Shown here: one piece after another, positions 1 through 64,000 of the stretch
Layout: every line of letters starts with the position of its first letter
How positions within the stretch are numbered: the first letter of the stretch is position 1
DNA from: Agelas oroides
Lineage: Eukaryota > Porifera > Demospongiae > Agelasida > Agelasidae
Direction: 5' to 3'
Length of the DNA stretch: 64,000 nt
NCBI GenBank assembly: GCA_949130485.1
Contig: OX422197.1
Location: 3,416,205-3,480,204 of the forward strand
The notes under the pieces: model-generated
Told to the model about the DNA's origin: nothing
What the model saw: the letters and a program-made list of their open reading frames with translations, nothing else
Databases searched by the model: none
Translations under genes and position numbers: made by a program

Positions 1-317
1 AGATTCACTAAGCTTGTTAACTGCACGGTAAACGGTGAGCTCTACTTTACGAGCCTATTATTAGGCTTTCCGCGCAGACTAGTTGTAGCATGTAAGCCTA
101 TATTTAGGCTTACCGCGCGCAATGAGTTTATGTGACACTTAATTGATGTCTGAGTGAAATTTAGGAGATGTGAAAGTAGCTGTGGTGGACATTGTCGCCT
201 TGAAGTAGAATTTTTTTGTGCGACATTTTCACTTTTGAGAATGCGAAAATATATGAAGGAAAACAGAAAACAGCTGCCATGTTGGTGTACAAGGGGATGA
301 TAGCTTTTATCGCAATC
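1..317. other. Unassigned left edge
   Basis: No gene or clear repeat is recognised. Two short segments around 50-75 and 95-125 both read like 'AGGCTT(T/A)CCGCGCG' and look like a weak local duplication. Confidence 0.3.
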
Positions 318-677
318 TTGGTGCCGGAGGACTGGGAGGACAGTGCGGCTGGCCCTTCACAACATGTGTAATTTGTGGAGTCAAATGCATAAGTGAGTAC
401 TGAACGCAGCTGACGGCTGCCAACTCTGAGAAAAAAAAAGCAAAGAAGTCAGTCCACCGTAGACGCCAAGAGAGCGACAGAAGACCAAGAGTTCAAAAGT
501 AGAAAGCACATATTGGAGATTCTTCACAAGCCAAGTATTTAGGCTCACTCTTCACGTTACCTTTGTTTTGTACTGTTCTTTGGGGTCCCACTAAACGAGC
601 AACACCTGACACCTGCATCATGCGCAAAGACACTGGCACTTGGCGCAGCACGAGGCATCATACGCATGCGTAGTCCT
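318..677. repeat. Dispersed repeat R1, copy 1
   Basis: About 360 bp closely matches 51606-51977 in the same orientation. Shared landmarks are GGACAG.GCGGCTGGCCC near the start, an A-run followed by GCAAAGAAGTCAG, and CATACGCATGCGTA at the end. By eye the copies are roughly 85 percent identical. There is no long shared reading frame, so this may be a SINE-like or MITE-like unit. The family is unknown. Confidence 0.75.
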
Positions 678-1313
678 AGTATATACACCTACCTGTGGGT
701 TTTCAATCTATACCACATGTAGTGCCAATAACATACTGTACACCAAGATGACAGCTCAAGTTTTAGTTTATATGGAATCAATCAGATGGTAAAAATGCTT
801 GATTGCTTTCAGAGGCCATTGAGCACTTCCTAGGCATGACGTGCTTTTAACTCACGCAGACATGTGGACCATTTTGCTGACATGTATAGATCTATTCACC
901 TGTGTATGTATGGACAATCAATGAACCACAACTTCCTGAGAAAAGGCAGATGTTATGCAAAGTCACCCACTGCACAAGCCTCATCAGCATGGGGTGACCT
1001 GGAGACGGGACTGCTATCCCATGAACAAAATTCAGTCAGATGGCTGGCTTTGGCAGGTAGAAGCTCTTTGAACATAGCCTCTCTTTGTGCAGCTGCGTCA
1101 TTAGTCTTGCACCCAGAGCTCCAAAGGAAAGGGTTGGGGTTAGTTTGGAGGGTCGGAGGGGGTCTGGGTTCGAGACTACTGCGTCATGTGTTTGTCAATG
1201 TGTTTGTGCATGCGTGCAGAAGTACGTACCAGAGGTACTGAAAGTACTTATGTGTGTGAATGGCATATTTACCCCCTCGTTGATAACCTCTCTCATAATC
1301 TCTTGACTCCCAG
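678..1313. other. Intron upstream of first visible PSMD13 exon
   Basis: No exon, RNA gene or recognisable element is seen. The open frames here are short and unsupported. The end is the polypyrimidine tract and AG acceptor of the exon at 1314. Confidence 0.4.
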
Positions 1314-1400
1314 GTAAAGAATGACGTGGAGGCCAAGGTGCTATGTATGACGTCCATTGGTGTGATCAAGTTGAAAGGTGGACAACTGGACATCGTGAAG
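1314..1400 (+). CDS. PSMD13: PSMD13 (26S proteasome lid subunit Rpn9), internal exon
   Basis: An 87-nt exon of 29 codons in phase 0/0, bounded by TGACTCCCAG and GAAG|GTACAC. It encodes VKNDVEAKVLCMTS...GGQLDIVK. This aligns with the mammalian PSMD13 stretch VKSSDEAVILCKTA...GDLQVTK, which directly precedes the segment encoded by the next exon found here (27254). PSMD13 is a PCI-domain subunit of the 19S regulatory particle lid and acts in cytosol and nucleus. Earlier exons would lie left of the window. The call rests on three further exons in the right order, strand and phase. Confidence 0.9.
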
Positions 1401-1577
1401 GTACACTCACTGTAGGGTACACATGTACTTACGTTCAATGGTCCTCATAGATCAGAACTGTAAATGGGGAAATTTTAGCAGGAGCCCAGTAATTGTGAGA
1501 TTACAAGTTTTGAAAAACTGAACTATAGGTATATTTACACACATGCATAATGTGCCTCACATAGAGCATGTGGAAAC

Positions 1578-1591
1578 AGCTAAGTTTTTTT

Positions 1592-1624
<33 letters not shown>
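1578..1624. repeat. Poly-T/poly-G homopolymer tract
   Basis: A run of T is followed by more than 40 consecutive G. Such a tract can form G-quadruplexes and is prone to assembly error, so its length is uncertain. Confidence 0.9.
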
Positions 1625-1626
<2 letters not shown>

Positions 1627-2099
1627 AGCATGTAACAGCGGGAAAATGGTGAAGCGCAGTGCGGAGATAAATTCAAGGAGTTTAATAACAAGCTCACCGT
1701 TGATGAGGAGGCTCCCTATAATAGTGCTGGGCTGCCCTTTGCCTTTCTTGACCATGGATGCGGTTATGAGAAGTGTATCAACGATCACTCTGCTACTAGT
1801 GTACAAGTCTTGTTTCTCTGCCGTACAGTGATCTTGTAACAGACATGGACGATTTTTCATTTTGTCTGAGACCAAGTGAGTCTCTTATTGTCCAATTTTA
1901 TTCACAGTTACACTCGTTATTTTGGCCGTGACCTGGTAGTGTACAATATCATGCATTTCAGTCTCTACTATAATTCTATTTCAAGTGTTGAGTCTGTCTG
2001 TGAAGTGGATAACTTGGCACGTACTGGTGCAGATGTTGCATTACCACTGGAATCTCAGACTTACTGTAAAATAATGTTCCCTAGCTCTTTTGTCTGTAC

Positions 2100-2703
2100 C
2101 ATTTCTCTTTACCACTTTTTTGATTTTGTGCAAGTTGAAGCGGGTTGTATTCAGCAACATTTGCTTTGTCATGAAAGAGTCTGTACTGCATCTGCAAAGT
2201 CATCACAGTTTGTGGCCTGCTGTGGAGTACGTTGAAGTAGCATTCGCCAGTCATCATGGTTGAATGTGCCATCTCTAAGTCTGAGAAGTAAGTTTCTGAA
2301 TGCTAGGTTGTCTGAATCAGACCCAGCTTGGTGAAGAACCTGAGTTGACAACGGTGGAAAACAGCTGGTACATGGTGCGAGCATGTACTGCTAAGTGGAT
2401 GCAGTGGAGTATAAAGGTCTGTCACCAACAGGGGGAAGTTGAGCAAAGTCACCAAAGAGACACACCACCAAAAGGAATGTCCAACTGTCCTGTGGCCTGA
2501 CGCAAACGTTTGTCCAGTCATGCCATCATTCTTTGTCCCAACATCGACATTTCATCAATTATGAGGTAAAATCTGTTCTTCATCGTTAATTGCAGCTGGT
2601 GCAGTGAACGACCCTGGAGGTCTCTGTAGCTGGAGGTGCGGACGGGAAGTTGGAGTGTCGAATGCAGTGTTCTGCCACATACAGTGCTCCAAAGCAAGAG
2701 CAA
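2100..2703 (-). pseudogene. Pif1-family DNA helicase fragment (Helitron-like)
   Basis: The - strand shows LHSTLQLPVRTSSYRD (2640-2690) and FYLIIDEMSMLGQRMM. The second is a Walker B / DEMSM helicase motif typical of Pif1-like helicases in Helitron-like elements. After about 170 bp of poorly readable sequence it continues with FRNLLLRLRDGTFNHDDW and NCDDFADAVQTLS (2169-2310), the next conserved block of that family. A TGA at 2518-2520 stands where these proteins usually have Trp (MMAW), and the pieces lie in different frames. This is a decayed middle portion. The Walker A part is absent here, but a separate decayed copy of it lies at 14153-14509. Confidence 0.8.
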
Positions 2704-3178
2704 AACTTTTTGAAATTTTTCAAATTATATACATGTAGTAAGGCCCTCCTATCATCTTATTTACACATATAAACGGTACAAATCATCGTTATTTGCACGT
2801 ACACGGCCTGCGCTATGAGTTTTAGCTTCTCTATATACTTGCCATACTTAAGAAGAGCCGTTGTGATGTCACAGATAATTTGTGATGTCACAGATGTGCA
2901 CTACGATGCCAACAAACCATCAGCCAACTAGAATTTATCATATTCGAACCGAGTATTAGCTAGAAGTTCGGTTAACTAGGCTTCATGGAAAACGTGGCAA
3001 GCTCAACTACAGCTGTTTCTTCTCAGAGCCAACTCACAACTTCCTTGATCACCCAGCAACCAGGAAGTGAGTCCTGGGAGTCAAACAGTACTGTGCAATG
3101 TCAGTAATGTGCGCTCTACCACGAGAAACTGTAAGATTTCATACTCTGCACCTAGAGCCAGTCAATGCGGATCAATTA
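2704..3178. other. Intergenic or intronic filler
   Basis: Nothing coding is recognised. A short direct repeat, TTGTGATGTCACAGAT, occurs twice near 2862-2896. Confidence 0.35.
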
Positions 3179-3240
3179 TGCACCTATCAATGGTATGCCC
3201 CACCTCCCCCTCCTGGGGCAATGGTGGGGACAGAGTAGGG
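3179..3240 (+). repeat. Element A left TIR
   Basis: Begins TGCACCTATCAATGG, continues through a CCCCACCTCCC tract and a second block ending GGTGGGGACAG. It is the inverted counterpart of 10975-11036. Confidence 0.85.
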
Positions 3241-3375
3241 ATTTGCATGCCAACAATTACTAGAACTCCACCCCTAGGGCATCGTTCTCAGGTCAAATCC
3301 CCACCCAATCCCCACCCAATCCCCATGCCTGTCCCCACCCACACACTGCTGGTTGACATACAAAACAGATTTTTG

Positions 3376-6300
3376 TTAATGTTGACAACTCTCACAGATA
3401 TAAACCTCAGGTTCATTGCCTGCTGCAATGCCAACACACACACCATGGAACCAGCAGTCACATGCCTCACAGCCAATCCAAAATTCACATTCCTCTGTTT
3501 CTTCTTCACTTCCCTCACAGTAGCCACAATAGTAGATATCCTCAGTTTCAGCCGCTGGACCAGGAATGGGCTCAGGGTTCACATTAGCTAAAAGAGTAGG
3601 GTTGGAATCAGGTGTAGATGCAGTGGTGTTGGCAGCAAGTCTACGTCTAGTTTCTGCTGCTTTGGCTGCTCCGCGTCTATGATTCAAGTGCACTTGCTGT
3701 AGATGTTCCAGCCACATTTGAACCTCCACTGGAGGGAGCAATGTCTTTTCAGCAATGGCTTTAATATCTGATTCAGTTGGAGTGCTTTTTCTTTTCTTCA
3801 TGGACTGAAAAAAATCTTTCAACATTGCTGAAGGCGGTTTGCACTTCGCACAGGTTTGTTTTTTCAGGCCAACTTCTGGCTTTAAATAATGACCTGCACA
3901 TACTCCATGGCAAGAGGCACAGTTTGGATTTCCCCAAGGCCTACTAGGGTCTGGAACTGGCATAGGAATAGTCTTCACACTAGGGCCACCAGGAAACCAT
4001 GTCATTTCACAAGGAGGCTTTCCAGTCTGACATAAGGGATGTGGGCAATTACCACCATAGCAACAGACAAGCAAGAAAAGGTACTGTGGTGGTAAATCCA
4101 GAACTTGGTGACGGTTCTTAACATTCCACACTTTGTCAAAATAGCTATACAGTGTTGGTTTTTTCCTCCTCAGCTCTTCTTTCTTCTTTTGGCTCCCCTT
4201 CAGAAAGACTTGCAAATGCTGCCTTTGTTCCTGCAGTTCACTCGAATCAGCTCCCTTAAACAAGTGAATCTGAGTGTCCCCACAAGGGCAATGGTTAACT
4301 CGACTGATATATACGTCCATCGCTAGCTCCATATTCATTCAAAGTCTATCTTGGTCAACTGTCCCAGTAGCCTGGTCAATCACTGACCCGCCCAGGGTTG
4401 ATGGGATGAATAGATTTGCATGCCCTCGTGACAAACATCCATTTTGCAATTCTACCCTGTTTAAGTAACTACTGCCACTGCTTCGTGAGTTCAGTAGACT
4501 TGCCATTCTCCCTTCTTCAAGGTGGCGAGCTGTGAACCAAAACTGTACCTCTTCATGTGCAGGACCTTCATCAGTAGCGCCGTCAACTCCCACGCATTCT
4601 ATTAGTTTCTTTTTCCCAGTGTGAGGGTTGATGAAGGCTGGTTTCAGTTCAGTGGCATCAGAAAGCACTTTTAAGTCAGCGTAGTGTTGTGCTGGATTTT
4701 TTGGAAAAATCTTGTGGGCTTTTACAACACCAGCACAGAGTTCTTCAGTTGTTGCAGTTGCAGTAAAATTGTATGAAGACGTCTGAAGTACACTGGGATA
4801 CTTGTTTACATAGTCCGTATGCGTTGTGAGAACAGGATTCCCATCGACAACTGGCTGACTATACTGGCTATGAGTAGCAAGAGTGTCAAGCCTAAAACCT
4901 GACGCATCATCACGGTTCAAGTTGCAAATATTGGTTCCATCTCTATATTGGATCAAGTTGAGTCCCTTATAAAGGGCACCACTCCAATGAGTGTCGGGGT
5001 TGTATCTAATTTCAAAGCCTTTTCGTGCCCTTCGACTCGTCACACGAGCAATCCCCTTGTAGTTCTTCGCCGACCTGTGTCGGCGGTTTCGTGCTACACA
5101 AAGTTGAACGGTGGTACCATATGAAATCTTTTGCCTGTATGTATTCTGAAGATGTTGTTGAATACGTCTGTATGTGGGCTTCTGCTTGACTCTACGGTTC
5201 CCATCAAAGGTGAGAATGCCTGTACGTCGCCAGGCGTCAGCTCCTACGTTGCACTCTTTCACATAATCTTCAATGGTTTGGCCAATGTCTGGGAATTTGT
5301 CGACAATAGTTTTCATACACTTGTTGATTTTATGAGCAAGAAAATTTCTGGAATCTAGAGCCTTTGCTTTCTCTCGCCTTACTTTCCTGGCCAATGCTTT
5401 TCTCTTCTTTGCCAAAACCTGCTGTGTTTTGGCAGATGAAATACTTGAAAGACCAATATAGGATTCTGCATCTTCCACCTCAGAATCGGAGACAATATCA
5501 CCATTCAGAATTGCTGCATCCCTTACTTCATCAGAATGAGGTATAGATACCTTGAAAGCTTCATATGATTGTTGAAGGAGAGCTCTTTCTGAACAACCAA
5601 GGAGAGGCAGTACATGATGGCAGAACTGATCCAAGTATTGTTGTAGACCAACTGCTTCCTTTTCCATGCCACTTTCTTCCTCAACATAATCTACAAGGTG
5701 AAACCAATTGTAGCGGCTGGAGCGCAGGACTTCTTCCAAAGATTCAAAAGGTAAGTGTGCACCAACACCAGTTGTGCCACCTGGTTCGAGAGGTAAGCTG
5801 ACACTAACACCAGTTGTGCCACCTGGTTCGAGAGGTAAGCTGACACCAACACCAGTTGTGCCACCAGGTGTTGTGCCACCTGGTTCGAGTGGTAAGCTGA
5901 CACCAACACCAGTTGTGCCACCAGGTTCGAGAGGTAAGCTGACACCAACACCAGTTGTGCCACCTGGTTCAAGAGGTAAGCTGACACCAACACAAGTTGT
6001 GCCACCAGGTTCGAGAGGCAAGCTGACACCAACACAAGTTGTGCCACCAGGTTCGAGAGGCAAGCTGACACCAACACCAGTTGTGCCACCTGGTTCGAGA
6101 GGCAAGCTGACACCAACACCAGCTGTGCCACCTGGTTCGAGAGGTAAGCTGACACCAACACCAGTTGTGCCACCAGGTTCGAGAGGTAAGCTGACACCAA
6201 CACAAGTTGTGCCACCAGGTTCGAGAGGCAAGCTGACACTAACACCAGTTGTGCCACCAGGTTCGAGAGGTAAGCTGACACCAACACCAGTTGCGCCACC

Positions 6301-7602
6301 AGGTTCGAGAGGTAAGCTGACACCAACACCAGTTGCGCCACCAGGTTCGAGAGGTAAGCTGACACCAACACAAGTTGTGCCACCAGGTTCGAGAGGCAAG
6401 CTGACACCAACACCAGTTGTGCCACCTGGTTCGAGAGGCAAGCTGACACCAACACCAGTTGTGCCACGTGGTTCGAGAGGCAAGCTGACACCAACACCAG
6501 TTGTGCCACCTGGTTCGAGAGGTAAGCTGACACCAACACCAGTTGTGCCACCAGGTTCGAGAGGTAAGTGTGTGCCAACACCAGTTGTGCCACCTGGTTC
6601 GAGAGGCAAGCTGACACCAACACCAGTTGTGCCACCTGGTTCGAGAGGTAAGCTGACACCAACACCAGTTGTGCCACCAGGTTCGAGAGGTAAGTGTGTG
6701 CCAACACAAGTTGTGCCACCAGGTTCGAGACGTAAGCACACACCAACACTGGGGTTCTTCTGAATATTATCACCAATGTCAGAATCCGTATCAGACTCTG
6801 TGGAAGAGATGTCAAGACCCATTGACACAAGTATAGCTCTGTCCTTTATTCTAGCTATAGCATCAATTGCTTCATGAATACTCCGTGCTTCTTGAATAGC
6901 TGCTACTACATGACTGCTTCGAACGTACATCGATTCAAATCCTAACTTCTTCCTTGCAGCAGTTGCGGAAAGCCCAGAAGATTTAAATATAGAGTAACGA
7001 ATTAGCTCTCATTCCCTGTCTGAACATGCCAGGCCCAACAGAGCTTTCACATGTGCTTTGTCAATGGTCAGAGATTCAGATGCTTTGGTAGTTTGCAAAG
7101 CATTCACAAAGCATGCAAACTTCACATAATCAACCCCCTGAACATACTCTACCAAGTACCAAGAAGAGGTTCCCTTCTTCAGACTACCAAGACGGATACA
7201 TGCCAATGGCATTTGAAGTAGTCTCAGCCGAGCAATGTCGGGTTTGTACGTGTGTAAAGGGAATGCTGATCTGTAGGCACTGGCTAACTGGCAATAACCA
7301 TTTGTGGCAACAGACTTTGCAACACTCAACATTGCACTGCACTCGGAGCATGGTTGTATGTGTTTCTCTTGGCAGTAGACTGAACGTGTGTAAATGTATT
7401 CAGTGAGAGACAATGCTCGAAAAAGAGTAACATACACATTTTCTGCTTGCTTCTGATTACTACTACATAATTTCTTTTTGCATTCTTGAGCGTAAGTGAG
7501 CATAAAATCATGTTTGTGCTTTTGAAAATCACTACTGATTTCGTGTGAGAAAGAGAACTTGGAATCAAAGGTGTGGTGCACATAATCAATACGCCTCCCC
7601 AT
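3376..7602 (-). pseudogene. Element A large DDE-like transposase with PHD finger (two in-frame TGA)
   Basis: One frame of 1409 codons from ATG at 7602, interrupted only by TGA at 7009-7011 and 4339-4341. Residues about 1-200 are Cys-containing and unrecognised. Residues about 283-610 are a 14-residue repeat (PLEPGGTTGVGVSL) in about 23 copies. The core follows: PDTHWSGALYKGLN (about 870), DGATDEGPAHEEVQF (about 1005), SGSSYLNRVELQNGC (about 1040), with conserved acidic residues like a DDE nuclease. After the second TGA comes a Cys/His-rich region (CCYGGNCPHPLC, CASCHGVCAGHYL), a short homeodomain-like helix (LPPVEVQMWLEHLQ), and a C-terminal PHD finger (YYCGYCEG...CEACDCWFHGVC...CESC). The frame extends upstream as LAPPPHGISHN and then meets TGA, next to an acceptor-like TTTTTAG. 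The TGAs look like CGA decay. Transposase role is inferred from motifs. Confidence 0.8.
5765..6755. repeat. 42-bp coding minisatellite in element A
   Basis: About 23 units of 42 bp. The - strand reads PLEPGGTTGVGVSL. Because 42 is a multiple of three, other frames on both strands also stay open (for example VVPPGSRGKLTPTP on the + strand). Units differ mainly at a few positions (CCACCTGG/CCACCAGG, CCAGTT/CAAGTT). One partial unit sits near 5860-5880. Confidence 0.95.
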
Positions 7603-7631
7603 GTTGTGCGATATACCATGAGGAGGCGGTG

Positions 7632-10600
7632 CTAAAAATGTAAGTCTGACTCATCTGAGGAGTGCTGACCTTCAACACACATTGGCCCTGCTGAACTGGA
7701 CATGCCACCGTCCTGGCTACTTGGGTCTGCAGAAATTGTTTCTGGTTCATTACCCACTGATTTCTGCAGCTGAAACCTGCGTCCTATGATGGTAACTGGA
7801 CGATGTGAACCTGTGTAAGGAGGGCTCATGACAGTTGCCTCAGATTCTGATGACGCAGAAGCATCACAACTGTAGGACCCAGTGAAACTGGAAAGAGGTG
7901 AAAGAGGTGAAAGAGGTGTAGATACAAATCCAGGAGTTGTTGACTTGCTCCTGCTTGTGGCACTTGCTGTATCAGGAGACTCTGATAGCTTCCTGCGTTT
8001 GACTTCCTGATATCTCTTTGATCTTTTCTCTTTTTTCTTGAAAAACAGCAGCTCTTTCTCATTCTGTCGTTTTGTAGACTTCAACTCCATGATATCTTCA
8101 CTCAGTTGATCACAAAGTTTGTAATTGCGAGCAACCTCCGCCTGCTGACACCTGCTTTCCTTGATCGCAATTCTTCTAGTTAGGTCTACAATTACCTCGT
8201 TCAACTCTGTAACTCTGTTGTCCCGCATTTCTCTGTCGAATTTGGGACGTTTCGGCGTGGGCACTTTGTCCTTCCATGACCCATACATTTTGGAACGAGA
8301 CTTCCCCTTTTTAAAGGTGTAGCTCTCTGAGACTTTCTTTCGAGCCACCTCTAGCAGCTCACCACGATTCCCCTTGCGCACAAGGGCAGGGTTTTGAAGT
8401 GCGAGCTCAACAGCTGCTGCATTGACACGTTCCTGGAAGTCGGTCAGGTTGGCTTTGTGATAAATCAATGCTTGCTCTTTGATCTCTGCTTTCGATTTAT
8501 CACTTATGCCGAGAGGTTTTCGCTCCTAAAATAAGTGACGTACACTGAATAAATAAACTGCCAATAAAACATCTATCTGATTACCAGAATATAGCGGAAA
8601 TGTTTCGCCAAGGAAAATTTCTTCCAAAGCTGGAAGTATAGTATTGAGGTTAAATTTCACCAGGCTTATTTTTGTCGCTTGATCGTTGCCAAAACCCCAC
8701 CCACCAACATATTGCACTTGAAACGTCTTCATACGAGAATTCGTGCTGATTCTTGGTTTGAATCATTACGTTTAGAAGACAGCAGATGCATGTAAATGCA
8801 ATAATTTTCCCCAGTTCAATTTTCACCACTTAAAATGACTGGTGAAATTGGTGCAAATTTATCCCTGGCGAAAAGTTTCCGCTATACAGTAGTAACATTG
8901 TACTGTGTTCAGTGATCACTAAAATTTGAAACATGACCTATCAGGTGAAAGTTCACTAGCATGGAAGACAAACCCATTTTTGGACCTAGTGGCTTTAAGT
9001 GGTGAATGTAACTTGTTCACCCCTACATGTACAAAGGAACTATAAACTCTACTAGTCTCTGCCCAGACCCCATCCAGCTCACGCGAGGAGAAGGGACTGG
9101 TGTCACAAGTCCAAATCCTTGGGCTAGCTCCAGAAGCATGGAGCGGCCAATCAAATCACAGAGCAGCGTTTATTGGAATATTGCGGAAGCGAGAACAAGT
9201 ACTTCAATCATACCGCTCAAAGCGTGTTATGAGATTCATTATCCAACACTGAACAATTTGCAAGGCTTCAAACTTCCGCAAGCCCAAGGATTCAGGCTTG
9301 TGACACCAGACCCTTTCCTCGTGAGAGGGTTGGGTCTGGGCACAAGACTAAAACTCTACACTGACAACAATAATACATAGGAATTTATATTTACACATAC
9401 TTTCTGTAGTGGCTTCTTCACTCCAAGGCCAGACTGGGTTAGAGTCAGTTGTAGTTGGCCACTTGTAACTAGTTGCTCCTAAACAACTAAATTTGATGCC
9501 CAGCAACAACCCCAGGTGTAGGTGTTAAATCGCAACCCATGAAAAATTTGATCTGGTACTACTTGGGTGTAGGGCAGATAATATTCATATTTTCGCACCC
9601 ACTGGATGTTATCACTTACATCTAATCATATTCATGTTTTAGTACTTGCAAGTTTTAGCATGCCTCATTGCTGCACGCATTAAAACACAGAGATGCTGAG
9701 CCGATGTGCTCCTTAAGCAGCATATTACCGTGTATTACGTATACGATGTTTGGCGATGGATCTTGGACACTTCACGGTAGTTTGCAAAATTTTTATTTGC
9801 AACTTTTCGATTATACTCTGATAATCTTCTTCAACCCTGAAGATTATCAGAGTATAATTGAAAAGTTGCAAATAAAAATTTTGGAAACTACCGTGAAGTG
9901 TCCAAAATCCATCGCCAAACATCGAGATGCTGAGACAATGCAGGCTGCTCTGTGTAATAACTATTTTAGCATGCTACATGTACATACCTGTTCTTTGGCA
10001 GGGTGCTCTTCTGGTGCACAAATCTCTTCATGATCCAAGTCCTGCACTTCAATGACAGGCTCAGAGTCACTGATCACCATCGGTACCTAAAGGATTTAAC
10101 ACACAGGGTCATTTACAATAAGTATGCATCTCCTTTCAATCAAATTAAAAGAGCAGGGATTCAAGCATTTTGAGGTCTATTAGGCCACTCCAAAAACTAC
10201 ACTGCCGAGTAATCAACTTGCAGTATTGAACAAATCCGTGAGGCATATGAAATGCATGCAGGAGGGAAATCACTCAACTTTGAGTGGCCTTATAGGCCTG
10301 GGGGAACCCTTCCTGTTTTTTCCGATCGTGTAGTGCACCACAGTGATACTGACCAGCTGTCTAGTTTTGTACATAGTAGAAATCTAATCTCGCCAGGATA
10401 CTTCATGCAAATGCATTGCTTACAGTTTTCGAATTGACAGCAGAACCTCTGACAACACAACCACTGGTACTTGGGGGATCAACCTGAGGGGCAAAGCATA
10501 TTAAAAATAAACTCACATGACTCATATGCATTTCCATTTGTCTGTCAGCCTCAGAATACACAAATATTTGTAGTGTATGAATGTGCCTTCCTCCCACTAC

Positions 10601-10741
10601 CAGGCCATATTCATCTATATATTATAAATTTGTACAGATACTAACCTGAGGCTTCTCCACGATAACCCTAAGAACACTTTTGTCAGGAACTCGATCTTCG
10701 AAATAGTCTACAAACGTGCCACCCCACTCCTCGTCTTTCAT
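7632..10741 (-). CDS. Element A accessory protein, five exons, 393 aa
   Basis: Exons on the - strand: 10646-10741, 10424-10483, 9988-10086, 9401-9433 and 7632-8525. Every intron is GT-AG and every junction is phase 0. The protein starts MKDEEWGGTFVDYFEDRV, continues with VDPPSTSGCVV, an acidic exon (MVISDSEPVIEVQDLDHEE) and SGLGVKKPLQK. The 297-residue last exon contains a basic region (KKGKSRSKMYGSWKDK), a predicted coiled coil (TELNEVIVDLTRRIAIKES to about KKKEKRSKRYQEVKRRK) and a Ser-rich tail ending SSDESDLHF. It has no stop or frameshift. It lies 30 nt upstream of the DDE-like gene, so the two may share a promoter near 10750-10800. I recall a similar coiled-coil protein beside this transposase type in cnidarians. 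A DNA- or transposase-binding role is inference. Confidence 0.8.
8580..8893. mobile_element. Small TIR element in intron 4 of the accessory gene
   Basis: TATAGCGGAAA.GTTTCGCC near 8589 is inverted as GGCGAAAAGTTTCCGCTATA near 8867-8887. The interior is about 310 bp and noncoding. It resembles a MITE, with flanks consistent with TA insertion. Ends are approximate. Confidence 0.55.
9053..9350. mobile_element. 298-bp MITE with 9-bp duplication
   Basis: Begins TAGTCTCTGCCCAGACCC and ends with its near inverse GGGTCTGGGCACAAGACTA. TIRs are about 70 bp. The 9-mer AAACTCTAC flanks both sides (9044-9052 and 9351-9359). It sits in intron 4 of the accessory gene without disturbing exons. The TAG...CTA ends and 9-bp duplication match the TAGCCTCG family further right. 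Confidence 0.9.
9747..9923. repeat. Long hairpin (about 85-bp arms)
   Basis: Near-perfect inverted repeat: CGATGTTTGGCGATGGAT... on the left and its reverse complement on the right, with a loop of only about 6 nt near 9834. AGATGCTGAG occurs just outside both arms (about 9690 and 9927). It lies in intron 3 of the accessory gene and is probably a foldback MITE. Confidence 0.9.
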
Positions 10742-10974
10742 TTGTCTTCGATTTTATCACTGAAAGTTACACGGATTGAAGAAATCAACGCCTCTCACTC
10801 AGAACGGGATCCGCCATCTACTGCAACAACCCGGTTGTAGCTGCCAAGCTGCATCAAGACCTTCTTTGTGCTGTCCATCTCAGCCTCGTGGTCGGGTACA
10901 AAGGTTAATAAATTCAAAATAGCAAATGCAATTAACAATTCCCGACCCCTGGGGCAAGAATTTGGTGAACATCT

Positions 10975-11036
10975 CCCTGTCCTTTCCCCACCTCTGACCC
11001 AGGTATGGGAGGTGGGGCATACCATTGATAGGTGCA
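10975..11036 (-). repeat. Element A right TIR
   Basis: Ends GGGGCATACCATTGATAGGTGCA, the inverse of the left end, followed by TTA. Confidence 0.85.
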
Positions 11037-11374
11037 TTAAGACAGCAGCCTTACTGTTCACCTAGCCGCGCGTTGTGGTTAATGACATCATGAAAGGAAC
11101 GCCCACCCATGATACGTCACTAAAATGGCTGAAAGTTACTGTTTCCACGCAAAAGCGCTCCCATACCTTCCAGGAAGGTTTTTATTCTAAGAAAAGTACT
11201 TGAAACAAAACTTTAACCTATCTAAAAGCCATCTTTCAAGTTAATCCTGTTAACTGGGAGTTTTGTGGCTATACTATGCTAAACACTTTTGCCCCTCAAA
11301 AATCAGTTTTTGTAGATTTTCTTGACAATGCTTGGGAGTGAAGCCTGTTGACTACCCTCATAATGAACAGCACT
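11037..11374. other. Filler between element A and zinc-ribbon element
   Basis: No gene is recognised. The phrase CTATGCTAAACACTTTT at about 11274 recurs at about 12203, either side of the next element. Confidence 0.35.
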
Positions 11375-11790
11375 GAAGTGCAGAACCCTCGGCGCAAGCT
11401 AGATGTGTTTGGTTCTGTTCTTGCCTGTGCAAAGTCTGCTCACGTGTTTCTGAAGCTCTCTTACTCGCTTTGCGGACTTTGTCTCTCTCTTTCGTCACTA
11501 ATAACTCTTCCTCAGACAGTAAGGCTTTTATACGTTTCATTGTGTTCTCAGGCTCCCAAACAGCAGTACACCGTGCTTTCCTTTTCTTCACTGCGAAGGC
11601 ATGGCCACAGTCACAAACTGACCTCTTCACGTGCACTACATACAGTATTACACTGTGGGCATACCTTTCTCAGACGCATAGACCTAATCTACGGTATTAC
11701 ACTGTGGGCATACCTTTCTCAGACGCATAGACCTAATCTACGGTATTACACTGTGGGCATACCTTTCTGAACCTCTCGTAAAAGACAGTC
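11358..11790 (-). CDS. Small zinc-ribbon basic protein of the dispersed element
   Basis: The - strand reads KVCPQCNTV, then VKRSVCDCGHAFAVKKRKARC, then EPENTMKRIKALLSEEELL and KASKRASETREQTLHRQEQNQTHLACAEG. The Cys pairs suggest one zinc ribbon followed by a basic region and an STPR-like segment. The copy at 49955-50235 encodes the same order (MPPTKVCPQCKAAV, CERCDHVFRSKRKAEC, CERASEIRERTLHRQEQN). A 49-bp tandem duplication (11650-11770) repeats the VCPQC-coding part and is not a multiple of three, so this copy is probably broken at its 5' end. Function unknown. Confidence 0.6.
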
Positions 11791-12134
11791 ACAAACGTCT
11801 AAGTTAGACGGAAAAACCACAATACCGACTCACATGATCACACATTACCGTTACGTACGTGTTACGGAGAGGTATACGGAAACGTTGCACGTGAAGAAAA
11901 TGGCTGACTTAGTCGCGGTAATACGTAAGTTTATAATGCTTCTAACTTTTGAACTAAGCAGTTTTAGAGAAAACAGCTTTTTAATTTTACTGCATTTTCC
12001 GCACTGTAGCCGCTGATACCTCTTGTTGGACGCCTAAAAGCGCAAGAAGGCAGAATAGAGAAAACGGACACACACACACACAGACACACAGGACAACTAC
12101 TGTAACCCTCTCGTGCATGCGCGCCGAGGGTTAA
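11375..12134 (-). mobile_element. Zinc-ribbon element, copy 1 (inverted)
   Basis: On the - strand it begins TTAACCCTCGGCGCGCATG, followed by a GT/CA simple repeat, and ends GCGCCGAGGGTTCTGCACTT with the small hairpin GCACTTCAGTGC and TTCATTA. The same two ends occur at 49612-50304. It carries a short ORF (11358-11790) with a VCPQC...CDCGH zinc-ribbon-like pattern, a basic stretch KKRKARC, and RASETREQTLHRQEQN. Mobility is inferred from two copies with matching ends. Confidence 0.7.
11650..11770. repeat. 49-bp tandem repeat, about 2.5 copies
   Basis: The unit TATTACACTGTGGGCATACC... is repeated almost perfectly within the zinc-ribbon ORF. Confidence 0.9.
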
Positions 12135-12436
12135 TAAACTTCCAAGTAAAGGCTACTTTCACACCGCATCTGCACACTTAACTTCAAGAAGCGGGGCTAA
12201 ACTATGCTAAACACTTTTTCTGAATAGGCTGACTATTGGCAGCCATATTGATGAGGAGACAGTACGTGACACTTAATTAATTTAGGGGAAGCATAACAAG
12301 TGTTGAGACATTCCGTTTATGTACTTTATAAACATATTAGATGTTTGTATCAAACATTGCAGCTAAATGTTTCCAAAATGCTCTTTTGCTTTGGAGCACT
12401 GTACCATAAATCGAAAAGTATTCATGTTGCAAATTT
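12135..12436. other. Filler
   Basis: No coding or repeat signal is recognised, except AT-rich sequence with ATCGAAAAGTATTCATG-like pieces near 12412 that resemble a common dispersed repeat. Confidence 0.3.
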
Positions 12437-13000
12437 TCATGTTATAAATTTGCGTGTTAAAACATTTTCGTAGCAGCATCCTTGTCTATCTTTTCTTAGG
12501 TACAGCTGCACCTTTCTATCGAGATTTTCTCCAAGAAGAACTGGCCTTCCGCGCTTCTTTGGGGGTAGCACTGTCACATCACCATCATCTTGTGCTGCTC
12601 TCTTCTCCTTCATTCCTTCTGAATATGTCTTTGTGGTGGAGTGTATAGTTGTCTCGCTGACACGATGACCAAGCTTCCGTGAAAAATACCTGGCTGCTGC
12701 TGCCATTCCGAGCTGACAGGTGTACTTTCCTATTTCTGCACGGACACTTGGGTTGTACCTATAGAACAGGCGAAGTTTTCGGTCAGTCAGTGCTTTATGA
12801 ATTACATTGATTCTATTAAAGATGAGGAAAGTGTTGAAGTGGTACAAATAATCCGCCAAGGCCTTTGTCCCCGATAACTTTCTTGTTTGCAAGGGCGATC
12901 GCTTGTGTCGGCAGAAATTTTGACAACGACCCTTTGGGATCTGGAAGACCGTCCTTTGGTTTGAAATAGCTTCGAATTGACATCATGAATGAGTCATGAG
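12437..13000 (-). pseudogene. pogo-like transposon ORF fragment (N-terminal part)
   Basis: The - strand near 12900-12990 reads SIRSYFKPKDGLPDPKGSLS, then LPTQAIALAN. A second segment reads YNPSVRAEIGKYTCQLG, AAAARYFSRKLGHRVSETTI and LPPKKRGRPVLLGENLDRKV. This order (SIRSYF leader, helix-turn-helix-like block, KKRGRP hook) is one I associate with pogo/CENP-B-type transposon proteins of sponges and cnidarians. The two segments are separated by about 115 bp that is non-homologous and may be an intron (acceptor TTCTATAG). The frame breaks after QLYLRKDRQG, and the DDE domain is not present downstream, so this is a 5' remnant. Confidence 0.65.
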
Positions 13001-13275
13001 CAGAGTGTTCAAACGGCTGTCTTTAGCTATCAGTGTTATGCCACACTACCCTCCACCCGAGATACAGTGGAGGCAAGGTGGGGGATTGACTAATTGAATT
13101 GTCAAATTCCCCTGTTTGGGGGCCTAAAGTTGTGGTCAAATCCCCATGTTATCCCTACGGAGACCTTGAGGTATTTGATCCACAACAGCTTTTCCCAGGC
13201 TCTCACCAAGCTAAGACCTGCATGGGTACTATTATTAGCATACTTCAGCATGTAATCAGCAGTTCAATCACAAAT

Positions 13276-13530
13276 CTATTTTTGGCACTTCAAACGGATA
13301 TAATTAGTTTCTATTGGTGGGAGACATGAAAGCCCTTCACAAGAGCAATGAAACCACTGGCTGCAAAGGCTGCACTCTATCCAAATTTCGGGTTCTTCAG
13401 TCTCGTCCTCATATAAACGTCCACAATCTCCACAAAACCATTCCTGTTCATGGTCATCATCACTGGTTGACTGATCAGATCCATCACTGCAATCGGCAGT
13501 CACTTGAGCTTCAGAATTCTGTTTTACCTA
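13276..13530 (-). CDS. PHD-finger terminal exon of element A-prime
   Basis: After an acceptor TTTATTTTAG the exon reads VKQNSEAQVTADCSDGSD, an Asp/Glu/Ser-rich linker, then WFCGDCGRLYED...WIECSLCSQWFHCSCEG and a final LKCQK. This is the Cys4-His-Cys3 spacing of a PHD finger, like the C-terminus of the element A DDE-like protein. It is a terminal exon ending at 13276. PHD fingers bind histone tails, so a chromatin-targeting role is possible but inferred. Confidence 0.7.
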
Positions 13531-13600
13531 AAATAAAAATGTTACCCCACTCAATAATACAATCTACACTCTATGCATGTAAATATTTGTACATGCTCAC

Positions 13601-13604
13601 ACAT

Positions 13605-13670
<66 letters not shown>
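13601..13670. repeat. (CA)n microsatellite
   Basis: About 33 CA dinucleotides. It lies between the two exons of element A-prime. Confidence 0.98.
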
Positions 13671-13673
<3 letters not shown>

Positions 13674-13859
13674 ATCTTCGTCCTTGATCTGGACTATCAG
13701 TTCGCATGCGTTTTCCACTCTTGGTACGTCGGCAAATGAACAGCGGATTGTCGACACAAGCTCGCGTTTGCTTTCAATGCAAACTACACGGCTGTGTGGT
13801 CCTATTCGCACGAGAACTTGTATCTCCATCGCTCGCTCAATCACGTTGAATACAGCCAT
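13665..13859 (-). CDS. Possible first exon of element A-prime
   Basis: MAVFNVIERAMEIQVLVRIG...RVVCIESKRELVSTIRCSF...ELIVQIKDED from ATG at 13859. The pattern resembles a small beta-grasp fold, but I cannot name it. The ORF runs into the GT microsatellite, where a donor site cannot be placed with confidence. Splicing to the PHD exon is a guess. Confidence 0.4.
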
Positions 13860-14152
13860 GTGGTTCTAAAACCATATTTGTCACAAATGCGGATAGTGCG
13901 CGATAATGTCAAATGCCCCTGTATGGGGCGGAATGTCTTTGTCAATTCCCCCATGATGACCTCAAGGGTGCGCGGGTGGGGGGTATTGGGGCATAACATT
14001 GATAGGCGCGTTATAATTATGTCAACACCACACGTTATTTTCGTACCGTAAATTTACGCTGTTTTAAAAAATCGCTGTCGAAAATTTTTCGTGAGTTTAA
14101 TTTTCGTTGTCGGCTGGACCAACGAAATATTTAACACCAAACTTTTCCCAAT

Positions 14153-14509
14153 TTACAGTATGTGGAAAGCGACCATCCCTGTGGTACCAGTTAGTACCAA
14201 GAACATTAGAAATGACACAGATAGGATATGAGTTCCTGTGCCTGCAGTGCCACATACGATTATGTGTAATGGAGGAGGGTTGTTTCCTGCAAGTAGTTGC
14301 TTATGGGTAGCTAGCTGACGATGCCATAGAAAGATTTGTGGTTGTTCTAATTCAGGCATGTTTAAACCTGCCACAAAATGCCTGAGCATGCAATGGCCTT
14401 CAGTGGGATCAGTGTCTGAATTTGCCTGCCGCTTGGGGCGACCATGGAGCTCCTTGTGAAGGTCACGTGAGGGGCAGGCATGGCACTTGACTGTTAACAT
14501 GTCCCACAA
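14153..14509 (-). pseudogene. Pif1-family helicase fragment, Walker A region
   Basis: The - strand reads GHCMLRHFVAGLNMPELEQPQ, then PPLHIIVCGTAGTGTH and LTGTTGMVAFHI. The block is the Walker A region of Helitron-associated Pif1 helicases (normally GTAGTGKS), with the essential Lys replaced by Thr. It ends in a stop after AFHIL. It is probably a decayed copy of the same family as 2100-2703. Confidence 0.8.
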
Positions 14510-14516
14510 TGTGGAT

Positions 14517-15115
14517 GATTCTACTCCCTTCTACTGATGATTCTACTCCCTTCCACTGATGATTCTACTCCCTTCTACTGATGATTCTACTCCCTTCTAC
14601 TGATGATTCTACTCCCTTCTACTGATGATTCTACTCCCTTTCCACTGATGATTCTACTCCCTTTCTACTGATGATTCTACTCCCTTCTACTGATGATACT
14701 ACTCTCATTCTACTGATGATACTACTCTCATTCTACTGATGATACTACTCTCATTCTACTGATGATTCTACTCCCATTCCACTGATGATTCTACTCCCAT
14801 TCTACTGATGATTCTACTCCCTTCTACTGATGATACTACTCTCATTCTACTGATGATACTACTCTCATTCTACTGATGATACTACTCCCTTTCCACTGAT
14901 GATACTACTCTCATTCTACTGATGATTCTACTCCCATTCTACTGATGATTCTACTCCCATTCTACTGATGATTCTACTCCCTTCTACTGATGATACTACT
15001 CTCATTCTACTGATGATACTACTCTCATTCTACTGATGATACTACTCTCATTCTACTGATGATTCTACTCCCATTCCACTGATGATTCTACTCCCATTCT
15101 ACTGATGATTCTATT
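14517..15115. repeat. 22-23-bp minisatellite, about 27 copies
   Basis: The unit TGATGATTCTACTCCCTTCTAC occurs with variants (ATACTACTCTCAT). Two sub-variants alternate in blocks, which suggests segmental expansion. Confidence 0.97.
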
Positions 15116-15117
15116 CC

Positions 15118-15190
15118 CTGAGTTCAAACTGCACCAAACTCTCCACATCAGAGTGAGTTTGGCCCCTTCGAACTTGATATTACGCCCTAT
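15118..15190. repeat. Spacer related to the satellite right of element C
   Basis: Contains AACTGCACCAAACTCTCC, CAGAGTGAGTTTGGCCCC and TTCGAACTTGA. The same phrases occur two to three times at 22609-22802, in the same orientation. Confidence 0.8.
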
Positions 15191-15197
15191 AGTCTAT

Positions 15198-15330
15198 AGG
15201 GGGAGTAGAATCATCAGTAGAATGGGAGTAGAATCATCAGTAGAATGGGAGTAGAATCATCAGTAGAATGAGAGTAGTATCATCAGTGGAAAGGGAGTAG
15301 TATCATCAGTAGAATGAGAGTAGTATCATC
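15198..15330. repeat. Inverted array of the 22-bp minisatellite
   Basis: About 6 units reading GTAGAATCATCAGTAGAATGGGA, the reverse complement of 14517-15115. The last unit ends directly against the element C TIR. Confidence 0.95.
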
Positions 15331-15585
15331 AGCACTTCCGATTTCAGTGTGGAATTTCCAAAATGGTAAAATGATTGTAAATTTGCTCTATAAAGACATA
15401 TATTGTCAACAACTTGGCCAAACGATGGGTAAAATGGTTTTATCTTATTCAAATCATTCAAGAAGTTTGTTTATGTCGCTCAATTTGATGTAAATATCAT
15501 CTATTTATCAAATTTTTAGAGTTTGAGAAACTTAAATTCAAAATTAATACTTTATCAATCTATTTGTACATTGTTGACAAGGACT

Positions 15586-18500
15586 TCATTGTTCATATAG
15601 CTCCTTCAGTTTGTCCTTAATTTTTAATGGCAGCCTTGGCCGCTTTCCTTCCTTCTGCTTCCATGGGAATGAAAGGACGATGTTCTTAGTGGGGATTTCT
15701 TCCACCCATGGTATGGTCTGTCTCCCTTGCCGTCTGTTGGATGGTTTCCATGCAGTGGTGTAGCTTCCCTCCCACCAGCGGATGCGTGTTGTCTTCCCTG
15801 TTACGTGCTCTGCTTTGCCAATTAGGGGTCGAGTTCTCCACTCACTGTGTGTGAAGGCAACAAACTCTCCCAGGGAAGGCAACTGGATAAAAAAAATATG
15901 GCATAATAGTCATTCGAATTATCAAGTGTATTCCGGCTGTTGAAATTCCAATAGGTCCTGGTCCCAAAGGCTGTTGAAATTTCAATAAGTCCTGGTCCCA
16001 TGCAAGGCTGTTGAAATTTCAATAAGTCCTGGTCGTAAGGCTGTTGAAATCTCAAGAAGTCCTGGTCCTAAGGCTGTTGAAATTTCAATAAGTCCTGGTT
16101 GTAAGGCTGTTGAAATTTCAATAAGTTTGGTCATAAGGCTGTTGAAATTTCAATAGGTCCTGGTCCCAAGGCTGTTGAAATTTCAATAAGTCCTGGTTGT
16201 AAGGCTGTTGAAATTTCAATAAGTCCTGGTTGTAAGGCTGTTGAAATTTCAATAAGTCCTGGTTGTAAGGCTGTTGAAATTTCAATATGTCCTGGTTGTA
16301 AGGCTGTTGAAATTCCAGTGAGTCCTCGTCCTAATGCTGTCTAGTCGTAAGGCTGTTGAAATTCTCGTCCTAATGCTGTCTAGTCGAAAGGCTGTTGAAA
16401 TTTCTAGCCCTAAATCTGTCCATGTCCTATAGTCTGGTAGTACAGACTCAAATACTGTTAACAATGATAGCAGTGTAACTAGAGCTTCAGTAGTGCTTGT
16501 ATTTTATACTGTTGTTCATACCTGAGTCCCCACTTGACAGTGAGCTGTTCTCTGTCTCTTTGTCCTCTCTGACTGCTCTGACCGGGGCGGTTCTGGCTGG
16601 GACTGTTCCGGCTGGGAATGCTCATGAATCCTCTTCCTTCCTTGCCGGGTGTTCTGTCTCTTTGTCTTCTCTTGCTGCTCTGATTGGGCCGGTTCCGGCT
16701 GGGACTGCGCACAGACCCTCTTCCTTCCTTGTCTGGCACTCTGTCTCTTTTGCCTTCTTGTGTCTCCTATGTAAACCTACACAATAAGAAATAAAGAAAG
16801 CCAGTACATACAAGTGTTTAATCACTAATCGAATACAACTCAGATATGATCACTGTAGTAGTAAAACTGTACCTCAGGGATAGCTTGAGTTGATGCAGTA
16901 ACCATCTCAACCAATGGAGTTGGAAAGGAAATAGAAGGCTGGGGAGCTATAACTGCCAATGATCGGTGCAAACTGATTACGTCATTCAGCAACCACACCC
17001 CTGGATCTTGGTGCTGTTGCTCTTGCAGCATTTCGATGAAGGCATCCCACCACAGAATTTCATTGGAAGTTAGCCCTGACTTGGCGTACTTGGGGATGGC
17101 ATTCTGCAGTTTAGGTAGATCCAGCTTGTCAAAGTTGGGAGTGACCAGTACTGGCTCATCATGAGGATCTGACTGTGTAATAGAGCACCAGGTGTACAAT
17201 ATGTAATCCAGAATCATCATCTCCACACTTTATGCACGGATATAATATCTTGGGATTTCTCCCTACACCTGATCACATTTACCTTCAACAGAGAAATTCC
17301 AAGACCTTCCTTAGGCTCCCATTGGTTGTGGTTCCAATGTTTCCACTGCATGTAACAGTGACCATCTCTCCCCTTGATGAATCGAAATATGTGTGGGTTG
17401 GTGTGGTTGTGGAGCTGCTCCATATGAGGCTGGAGCCAGGCCTTGGCATCAAACATTTCTGAGAACAAGCAGCTTCTAGACCCTTTGTTGGCATTCCGAA
17501 GCCCATCCAGCAGTGCTAAGAGTAATAACAAAATATATGACAGGTAATTGTTGGTATGTGGTATGATATTACTGTCACCATGTGCCCGTGACTTACCTGG
17601 GACAGTGAAAGCATCATGTTTCCTTAACCATGTGCTTATGTGACCAAAAAGAGCATCCACATCTTCATGAGTGTGTCCAACCATGAGAAAACCCAACTCA
17701 ATCTGTATGAGTAGAAGAATGTTATGACAACCAATCTTAATGTATACAAGTCACAAAAATCTTCAATATGCTTTGTTGTAGCTTACCTCTTGAAACACCC
17801 CTTGTTCGACTAGGAGTGCAAGGAATGTGAGAACAAACTTGTTCTTGTTTTCTCGCACACAGTTGTCGAGCTGGAGATAGAGCTTTTCTGGGAGACCTCC
17901 ACTCTTGGCAATTTGGGGCAGGTACTCCTTCAGGACTCGCAACAGCACATTGATTGTCAGGTTTGGATCGTGCGGCCATTGTAGGAAGTCCACATATCCT
18001 TCGCTGCCATGGCCATGAACAATCACCCCTGTAATGTGAGTGCGAAGTCGCCATAGGTTGGCTGCTGACTTGTTCACTTTTTTTAGATGGGGCAAACTCG
18101 CTTTGGACTGATCCATGCCATCAATTATGACAGACATGATGCTTGAGTCAGTCTCTGCTCGATTTCAAATATCATGGTAACGCTTTCGCTGTTCCCTGCA
18201 GGAAGGTGGAAGTACATGTAATTTATGCACCACTTCTACCCTTGTTAGGCTCAATAAGCCTTTGCTAACAATGACCAGTTAGGAGGGAGAATATGACACC
18301 TACAGCATACATAAGTAGAATGTTAGTACTCACATCTGTAGAGTGTTGTGATCATTCCTCATCTTCTCCAGTTCAACTTTTCGTGCTGGATTGCTTGACT
18401 TTTCTAGCTCACGATGGATCGTTGAACACACGTCACATTTTGTGAAACGGTTCTCCTGTGGGACAGCAGCAAATTAGGTCATCTATAATTACTGCTATTA

Positions 18501-19921
18501 ATTTCTATTTATAGTGTGTGCATGTGGATGTGCATGTGTGTGGATATGGAGGGGGAGGGGGGTAATCTACAATGTACCTTGGGAATGGTCACGTGACCAA
18601 AATGTGTCTTCCACACATCAAAAAACTGTGACTGGCTGATTACGACACTTTTGCCCCTCTGTTGCAACTCCTCCGTCATGTTCTGATAGATGGAAATCTT
18701 TGACAGGCTACTTGGAAGGTGGATAGTTGGCCTATCTGGCATTCTGTCTCCAATGCGAGTGAAAAAGGAATCCATCCATGCGACAGCTTCAGATGTCCTC
18801 TGGAGAGGCGTCCGAACAACTTGCTGGATGATGCGCTTGTGTCCTTTCAAGAAGAGAGACCGGACATTGTAAAAGTGGGATTGGCTGATGCCTAGTGTCT
18901 TGATCCAAAGTTGGAAGCAGACTCTTTTCCCACAGATGTAGTAGGGGATCTCTAGCTGCTCTCCCGTACCAGAGCTGTTCATCACAAAGTAATCTAACAG
19001 CCACTGCTTCTTTGCGAAAGGAGACAAGCCTGTGAAATGCTCATGGTAGCGTAGGATGTCAGTTGCCAGCAAGTGATGGACGGCACTAGCACATTGTGCA
19101 GAACAACCGTCTAGACAAAGAACTGTAAGGAAGTTCCAAGGCGCACCTGTGCAAAATGTACGTAAGTAGGCAATTTGGCATACTAGATATTTCATGCATG
19201 GGAAGTGCATAAAATTTCACATTCAGGCTCAGGAAAGAGCATAATTATAGGGTCACCTTTGCTGCTGAAGATCTAAAACGATAGCTCAAAATGCTGCCCT
19301 GCGGGATATCATCTAGTCAAACAATACAAATCCACACTAAGCTGTTTGCAATTGGAAAAAGTCTACATACTTTAAGCACACCCACCCCCACTTGTACTGC
19401 AGACAATTATACTGTTATTGCTTACCATTTCTGCTCTCTTCCAAAGTGAGACCACTGTCTTGTAAAATCGAAGACAGGTAGCTTGGGCCTGCTGATCCTC
19501 CAGACAATTCCAGGTCTGCTCTTGATGTCATCATAGGGTAAGTGCCAGTTTGCAGGGTAGCTTCAGCTTCTTTCTTTGGTGTTGAAGTAGTGGGAACAAT
19601 ACAGGAAGATGTGTTTCCAGGCTCAGATTCTTCTACACTGAAGTCGAGTAGCTTAGGCTCAAAATCATCTCGACTGAAGTTCAGTAACACTGGTTCAGAA
19701 CCTTGGGTGAAGTTGAACAGCACCAGCTCAGAATCCTCGTCAGACAGTAGCACTGGTTCAGAACCTTGGGTGAAGTTGAACAACACCGGCTCAGAATCCT
19801 CGTCAGACAGTAGCACTGGTTCAGAACCTTGGGTGAAGTTGAACAACACCGGCTCAGAATCCTCGTCTGACAGTAGCACTGGCTCAGAATACTCATCAGT
19901 CATCTTGGCAGCACTTCCCAA
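15586..19921 (-). CDS. Element C transposase, DDE-type DUF7869-like, nine exons (one in-frame TGA)
   Basis: Exons on the - strand: 19426-19921, 18578-19146, 18334-18455, 17787-18195, 17597-17702, 17283-17515, 16873-17172, 16522-16776, 15586-15882. All introns are GT-AG and all phases agree; the sum is 929 codons. Exon 1 is acidic with three copies of a 21-residue repeat (EPVLLSDEDSEPVLFNFTQGS). Exon 2 has LSPFAKKQWLLDYF and GKRVCFQLWIKTLGISQSHFY. Exon 3 has a KCDVC pair (362-365). The catalytic core shows VIIDGMDQSK (Asp 421), YLQLDNCVRENKN (Asp 506) and VGHTHEDVDALFGHIS (541-556), the hallmark of this family. Exon 8 is basic with two QGRKR-SQPEP repeats. The only defect is TGA at 18165-18167 (codon 406), where CGA is plausible. 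A cut-and-paste role is inferred from the D-D-D/E pattern and TIRs. Confidence 0.85.
15935..16400 (-). repeat. Subterminal satellite of element C, left array
   Basis: About 14 copies of a roughly 33-bp unit, GGCTGTTGAAATTTCAATAA..., within the last intron of the transposase gene. It is the inverse orientation of the right array. Confidence 0.95.
19686..19880. repeat. 63-bp coding tandem repeat, three copies
   Basis: Encodes the acidic 21-residue repeat EPVLLSDEDSEPVLFNFTQGS near the transposase N-terminus. Copies are nearly identical. Confidence 0.95.
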
Positions 19922-20291
19922 TAAATGCTCTGATCATTGTATGAGCCCTTATAATAGTGGCTGTTGAATTATCATCACCCTAATTAGTCACTACATACAC
20001 CTTTGATAGTTGATGTGATGATTAATCACCAAGCATGGTGAGAACTGGCCTTAACATTACTGAACTTCAGAACCTTGAAGTGATGATTAATCACCTAGTG
20101 GTGATAACTGGCCTTAACATTACTAAACTTCAGAACCTTGAAGTGATGATTAATCACCTAGTGGTGGTGATAATTATACCTTCCTTATTTGGTAGTTATT
20201 TACATGATGGTTGTTCAGATGCTTTCAGATCTTCCTATATAATGGTAATCACATTTAAGCTTAAGTATAGCAGTTTTGTCAAGTAGAGAAG
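19922..20291. promoter_or_regulatory. Bidirectional promoter region of element C with palindromic repeats
   Basis: This 370-bp gap separates the two divergent start codons (19921 on - and 20292 on +). It holds three copies of GTGATGATTAATCACC (about 20017, 20080 and 20142), a near-palindrome centred on GATTAATC. They are spaced about 62 bp apart within a tandem unit ending AACTTCAGAACCTTGAA. The layout suggests operator-like binding sites for an element protein or a homeodomain-type factor. Function is inferred. Confidence 0.6.
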
Positions 20292-22434
20292 ATGGCCACG
20301 TGGTATTTGAAGCAAAGCTCCGAAGACAAGTGCATCTATATCTTTCGGAACGGAACCAGAATTACGTCAACTGAGGAAGGAAAACCTCTGGTTGGTTGTG
20401 TTCTGAATGTGCGGCTTGATTATCTCAGCAAGGAGGAAATATTTCTTACGGTAAGTTATTGAGTTTGTGAATACTGTGTATGTCTTATATGGCTGTAATA
20501 TATGTTGGATACATGTGGTAAATACAGCCTAGGGACCCAGGGTGCTTTTGTTATGATTGTAGGATTTCTGGGATGTACTAGTACTAGTCATGTATGTGAA
20601 ACCATACACCCACGCATCATAGAAGCCCAGTACACATGCAGCTGACTGACATCAGTATGCACACTAATGTTGCTTTTACAAACACCACAGTTGCCATGGA
20701 AGCATTGTGTACCCATAGCCTTATAGGGAGCTCTGGGTAGGATTAGCATAGTGGACATTGTACTTGGCCTGTGGTGGGGCTTCTTTGATACACCAACAGT
20801 TACTCATTATGTTCATGATTGTACAGCATACCTGATGATAAGGACAGTGTTATCTTTTCAGTTCAAGGTGCAAGGTCTCCACAAACCAAGAAGTCTCAAA
20901 ATTGAGAGATTTATCAAGGACAAGAACTCGCTTTGTGAGATATTTGCCAATGTACAGAAGCCAGATGAATTCTGTGAAGTTTTCAAGGAGAAGGTGTTTC
21001 CCTACATCAATCCTGAAACTGGGGTGTTCCAACACCCAAGGAAAAGCACAAGTGAGTGATATACAGGATAGTTAGTGAGAGATTCATATGCATGCTGTAA
21101 TGATGATATAGCAGAGATAGTGTTCTTTTCCTAAGTTTGACATGCAGAATTTTTTTTCAGGTGCTACGAAGAGGCCTAATGATTCCAACAGCTCTACTGA
21201 AAAAGCAGCCAAAAGGAAGAGGGCTGAAGTAAAGGCAGACTGTGAAGACATGAATCAGAGAATTCAAGAACACTTTGTTGGTAAGTAATGTCCTTTGAGT
21301 TTAATTGAGAACCAGAGTGGTCACAAATATAGTATATGAATTCAACTCTACCATGTGTCTGGGTGTGAGGTATATATAACATACCTGCTGCCTTCCCAAC
21401 TATTGCAGGCCAATTTTCACTGCCTGTACGTTGTCTGAAGGAACCATCCCCACCAAGGCTCGTTCGTCCTGTAACAGCACAGTTTGTGAAAGAATTGAAG
21501 AAGGAGATGCTAGAAAACCCAACTAGTGATGTTGCTCCCATGATTGGCCTGGTCTTCCTCATCGATGGAGAGCAATTTGACCAACAGCATCCCGAGGCAT
21601 ACAGCTATGAAGTTATTGGGGGCAACAACTCAAGAAAGGCACTGCAGGAGCTAATCGAAGAACATCCTCACTTAGCATCAGAGAAGCTGACACAGGTAAG
21701 ACACACCTTGTAGAGAAGCACCTTTATGGAAACACACAAACACCAGCACATAAATTGCGTGAGCATTAATTGGAATCTGGTTCCCATAGCAACAGGCTTT
21801 CTTATTTCCCAAATTTACTACAAAACTAATACTTCTAGTAAGTAGCTTAGAACTTATTGAAATTTCAACAGCCTTGGGACCAGGATTTATTGAAATTTCA
21901 ACAGCCTTAGGACCATGCAAACTTATTGAAATTTCAACAGCCTTACGACCAGGATTTATTGAAATTTCAACAGCCTTGGGACCAGGATTTATTGAAATTT
22001 CAACAGCCTTAGGACCATGCAAACTTATTGAAATTTCAACAGCCTTACGACCAGGATTTATTTGGAATTTCAACAGCCTTACCACCAGGACTTATTGAAA
22101 TTTCAACAGCCTTACAACCAGGACTTATTGAAATTTCAACAGCCTTAGGACCAGAACTTATTGAAATTTCAACAGCCTTGAGACCAGAACTTATTGAAAT
22201 TTCAACAGCCTTGGGACCAGAACTTATTGAAATTTCAACAGCCTTCGGACAAGAACTTATTGAAACTTCAACAGCCTTTTCTCTCTTTTTGCAGATGAAA
22301 TTACAAGGACAATCTTGAAGACGAAAAGGAATACCATAGCAGCAGGTGCTATGGCACTTGACTTGGAATTGAAAATTGCCAGTTCTAGTGTAGAGAGTGA
22401 CATTGAAGAAGCAGAGGACAGTGTCGAGTATTAA
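20292..22434 (+). CDS. Element C accessory protein, five exons
   Basis: Exons 20292-20450, 20862-21051, 21161-21280 and 21409-21695 join by GT-AG introns in consistent phase, giving 252 codons: MATWYLKQSSEDKCIYIFRN, LDYLSKEEIFLT, a basic mid-part (EKAAKRKRAEVK), FVKELKKEMLENPTSD and MIGLVFLIDGEQFDQQHPEAY. The fifth exon starts after TTTTTGCAG at 22295. Read in phase it ends after seven codons (MKLQGQS). Read in the frame one base earlier it stays open for 46 codons to TAA at 22434 (EITRTILKTKRN...AEDSVEY), with AATAAA just after. An unseen mini-exon or a one-base change at the 21695 junction may explain this. No known domain is recognised. Pairing with the transposase suggests a helper or regulator. 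Confidence 0.7.
21845..22278 (+). repeat. Subterminal satellite of element C, right array
   Basis: About 14 copies of CTTATTGAAATTTCAACAGCCTT... (33-bp, some 30-bp units) in the last intron of the accessory gene. It is the mirror of 15935-16400. Confidence 0.95.
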
Positions 22435-22608
22435 TGTATTGTTTGCTGCGAATAAAAATAAAAGGTTTTCTTCAACTGATTTAATAAAACCATCAATTAA
22501 ACCTGATTGTTTTGATAAACTTTAAGTAATCAAGTTAAATTCTGTCAACAACTAAACCAGAATTGGAAATTCCGCACTGAAATTGGAAGTGCTTAATAAA
22601 GACTGTGT

Positions 22609-22802
22609 TCGGTGTAGTCGAACTGTACCAAACTCGCCATCAGAGTGAGTTTGGCCCCATTCGAACTTGAGAATGCCCCTTTAGACTTTGTTCGGTGTAG
22701 TTGAACTGCACCAATCTCTCCATCAGAGTGAGTTCGGCCCCTTCGAACCCTATATTGCCCCCATTAGACTGAGTTCGGTGTAGTTGAACTGTACCAAACT
22801 CT
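22609..22802. repeat. About 88-bp tandem repeat just outside element C
   Basis: Two and a half units beginning GTTCGGTGTAGT(T)GAACTG and containing CAGAGTGAGTT(T/C)GGCCCC. Related to 15118-15190 on the other side of the element. Confidence 0.85.
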
Positions 22803-23219
22803 CCATCTAAGCCTACTAGGAGACCCCCTACAACGGAGGGGTCGACAAGGAAGGGACCCACAAACTTTTATTGCAAAGAAAGCCTATCAACACAGCAATA
22901 CTATCTGCAGTTTGTTTTGATGTCACAGTACACAAATGAAGTACGCCTCTATTATCCAACAGCGACTCTGGATTACACTTTGAACAGTTTCAAAGTTCCT
23001 TTTGATGATTGAGGTCCGGAGAGCATTGGCATCAACTTCCCTAAAATAAAGGAACAGACACTAAGTAAGATGCCTCCATTAGGTTGGGCAAAGCAGTCAA
23101 TTAGGTTTGACAAGTGAACACAAAGCAAACGGGTATAAATACGCTAAACGGATAGAACTAGGAAAGCCACACCACTTACCTTGTGTGATGAGTTGAGTCG
23201 TAAAGGAGTCATCCTTGTA
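22803..23219. other. Filler
   Basis: Nothing coding is recognised. Confidence 0.3.
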
Positions 23220-24360
23220 TTTCTGTTCTAGGTCCCAAACTTTCTCTCATGGTAGTCCCCCTCATCATCCGAGTGGGCCCAGTGTGCAAGCCAGCCTAAC
23301 TGCAACCAGTCATGCTCTGACGCATCAAAATCGATCTTCAACTCTCCATCACCTCAGGAAATTCGTGTACCTCACAGCATCGGTCTAGATCGATTAGAAC
23401 AGCAATATAGTCAGCATCAAAACATATGTTTGGAAGCATAACGTCTTGGTGTGTCCACGTAATGCTTGAAGTGCTGTGTATACTTTCTGTACCAAGTCAT
23501 AGAGATATTTTCTCACTTCAGAACGGGTCAACGGACTGTGGGACACTTTTTCATACTGATAGTAAAGCTTTCTATTGAACATTCTTATTTCAAGCGAAAT
23601 ATAATGGTTGTTCTTCGAAGGCAAGAAATGTGTGACACACACAATGTTCTTCTCCTCCCTGGCTTCTAGGGGCCGTTTGATGTAGTGAGCATCAGATTTT
23701 ACTAGAATTGATGCACGTGACACCTGCTGAGTGAGGTGACTTCTACTTATACAACGCTTTGCTTGTTTTTGTGGGTTTTATCTTCTAATTTGGGAAATGA
23801 AAATCCAATGCTCTTCTCATGGTTGGGATCATATACACGATAGTAACGTAGTAAGGTAGTTACTACTATGATAGTTTCATTGATAGTGTACTCAAAGGGG
23901 CTCGAATGGACTTCTTCTGGGATTAAAAGGAGCTCTTTACCCCCATTCCTATAATACACACATCTGGTCGTTGGTCAGTACTACAGTAGAGGGGGGTTAG
24001 GCCAGTAAAATGCACTTTTGTGTTTGGCTGATGGACATTGTACGCAGGGCCAGGAAGTAGCTTCTTGAGAAAGTTACAGCAAACTTTGTCTGAATCACCT
24101 TTTTTGTCCCCCATCTTTGATTCGCTAGTCAACTCGTTCAGATTGTACTCTTGCTTGTTTGCACATTCTTTCACAGAGGTACATGTATATTGATTTCTCC
24201 TCCAGTGTGATTTCAACAACTCTTCTACCTTAGAAACTGTAGAGGTAGATGATGGCGGTGTGCAGGAGGCAGAATCTGGAATTTCCCGTCGTGACCTCTT
24301 TAATAATGATGGTGATAGTGATTGGAAAAGGAACCATGAAAGAGGAATGTGCAAAAGAGT
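23220..24360 (-). pseudogene. Kinase-like (protein-kinase-fold) gene, broken
   Basis: The - strand contains RPDVC, LIPEEVHSSPFEYTINETII and SIGFSFPKLED (23780-23960). Next come REEKNIVCVTHFLPSKN and SEVRKYLYDLVQKVYTALQAL (23450-23720), then HQDVMLPNICFDADYIAVLIDLDRC (split here as HQDVMLPN / IDLDRC, about 23370-23450), and FDASEHDWLQLGWLAHW. The HxDxxxxN and DLD patterns look like the catalytic and metal-binding loops of a kinase fold. I associate this architecture with large families in sponges and cnidarians. It is spread over several frames, so it is broken. A final GTAAGT near 23180 suggests further exons once existed. Confidence 0.6.
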
Positions 24361-24479
24361 AAGAGAGAGGCGGTAACAACAGTTGGCTCTCTGCCATCAA
24401 AGATAAAGTGGAAAACAAGATGGATCACGCAATATAAGTTTGGGGTTTTGGAAGCTACCACAGCTATGGAGAGGTGTAA

Positions 24480-24805
24480 GTAAAAGGATGTGGGTTTTTT
24501 CTTGAAGTAGTTTCCTTGGCGAGAACAAACGTAGACTTTGGCTTGAGAAATGAGCTGGTGTCGCAACTTCATGTTCAATGCCCAGTAGGGAAAATGTGGA
24601 TGAGGATTTTGAAGCGGTGCTCATTTAAACGCCACCACTCAAGAGGGTCTTCCCTGCCAATAGGCTCCTGTGCTTTGTACAGGTTGAGCTCCTTCTCAGT
24701 CTTACTTGATGGTTGGGTGGTGGGAGAATCTCCATTGCTCTCACTGCTAGAGAAATTGAACTCTAGCAAATCATCTGGCTTGCGCTGTTTCGGTGGAGAA
24801 GGCAC
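24480..24805 (-). pseudogene. hAT transposase C-terminal fragment
   Basis: The - strand reads SKTEKELNLYKAQEPIG then EDPLEWWRLNEHRF, the start of the hAT dimerisation domain (normally DPLxWWxxNxxxFP). In another frame KVYVCSRQGNYFKKKPTSF resembles the ERxFSxAGxxxxxKRxxL end of that domain. Only the C-terminal about 100 residues remain. Confidence 0.7.
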
Positions 24806-24879
24806 TAACTCCAGGAGCTCGCTTCCTTCTCACCATATCTGATAAGGTGTTTGAACCCCTCTCTCAGGGAGACAGCTCG

Positions 24880-24912
24880 TTCCCCCCCCCCCCCCCCCTC
24901 CCCCCCCCCAGG
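24880..24912. repeat. Poly-C tract
   Basis: Nearly uninterrupted C run of about 30 bp. Confidence 0.95.
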
Positions 24913-25500
24913 TATGTGGGATCTCCAGTACCATAAGGGAACAGTGTTGGAAAAGCCTGTGTAACCAGACCAAGGGTGTGAAACTCGTTGGTTGGCTGTC
25001 CGGCAATGTCAGGCCAATTCATGGGATCATCATGTAGCAGATTGCACTGTCTACAGTAGCTTCCACAGGCAAGAAAGAATGACTATCACTAGTGTCCTCA
25101 GACTGTGCATCATTGTTGTGATCATTCATTGCCACACCGTCGTCCTCAATAGTAAGTAACTCAGGTGGTACACCATCTTCAGGGAGGTTCTGTAATGCTA
25201 TATGATCAATTGTGATATCCTTGTAGCACTGATTATTCTGTTGTAGCCACTGTAACGCCCGCATGACCTTGGCTGTTCAGACCCTAAAGTCAGCATGCGT
25301 ATTCTCTGTACCATGACGACGAACTATGCTAAGATTGGCAATTGACTCACCTCACAGGGTAGTTTGTCAAGGAAGCCCTGTATATCCTGAGGCATGTTAA
25401 GGATATGCCGTTTGTACCCACACTGGCCATCATATTTGCGGTACATGGTCATTACTGGACAGGCACGTGCTATGAGCATTTCCTCCACCTAACTTAGTTG
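24895..25500 (-). pseudogene. Helitron-like protein fragment (DUF6570-type region)
   Basis: The - strand reads VEEMLIARACPVMTMYRKYD, GYKRHILNMPQDIQGFLDKL, LSIVRRHGTENTHADF, MRALQWLQQNNQCYKDITID and LPEDGVPPELLTIEDD, then NWPDIAGQPTNEFHTLGL and AFPTLFPYGTGDPTYLGG. This order is typical of the region before the Helitron-like N domain in Pif1-bearing proteins. Stops and a frame change are present, and the poly-C tract cuts it off. No helicase or Rep part follows. Confidence 0.75.
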
Positions 25501-25582
25501 TTGTAAGCAAAGTGGCTGGGTCCATATCATTGGCAGCAGACTACTTCTTTATGGGGTGTCTTGCTTACATCTGGTGCCAACA

Positions 25583-25845
25583 TATAGACCCCTTTCTGAA
25601 CATTCGGTTCCCATGGTAATACATCATATTGGAGGTCGAGTACTAACTATAGAGGTCAGTACTCATGCTGATGTGGGTGACATGAACATGCATTGTACAG
25701 CAATTTTTGGAAAATCCAGACAGGTAGCAGTATACATAAGTTATTGACAGTTTTCACTGAACTTCTCACTGAGTTTCATGTATGTCCCTTGACCTCCAAT
25801 GTGATGTAATACCATGGGAACCGAATGCTCAGAAAGGGGTCTATA
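25583..25845. mobile_element. 263-bp MITE with 58-bp TIRs
   Basis: TATAGACCCCTTTCTGA.CATTCGG at the left is inverted at the right as CCGAATGCTCAGAAAGGGGT. The match extends through CCCATGGTA and GGAGGTC. Confidence 0.85.
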
Positions 25846-25851
25846 GTACGT

Positions 25852-26175
25852 CCTGAAAGTCCTTGAACAAAAGACGCGTCTGGACGCAGAGATCCTTTTG
25901 CGTCTAGACGCGTCCGGACGTTTAATTTTCTGTGTGCAGACGCACGCACGCGCGCAGACGTATGCAGACGCACACATACACAGACACATGCACGCAAACG
26001 TAGACGCATGCACACGGACGAATGCAGACACATGCAAAATTCTTCAGCTGCATTCCATGTCCAAGCTGTTATATGTTTAGGCCTTGAGTCTCTCTCCCCG
26101 CCAATCCTTGTCCCATGTTGGTAGCTTTTCAAGATCCAAAATTACAGTTGGCACTTGATCGATTGTTTCCAAAAC
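25852..26175. repeat. Dispersed repeat G, copy 1 (includes 3' end of gene G)
   Basis: Begins CCTGAAAGTCCTTGAACAAA, then GCGTCTGGACGCAGAGATCC, a CpG-rich array of CGCAGACGCA-like units, and a conserved segment that includes the stop codon of the gene at 26077. The same order occurs at 50416-50690. Confidence 0.8.
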
Positions 26176-26737
26176 CCTGCTGCTGAACATGCTGCCGTAA
26201 GTATTTGGGTCTCTCCTCTCTCTCCTCTGCTGTTTCACTCGACCGTTGCCGCTGAACATACTCCAAAGGAGCTGTGAGGCTTTGCCTTTTCTCACAGTAG
26301 GGGCCTGAACGTAATGCAGATGTATAAATACACAGTTCACGCACATGGGAAGTAAAGATTATGTGTATATAAGCTTATCGCGTTCAAAGGGTTAATATGA
26401 TCACATGAATAGCCACAGACATGAATATGGGCTTACATGTACAACACAAATACTCACAGTACTGGGTACAAGGTTAAAACACATTGTCAACTTAGTATAA
26501 AAATAAGTTGTAGAGCACAGAGAGTATCTATAGGGGTTTACCTGGCTGGCACTTAGCCTTCTTGGTGGCGGGAGGTGAGGGCTCACTCTGATCAAAGGTG
26601 TCGACCACGACCGCTTTCCAAATTCTTGAATACCGCCCCACTTCGCCTTCACCAGCTTCCCCACGGCGATGTTGGCACAATCCTCCTCGACCATGTACTT
26701 CAAGACTTTGTCCTGAGTCTGTTGTACAACGATGGGT
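26077..26737 (-). CDS. Gene G: unidentified basic protein, at least two exons
   Basis: Exon about 26530-26737 (MQQPIVVQQTQDKVLKYMVE, AVGKLVKAKWGGIQEFGKRS, ending RRLSASQ|GTAAAC) joins in phase 0 to 26077-26307 after ATTACGTTCAG (APTVRKGKASQLLWSMFSGN, VKQQRRERRDPNTYGSMF, LDLEKLPTWDKDWRGERLKA, stop). An in-frame TGA lies upstream of the ATG, so this start or an upstream exon is possible. The C-terminal segment is repeated in decayed form at about 50590-50690 with the same 3' sequence, so the gene belongs to a dispersed element. Family unknown. Confidence 0.5.
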
Positions 26738-27253
26738 TGTTGCATTCCCACCTCACACCAATCTCCTCCACCTCACTGAATATAGTTTCGCTGAATATAC
26801 TTTCACTGCAACTGGAAAAAAGTCAATAGATGAACTTGTTCAGTGGAAAGGCTGCTTAATATACACCTGGGGTATTGACACCTAGACACAGCTTTGTACT
26901 TCAACATTTTACGACAGTGGGACAAGAGTATGGAATGTTACAGTGTAGGCTATGGCTGCATGTGTGAGTGACGTCACTATGCAAAAACTGCACGTGTGCA
27001 GGTATACGGTATGCTTGTAGTTATTACACTGCCCATAATTTGCACTACCAGTAGTGTAAAAATAATGCATTTTTTGTACATTATTATGTATGTGACCTAT
27101 GTACAAGGCTACTTTCAGGTAGTGTTCCAGGTGTTGTTGTGCCCTGTCAAGTGTCCCTGAGTGGTTGTCAACATTCCCAGTATAGGGAAAAAAAGATAAG
27201 CAATTGTGAATTGTATTAATGTTGTCCCTGCTGTTGTCACTTTCCATCATCAG

Positions 27254-27349
27254 AGCATCGTTGAAGAAGCTGGAGAGCTGCTGGACGCTGTGAGTGGGGT
27301 GACTGCTGTCCACTCAAGATACTATGACCTCTGCAGCCACTACCATCAG
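27254..27349 (+). CDS. PSMD13: PSMD13 internal exon
   Basis: A 96-nt, 32-codon exon in phase 0/0 between TTTCCATCATCAG and CATCAG|GTATAT. It encodes SIVEEAGELLDAVSGVTAVH and SRYYDLCSHYHQ. Mammalian PSMD13 has [20 protein letters not shown] followed by SRFYDLSSKYYQ at this place. GVTxVHSRxYDL is diagnostic. Confidence 0.95.
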
Positions 27350-27356
27350 GTATATG

Positions 27357-27537
27357 TGTGTAATGATGGAGTTGGTTTTTTGTCAATGGACCTTTCCCAC
27401 TAACATCAAAATATGTGCGGAATACGTGACGTCACGTCTGGGGTGCCTCGGAAGGCTTGCTGGGGCGAATTCTCCATTGCTATATACGGGAACGTAGCCT
27501 GTGTAATGAACTAATGATGGAGTTGGTTTTTTGTCAG
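27357..27537. repeat. Insertion flanked by 25-bp direct repeats
   Basis: TAATGATGGAGTTGGTTTTTTG is present at about 27361 and again at about 27512, flanking about 125 bp that contains CGTGACGTCACG. This could be a long target duplication or a simple segmental repeat. Confidence 0.6.
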
Positions 27538-27951
27538 TTCCCTTCCCTAGTGAGTTACAGTTGGGTGTGTAGACATGTCCTTGAAGTACTAATCTCTAAC
27601 CTTCCTAAGCTCTAATAGATTTGGAGGATTCAATAGTGTAAGTACATATTTCAAGAGATATCTAGTGTGTAAATATATTGAGGATTTGTATGAAGTAGTC
27701 AGAAGTGAAGTGAGCCACGCAGTTGTAGTGAAGCCCAAATGACCAGTTGGAAGGTTAATGAACCTGATCAGCAATTCTGTACAAGTCCCTATCTAGTATC
27801 TAACCATGCCATGGCTTGGTCATAGTCTTACCATTTGCATGAAGATGTCAGTATGAACATTTTCAGCTGACCTCAAACAGTGAGTTACAAACTTTCATGG
27901 CGTGTTGTGCAGCATTCACTGGAACGATATAGGAAACGTATGTACTAGCTA

Positions 27952-28589
27952 CAGTACAGGTCACAGGTAAGGTAACACGCGCGAGCGTGTGACTCGTGAG
28001 TTTGTAGGCGCGCACACGCGAGTACTCGCTCTACCTGCGTGAGTCTCCGCCCTCGCACTCGCCCTGTGCGAGTGCACGTGTGTGGACTGAACAAGGAGGA
28101 AAGCGAGTAACGACAACGAAAGAGAGCTAGAGGCCGGTTGAAGAGAGTAGGGAGAAAACACGACGAACAGTAAGAGCGGGAGGCGCGAGACTGGCTAGCG
28201 AAGACGAAGACTAGCAGCGGAAATAGGGAGTCAGGGGAGCAAAGATGTAGAGTAAACGGCGGGGGGAGTGAGACTGGCTAGCGAAGGCGAAGGGTAAACA
28301 GCTGGGGAGGGCAAGACCGAAGGGCGAAGACGAAGAGTAACAGCAGGAGGAACAAGACAGGACGGATAGAATGGCATGGCAACACTGAAAAACTGTCTTG
28401 CATGTTCATTCTTTCCTGTAGTAATGTTTGTCCCCCAGTATTTCTTTGTACAGTGTATTAACTTTGCTGTTGCACCAACACCCGCAAGTCGCTACACACG
28501 CAAGTCTACTGCGAGTACCCGCCACATCACACGCGGGTAAATCCCTCGCTACACACGCGAATTTGTTACCTTACCTGTGACCTGTACTG
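27952..28589. mobile_element. 638-bp TIR element with TA duplication
   Basis: Begins CAGTACAGGTCACAGGTAAG and ends with the exact inverse; perfect TIRs of 26 bp. TA flanks each side. The interior is CpG-rich with ACACGCGAGT motifs and purine-rich GAAG/GACGAAG runs. TA duplication and a CAGT start suggest a Tc1/mariner- or pogo-mobilised nonautonomous element. Confidence 0.85.
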
Positions 28590-29090
28590 TACTTGAACAC
28601 TCCTCGCTGTGGCGGTGCAGAAGTTTCTGCTCGGCTGTATTTATGGCATCATCCCTGGTCATGCAATCAATGCCAACTTCCAAAACAGTGTGTTATTTGC
28701 ATTTCTGGCTGTTAAAAGTGTTATGTCACTGTGTTTGTACCAAAACATGTTAGGCCTTGATAGATTTTACCAGTAAAAATGGTATAAATTTTCTATTTTA
28801 GGCCTAGAGACTCTCTCCTTGCTAGTTCTTGTCCCCTTCTGCTGTATAAATATTCAGTTTTATAGTATGCACTTCCAAAGAACCTAACACTATATACGTA
28901 TGTTTGCTGTGTTCCTGGCATCGTCCACAAACATTCGTCTATGTAGGGATTGATGACATTAAGTGAAAGCTGTAAAACTTGACCACAAATAAGCTTAATT
29001 TAAGCACCCAGGCTTCTTCGTGGAGGGCTAGTAACATAACATTACTTGGTAGTTTGCTAGTCTTATTGTGTGGTAGTAGGTAGTGGGTAG
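28590..29090. other. Filler
   Basis: No gene is seen. At about 28797 a short piece GGCCTAGAGACTCTCTCC resembles the conserved segment of repeat G. Confidence 0.3.
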
Positions 29091-29093
29091 TGT

Positions 29094-29380
29094 TGCTCCG
29101 ATAATCGGATATGTTATTGGTATTGGGCCGATAGTATACTTCTTGGGCAGTATCGGCATCAGATAACTTCTACTAAAAGCACACCCAATAAATTGGAGAG
29201 GAAGAGTCCAAAGGCCAAGCAAGAAGCAACAAAACATTTTTAATGCGTAGACTTGCCTTACAGCATCCGCCATCTAAAGATGAAAATATCGGATCAGTTA
29301 TCGGAATTAGGAAATATTCTGCTGGTTCATATTGAACTATCGAAATATTGGTAAAAAGCCACGTTGGTGCATCACTAAGT
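29094..29380. mobile_element. hAT-type MITE remnant (ATCGG repeat)
   Basis: TAGTGTTGCTCCGATAATCGG at the left is inverted at the right as TTGGTGCATCACTA. The interior has many TATCGG phrases. The AGTG.TGC.CCGA end is typical of hAT-derived MITEs. No perfect 8-bp duplication is seen. Confidence 0.55.
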
Positions 29381-29411
29381 GTTTACAGCATATGAGTAAA
29401 ATGGTTTACTA

Positions 29412-29725
29412 TAGCCTCATTCCCAGGCCTCAAAACAGCGCACTGCATCATCCGTTCGAGCGCTCTACCGCAATTTTGGACTCCTGACCTTAGCATGATC
29501 GAAACTACCCGTCTTGACCACTAAGAAGCTTGCTTTCAAGTTTAGGGCATACATATATTTGAATATCGACCCCGCCCCCCCCTACGTCCCACCTTGTGTC
29601 CACCTGACGTCATTCACGTGATGAATGCTCCCAGGCCTTCCCCGTTTTTTGCTGGTCTTCCGCTCCCGTGTATTATTGTGAATGCAAACGGAAGGTAAAA
29701 ACGGGGGAGACCTGGGAACAAGGCT
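29412..29725. mobile_element. TAGCCTC-family MITE, left arm shortened
   Basis: Starts TAGCCTCATTCCCAGGCC and ends GACCTGGGAACAAGGCTA. The right 190 bp closely matches the right half of 58297-58737, but most of the left arm is missing. Flanking 9-mers do not match. Confidence 0.8.
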
Positions 29726-29929
29726 ACATACTCTACTCAGCTATGCAAAAGGGGAACAAAATTATTTGCCGAGCGGGAAGCAATTAAGGCTAATAATCAT
29801 GCAGTTTGGGGTCGAATCTTGGTTTTGTCTGTAACGCTCAGGAATACAATCTGCAGCGCCGCACATAGGAATCTAATCTACAGTGGTGCACGTGCATGAT
29901 CATGAAGTAGAAATGGAGTCGGATGCAGA

Positions 29930-30655
29930 GAGGAGGAGGAGCTTAACCAGGGTACAAGTGCAACGACACCGTCAAGCAGACGATAATTCCCGGAGGCAGC
30001 CACGACGAGAGGCTGACTGACACCGATAGTATAGGCACAACCTCATTCATGCCTACACCGATCAGCCTCCAGTGGCGGTGGAAGATTAGGGAGGCTGAAT
30101 GATGAATGCTTGCGTAACCACGCAGGATCTAGGGGGTCCGGGGGCATGCTCCCCCAGGAAATTTTTTACAATTGGAGGCTCTGAGATGGCTTTGGAGACT
30201 ATTTTTAACCCAAAACGATAATAAATTCTGTAGTCCTACCGGTTGTAATAGTTATACTGTTAAGATATTCCGCAAGGCAGCCACATTGCAACTACTTGTA
30301 AGCGTATAGGCACAGGCGTACATAAAGTGTTAACCATTGCCACTCCCCTTGGTCACTCAGGCAGTGTGAGTGTGACAGTGCCTGCGTTCAGAATGAGGGA
30401 TCAGGACGAGAGTAATTTGTACAAAGATGCAAATTTAAAGTGTAATCTCAGAATCAGCGCATGCGAATGAGGGGCATAGTCCCCCTTGATCAGAGCTTTA
30501 GGGGAGCTATAGCCCCCGTAGCCCCGTGGTTCCGCCGCCCTTACAGTCATTGTTACCTACGACGGTGTAGCTGCACTCGTATCATGGTTGATCTACAAGT
30601 GCAGCGACACCATTGAGCAGAGCGTGATCCCTGGAGGCAGCAACGACGAGAGGCT
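29930..30655. repeat. 65-bp direct repeats flanking a MITE-like segment
   Basis: GACACC.T.AAGCAGA and GGAGGCAGC.ACGACGAGAGG occur near 29960 and 30605. Between them lies a segment with GGGGGCATGCTCCCCC (30140) and inverted-looking ends around 30071 (GGCGGTGGAA) and 30541 (TTCCGCCGCCC). Confidence 0.55.
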
Positions 30656-30793
30656 GATGGCATAGACACACATAACTGTTACATATGCAAAGTATCTCAA
30701 TACCTCGCTTCCCGCGAGGCTCTCCTATATACATTCACGTATGCCCTAGTCTAAGAATTATTTCCATGAGGGTTGCACTTTCATGAAAACTAT

Positions 30794-32060
30794 TTACAGA
30801 ATCCCTGAAATGTAAAGATGACTGTGGCATTGAACTTCGACTATAGATGCTTCTATCATCTTCGAAGGATGAGTATCAAAGCTGGGTGGACTTGGTATGA
30901 ATGGTGGACTTGGTATGAATGGTGGTGATGAGCTTACATGGCATAAGTTGCTCAATTCAAATGCTGATGGTTGTGGAATCAGTGGGATTGGTGATGGGGG
31001 CTGGATTGGCTGGTTGTGGGGTCGGATTGGCTGCTTGGGTAATCCTCTGCTTCTCTGATAGAAACTGTGAAGCAATACCTCAAGAAAAATGAAGGAAAGA
31101 TTGTTCTATTAACTTATACTTATCTACAAAGTATGTTAAGAGTTAGCCATAGCAGAGTAGTTGGAAGAGTAGGTAAATTTAATCTGCGAGTAACTGGACA
31201 GAAGTATTATTCCTTTCATACACATGAAGTGTGCTAATTGTCTGTGAAGTATCCTAAGGGTTAGCCACAGAAGAATGGTGTATACCAAATTTCTATACCA
31301 AGTAAAACACAGAGTACCAGTTGTAAACTCATTACAGCAAGTATAACAGCTACAATTACAAGTCCAGCCAACTGGAATTGCCATAAGGGTAGAAGATCTT
31401 CCAATGTTGCCAAGCAACTGGCATTTGACTACAAGATGTTAGTCCAAGATGAGCTTGGCTAAAGGAGTTATGTTGCCAAGCAACTGGTGTCTGACTATAG
31501 CCTGAGATTGAACAGGCAAGCACAAGCAAGCCAACTAGAGGAGGTTGGACATATTTTGAATAGGAACCCCACGCAACCTCTCTTATGTGCCTATTTGCTG
31601 AAAAAGTAAAGTTGGTTGTACCTCCTAACTTCTCATCTCTGAATTCGAGACATTTATCAGTACCATAACACAGCGAAAGGGCAAAACCTTTGTTTCCTAA
31701 CCACTCCTTAGGTCCCTGCTTAACACCATCTAACACTAACATAGCTAACAAAAACGCTAACATAGTGAGTTTTTAGCAGTCCTACAGCTCCTGGCTTTTC
31801 ACTGGTATTTTGTTAACCACACTTTTGATGTCATGCATCCACCTGATTACGTTCTGCAATCTGACTGGAGGCACCCAGTCAAAAGTCAGCAGTTTGGACC
31901 CCCATGTTAACAGGCCCTTTTTCCTCCTGTGTGTGAAATAAGGACATAAACCTAGGGATAAAGCTATGTGGGGGGAGGGGGGTCCATAGTAACTTGTTTG
32001 CATTTGTGTACCTTCACATCTGCACTTGCAGATCTTTTCTTTCCTTTGGCTCGAAGTGTT
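30794..32060 (-). other. Low-complexity reading frames, - strand
   Basis: A Pro-rich frame (30794-31075; SSPPFIPSPPFIPSPPSF) and two unrecognised frames (31356-31763, 31782-32003) have no splice or homology support. Local duplications include TGTTGCCAAGCAACTGG at about 31404 and 31470. Confidence 0.25.
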
Positions 32061-32599
32061 TGAGGTGGGGGCCCCTGCTGCTCTTTTTCCAGGAACTATT
32101 GCCTCTCCAAGACAAATTTCTTTGTACCTGCAATCCTTGGTAGAAAGTAAGCTTACAGTTTTATACTCACAGAAGTAGTAGCCTTGTACTAGGACAGATT
32201 AGCCTCATTCACAGGCTCTCCCAAGACACAAGCAACCCCCCCCCCCTAAAAGCACAGAGACCCTGGTAAACTTTATCACATGCCACAAGTAGTAATCCTC
32301 CAACTTACATGTACATGTGAGCATTGCCTTGGAACGTAGGATGGGCAGGGCATTACTACTGTCAACTGTCTACACTTGGATGGTGTGCTCTACTCCCCCA
32401 TGCCATCACACTGTCTCTGTTCCTTTATCTTAGAAGCATCTAGCTTGTGCAAAGAGGCTTATTTTTTGCGTTAATTTCACATACTGTGGTATACCTATTT
32501 GAATTTTGCTGTTTACATTGCTAGGTATGTGAGTTACATGCCACTCAGCTCCTGCTGCCTTTGGCTGCTTAATAAGTTATTAGTCTCGTCCAGTCACCT

Positions 32600-33560
32600 T
32601 TGCCATTGCCTTCTCAGGAGATTGGAGCTGTGTTGGGGAGCTGGGTTTGAGCCGGGGCTAGGAGTTGCAATTGTAATGGAATATGTATGAACACTGGGCT
32701 ATGGAATGAGCGTCCATGCGCATGCTGCTGGCTTGATGTAGGCAACTGCATTGTCTCCTCACTTAAGCTGCCCACAAGTGTCTCCACATCAAGGCTCTTT
32801 AGCCACTGATTTTCATCCAGTGGTGTGAGCTGTGGTTGTGGCTGGAACTGCTGGGACTGGGATTGTGTCATGGTCTGTGAATCTGGCAGAGGCAAGAATT
32901 GTGGCTGTGCTGAGGGTGGGAGCTGGGGCTGCAGGGCTGAGGTTAGGAGCTGTGGATAGAGCTGTAGATAGAGCTGGGGCTAGGCTGGGCTGAGGTTAGG
33001 AGCTGTGGATAGAACTGTGGATAGAGCTGGGGCTAGGCTGGACTGAGGGTTGATGTTGGGGCTGATTGGGCTGTGAAGGGGGTTGAAGTGTGATCTGTGG
33101 GTTGGTGAGAGATGGAAACTGCAGCTGGGATGGTGGAAGGTGTGGTTAGGGTGGTAGGTATTGCGTGATGTGTTGCAGAGTCTTTCAATTTCTCCCAGCT
33201 ACACCTCTATGAGAGGTGCTAGAGGAGAGCCTCAGCTGAAATAGAGGGTCACTGATCTCCGTGTCTGTGACTACAGACTTTCCTGGAACGTGAGGAAGAG
33301 CACCAAGATGACTAAATGAAGATAATAAGATTTTTGCTACCCTCTTTCAACATCATTTTGCCATCATGGGGGACAGGGGCTGCTGTTGGCTTGGGGGGTG
33401 GGGGGACTGCTGATATTACTGCTGGCTGGGGCCTGGGAAGTGAGTGTGGTGAGTGGTGATGGAAAAAGCATCTTAAAACGTTTATTGGCTCAAGCAGTTG
33501 GTGGGTGGGGATTGAGACACAATTTGAGAGGTTTGGCCACTTGATGACAATTCCCAAAGG
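32600..33560 (-). other. Gln/Pro-rich coding-like region, - strand
   Basis: A - strand frame (32614-32895) reads TMTQSQSQQFQPQPQLTPLD, then ENQWLKSLDVETLVGSLSEE. Upstream sequence is a related Q/P-rich low-complexity tract with internal tandem duplication (about 32940-33040). Stops interrupt it. It may be an exon of a regulator-like protein or a decayed element ORF. Confidence 0.35.
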
Positions 33561-33739
33561 AAGTCATCTCATCATCTGTTGCTGTCAAGAACAGTCAGTG
33601 GCTAGGACCAGGCTGCAACTCTTGAAGAGCCTGGCTAGAGCCTGCTGGGGTCGAGGTGGATGGATAGTTTGTCAACGTGACCACGAAAAGTTAGTACGTA
33701 AAGCAGGACTCCATCGGGTTAAACGACCATTAGTCTCTT

Positions 33740-34445
33740 GAAGGCAATCCAACCATTGCAATGCTCGATAATCCGTCTGGATTATTTATAAATGCTCTGC
33801 TAAATAGGTAAACATGGAAGGCTTGAGTGCCAAGCTTGATTTCCAAGCATTCTTTCTCCACTGTAGAGTAGCGTTGTTCCTTGGGGAGTAGCTTACGGAA
33901 ATCCTACACGAATATTTGGTTTCTTTGTCAGTGCTTTTGAATCTTTGTGGAGGGGATTAGGTAATGGTAACTTCAAGTGTCACCCCCTCCTGTGAAGGGA
34001 TAAAATTTGCTACTATCTTTGCTCGACTCTATTTCAAACGTGTCCCCAAACTTATCCAATAGAGAGCCCACCATGATTGTTGTTCTAGTGTACTCCGTGG
34101 TGTTAGTCCTTTTTACTGGGAGTGTGTGTTCACCCACCACCACTTTTCCACTCTCAACGGTGTGGGGCTGATCATGCCCATACATAATCTGGGCTCCGCA
34201 GAACTGGTTTGGAGCATAGCAACTCTTTGAGCTTCTCAAATGCCCTGTTGCACTCACTGTCCCACTTCACTAGATTGGGAGCCGATTTTCTGGTCAAATT
34301 GGTCAGTGGTACTGCAATTGATGCATAGTCTGGTATGAATTGACAGTAATAACCTGTTAGGCCCAAGAAACTCCTCACTTGTTTCTTGTTTCTTGGTGCT
34401 AGCCACTGGAAATTTTTTCACTGCCTGCAGCTTGTCTGTAATGGT
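33740..34445 (-). mobile_element. Ty3/Gypsy retrotransposon fossil (reverse transcriptase/RNase H part)
   Basis: The - strand shows VRSFLGLTGYYCQFIPDYA and LTRKSAPNLVKWD, the connection between reverse transcriptase and RNase H in Ty3/Gypsy pol. Further on lies an RNase H-like stretch around 33760-33900. The copy is truncated at both sides and broken in several places. No LTRs are recognised. Old. Confidence 0.75.
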
Positions 34446-34526
34446 TTGTCTTCAAATGCCTAATAGGAAATGATGTTATCACGAACACGCCTAAAAATTG
34501 ATAGCAGTTAAATACCTATTACTTAC

Positions 34527-35237
34527 CAGATTGATCTGCTGCACTAGTGTGGGTCCCCAGCCCGTTAATCCAAGTTCTGCTAACACGTTCTGACACTTTG
34601 ATGGCAACTTCAGAAATAATTCAGGTGTCAATTCTGGCCCAAGCTGTTTTTCAAACAATGATATAATAACTTCTTGGTCTTTAACTGCAGCCATTCGTTG
34701 AATAATGTCTGCCCATCCCACCTCCCTTCGGCGCTTTCTGGAGCTTCTGGAGCTTCTGGAGCTTATTGAGCTCTTAGAAGGAGAGAGAGCGAAGTTAATG
34801 CTGCAGTGTCTGCATTTTAAAATGCACTGTAAATGCTCCAAGATAAACATTTCTTCAAGTTGTCAAAATACAACTGCACAAAGGAAAATGACAGCTGTTG
34901 TAGCTAGTGAATAGTTAGTATCAATGTCTTCTCATACTAGGGAAATGTGTATTATTATTCCTGTTGTAGCTGCAAACCTTAGAATATGGAGGCGGTAGAC
35001 ACAGCTCTTGCTCCTGCTCCTGCTCCGACCCCCGTACCTGCTGCACACTGAGCGAGAAGGAGAGAAACATATGAAGTCAGCTATTACGAAAACCCTTGCC
35101 TCCAAAATTCCTATTGTCATTAAATAGGAAAAAGTAACGGCACCTCGAAAACGAGTCAGCAACCCTAACCCACTTCGCACCTACCTCTGCTGTGGCTGCT
35201 GCTCCATACGGACCGGCAGATCGCTTGTTTCAGCCAT
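34527..35237 (-). CDS. Gene E: unidentified spliced gene, first three exons
   Basis: Exon 1 35185-35237 (MAETSDLPVRMEQQPQQ), exon 2 34978-35047 (VQQVRGSEQEQEQELCLPPP) and exon 3 34527-34772 (SSISSRSSRSSRKRRREVGW, ADIIQRMAAVKDQEVIISLF, LGPELTPELFLKLPSKCQNV, ending QQINL|GTAAGT). All junctions are GT-AG with matching phase, giving 123 codons without a stop. No domain is recognised. The Ser/Arg and Gln/Glu runs suggest a nuclear protein. The next exon is not found; the gypsy fossil begins about 80 bp downstream. It could be a host gene nested in a PSMD13 intron or an element gene. Confidence 0.55.
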
Positions 35238-35239
35238 AG

Positions 35240-36700
35240 AGGTAGTCTCGTGGGTGTGGGCACGACTCTAAGCTAGAGAGAATTCACCAACGGACAGTGG
35301 CTATGAATCATCTAGCAAAGTGTATGTATTCGTGTTTATACTCCTCGTATGGGTGGTATATATATACCCAATACACAAGCATATATACAAAGAATATCAT
35401 TGGAAGAACAATAATCCACAAACACCATACTCGTATACAAGCTAGAGCAAAGAGCAAAGAGCAAAGATGCTTGTGGCCGACATTTTATGTCAGAGGAAAC
35501 TGGATTATTGATGGGAACTGTGATGGTTTACCATTACTATCTTCTCCACTTTTGTTGGGAGATGAATTCATCTCTCCCAGACACAGACAAAAGTACAGTA
35601 GGAGGCCTAGCTACACAAAGCATAACAGAACATGGATGAGGCCTAATCAGAATATAGAGAAAGAATGCAAGAACAAATATGCATGCTAACCAGTCTCTCG
35701 CACTCCCCTCTCCTCCTGCAACAAAAATGTGTTTTTTTTGTAGCAAGTGCAGTCTTGGTTCTGCATTCTTCCACAGCACATAGCTACACATGCCAGCATG
35801 CACACTCCTTGCTGTGATACATCTATGATCCAAATACAAATAGTGACACGCACACTCCCAGGGGCTTGCAGTGCCAGACACACCGTCTCCCGCCAGGTGA
35901 CCCATATCTTCCTAGCTGTGAGTGTGCAAGGTTCTCATTCAACTCTCCTGACACTTGTACATAACTCTTGCCGCCTCGCCCTGTTACACAGTGATCTTGG
36001 CCTGCTCAGCGCTCCTCACTTTCTTGTGGTGACCTTTGTTCCTGGCAACTTTGCTCTCTTGGCAGCTCCCACACACTTGGCTAGACCTGCAATGTGTGTT
36101 GATGCCCTCTGCTCCCCATACATTCACACTGTACCCACCAAGGCCCCTACCAAGGTATATTTCAGCTAGTTATATTCTCTTTCATTCCCCTATTATTCTA
36201 TTCTTTAATTCTCATGAAATTTACCAGATATTCTTCCAACTATTCTCAAATTATCCTTGGTGACAGTGTTGATGCTGACATAGAAACATCTATATACAAC
36301 TGTACTCAATGTTTGTTGTACTTCAACATTAATGATGCTTCAATGTAAACCTTGAAACAACATAGTTTGCTGTTCACCAAAAGATTGTTTTAACAAATAA
36401 AAAATACGCGCTCTGAGGTAACCAGAGATGGTTGAATCAAAAAACTTTGCACAGTGCAGTAGCCCAAGAAGGTAGGGTCTTGCTGTGTTGTTTCCTGAAC
36501 TCTAGAGAGATAATTACAGCCAGGACTAATGTCCTCCACTGCATCTGCATCTAAGTTGTGATGATGGACTATGATCTGGCGCCACATGCAACACAACTCA
36601 CAGTGTATATGACTACAAGAGTTTCATAATGATCTGAGCAACACAAGTTACAAGATGAAACAATCGTCTTAAGAAACAAGTTCTCTTGTACTAATTGACT
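35240..36700. other. No recognisable gene
   Basis: Several open frames of 70-140 codons exist on both strands but lack splice or homology support. A small direct repeat AGAGCAAAGAGCAAAGAG is at about 35450. Confidence 0.3.
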
Positions 36701-36714
36701 CACGCAGAATATCA

Positions 36715-36895
36715 AGGAGAAAAGCCGGTAAAGGCTTGGGAAACCTCCCTATATGCAAACAGGAGGTAGGGCAACAGCTTTTCCTGGTATTTTCCATATT
36801 CAATTGCTACCTTTCTCAGCGCAGTTTTGAGGGACTGGTTGAATCGTTCTACCAGACCGTCAGTTTGAGGGCTGGTCTTGATTGGCTATATGTGT
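36715..36895 (-). mobile_element. Ty3/Gypsy integrase fossil
   Basis: The - strand contains TDGLVERFNQSLKTALRKV, a typical integrase core ending (DGLVERFN). Short and broken, separate from the fossil at 33740-34445. It could come from the same insertion or another. Confidence 0.75.
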
Positions 36896-37861
36896 AACAA
36901 CCTGTACACCTCGGCAGAGGGTTGGATGATGGATGGTTCGTGCTGTGATGAATGCACACATTTAATTGTTACTCCACCCTGCCATACAACTTACAAAATA
37001 TGAACTTCTGCATGCCAGTATACAGTACCAGTCCTGTAAGAAAAATGCACTATAATTGCATTACAAACCAAGTACAAAATTCTACAGGAAATATAAATAG
37101 GGTTCATTCCAACTACGTTCACCCTTATGTGAAGCAAGCTCCACCATCATGCATTCTGACTCGCAGCCTGCGTGCCTTGTCATGCATACTGCAAACACGA
37201 GTCGTCTTTGATCCCAGTCTGAGTCTTTCATGCCAACGCTGTAGTCTGGCATTAATCTTTTACTCTAAGACTTACTCTCTGCTGAGCTGCCTTCAACCTT
37301 TGTGAAAAGTTTGAATGTGCTCATTTGAAATTTACAGTAAGTGGTTGATCCGTAAGCAAGCAAGCATACACGCATGTGCACAACACAGTCAGGGCAGTGT
37401 GGGGCTTGTTCAGGCTTGCTCCAATTAGATGTGAAGTCAATAAATTTTAGCTTATAGCAAGGATCAAACATTTCTGGAACACAGTTGATTCTCAAAAATG
37501 TTGCAAATACGTTAACCATCTACGAAAGGTGATCCCTTGAGCCATCATATGTACTTGATGGAGCAGCTACTGGCTACTGAGTGTACACAAACTTAATTTA
37601 TTATTTTTTTGACCGCTGCTGGCAGGTCTCCTTATCAAAATGGAATCATTACCCTCTATAATACTGATTGCACGACAACAAGTGTCTTACAAGGTCTTAC
37701 AAGGTCACAACAACAAGTGTTCCTCGATGAGCTTGAATATGGCATTTATGTAAAGACTTTAGATGGACACTGCAAGTTACATTTTGATTCCCATATGCCC
37801 ATTGACTCCTGCATACAAGGAGCATAAGTAACTTGGTTTCTCTGGTACATGTGATGTACAA
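36896..37861. other. No recognisable gene
   Basis: Only short frames. ACAAGTGTCTTACAAGGTC contains a tandem CTTACAAGGT duplication near 37690. Confidence 0.3.
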
Positions 37862-38678
37862 TTGAACATTCCAATAGACAACTTTACTGTAAGCAAAAGA
37901 ATGTTGACGAAATATGTAATTGCTACGTGACGTCACATCCGGAGTACGTTTGCTACTGCTCTGGAGTACTTTTCCATTGAAGTCTGTACCTTGTTGTGAA
38001 AGAACAAAGGTGTTATCTTGCTTCGTTGTGGAGAACCTGCTGGTTGAAGTTGGCTTACGGCATTGGGCATTATCGGTACGTATTTACTTACCTGCCACCT
38101 GAACTCGCCGCTCAAAGATATAGTTCAGTTTCCAATGATGTCTGCAGACCAAGGCAGCGTGCTACAAGACAGCATGCCTCAAGACAGTGTACCAAGTGTA
38201 AGTTGTGGGTCATTTCGTACATCAGCATTGGGAAAATGCCGGCTGCAGACGCGATGATGATCCTCGATGACAAAGTCCTGAAGGCCTAGCGCTTCGATCT
38301 ATCGCTGCCGTTTAGCTTTGTCTTGAGGAAAGCGGTACATAGACACGCTCTTGTCTTTCACTCAAGTATTCTCGCAAACAATGCACGTATCTCCGGGCAT
38401 AATGGCAACACCACAGCTTCACAACTGAGCAAGATAGCACCTTTGTTCTTTCACAACAAGGATTAGACACGTGAGCTTAACTGATTTGCAATTGTTGTAT
38501 TAGAAAAAACGGTACAGCTAGCCAGCGCGCGAATTTCGAACTCACCAATGTTAAGTACTGACTTCAATGGAAAAGTACTCCAAGTCAGCCAAGGAATGTA
38601 CTCCGGATGTGACGTCACGTACAATTACAAATAATTGAATACCTGAAGTCTTAAAATAAAGTTGTCTATTGAGTGTTC
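37862..38678. mobile_element. About 815-bp foldback element with TIRs near 190 bp
   Basis: Matching inverted blocks: AATAGACAACTTTA (37874 and about 38665), ACGTGACGTCACATCCGGAG (37925 and about 38620), ACTTTTCCATTGAAGTC and TTGTGAAAGAACAAAGGTG (about 37995 and 38460). The arms stay alignable for nearly 200 bp. No protein is recognised. Confidence 0.85.
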
Positions 38679-39305
38679 TAAATACTCATGGGAAAGATAG
38701 TCTAGAGGCAAAGGGCATCATGACCTTGTTTATAAAGAGTAATATTGAAATCTATATAGCAAGAGTGACGATGTGTAGTGAAGAAAATGTGAAAAGTGCG
38801 TGTATATATGCGTAGCATGCAGAAAAACACTGAATGTCTACCATTAGTCGCTTTGTCAATTTGTAAGAGATAGTATGAGCAAATTGTGTACAGTTATAAA
38901 AACATGAAGTGAATTGATACAGAAAAACAATGTACCTGCACATGTACAATCAGTCACTTGGCTTACCTCTTAACATTTTGGCAACATGAAACATTTTACA
39001 TTTCTGCCAAGTTGCAGTTTTACACTTTACCCAAATCATCTCCCTATGTGCATCTGACCGTTTTGCACCAAACTTTGATATAACAATAGCCTTGATATGC
39101 TTCATCCAAGATGTGTCAATTGTGCTTGCAGTATGCAAGCTCAATGTGGCCTCCCCCCCCCCCCCCCCCCCCCCCCCAAAAAAAAATAGTGCACAGTCAA
39201 TCTCCCTGCATCTTTCTCATGATGGCACCACAAAGTGATCTCCTCAATCAACCGTCTCTGGCTGAATGAAGGCTGCTGCTGTTGCTGAGATTGAGAAAAT
39301 TGCTG
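38679..39305. other. Filler with poly-C/poly-A tract
   Basis: A C run of about 27 bp followed by A8 lies at 39151-39187. Nothing else is recognised. Confidence 0.4.
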
Positions 39306-39309
39306 GGTT

Positions 39310-39915
39310 GATGCCTGAAAAGATTGGTTGAGGCTGGGAGAACTGGGTTGTTGGCTGAAAGATCGGTTAAGACCAGGAGAACTGGGTCGATGGTTGAAAG
39401 ATCAGTTGAGACCAGGAGAACTGGGTTGATGGTTGAAAGTTCGGTTGAGGCTGGGAGAACTGTGTTGTTGGCTGAAAGATCAGTTGAGGGTGGGAGAACT
39501 GGGTCAGTGGTTGAAAGATTGGTTGAGGCTGGGAGAACTGGGTCAATGGTTGAAAGACCAGTTGAGGCTGGGAGAACTGGGTCAATGGTTGAAAGATCGG
39601 TTGAGGCTGGGAGAACTGGGTTAGTGGTTGAAAGATCGGTTGAAGCTGGGAGAACTGGGTCAGTGGTTGAAAGATCAGTTGCGGCTGGGAGAACTGAGTC
39701 AGTGGTTGAAAGACCGGTTGAAGCTGGGAGAACTGGGTCAGTGGTTGAAAGATTGGTTGAGGCTGGGAGAACTGGGTCAATGGTTGAAAGATCGGTTGAG
39801 GCTGGGAGAACTGGGTTAGTGGTTGAAAGATCGGTTGAGGGTGGGAGAACTGGGTCAGTGGTTGAAAGATCGGTTGCGGCTGGGAGAACTGGGTTGATGG
39901 CTGAAAGTTCAGGTG
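39310..39915. repeat. 42-bp coding minisatellite, about 14 copies
   Basis: The unit GGTTGAGGCTGGGAGAACTG... encodes FQPLTQFSQPQPI on the - strand and an open MVERSVEAGRTGS-type frame on the + strand. It forms the C-terminal part of the STPR-protein gene. Confidence 0.95.
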
Positions 39916-40623
39916 CTGTGTGGTATATTGCTGTTGAGGTTGTGGCTGCTGCACAATTGGATGGTGTAGCTGGTAGGGATGATGGATGAAGCGATCATGT
40001 GGGCACTAGGGGAGGGAACGGTGGAGGCAGTGGTGATGGTGTGCTGCTTGTGAGAATGGGGTATGAAGACTGTCCCATCATGGGTGGCGAGAGAGTGGCT
40101 CTGGAAGATTTACACTGGTCGCTGCTAAGCTCCCAGAGGAAACTTAGATCATCGTCTAGGTCAACATCATTGTTGATAGTGGGTGCTTGCGGTGGTTGCA
40201 CAGGACCTGCTAGTTGAGACGGTATAGGCAGTGGTGCATAAAACAATGGGAGTAGGTGGTACTGTAGAACTGGAGGAGGTAATGGTGATGGGGAGTGGCA
40301 ACGGATCAACTTGTCAATAGTTTCAACTGCCAACCTTTCGCGCTGATTGGTGCTCGTTTGCTGTAATCTTGTTTCTCTCTCCTCAGGGGTTTTAGCTGCC
40401 ATTCTTTCGCATGGGTACCTTTCCACTGTAAAGTAGCTTGTCTTTCACTAGCAGTTTGGGCAGCGTGCTTGGCATGATCTCTCTCCCTCCACTTGCTCAA
40501 CCGTTCGCTCCTTTGTTCAGCTGTCTCTGCAGCACGTCAAGCTCTGTCTCTTTTGTTTCTGCACTGTTGCCAATCTTCTTGCTCCTGCGCTGATTTGAGA
40601 GCTCTTCTAGAACTGTTCTTCAT
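39310..40623 (-). pseudogene. STPR-repeat, Gln/Pro-rich protein, decayed
   Basis: From ATG near 40623: MKNSSRRALKSAQEQEDWQQ, then a TGA (40537-40539) where Arg fits, then RAAETAEQRSERLSKWRERD, HAAQTASERQATLQ, and in another frame RMAAKTPEERETRLQQTSTN and QRERLAVETIDKLIR. These are STPR-like repeats (score-and-three-peptide, as in FMBP-1), also seen at the N-terminus of Helitron/Pif1 proteins. Next comes a Pro/Ser-rich acidic stretch (DVDLDDDLSFLWELSSDQ) and the FQPLTQFSQPQPI repeats. At least two frame changes and one TGA break it. STPR domains bind DNA. Confidence 0.6.
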
Positions 40624-40639
40624 TGGTATACCAACTAAA

Positions 40640-41350
40640 CTTGTAGCCTAAAACACTGAAGATAAAACTCTGAATTAGAGCTCAGAAGTAGGGCTCTAGA
40701 CTGGAATGCCATAGAGTACTGTCTTTGTTCACGCAATTTATTTTGACCGCGTGTTCTTTTCGATATTCTTTCTGCACTTGAACTCAGAGTGTGCAATGTA
40801 GAAGAGTGTTGGTGTGGATTTCCAGTCATTTTCCAATACATAGCAAGTACACACACTTCCACTGCTGTGTATCTTATTCGAACTTCACTATCAACTCATA
40901 TGACTACTTCCTGAGTGAAGCAGGTTTGTTTTAAACCAAATTAGGCCTAACTGCTAATTGTTGTAGTTGACAAGATATAACGCAATGAATCAACATAGTA
41001 AAAAATCGCCTATAGTTCTCTCATAGCCACGTGATTGATTCTACGCATGCGCATCGGGAGTTAAGTTAAAACCCTGTCTTGCAACAATTATCAATTTTAC
41101 TTTCATCACAAGTATTTGCTCTACTTTTATTGTTCATCGGCCCACCTTCAAATATGTAATAGTGCATAAGCAGCTATTATTCAATTAAAGTGTAATACTT
41201 CCTCATCTGGTTGATTAATATTGTTCTCCCAAATGTAATGAATATTCATAAACTTTTCTTTATCCAGCACTTCTTTGCCAAGTTGTTATTAGTTTCAAAA
41301 CGTCAAGACCACTATCAGCTAATAACTCATTACATAATACATGTACACTC
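40640..41350. other. No recognisable gene
   Basis: AT-rich; no coding or repeat signal recognised. Confidence 0.35.
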
Positions 41351-41369
41351 TATAATGTACATATTAATA

Positions 41370-43830
41370 TTATAGATTTATTTATGTCCACTCTCCTGGC
41401 CACTTGATTGTCTCTTTGCAAACCAATGTGCCCTGGCTCCGTCAAAACTTGGGAGGTGCCATTTATAATGGCAGTCTCTGCTGACAGTCTGGCAAAGTGC
41501 AGGCTCAAATCTAAACACTTCCGCTGGGTCCAACTTGTCTTGCCTTGAAGCTGGCAGAGCTGGCACCGTGCTTCATCATAAATTTGACTGCTATGTCGCA
41601 CACAACAATCAGACCTGCACGGTCGACCAGGCACTGGTTCTTGCCTCTTTGTACATCCATATTCACTGATGATTTGTGAATCACAAAAGTCATTTCAGAT
41701 ATGGTTCGGTGTCCGTTTCTATATGCCAAGATGTTGTAAGTAATGAAGGCATTCACTACTGCTATATCCACTAAGTGGTAAAACAGCGTCTTTCAGTAAT
41801 GAACGGTTTTTCTGAGGATGTTGTGATATGCAAGAAATTGGTCAGTCTTGTCCACTCCACCCATAAACTGGTTGTACTTTTCAACAACCAATGGACACTG
41901 AATTTCAACACGCTCAGGTATACCAGAAGAAGGATTGACAACTGTTCTAGAAACGTTCTTCTCAGAAACATGGCCTGGATAGGCTGTTGACATAACCAAA
42001 ACAACTCGACTGTCCTTCTAGCACGTGTATACAAATTTACCACTGCGAAGATAGTATCCAGTCTCTCTTTCTACAGCCTTAAGATTCAGTGCTTCTTTAA
42101 GAGCAGCCATTTCTGTGGGAATATTCTGTTGTGTTAGTCGAAATGTACCTGTAGCCCACACACCAATGCTGAGCAGCTCTTCAAAAAGATCTGGGCTGGA
42201 GTAGTAGTTATCACAGAAGACAATATATCCTTGAAACAGGTAAGGCTATACCAGCTGTGTAACGACATGATGTGAAAGCCCATGACCACCACACTCATCT
42301 TTGCCTGTATAGATGTTGAAGTCACAGGTAATGCCTGAAGGGTCAGCAATGACCCACAACTTTATCCCCTCTTTGTGGGCTTGTTCTTCATGTACTGGAT
42401 CATGTGGCTTTGAGCTTTACTTTTTACCATTTGTTCATCAACGGCTAGTTCATGCACAGGCTGATATAGCTCAAGATAACGATCCTTCATGTGCTCAACC
42501 AATGGGAGGAGCTTACGTAGACGAATTTCCTTCATTCTTCCTCTTGTGGAAGATCAAATTCAATGTTTGGGACTTCACAATTACTGCAACACTGTGTCTG
42601 CCAAAGACATAGATGTCTCCTCCCCCAGAAAAGGGACAGAATTTATCTGAATAATGACCGGTTCCTATTCAACTGTCAGGCCCAGTGCCTTCCCATAATC
42701 CTTCAGGGCTTGACACATAGTAGCGGTTCATTCAGTTTCAGCCGTCTGGCGTGGAAACTCTCTTTCCAAGAGTGTATCTATTTTTATTGTTTCCCCATCC
42801 TTTTGCCACCCCACACTTCCAGGTGTCCAACAAAGAGGTTTACACTTTCTACAGGTAGATCTATTAACGATTCTACCGGTGTAGATAGACATGAGTGTTG
42901 GAGGCTGTCCACATTGCCACAGGCAGAGACACTGTCAAATTGGTACAGTGCAAACCCCACCCCCTCTGCCAGCACCTTGATCAGTTCGAAGTGGCCTTTT
43001 GGAAGCTTTGGGAGCTGTTTTTTGTTCTGTGCACTCAATTATTTTTGAACTTCTGTTTTCGAATAGACATGTATATTGGGGAGGAGTAAAATTTCTTTAA
43101 ATGGCGTAAATCCACAAACGAAGAGTATCACCTAGAAGTGAAGATATGTACATTAAACAATACCTACATGTAACAGACTAGATAGCCTCGTATGGAGTCA
43201 GAACCAGGCTCATTTCCTCTCATCATGCTTGGGAGGAAAGCAAAGGGTTGGCCTGAAGAACAGTAATCGGGACTGCTGATCGAGGCATTCTAGTAGCAGT
43301 CTGGCTTCTCCTCCTTGATGACCCTTGACCTCTCTGACCTCTAGTTGCCCCTCGGCCTCCCCGACCTCCCCGTCCTCTTCGACCTCCCCAACATCCCCGT
43401 CCCCCTCGGCCTCCCTGTCCTCCCCATCTTTCACCCTGGAATATTCCATCCCCTTAATCTCCATCTTTGTTACTTGTCTCTTCATCGCTGGAGCTTGACA
43501 AGCTTTTGCTTTCAAGGCAAATATGCTTCGCTGGAGAAGACTGAGCAAAACAAGAAAGATTTTCTCAGCTGAAGCTTTTCTAGATTGCATTGATCCAGTT
43601 TCTTCAGGCTCACTCCTAGAATGGATACTTGATAACTCACTCCCAGTTTCAGTGGAGTCATCTAGTGTACTGCTTTCCCAAAAGCTACTTCGAGTACTGT
43701 CATCTGTGCTACTTTCAAATTCACTAACATAGTCCATACTATTACGATTGGTCGAAATATCTCAACAATATCTTCAGTTGTAAGGTAGCGTGGTTCAGAT
43801 GTGTTAGGAATTTCTGCCATTGCTGAGTGC
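41370..43830 (-). pseudogene. piggyBac-type transposase, degraded
   Basis: In order on the - strand: MAEIPNTSEPRYLTTEDIVE (43800), an acidic Ser/Asp-rich N-terminus, then LAVDEQMVKSKAQSHMIQYM (first Asp), LWVIADPSGITCDFNIYTG, YIVFCDNYYSSPDLFEELLS (second Asp), GVWATGTFRLTQQNIP, STAYPGHVSEKN, VVEKYNQFMGGVDKTDQFLA (third Asp), and a Cys-rich tail (CRSDCCVRH). This is a recognisable piggyBac (PGBD4-like) DDD transposase of normal order. Several frame changes and stops break it (for example between MKNKPTKRG and KLWVIADP). No convincing TIR pair was found; flanking TTAA exists at 41187. Confidence 0.85.
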
Positions 43831-44019
43831 TGTAGATGCGAAAAGATCATAATATAACTGTCCAAGTATCACCATACATTTTTGTTAAATTCTGGGACCA
43901 AACAGGGCAATACTGTTGCACATGTGGTACATATTCTATTAAGTGGAAGTGTCACCCTTTACCACATACAGTAGGCTTCAATAAATTGTTCCCATAGCGT
44001 AGTTGTACTATACTCACAG

Positions 44020-45256
44020 TGCAAAAGTATGGTGAATGAAGTGCGGTTGGTTATCGACAGTTCTTGGAGAGGGCAACTGCCACTTGCTTCCTTGGTCATT
44101 GACAGTTCTTGGAGAGGGCAACTGCCACTTGCTTCCTTGGTCATTGACAGTTCTTGGAGAGGGCAACTGCCACTTGCTTCCTTGGTCATTGACGGTTCTT
44201 GGAGAGGGCAACTGCCACTTGCTTCCTTGGTCATTGACAGTTCTTGGGGAGGGCAACTGCCACTTGCTTCCTTGGTCATTGACAGTTCTTGGAGAGGACC
44301 GACTGCTACCCGCTTCCTTGGTCATCGACAGTTCTTTGGAGAGGGCGACCGCCACTTGCATCCTTGGTCATCAACAGTTCTTGGAGGAGGCCACCACTGC
44401 TCATTTCTACTGACAGCACTTGAGAAGGCTCTCTGCCTAGATATTCTTCATCACCAGCATAGTGGCCTGCTCCTTTATCAACAACTAAAACATTGCCTGT
44501 AAATTTAAGGCATTCGTTTTACACACGAGGTTAACGTTGCTTGTAGGCTCTACCCAATCTGATCTGTTATGGCATATAAACAAAATGGTGTTCCAAGCCT
44601 TCTCTACTTTCACGTATCACAGAAGGAAGCTACTGCAAATGTGTGTAAGCATTTGATCACCAGATGTCAAGAAATTGATGATTCACCCACACACTCAGTT
44701 ACTTTTGTCAGCTGCTCTCTGCCCCGTACACCATGCACTCGGGAAAGGCGAGTTTTTCACTGAGTGCAACCTGGGCAGTACATATTAGAAAATTAACACT
44801 GATATAGCTACAATACCAGCAACACCATGCCTACAACACACCTTTGTTCCTGGGTGTCTTGGTGCCTTCTTGTTGCTTGGATTCTGGTTCTGTCGACGCC
44901 GACTGCTTTTCACTTTCAGGAGGAACGCTGGCACACAGCATTGGATTCACTGCCCTGTGACAAGCACAGTGGTGACAATTGATCCACCACTTTCGCCTCG
45001 GCGACTTCGTCCTCGTCCATCACCATTTCCACAGGTGTTGTCCTTGTTTGTTGTGTTTTCTGACATGCTGCACAACGACAGCATCTCCAGGTTTCAGGTC
45101 AGATGACAACAGTGCAGAAACGTCTCGACTGTTTACACTGACGATGTATTGTACATCTTGCCAGAAGATACGCTTGTCAAATCTCAGGGAGTTGTTTCCA
45201 ACCCATACCTGGCTCCTCCCTTGAGGGTAAAGCTTTTTTAAGAAGCCACAAAACAC
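44020..45256 (-). CDS. Gene H: unidentified - strand gene with minisatellite C-terminus
   Basis: Segment 45020-45256 reads FLKKLYPQGRSQVWVGNNSL, RIFWQDVQYIVSVNSRDVSA and LKPGDAVVVQHVRKHNKQ. A second segment after AAATTTACAG (about 44498) reads NVLVVDKGAGHYAGDEEYLG and SVEMSSGGLLQELLMTKDAS, leading into the 45-bp repeats. The linkage between them is plausible but not proven. The first segment resembles a small beta-barrel chromatin or DNA-binding module (DAVVVQH), but I cannot name it. Confidence 0.35.
44053..44400. repeat. 45-bp coding minisatellite, about 8 copies
   Basis: The unit GACAGTTCTTGGAGAGGGCA... is open in several frames: MTKEASGSCPLQELS (-), VIDSSWRGQLPLASL (+). Copies at the right end are more diverged. 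Confidence 0.95.
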
Positions 45257-46316
45257 TTGACTCTTGGGCCTTCTACTTCAGGTAGTGATTCCGGAAGTTC
45301 AGTATTCGTACGTAATTTCCGCTAGCAAAATTTTAACTACGGAAATGGGATCGCGTGCATGTTTACATTTTCACCTCAGCGCTTCTCACGGCAGCTACAT
45401 ACCCCGACAAAGTATATATTTCTCGAATCCTCTTTGATCGGAGAATCGAGTGGTTGGTCTTTCGTTCACTTTACTGTAACTTTGAAGTGCTTCTTTGTGA
45501 AAACTGGAGAAAACTTTGGTGTACCAGCTGATCAGTGAGATGCACGACTTCGAAAGTGACATAATCGCATTCCTTGCACCAAGAAACCCCTTCTACCACT
45601 GCTGCTGAAACTAAATATTTCACAGTACAGTGTATGTGAACTGTAATGCTTGCAAATCCAATCATACAGTAATTAGTGAGAATAATGTTCTGTTCTTACA
45701 CAATCAAGCTTTCAGAAAATTAAGGCATGCAATGTGAATACATCCAGTCAAAAGCAACAACTTTACATAGGTGCAGGATGACCATCACCTGTGAGGAAGG
45801 ATAAACACACAACGTAATGTGAATAGCTACCCATTTTCATTCCTATACAAATATCAACGGCTTCTAACACAGATTTCTAGTGCCATTTTCAGCTTCAATG
45901 AAGAGGAGGTAAAAAGATTATTGCTAAGCAGGAATAGCCCTGTGGTGTGCTTTGTAAAAAGCCTGATTATGCCCCTTTGTGGCTACCTCAATCGCAAAAG
46001 GCAACTTCCACAGGGTTCGACTCTTCTGAGTTAGAGTATTCCCGTCTTGTATATACATAATTATAGGTTTGAATTGCTAAACAAAGCAGTAAATAGCAGA
46101 ACAACACAATACTGTCTACTATGACTCACAGAAATGACAGACACTAGACCAGAGGCTGCATGAAATCCCATCATAATCAGATCATTCAATCCCTCCCAAA
46201 CATGCACATATGCCTAATTCCCAGGCTGTCCTGGTATACACATGTTCAATTTTCAGCAGTCAAATTTAGTGGTTGGCAAGCGCTGTGTTACTGCTTTCGG
46301 CTTGTGCTTGCGTGTT
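45257..46316. other. No recognisable gene
   Basis: Short frames only; no repeat structure recognised. Confidence 0.3.
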
Positions 46317-46422
46317 TAGCCTCATATTCAGGTTTTATTGCAACATCGTTTGCCGTACCACGAAGGTTAGTAGGTGCTACAGACGGCAAACGCCAGGGTG
46401 AGAAAGCCTGGTTACGAGGCTA
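46317..46422. mobile_element. Short TAGCCTC-type MITE
   Basis: TAGCCTCATATTCAGG...CGTTTGCCGT at the left is inverted at the right as ACGGCAAACG...CCTGGTTACGAGGCTA. About 106 bp. Flanking 9-mers differ. Confidence 0.55.
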
Positions 46423-47637
46423 ATAACTTTTGAGTGTCTAACAATTTCCTTAAAAAATTATAAGAAAATGCAGACTTGCCATCATCGAAGGAACATTAGT
46501 TCGGACTTCAAAACCATCCAGAGTACCTCACACTAATATGCAAGTACAAAAGAGACCTCGTACACGCACAAGATAAATGTGCACCTGAGGCCTCTTCTCT
46601 CCAGCTACAAAACCCTGAGAATGAGGCTCATTTATGGTATCCTGTCATACAGTTGCAGGTTAGTGTAGGTATTTTGGATTCATTGAACTATGCCATCCAA
46701 ACAGACCCGGGGGGAGACAGGCAACTATACTTCATTGTTGCCTACCCTACCCCGGGTACATTGGTGAAAACAGTTTGCAATAACATACCCATACTCCGTT
46801 GCTGATCACTGCTGTTGCTTCAGACTGATTTATACATTCTCAGGCTCTTTTTGGATCTCATATCTTCAGATTTCTGCATGTTGTTCCTGAAGGCTATAGA
46901 GCTCTGTACACGATGACACTCTTATGAGATAGACCACTCCATGCGCAACAGTTTGGTGAAAATTTCATCTTCGTATGCCTAACCATTCCTGAGATATGTG
47001 CAAGTTTGTATTTCCGTGCACGCATGTGATGATTACCGAATGTCTCTATTTAACACTTTGCACGCGGAAATTATATACACGTCACCGTTTATTAACACGG
47101 AAATTAAAATTATCTGTCTGAGGTCAAAGTGACAAGCGTTGCTTAGCAAGCCCTAGGCCTTGCCAGCGGCCTGATTTGCATAGGTAGCATGTAACAAGGC
47201 TGGACTAGTTTATTACGTATTACTACAATAGTTTATGTAAAAGTTTGGACAACCCTCCACTCCCTACAGCCTTCTACTTCAGTTAAATAACAGTGAACTT
47301 CATTTTACTAAAGCCTGTTAACAAAGCTTTTACCTACGTAGCACTGAACCTTAAAATGTACAAGCCAAGGTAAACCCGCAACACTAACCTCTTATGAGCA
47401 TCTTGGGGTGTGGTCATGCTCGTTACTAATAGTATTAAAGCACCATTCAGTAACTGGAAAATTGTGCAACAATCAGCTAGTTAACTTTCACAACCTTACT
47501 AATCTTAGTCGTAGTAAGCAGTAGTTAGTTGGGAAACTAAGAAGACCAGACAGTACAGTGTATGACAGGCAAATATCAGACAACAACACTGTTTGGCTGC
47601 TGTCTGTTGTGTAGGACGCCATTTTCAAAATTTGTAC
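46423..47637. other. Repeat-derived filler
   Basis: 47054-47215 is a diverged copy of 49088-49245 (ACGGAAATT..., CAAAGT.GACAAGC, AGCAAGCCCT, AAGGCTGGACTAGTTT), same orientation. No gene is seen. Confidence 0.5.
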
Positions 47638-47715
47638 GCGTGTGCACACGTAGTCTCGGTCCCAGACCAAAGACCATGGTTATTGGTCTGGGACCGAGAC
47701 TACGTGTGCACACGC
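47638..47715. repeat. Near-perfect palindrome, 33-bp arms
   Basis: CGTGTGCACACGTAGTCTCG...CCCAGACCA, a loop of about 12 nt (AGACCATGG), and the exact inverse. It lies 200 bp upstream of a PSMD13 exon. Confidence 0.97.
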
Positions 47716-47916
47716 GAAATCTCAGTTACTGTTGCTAGGGATAGGGCTTTGTATATTTACCATCACTTTTTTATCATCCCTACCTTAATAGTTTGCATAC
47801 TTTTGGCATAGCATCCCTATATCCTTTTTACATTATTAATGTTTTTGTTGTCTTGTTTTAGATAAAAGGCATCATTGTCATCCTATCCTTGTTTTGTTTT
47901 TTGTTTTTCCAAACAG

Positions 47917-47992
47917 TTGAAAGTAGATCATGCAGCTTACTACAGAGATGCTTTGCGATATCTTGGCTGTGTGGATATTGCAGATATTCCCA
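47917..47992 (+). CDS. PSMD13: PSMD13 internal exon
   Basis: 76 nt, phase 0 in and 1 out, between CCAAACAG and CCCA|GTAAGT. It encodes LKVDHAAYYRDALRYLGCVD and IADIP. Mammalian PSMD13 has [20 protein letters not shown] and IKDLP. Confidence 0.95.
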
Positions 47993-48363
47993 GTAAGTGT
48001 ACTCATCTGCATGCATGCTACTTTATATATTTGTTACATAATGCCAAACAAGCTCAAAGGTACCAGTATAGTAGAACATACCATCCAGAAAATAAAGAAG
48101 CTGCTAAAGGAGCCGAAGGACCCATGCATGGCGTTGCTGGCTCTGAACGCATACTGGTACAGTAAGATCATAATGTTGTTGAAAGTTTATCATTACAACC
48201 AAGTTATCTACACACGATGCCGTAAGTGGGATACACCAAAAGTCATAAAGAAACCAAATGGTTGAAACATGTTCTCAAGGAAAAGAAGTTGTATACTTAT
48301 ACTGATTTTTTATGTGATCATTAATTGCTGTGTCTATCTGAACTGTCTATTTTTTCTGTTCAG

Positions 48364-48443
48364 TGGCAGAACAAGTAGAGCGAGCATTTCACCTGGCCCT
48401 TGCTGCACTACTTGGTGAAACTGTGTACAACTTTGGTGAACTG
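48364..48443 (+). CDS. PSMD13: PSMD13 internal exon
   Basis: 80 nt after TTTTCTGTTCAG, ending GAACTG|GTATGT. With the split Met codon it encodes MAEQVERAFHLALAALLGET and VYNFGEL, matching mammalian [20 protein letters not shown] and FNFGEL. The following exon (normally LLMHPVLESL...) was not found up to 64000. Confidence 0.95.
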
Positions 48444-48699
48444 GTATGTTCTCATCTTCTGTGTTAACTACACTGGAACCCCTCTATTTCAACCCCCTAA
48501 AATCAGGACACACCTGTTTTCAGGACATTCCCAAACACACCTTCTCCATCTTTGTACATTAACCCTGAAGTGTGGACATACCTCTCTTAGGTGTCCAGAG
48601 TAGAGGTTTTCCACTGTAGAAGAATCATCTCATTTGCGATATGTAAATATTGATGCAGTTGTGCAAAATCTCAATTTGAGGTTGTATTTGTACATATAT

Positions 48700-48795
48700 T
48701 TATGTTTATGTATGTATGTATGTATGTATCTATGTATGTATGTATGTATGTATATATCTATGTAGGTATGCATGTACGTATGTATGCATGTATAA
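48700..48795. repeat. (TATG)n microsatellite
   Basis: TATG/TATC tetramers, partly degenerate. Confidence 0.95.
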
Positions 48796-48809
48796 ATATA
48801 TATATACCA

Positions 48810-49245
48810 TAGATCGCGAAAATTTAACACGTGAAAAAAACAACAACTTACGCGGCAATGATCATTGCATAAGCTTGCGCGGAAGTCCACAACCCCCGAG
48901 GTAAATGTCCAATCGACGACTACAGCTAGCGATACCTGGTTCTCCCGATACCTCGTAGTAGACTAAACGCTAGGAATGCTCCAGGTGCTTGTCCGTATTG
49001 TAACCAACAACCACTGAAAAATTTTGCGGATCGAACGAAACCACGAAAATTTAACACCACGAAAAATTTTCACGTGAATTATTTTTAACTCATTGCACAC
49101 GGAAATAATTTCCGCGTTTAGTTTAGCAACACGGAAATTGCCCACAATCAGCGTTGTCAAGTCTGAAAGTCAAAGTTGACAAGCATGCTAGCAAGCCCTG
49201 GGCAGTGCCAGTGGCTTGAATTGTGTACATATATACTAGGCTGGA
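48810..49245. repeat. CGAAAATTTAACAC repeat and adjacent dispersed unit
   Basis: GCGAAAATTTAACAC at 48817, ACGAAAATTTAACACCACG at 49043, and an inverse-like TTTTCACGTG suggest a small TIR element. 49088-49245 is the second copy of the 47054 repeat. Confidence 0.5.
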
Positions 49246-49611
49246 CTAGTTTGTCTAAGTAGCTTATCGCTGCCAAGTAGGCTATTTCTACTCATCTGAA
49301 GCCATTTCTGCTCGCTATACATCGTAGCTGACTAGCAATTTGAAACAGCACAATTTTACCACTGGATACTTACAGCTCCGACTTATAAGCTGGTTTCCAA
49401 GTTATGTGAAGGTGGAACTACCTCAAGTGAAAACTGGAGGCTGTTTGCTCACTGTGTTTGAGTAAAAGCTTCGGGTCTGACTGCCTCGGCTAAACTTGTG
49501 ATCACCCACATGCACTGAGTTAACGTGAAAATTTCCTGATCTATGGTACATTTTAAATTATTTGTCTGTTAGCCCCATCCCTGTTCACTAAAATATGCCT
49601 ACCTATTTTTA
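49246..49611. other. No recognisable gene
   Basis: No coding or repeat signal recognised. Confidence 0.3.
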
Positions 49612-50304
49612 ACCCTCGGCGCGCATGCGCAGCGAGGGTTACAGTACTTGGTCTGTGTGTGTGTGTGTCTGTCTGTGTGTCTGTTACTCAACATCTCACT
49701 TTTCACGTGTTTATTCGTGCCACAAACAATACTAACCTTCTCGGCGGCAGATGAAGGTCGAAAATTTTAAGCGATTTTCTCTGAAAATGCTTCATTGCGA
49801 AGCTAGAGCATTTCCTGTATGTACGGCATACGGCTACACGATAAGTCGGCCATTTTTTTACTCCGCGGAAAACGCGCATGCGTATGAATCTGGACCACGT
49901 GGCTAGCGGCGGAGAGACGTTCATTGCGGCGAGTTCGCCATTGGCGGTAAATATGCCTCCAACAAAGGTATGCCCGCAGTGTAAAGCTGCTGTGCTTGTA
50001 AGATGGAAGACATGTGAACGCTGTGATCATGTCTTTCGATCCAAACGAAAAGCAGAGTGTAATTTGCGAGAGAAAGCTATGATAGTGTGAAATCAGCAAG
50101 GAAAGCTAAAGATAAGTTGCACAAGGCCTGTGAAAGAGCGTCAGAAATTCGTGAGCGAACTTTGCATAGGCAGGAACAAAACAGAATGTGCATGGCAAGC
50201 ATGAGAGAGTCACGAGGCAGTGATCGATTTTAGTCAACACACAAGTAAAATCACATGCACTGCTGCGCTGAGGGTTTGGCACTTCAGTGCCTTTCATTAG
50301 GCAT
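49612..50304 (+). mobile_element. Zinc-ribbon element, copy 2
   Basis: Begins TTAACCCTCGGCGCGCATGC, then a GT repeat, and ends CGCTGAGGGTTTGGCACTTC with the hairpin GGCACTTCAGTGCC and TTTCATTA. Same ends and ORF order as 11375-12134 in the opposite orientation. Confidence 0.75.
49951..50235 (+). CDS. Zinc-ribbon basic protein, copy 2
   Basis: From ATG at 49951: MPPTKVCPQCKAAVLVRWKT, CERCDHVFRSKRKAEC, then a frame change near 50080 and RKAKDKLHKACERASEIRER, TLHRQEQNRMCMASMRESR. Two CxxC pairs form a likely zinc ribbon. The Arg/Lys-rich linker and HRQEQN segment match the copy at 11358-11790. Function unknown; DNA binding is plausible. Confidence 0.6.
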
Positions 50305-50415
50305 GTACTTATTTGTCACAGAATTCCATGGCAACTGTGTTTGTATGTACCGTAAGTTCCCGAAAACAGTCCCTCTTCAAGCAAACACCCTCCCCCCTCT
50401 TTAACCCCCAAATGT

Positions 50416-51053
50416 CCCGAAAGTCCTTGAACAAAAGATGCGTCTGGACGCAGAGATCCTTTTGCGTCTTGACGCGTCCGGACGTTTAATTTTCTGTACG
50501 CAGACGCACGCACGCACGCACGCACGCAAACGCAGATGCATGCAAAATTCTTCAGCTACATTCCATGTCCAAGCTGTTATATGTTTAGGCCTTGAGTCTC
50601 TCTCCCAGCCAATCTTTGTCCCATGTTGGTAGCTTTTCAAGATCCAGAAGTACAGTTGGCACTCAATCGATTGTTTCTGAAACCCCGCCCACCAACGTAC
50701 AGCGCTCAGAACTAGTGTATCCCTGGGAGACCTTCCTTGATTCTTGGATATGTCTTATTGAGAGGTCTTGGGTGTACGATGGTCTTTATCTCGTGTCGAT
50801 AGCTTGCATTTGACCTAAGATATATGCTGTCGAAAGTTAGACTTTACGGTGGAAGGCTCGCAGATGCAAACATGCGAACGCAGACGCACGCGGACGTATG
50901 CAGACACACACAGACGCACACAGACGAATGCAGATGAACGCAGACACACACAGACGCACGCAGATGAATGCAAGGCAAACTGCATCCGGTGTATGGGCAG
51001 ACGCAACCTCAAGACGCGTCCAGACGTTAGACGTTTGTTCAAAGACTTTCGGG
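50416..51053. mobile_element. Repeat G, copy 2, with TIRs
   Basis: The left end CCCGAAAGTCCTTGAACAAA is inverted at the right as TTTGTTCAAAGACTTTCGGG. It holds CpG-rich arrays of CGCAGACGCA units near each end and a decayed copy of the gene G C-terminus (LDLEKLPTWDKDW...GERLKA, - strand, about 50590-50690). Confidence 0.75.
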
Positions 51054-51424
51054 ATGCACTATAAGTGTTTTTTCCTTGTGTAGACTCCCCATAGTAAGTG
51101 TCTTCTGGACATGCTTTTAGTGAGCTTTTGGTTTAGCTCTGTTGTCGATTGTGTTCATAAACACGTACACACAAAATTACTATAGCCTCGTTTGCTGGCC
51201 ATGCTGTTCACATGAACTGTTGATCGTCATATTAGTACATGCCCCTAATTCTGCCACATTGCCTTCCCTGTAATAGGCACATGCGTGAACAGTGTAAACC
51301 AGGTGCTTTTCCTCCTCCCCCCTCCTCCACACCTGGATATGAGGCTAAAAATTTATTGCCAAGCGCCTTAGCGCAAGGCTCTGAATCGGGGATCTATTCT
51401 TGGGATGTGCGTGTGTACGTACCG

Positions 51425-51548
51425 GTCACGCTTAGGAATGTCAATTTGAGGTCACGCTCGGAATGTCAATTTGAGGTCACGCTCGGAATGTCAATTTGAG
51501 GTCACGCTCGGAATGTCAATTTGAGGTCACGCTTGGAATGTCAATTTG
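51425..51548. repeat. 24-25-bp tandem repeat, five copies
   Basis: The unit GGAATGTCAATTTGAGGTCA is repeated almost perfectly. Confidence 0.97.
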
Positions 51549-51605
51549 CACTCACTCCAGGGCAGGATATTGGATACGTGCACGACGACATCGGGACGAC
51601 GTTTC

Positions 51606-51977
51606 TTGGTGACGGAGGATGGGGAGGACAGCACGGCTGGCCCTTCACAACGTATGTATTTGCGGAGCCAAGTGCATAAATGAGTGCTGAACATAGCCAA
51701 CGGCTGGCGACTCTGAGAAAAAAAAAAGCAAAGAAGTCAGCCCACTGTAGAAGCCAAGAGAGCGAGAGAAGAACAAGAAAGAGTTCAAAAGTAGAAAGCA
51801 CGTATTGGAGATTGTTCACAAGCCAGGTATTTAGGCTCACTCTTCTCGTTACCGTTGTTTTGTACTGTTCTTTGGACTCCCACTAAACGAGCAACGCCTG
51901 ACACCTGCGCCACGCGCCCCATCCGCGCATGGCGCTTGGAGCAGCGCAAGGCATCATACGCATGCGTAATCCTAGTT
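51606..51977. repeat. Dispersed repeat R1, copy 2
   Basis: Direct copy of 318-677. Ends at CATACGCATGCGTAATCC. Confidence 0.75.
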
Positions 51978-52180
51978 GTACCATGGTGCATGGGTGGATG
52001 AAAGATGCTGCCTAAGTGTACAACTATCATGTACCCTAGGGTACATGGATGTACCCTAGCTTGTGGTTAATTTCATGAAATGATTTTTAAGTGAGTTCAC
52101 TAGAAAAACAATTTCAGTACAAGAAAGGTTTCATACCATCAATATACACAATATACATGAGAGGTTTTAACACAAAAGAG

Positions 52181-53697
52181 TCAAAACTTGCTGAAGTCGT
52201 CTATATCTGTTTGGGAAAGTCCAAAAGATGTACTGGAGGTTTGAAATGTCCCACTAGTCATGACTGGCCCAGTGAAGACATTGACTGAACAGCCACTGAA
52301 TGTGAAACTTGGAGGAAGTACAGGTGTACCAGAATTTGCAAACTGTGCAGGAGGGAAAGTAGGACAGTGAATGGTTGGTGCAAGAATATTCTGTTGACCA
52401 AGTGTACTTCTCTTTGGGACTACTTGCTTGTTACTAATGTCAGCAAGGGCTTCACAGGCTTCCCGATGTTGTTCCAAGCCAGGTCGCCCATATACTCTAA
52501 GACTGTCAATGCTCTTGTGGCCAGTTCGGACCTGAATGGTCTTCTCTGGAATTCCATGGTTGTACATTCGAGTAGCTCCTGTTGCTCGAAGGCTGTGATT
52601 GGTTTTTCCACTCATACCAGCTTCAGCAAATATGTCCTTCACCATTCGATCAAGCTTGTTCCATCCAATTGGTACCACGGAATACCATGGTTTCTCAGGG
52701 TCTTCAGGAGTTTTAGGTAGTGGCGTGAAGTAGAAGGCATCTTTCTCTTTGGCCCCTTTAGGCAGTTTCAAGATATAGAAATCAAGTAATCTCACATGGC
52801 AATGGTCTCCAGCACTGGGACAAACAAACTGCCGAACCACTTTATTCTCTCGACGTAGGTCAGCAAGACCTCCACGGAAATCTTAGACCCATACTCGGTG
52901 TACTTCCAGTGGTCATTCTCTCTCTGAAATTGTGAAAGCTTGAGTTCCCTATGTTCTTTCCCACCTCACAGACAAAAATTTTTTCCATTAAGGAAAAAAA
53001 CAGCCCTCACTAGTGCTTTAGGCGAATGGCAACCTAGGATTTGCTGCTCCCAAAGAATGGCCTCTTCTTCTTCTGATATAATTGATGCATGCTTGATTTC
53101 AACTCCTATTCCCTCTTTGTGCAAATTCTGGTAAGTAGTTTCCATTGTCCCATGAAAACACCTAAAACGCACGTCCTTTTTGTCGAAAATATCGAACGGA
53201 TGCCTGTTGGTTTGCCGCATAATACGTTGCAAAGCGCACAAAATGAGATGGATCGTAGCCGGAGGGTACTTACTGCCGTCCTTTTTCCTGAGTTCGATAG
53301 TGAATAAGGATAGCCACTTTGCAAGGCTTTCGGCGTCTTCTGTGTGCAAGATGTCCATAGGACATTTGTCGCTGCAACGTTTGTTGCGTTCAGTGATCCA
53401 CTCAGTCAGAGCCCGCAGAGCCCACTGGTCGTTCTTTTGCGTATTCTTAGGAACGACACCCTTCGACGTCTCCTCCAGGGCTTCAGAAGTGGTCGGGTCA
53501 GCAAACCGCTTAGGACTTTCACCGTTGCACTTTCGCTTCGTCCTAGCAAGCGGTTCAAAATCACTATCGTCTGAGTCCCAGTCTTCCATTCCTAGGGAAA
53601 AATTTTCCTTTATTCTCTTTCTCGTACCAGCAGATGGCGGATACTGGAGCTTCTCCAGCAAACTCTGTGCTACAACGTTAGCCATAGCTGCTAACAA
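52181..53697 (-). pseudogene. Crypton-type tyrosine recombinase, decayed
   Basis: The N-terminal part (52966-53697) starts MLAAMANVVAQSLLEKLQYP and has WALRALTEWITERNKRCS, LAKWLSLFTIELRKKDGS and YPPATIHLILCALQRIMRQT, the SAM-like core-binding region. The catalytic part starts FLNGKNFCL, then TGA (52966-52968) exactly where the first catalytic Arg of LRGG is expected (CGA to TGA fits), then GGKEHRELKLSQF. After a frame change, KTNHSLRATGATRMYNHGIP carries HxxR, RTGHKSIDSLRVYGRP carries GH and the Tyr. This is the DUF3504/Crypton family, the source of ZMYM2/3/4 and QRICH1 domains. It ends at 52181. Confidence 0.85.
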
Positions 53698-53789
53698 AAC
53701 TTAACGGCGGTATAGTAAAATGAATAACAAGCTAATTGGTGCGTTTGACGTCATTGTGGTCAATTAGTGTTACCATGGTACAAGTCGGC

Positions 53790-54503
53790 TGTACCACGGG
53801 CTTCTGCGGGTGTATGGGTTGTACCCTTCGTGCAGTTTTATGTATTCCCTCGGGCTTCGCCCTCGGGAATACATAAAACTGCACTCAGGGTACAAATCCC
53901 ATACACCCTAGAAGTAGCCTCGTTCCCAGGCCCTGCGCGTTCGTCGCTTGCAGTACGAAATTCGCGCAGAGGGCCTGGGCTCGTTCATCACGTGATGTGT
54001 GCCGCAGCTTACATCACGTCCATTCTACTGGAATCAATGATGTCATAGATGAGCTAGCGCCCAGTTTAGCGTTGAAAGAGGCCCACAGAGATCACAGTAA
54101 TGGTTCGTGTGCGAACTTACCTAAGTGCTAAAAGTCTCGGCAGCGAAAGAGCACAAGCTGCCATGTTTAGCTGGATAGTAGACGTCTATATTCAGATACC
54201 TTGCCACATCGTGTTACTAGGTCGACCCTGGATTTCGGCTCCTCGTCTTCTTCAGCTTGAGTTTACTATTGTAGTCTATCGTACGCGCGTGACCTGTTTC
54301 AGGTTCTTCCAACTCCATTTGTGGTTATCTCTACAACCAATGCTGCAACATGGCGCGGCCATATCTGGTGTGACGTAAAATTACGGCTGCGGCACACATC
54401 ACGTGATGAACGAGCCCAGGCCCTCTGCGCGAATTTCGTACTGCAAGCGACGAACACGCAGGGCCTGGGAACGAGGCTACCCTAGAAGCCCATGGTACAA
54501 CTA
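53790..54503. mobile_element. Foldback MITE split by a nested MITE
   Basis: TGTACCACGGGCTTCTGCGG... folds on its inverse ...AGAAGCCCATGGTACAAC. The central stem is GTGCAGTTTTATGTATTCCC with a CTCGGGCTTCGCCCTCGGG hairpin. The right arm is interrupted by the MITE 53915-54479. TAGTTGTACCATGG also occurs at 51973-51986, on the far side of the Crypton gene. Confidence 0.8.
53915..54479. mobile_element. 565-bp TAGCCTCG MITE with 9-bp duplication
   Basis: Begins TAGCCTCGTTCCCAGGCCCT; TIRs of about 95 bp; flanked on both sides by CCCTAGAAG (53906-53914 and 54480-54488). The CACGTGATG segment inside the TIR is shared with the other members. Confidence 0.95.
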
Positions 54504-55379
54504 TTACTTGTACAATGGAGGATAGAAGGGATCAAGGGTTCTAGCACCTGAGATCAGTCTTTGCAGCATTTCGTAAAGCTGAGTACCACTTCTTCCAACT
54601 GTCGACCCAGGCCAGACTGCTATAGTCAGGCAGATTGGTGCAATATATGAAACAATTGCTCATTTGATGATTAAAGCATGAAATTTGGTGTATAGTAAGA
54701 ACATGCCCTAAGGAAAATTTTAAGCTGTAGGGCCATCGCAGATTTGACCTTTGACCTCAGTGGCAGCCATTTTCCAAAATGGCCGACAGAATTATCTATT
54801 TCTCAATATATCCACTTCTAGTCCACTTAGAATCCTGATCTTGGTGTCTAAATAATACATTTCTAGGGCAAGGATTGAATTGCAAACATGAGAACTGCTA
54901 AATTTCACAACCATTTCAATTTTTGGTGACTCAATTAGCCTTGGGGGTGTACCTATAGGGACCAAAGAATAAAGTGTTCAATCAAGTGAAAAATAGGTAG
55001 GAAAGGATTGAAATAGAACTAATTATCAAAAGTATATCTACAAAAGAAAAGCTAATTGTGGCAGCCATCTTGAATTTAAGGTGACCTGGACATTGAATAT
55101 TCCCATCATGTTTGGAATACCTCTGTGTCGTGTTAAACATGCTGATATACTGCAATTTGTTATATTTCCACATAAATCTGCATTATTTGGGCAAGGATTT
55201 TAAGGAAACTAACTGAAACCATTCTGTTGCCATGTGGAAGTAAAACAAATTGCAGTATATCAGCATACATGTATCTTCTGTTTGGCTATAGAATAGGATA
55301 TACATCAGTGTTACTTTAAATGATACAACTGATTGGTTGGCACAATTTAAGTGTCCAGATACTGATCAGGGCATCGTAC
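54504..55379. other. Filler with one strong stem-loop
   Basis: No gene. 55139-55172 and 55231-55266 form an inverted repeat (ATGCTGATATACTGCAATTTG), probably a small foldback element. Confidence 0.6.
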
Positions 55380-55987
55380 ATCTCATGGTAGCTTGGGAAC
55401 AGCTACAAACATCTGTGCCCAGACATGACCTGCCTGGTAGGTGCTCTCTTTGTGTGTTCCACAAATGCAGCTCAAGTTGGTGGAAGGCCATCCATTGATC
55501 TGCCTTCAGTCTGAGAGAACAGCTGCTTCCGTGTCTTGTTCACCTTCACTTCAGTGCTTGCACGGTCATAGAGGACAACTACAAAGTGCTCCAGTACCTC
55601 GAGTTGATCATCAATAGAGCTGGGATGCAGAGTTGATGCTAAGGTGCAGAATGCTGGGGTGACATCATTCTTTCCACGGCCAGCAAAGGATGACACTGTT
55701 TCACATCCACTGAATGAATGTAGGAAGGGCAAGGCAATGCACTTCTCTGGAGCAAGGGCACCCTGCCATCTCGTGGGCTGGGAGGTATCTGAAGCTTTTG
55801 CCTGAGGCAAAGGCAACTCATAGTTCATCTGACTACTACACAGATTGACGGGCTCTCTCTTGACATCTAGAGATACCCTGGATGTTGCTGTGCAGCCTCT
55901 CCAAAATGTCAAGGCAAGTGATGTCAGAATGACAATCCTGTTTCCTCTAACCAGCAGGTCGTCTTGGCATGTTAGTTTGGATGCCAC
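55380..55987 (-). pseudogene. Unidentified conserved protein with SGCETVSSFAGRGK motif, fragment
   Basis: The - strand reads MASKLTCQDDLLVRGNRIVI, then ALAPEKCIALPFLHSFSGCE, TVSSFAGRGKND, LEVLEHFVVVLYDRASTEVK and QLFSQTEGRSMDGLPPT. The pattern FLHxFSGCxTVSSFxGRGK followed by YDR is one I recall from abundant repeat-associated proteins in cnidarians, sponges and fish. Function is not known to me. It is a broken C-terminal part; upstream sequence is unreadable. Confidence 0.55.
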
Positions 55988-58296
55988 CGGGAAATAAGGT
56001 CACAGTATGGCTTGAGTCACTGACATATTTCATCATCTTCTTGAGCTTGGCGAATCGCCTCAAGTCGTTGCCCAGTTGCTGCTAGACTGTTGCATCACTG
56101 CATGACTTTTCAACCTCTACTTTGAGTTCGTCATCATTGGCAGAGAACATCAACACCAGTGCCCGAGATGTCAGCCACAGTGAAGTTCTTGCCTGGTACA
56201 TACGTGATGGAATACATTAACCTCCGAACCTCATCCGAAACCTCTGCACTCTAGCGAGAAGCTCTTTGATCCCAGAAGAGTACAGTGTGATAAAGCTGTC
56301 AGCAGATTCTCCTTCCTCCTGCCTGCATTGATTGAACTTGCTCATTCAAATATCAGTTTTTTGCACTTCATAAAATGCACTTCAAACTTTGTCTTCGCCG
56401 TGTCATAATTTTTCGTCTTTTTGTCAGACAAACCCATCAAGCACGTATGTCATCTGCTTTGTTTCCCATTGCATATACAAGCGTAGTGACCTGGCTTTCC
56501 TAGTCTTTTAACTGTCAATCCCAACACTTAGTGAAATCTTTTGAATCGTCAACACCATTTGGGTCACTGCTCCGCAGACTAAAATCACATTTTTCAGGAG
56601 GAGCGATCTGACATACTGCCATTGTTACTATCTCGGGTACTGCAGTCTGTCACTCACTCAGATTACGATCCCACCGCTGCCACCCTGTCCTGGTACAAGT
56701 AAATATCATTCAACTCAAGAGCATAGCCTGGACAAAACCAGTGCAATGAAACTCAAGAGAACAACAGAACAGTGGTAGAATAGCAGCTACATGGGGCTCA
56801 TGCCCATGCATTACATATTCAATGCATTATCTACTTAGCAATGTCCAATGTCCTACCACCACAATCTGGTGCCCTTAGTACCTGATCAGGAGGTTGGATA
56901 CATGGAGATTAGAAGTTTGCAAAATTCCTAGGCACTAATTTTCTACCGCCAATTAAAGAGCGCAACAGCTCTCGAGCACTATATTAACAAGATAATGGCA
57001 GTAGTTCAGGAAATGAGTTTCATCTCCTATGCCATTTTCACAGATCTCACAGGTCCCCTGTAGTAGTAGAGTTTTGGATGCTCTGTACTCTGCCATTACA
57101 CCTATAACTCTATAAAGTTACATCAAGCACATGTGATCTACGTATCTTCTATGCCATCCCTCACACAGTAAAATAGCAAAGTGGTGCACTCAACAGTCTC
57201 TCACTTACTGTGGCTCCGGGCACAATTGCTGTCAACACTTCTTCAAAAATGGTAGCTCGATAGATCCTTCTGTCTCGCTTTGTAGTATCACTTGGTAACA
57301 CTGTTCGTATTACAGCTTGATACTTTAATTTTTGCGAAACATTTTACACTGTCTACCACCTCCAAAGTGGCTGTGATTTTGGAGCTGCAATTCACACAAC
57401 TTAGTTATTCTCAGCTGAGGACTGCTTTCACAAACCCTTCGACCACTGCTACTGCTGCAAGTTCCTCGTCATTTCAGTTACATCATTGTTGATGTGTTGA
57501 ATGGTACCTTTCTCAGACACTGAAAGGTATTTCTTCCCTTGGAAGACTTTGTCATGTGCATCTGCAATCTAATAGCAGCAATTTTGCTGTAAACTACCAA
57601 TGTTCTCTTCCCCTTTCGAATAGTCTCGTTGGCATCCCCCACAACACATTCTTGCTTTGTTAACCGTCACCAGCTGTCTTTGACTTGAAGATGTTCAAGA
57701 ACTCCAACAAGCATTGTTTTCACAGTTACGGTCACTGACTGCATAACTGCCAAGTTCTCAAGCTCTTCGATGCGTACTTCAGTCGATGCATCAGGATCAA
57801 TACGACTATGGTCTTCCAGTAACTTAAACTTCTTTGGTGATGATCCAACTTCGGATCTGCTTGCTACTACATTGCTGCATCAAGTGATTCTTGCAACTGT
57901 GACCTCAGTTGAGGCTGAAACAAAACCATCCCCATGGTCTTCTTCCCATCACTGAGTTTTTCCAGCAAAAGCATTTTATTTTGGTATTTTTTTTACTGTA
58001 TTTGACCGGTGATAGTTCAGTGACACCACCATGGATTGTCACGCACTCCTGTGGAGCCGATACTTCACCGACTTCATTTCATCAGCCTTGTGCTTTTTGG
58101 TAGCCATAGCGAATACGATTGCACGCAACACAGTGATTTCAGTGTTGTTAGACTCACCTTTTTATACCCTCTGCACCAGACCTCTTCATAAACCCAGCTG
58201 CAACCTGATTTGTTGATTGCAAAGTGATCCTCTCAAATACTAGACCAGAACAAGCTGATCTTTTGCCTGACCTGATCGTAAAAAGCAAGGTGATCC
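55988..58296. other. No recognisable gene
   Basis: Short frames only. 58160-58290 and 58740-58960 are diverged copies of one sequence with phrases GACCTGATCGTAAAA and AAAGTGATCCT, separated by the MITE insertion. Confidence 0.35.
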
Positions 58297-58737
58297 TAGC
58301 CTCGTTCCTAGGCCTCCCCCGTTTTACCTTCCGTTTGCGTTCACAATAATACACGGGAGCGGAAGGCCGGCAAAAAACGGGGAAGGCCTGGGAGCATTCA
58401 TCACGTGAGTGGACGCGAGGTGGACGTAGGGGGGGAGGGGCTGATATTTATATACGTACTAAACTTGAAAGCGAGTTTCTTACCGGTCAAGACGAGTAGT
58501 TTTACATCACGCTAAGGTCTGGAGTCCGAAAACGCGGTAGAGCGCTCGAACGGATGGTCCTGTGCGTTGTTTTGGCAGTTGGGCCCCTCCCCCCCTATGT
58601 CCACCTCGCGTCCACCTGACGTCATTCACGTGATGAATGCTCCCAGGCCTTCCCCGTTTTTCGCCAGCCTTCCGCTCCCGTGTATTATTGTGAACGCAAA
58701 CGGAAGGTAAAACGGGGGAGGCCTGGGACCGAGGCTA
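58297..58737. mobile_element. 441-bp TAGCCTCG MITE with 9-bp duplication
   Basis: Begins TAGCCTCGTTCCTAGGCC and ends GGCCTGGGACCGAGGCTA. TIRs of about 140 bp. Flanked by AGGTGATCC (58288-58296 and 58738-58746). Confidence 0.95.
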
Positions 58738-59850
58738 AGGTGATCCTATACTGAACCTGAACAAACTAAAATGTCATCTTTTACCGGACCTGATCGTAAA
58801 AGGCAAAGGGATCCTATGCTGGACCTCAACAAACTACCAAAATCGTATTTTACCGGACCACAACGTAAAACCTGCTGCAATCTCATTCGTCGATTCCAAA
58901 GTGACTGATCCTCTGAAAGTAATTCTCTGAAAGTGATCCTATCCTTTACCAGACCAGTGCATAACAGTATGTTGTGACGTTTAATAGCAATTTGCCTTAC
59001 ATCACATATTATGCCTTGTCTAGCTTACCTGACAGTATTATCTAGTACTTACACACAGGTCATGCCTTGGCTAGCTTTTCATTTGCTTCTAAATGCAAAC
59101 CGAACTATGGGGTTAAACCTGCTGGACATGTGCAACTGACTGCAATGAGTTAATAATTAAATAGCGATAACGTTTCTATGGTACTGTAACAACAATATAC
59201 TGCATGGTGCATGCACAATGTCATCCACAAAATATACAGTGTACTTAGTCTATCCTACGAAGCTGCCAATTTAAAAATGTTAAAATTTTGACGAATAGGA
59301 TCGTCCTCATCTCCACGCACTTCCTCCCATTCTCTCCTCTCTAAGTCTGCAGACTGTACGTAGGTTTGATAAACCTGAGAATCCCATCTTCCTAGAAGCT
59401 GCAGTTAGCAACATTAGATGAAAAATCCACTACAACAGTTATGTCATATATGTGTAGTTTCTGGGACTTGTTGCCAGGTGGCATAGTATGCAGCAGTTCT
59501 GCGGCAGCTATGGGTTTTGAAAACCAAGGTATCCAAGTCTGCATGTGTGCAAAAAAAAAAAAAAGAAAAGAAAAGACAAACCAATCTCAGGATTGAAACT
59601 GCGCTTGTAACTATCTTGCATTCTGGACATATCATCATCTTCTTGAAAATCTTTCTAAGTGATTTTTTCTGCATAGGTTTTCCCAGAGATGGCTTTGAGA
59701 GATTAGGGAACAGTGGACCACTTTCAAGACCATAGCAAGTACTGTAAAGAAATAATAAGACAAAGACTTACCATGTCCTTATTGATCAGTCTTTGATCGT
59801 CTGATGGTCACAAACATAAACCTGGGAAGCCCACTGTCCAGGGAAATCTC
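58738..59850. other. No recognisable gene
   Basis: Diverged repeat copies near the left, an A-run with AAAAG units at 59548-59575, nothing else. Confidence 0.35.
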
Positions 59851-61462
59851 TAGCCTCGAACCCAGGCTTTCCGTTCCGGATTGTGTCTCGCAGCTTTGGA
59901 GAAAAATCGGGAGGGAAAGCCTGGACGGATTTCTCACGTGATACGGTGGCACCGTGACGTCAATCTACCAGCCGAGAAGGCAACACGTCACACGGAATGT
60001 TCTTCTTGTGAGGGCTGCTGAGGGAAAGAAGATGCGGGAGTCAACACCAGGTCCAAGGCGATAGAGTTACCTGGCGTGTGGGCTCTTTGTTCACCAAGCG
60101 TAGCTACAGCAGCCGACTGGATATTTTAGTAGTCACAGTTTTGCCGAAATACTGAAGCTTATGCATGGGCGCCACGAAAAAGCCTTATATTCATAGTTCC
60201 CGTATGAACTCCTGGGCTACCTCGAAATATATTTTGTGATGCTACAACTGATTTCATCATGTTTAATAATGAATACATTGCCAAAGCAGATTGAAACAAC
60301 ATGTACAAGGGGTCCAAGGCATGCAGGGTCCATAAGAGTCTGCTGAACTTGAGTAGGTCGTGAAGTACATAGGTTTCTGACCTCATCCTGGGGAGAAGTA
60401 CCATGGGTACTAAGGCAAACATTCCAGCCACAGTCACAGACTGTTAGTGTTCTTGTCATTGGAATTAGAGAGTGCAGTAATAGCATTGCTCACACCACGT
60501 TGACTTGCGATCAATCAATTCAGTCCGTCATTTATGTCCAGGACACTGATATATGCCAGACTTCTTTCAGCTTGAGAGGGTCCAGTTCATCAGTCTGACA
60601 GTGCAGTTCAAGAGACCATGAAGCTATTGATGTTGATAGGAAATGCCGTGGTTGATATCCATTTATTCATATCTCTTGAAGGACTGATAACTTCTTCATA
60701 TATTGCTCTTTGAGGTCACATGACTGGCCCCTAGCTTGCTCTCCCATCTCAACCGACTTGGAGATCTCAAACAAAACTCAGTCCCTGACAGTAGTGACGA
60801 TCAAACTAGCACTGACAGCAAAGCTCTGTGCGTTCTCCTGAAGGGCATGTCAGGAAGGGCAAAAAGATTACAGAAGTTCATGGTTATTGCTCAGGCAACA
60901 AGTAAACATGAACAATATAACCACTAAAAAACTGCAGACGATCACATAACTTCAGCACTGCACCAACATCATCATTACTACAGGCAAATTTATTTTTGTC
61001 AACATTTGTATGTCCTGTTACCAAGCCCAGGAATACCTAACAGCTAAACAGCGAGAAAAGCAGTGTGGCTACTAGACACAACCCTTGGATCTAGTGGTCT
61101 GAGATTGTTCCAAAACAGCTCTAATTATTGCCCATCAAAGTTTCTTCATGCTCAACTTATTCACACACTTAATACAACTTCCTTTACTTTGTACAAGATC
61201 TCAACTCACAGTTTTATATCCATCTTCGCCAGTTCTTGAGATTAACAAGGCCATATGCAGCTGGATTCTTGGGGAAGAACTCTTCTTAGCGTTTCCGCGA
61301 CAAAGCCACACCCATCACGTTATGACGTTACTGGCGTTTGCAAGGCTCTGCTGTGACGACGGTGCCACCGATCACGTGAGAAATCCGTCCAGGCTTTCCC
61401 TCCCGATTTTTCTCCAAAGCTGCGAGACAAAATCCGGAACGGAAAGCCTGGGTTCGAGGCTA
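59851..61462. mobile_element. 1.6-kb TAGCCTCG element with 9-bp duplication
   Basis: TIRs of about 100 bp, almost identical, begin TAGCCTCGAACCCAGGCTTT. Flanked by GGAAATCTC (59842-59850 and 61463-61471). It is the largest member here. Interior frames (for example - strand 60217-60486 with VCDCGWNVCLSTHG) are short and unrecognised, so it is probably nonautonomous. Confidence 0.95.
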
Positions 61463-61471
61463 GGAAATCTC

Positions 61472-61931
61472 CCCTGTGATCGGATCAGTCGGCACATCTA
61501 GATCTTCATTTTTGAGTGCAGCTGCTTCTACTTCGCACAGAAAGAGAGCACAAGAGAACAAGATATATGCCCATCCTCTGAACACAACATCTGTTGAGCC
61601 CTTTCTTGGACAATGACAAATAATTTCTAGAGTAGGTTGCCTAACAAGCCATTGCAGTGGCATACAAACACGCGCGATTGACATAGAACTTGACTTGGCA
61701 ACAACTTGTACTATTCCAACGAAATACTACTATTTTCAAAGCAAGACACACATATATAGAGAGAGGGGGCCCCAGAGGCGCACAAAGAACAAAAGTGAGG
61801 CTAACAAAAAAACCACCAACACATTAGCACATAAGTGTTGATGACATAAGAATCCACAAAAGGCCATTCAAAAATTAGATTAACATATGAGATAAGCATT
61901 AAGTCACAGCTAAAACTTGAAATCAACATAT
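61472..61931. other. No recognisable gene
   Basis: Nothing beyond short frames. Confidence 0.3.
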
Positions 61932-62113
61932 ATAACCTGTTACCTAGGCAACATCTAAGAATGTTGCTTATATCTCTCTTCTACAGTGATGTTGCCTAGG
62001 TAACAGGTTAAATAATAGTTATATCCCTCCCTGGGGGGTGGTCGTTTTACACATTGGTGTAGCCTGACACCAATGTGCAAGACCACACCCCAGGGAGGGA
62101 TATAACTATTACA
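61932..62113. repeat. Two adjacent hairpins
   Basis: First: AACCTGTTACCTAGGCAACA (61934) with its inverse (about 61988-62010). Second: AATAGTTATATCCCTCCCTG (62012) with its inverse ending near 62110; its centre is ACACATTGGTGTAGCCTGAC. Both are near-perfect and directly abut. Confidence 0.95.
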
Positions 62114-64000
62114 TAGAGTGTCCAAATCCAACAACATCGAAAATCTGCAAACACGTTCCTAAAGCTTTAAATAATACATGTGTTAGTCATAGGTATAAGA
62201 AATGGCTACAAACTGGACTGATAAAGAGATTTTCCAGCTTATTGAGCGGTGCATAGCAGTATGATATGATTGGTAGATTTTTAGAAGCAGTTAAAGGAAC
62301 TAGCGAGAAACCATGTTTATGGCAGGCTGCCCAGATTGTTGACCACTGTAGAAAGTAAGGATACAAGAAAATAGCCACAGAAGCAAAGGAAGGACAAAAT
62401 GGAACTGCCTACCAGTGATTCTTGACACACTGACGGACAAAAGTAGGAGGATGTGATAAGATGTCATATGAGAATGCAGATGGAGCAGAAAGTGAAAAGA
62501 GTGATGTACCTCTAACGCATGTTCCAATCTTTTAAAAGCAGACCCAGGTATTTCCATTAAAGGTAAAATTTGGGGCAAGCCAGCCACCCACTCCACCTGT
62601 ACTATGTATCTTTTCATCTATCACATAGCCTGTTTCCAAAGTGTATTGCGCCAAGTGACATCATCAAGCTGAAATCTAACATCAACAAAAGTGGTCGTAA
62701 TTGTGAAGGAAATACCATGGGAATAATAGCCCACAACGCAAGATCAGTTACACCATCAGTCCGTACATTATGTAGCCTTGTGTTTTCTCGCAGGGGCCAT
62801 TTGTGGCAGTTTAGTGAACAGTTAGCCTAGAGAAGCCATAGTAAGCCTAGGGAAGCTTGGCCTTCACAGCTTACATGCGTTCACAAGTAGCTTTGTTCCT
62901 CTGAAGAGATCCATAATATGGTGTATTCGTGGTAGCAATACACTGCCCTTTTCTCCTTCAACTATTATAAGTACGATCCGTGAGGGGTAAATGGGCAGCA
63001 TATCACTACACTAGCTTACATACCATATGGCAAGAAATTTTCCTGATTGACCTTGTACTAACATTTCTTGTAAAATTTTTGTAGTTTGACATTGGGAAAG
63101 CCATGCCCACTCTGTTGTACAAACTGGTGAAGTGATGGCAGGTCACAGTTTACAAAGGCATGCGGGATACTGTTATTGGTGAGGAACATCTTTGCAACCG
63201 ACAGTCCAAGAACAACCTTTCTGTTCGAGAAGCAGCGATGAATGTGGCTGTCACTGAATGTAGTCAGTTTTTATAGTACTACCACATTAGCTGAAATAAC
63301 AACAAATGGCAATATCTTTTGTTATGCATTACATGACAAAAAGCTGGAGGAGCCTAGAAATGAAGCTAGATCACCCTCTTCCTGTAGCAAAGCATACACA
63401 TGCCTGTAATGCACCATATCTTCATTTCTGTCTGAGCTCTGACTCCAAAAACGAACCCAAGTGCACTTTCAGGCTTAATTAGCAGACTCGTGTGTGACCT
63501 TAACCATGCCCACTCATTAACGAGCATGCAATAGTGAGCACTCTTGGTTGGCAAACACCCGCTTGGAACCCAAGAAGCCTTCCCTGCCAGAAATGAACCC
63601 CCTAAAAGGTGAGAGTAGCGTTTTCTAAGCCTGCTCATGCATGCAGCCAGGGCGAGAATGGCTGACTTGCATGATGACGTCACGCACGAGGGCTGGGGTA
63701 AAACTTGGACGGTGTGCTATAGAGAATGTATGGGGATTTTGTACTCCTCCTGATAAACACTGTTGTAACTTGTGATCAGTAGTAGCTGTTGCTGACCACA
63801 GCAGAATGTTCTATTGCCTGAATAGTTTCTAGGCACTTCAGACGTTGCGCAATGTTTCAGCTAGCACGCAAAGCTATGCACGGCGCCCAAGAGTCCCAAA
63901 AGATCAGCATTGGCGTGCCTTTCCCCTGGCTTGTAGGAGATGGTGTAGTCATACGCGCTTAAGTCAGTGCCCATCTCTGAATTCTTGCAGAAGCAAGCGG
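62114..64000. other. No recognisable gene at right edge
   Basis: Frames up to 105 codons lack splice or homology support. No PSMD13 exon is seen. Confidence 0.3.

Follow-up and report, generated by a model that had tools for sequence, protein, structure and literature searches.

Within the window (the whole 64-kb stretch of DNA analyzed) we found what is probably a single, apparently defective eukaryotic cut-and-paste transposon of the poorly described DUF7869 group, for which we infer a DDE transposase and a satellite-binding protein. The element spans positions 15331–22593 (~7.3 kb) and is bounded by a 31-bp terminal inverted repeat (TIR). A protein family without an assigned function is thereby linked to a defined element that has ends, a second gene next to it, and possible binding sites, and a transposase role for DUF7869 becomes testable. 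To judge from its spliced genes and from pieces of a DUF3504/QRICH1 recombinase, the window is eukaryotic in character; the recombinase pieces are located at 52–54 kb.

The TIR has the sequence AGCACTTCC[G/A]ATTTCAGTG[T/C]GGAATTTCCAA, where the bracketed positions are the two mismatches of the 31. After masking of the listed tandem repeats, inverted pairs that match at no fewer than 27 of 31 positions with a spacing of 1–20 kb were detected at three places in the window, the TIR being one of them. The best inverted pair in first-order Markov controls (n = 10) reached 25/31, compared with 29/31 for the TIR; this is a better control than the comparison with random pairs, of which 3 of 19,868 score as high as the TIR. 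An earlier reading of the sequence without database searches (the sequence-only reading) had placed TIRs around two divergent spliced genes, and this layout was borne out, by the controls for the repeats and by splice sites and frames for the genes. The tip of the TIR, AGCACTTCC, is present four times in the window (822, 15331, 19910, and 22585).

A target site duplication (TSD), which the same reading had suggested looking for, was absent at seven boundary offsets, except for a 2-bp GC at one of them, and a second search at the element boundaries revealed nothing of 3 bp or more. The left end adjoins a 23-bp satellite and the right flank consists of an 83-bp repeat; because a relative of this 83-bp repeat also lies inside the left flank, the insertion site may have been rearranged. 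A transposon group without TSD, Spy, has been described (excerpt of PMC4482050). Tandem repeats are abundant throughout the analysis of the window, with 46 overlapping rows listed. No second copy of the element was found in the sequence collections searched, none of which includes the host genome, and in collections lacking the host no relatives were returned by searches with the TIR, the 33-bp satellite, the plus-strand protein, and the core protein, nor by searches with the motif in viral contigs, with alignment A1, or with the DNC.RENKN motif.

The minus-strand gene (table 1) has GT–AG borders at all eight introns and phases that agree throughout, so that the nine exons of the sequence-only reading, including the single TGA, stand as described; its count of 929 codons is revised to 922, counted from the first ATG with the TGA included, before the stop codon. 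The encoded protein was proposed to belong to DUF7869, and this is confirmed by a near-complete match to the Pfam profile PF25273 (positions 1–191 of 192, E = 7.4e-70, 234.9 bits with a curated cut-off of 26 bits), which covers residues 432–624. The Pfam match spans the exon junctions E4/E5 and E5/E6, and an alignment of residues 279–548 with the distant relative L013 spans E2/E3, E3/E4, and E4/E5; homology supports four of the eight junctions (E2/E3 to E5/E6), and frame and splice sites alone define the remaining four. Exon 9 stays open for 98 codons, for which the chance is ~0.0014 at intron composition. Across both genes, 12 of the 13 exons scored are free of stops in the predicted frame, the exception being minus exon 4 with its one TGA, and an alternative open frame is present in three of the 13. 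Codon usage distinguishes exons from introns without picking the frame, and its background consists of the short introns, whose own scores are in part circular. A polyadenylation signal (AATAAA or ATTAAA) downstream of the minus gene was not found inside the element. Exon 2 includes 11 columns that are invariant in three sequences, among them C10, C14, C76, W80, G85, and S87, and we read in it a C...C and a helix-turn-helix (HTH)-like stretch; the N-terminal similarity is weak pairwise (E = 0.09–0.19). Because of the in-frame TGA in the transposase, the window copy is not autonomous as read and is apparently unable to make the full-length protein; this TGA, together with the possible off-by-one in the second gene, counts against the autonomy previously suggested for it.

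Table 1. Coordinates of the element and its features within the window
Feature	Position	Strand	Evidence or remark
Left TIR	15331–15361	+	29/31 match to right end
Right TIR	22563–22593	−	Inverted counterpart of left end
TIR-tip copy (AGCACTTCC)	19910–19918	+	6 bp upstream of minus-gene ATG; spotted post hoc
DUF7869 gene, nine exons	15586–19903	−	GT–AG, phases, Pfam, tblastn to L013 and L015
Minus exons 1–5	19903–19426, 19146–18578, 18455–18334, 18195–17787, 17702–17597	−
Minus exons 6–9	17515–17283, 17172–16873, 16776–16522, 15882–15586	−	Stop codon 15588–15586
Exon 2, C...C and HTH-like stretch (our reading)	18578–19146	−	Three-sequence alignment
In-frame TGA, codon 400, exon 4	18165–18167	−	Inside the L013-aligned stretch
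Candidate catalytic core	17597–18164	−	D415, D500, E539/D540/D542 identical in window, L013, L015
Divergent region, 388 bp between ATGs	19904–20291		TATA-like sites and 63-bp repeat
Second gene	20292–22318	+	Four clear exons, 252 aa, then short fifth
Plus exons	20292–20450, 20862–21051, 21161–21280, 21409–21695, 22295–22318	+	Last: seven codons and stop
Alternative last-exon frame	22295–22434	+	TAA 22432–22434; off by one from exon 4
Left 33-bp array, 14 units	about 15935–16420	+	In minus-gene last intron, 16521–15883
Right 33-bp array, 13 units, inverted	about 21849–22278	−	In plus-gene last intron, 21696–22294

For the second gene, on the plus strand, five exons had been proposed; four of these are clear, whereas the fifth comprises only seven in-frame codons, the reading past the acceptor at 22295 giving MKLQGQS and then a stop. 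AATAAA signals follow at 22451, 22457, and 22483, shortly beyond the TAA of the alternative frame, and it is possible either that the last exon carries a frameshift or that MKLQGQS is the true end. The satellite-bearing last intron has a good donor and a good acceptor on its sides. The plus protein showed no significant match in Pfam (including Myb/SANT and YqaJ), PHROGs, or PDB, and neither did its exon 4 alone in NCBIfam or PDB; the structure prediction for exon 4 gave a pLDDT of 45. A resemblance of this exon to ParB found no support in the profile and database searches. TATA-like sites on both sides of the divergent region (TTATAA at 19949 and TATATAA at 20236) indicate that it may be a shared promoter, and its 63-bp repeat holds TGATTAATCA three times (20019, 20084, and 20147).

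The last intron of each gene contains an array of the same 33-bp satellite in mirrored orientation, 14 units on one side and 13 inverted units on the other, as the sequence-only reading had it. These two introns measure 639 bp (minus) and 599 bp (plus), compared with 81–411 bp for the other ten. The unit carries a 12-bp palindrome, TTGAAATTTCAA, which occurs exactly 20 times in the 64 kb, always within the arrays (9 left, 11 right), and mirrored arrays of one unit were not seen elsewhere in the window. The comparison covered 12 of the 14 units on the left and 12 of the 13 on the right, after irregular or incomplete units had been dropped and one had been trimmed; per-position counts are based on 18 of those 24, all of length 33. 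The palindrome positions are conserved in 17 or 18 of the 18 units and most of the remaining unit likewise, variation being focused on positions 20, 21, 23, 26, and 29–31; because nearly the whole unit is equally conserved, the palindrome is not singled out by its conservation. The mean unit distance is 4.13 within arrays and 4.42 between them; when labels were shuffled 5000 times, 210 shuffles gave a difference at least as large. One type of unit is present in identical form in the two arrays. The unit sequences suggest a shared recent origin of the arrays or an exchange between them.

We propose that the DUF7869 protein would act at the TIRs as an RNase H-fold DDE transposase, and that a protein of the element, either the product of the second gene or the DUF7869 protein through its basic tail, would bind the satellite and help to bring the ends together. 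By analogy with the TNPA-bound repeats of plant CACTA elements, the satellite is perhaps a binding array of the element's own protein, a possibility that the sequence-only reading had raised and that the analogy makes reasonable. TNPA of En/Spm binds subterminal repeats and is needed for transposition; it also acts as a block to RNA polymerase and as a regulator of the element that encodes it (excerpt of PMC2613891). A study of a soybean CACTA element suggests that binding of this kind keeps introns from being spliced (excerpt of PMC4219821). Since both arrays are part of introns of the element itself, a protein bound there would limit the transcripts as well, and, one step further, it could hinder elongation or splicing of both and thus act as a negative feedback.

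A serious possibility, a little short of probable, is that the element is a transposon whose satellites have no binding role and are slippage arrays shared via gene conversion or foldback. Units are almost as alike between as within the arrays, conservation extends beyond the palindrome, the window is full of tandem repeats, and a captured satellite array has been reported in a CACTA element (excerpt of PMC8978399); the symmetric subterminal position of the arrays in both last introns and the integrity of the palindrome in 20 copies speak against it. Such neutral arrays are compatible with the transposon part of our main explanation.

The case for a DDE enzyme comes from a comparison of three sequences (the window protein, L013, and L015), in all of which D415, D500, and E539/D540/D542 are shared, and E505 too. 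The spacing from the second D to E539 is 38, 37, and 37 residues, respectively, and D415 is positioned 17 residues ahead of the start of the Pfam match, thus outside the profile. The acid clusters show a DDE-like spacing, as a DDE enzyme would, and any of E539/D540/D542 could be the third residue. The DDE protein of the sequence-only reading is in this way supported indirectly by acids common to three distant sequences, but not by structure: the PDB profile search with the minus protein gave no significant relative, and the prediction of the exon-4 core without an alignment reached a pLDDT of 43. The PDB profile matches that were returned (best E = 0.49) were judged to be chance.

The two relatives were obtained by scanning bacterial and archaeal genome contigs with a degenerate version of the motif GHTHED[I/V/M]D, which matched at 15 places; two of these proved to be relatives by tblastn of the minus protein (L013, E = 8e-25; L015, E = 5e-17). 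Pfam DUF7869 matches L013 with E = 5.8e-23, and the L015 piece alone gives E = 0.0092, under the cut-off, with 52.9 bits for another part of L015. Both contigs are filed under Bacteroidetes metagenome bins, and they are probably eukaryote contamination, because the family is absent from the other sampled genomes of the phylum (of the 395 sampled, G001 alone carried it, and the 14 controls gave no match) and because L013 carries an ORF that we read as gag-like. On these contigs, which are both short, the plus protein had no match at E = 1e-5, nor among the matches listed at E = 10, and the inverted pairs listed for these contigs include nothing that resembles the TIRs of the element.

We put forward only tentatively, as a rather doubtful extension, that a eukaryotic DDE superfamily still without a name uses DUF7869 proteins as its transposases, and that in the present lineage intronic, mirrored, palindromic end-binding arrays let the end-pairing protein throttle both transcripts. 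Similarly unlikely in our view is that the element, with its DUF7869-type transposase, belongs to one of the named superfamilies, for example to Kolobok or, as an offshoot, to CMCT/CACTA. In Pfam, no other transposase family was matched up to E = 1 or up to E = 5, in relaxed searches where the HMMER filters drop most weak matches; among the profiles of the library used, none for the tnp2 transposase (Transposase_21 in Pfam) or for the KDZ transposase gave a match up to E = 1. The CMCT group (CACTA, Mirage, Chapaev, and Transib) is defined by C(2)C and H(3–4)H motifs between the second D and the last E, and its elements have mostly CA..TG termini (excerpt of PMC12730594). The CAC..GTG seen here within AG..CT, the subterminal repeats, and the two genes would favor membership, as would the motifs H(4)H (at 592) and H(3)H (at 599), beyond E539, if the third acid were located further on. 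Against it, neither C(2)C nor H(3–4)H occurs between D500 and E539, and the 250 residues around the second D, D500, include no CxxC and no C/DxxH, the latter being the motif of hAT, P, MuDR, Kolobok, and Dada between the second D and the last E (excerpt of PMC9587614); a TSD of at least 3 bp is also missing. That the two divergent genes belong to the host, whether as ordinary or as domesticated genes, with the inverted repeat and the satellites incidental, is improbable: the genes are spliced with mostly small introns and only one nonsense codon, and neither a TSD nor a second copy was seen (in collections lacking the host), but TIRs of 29/31, compared with at most 25/31 in controls, lie just outside both genes, the TGA is in frame, and mirrored arrays of one unit are present nowhere else in the window.

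Read as a transposon of the DUF7869 group, the element shares features with several known systems. With Kolobok it has in common the two proteins encoded in some lineages and 5'-RR..YY-3' termini (excerpt of PMC9587614), as well as a TTAA directly after its right end, ..GGAAGTGC; it differs in its left flank, ATCA, in the lack of C/DxxH, and in a second protein without a Pfam family. The PIF/Harbinger-ISL2EU (PHIS) elements likewise combine a transposase with a second, presumed DNA-binding, protein (excerpt of PMC4482050), whereas here no other Pfam transposase, no Myb/SANT or YqaJ in the second protein, and no 3-bp TSD were detected. Pfam assigns no function to DUF7869, and no mention of a DUF7869 element was found in the papers searched; the gene described here matches the profile nearly completely and sits between TIRs next to a second gene. 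CACTA/En-Spm elements of the CMCT clade resemble it in their two proteins, mirrored subterminal repeats, and CAC..GTG-like termini (the inverted repeat of our element extends 2 bp further, as AG..CT), and the two may work alike. In contrast to these, it has no tnp2-type Pfam match, no TSD that we could find, and neither C(2)C nor H(3–4)H ahead of the candidate third acid, its genes are divergent rather than alternatively spliced, and its 33-bp units lie within introns. These intronic arrays offer a way to ask whether the binding of the ends and the control of the genes amount to a single event, a question already familiar from En/Spm.

The tip of the terminal inverted repeat of the DUF7869 element, AGCACTTCC, is found again at 19910-19918, 6 bp upstream of the ATG of the candidate transposase; this copy is possibly an autoregulatory site, or possibly there by chance. 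Within the whole window TGTCAACAAC occurs twice, at 15404 and 22543, with one copy close to each end of the element and both on the same strand. The left end is adjoined by a 23-bp satellite region (14514-15332), in which two inverted blocks of the satellite enclose a piece of an 83-bp repeat that is present too at 22600-22807.

DUF7869 is also carried by L013 (1-5162), a contig in a Bacteroidetes genome bin that encodes a distant relative of the protein and an ORF that we read as gag-like; its presence in this bin is probably due to eukaryote contamination.

A further element with an inverted repeat (inner part 31/31, arms 54/64) spans 3178-11037, and is flanked by TTA at either side provided that its ends are moved 1 bp inward. 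The ORFs inside it include a PHD-like finger, scoring under the Pfam cut-offs, and a coding 42-bp tandem repeat.

Coding features elsewhere in the window
Feature	Position	Strand
ORFs inside element 3178-11037	3376-8525	minus
Fragments resembling Crypton tyrosine recombinases (DUF3504, QRICH1, Phage_integrase)	52181-53700	minus

At 59841-61473, 1.4 kb lies between inverted arms of approximately 120 bp each (116/123 matching), a structure that resembles a MITE.
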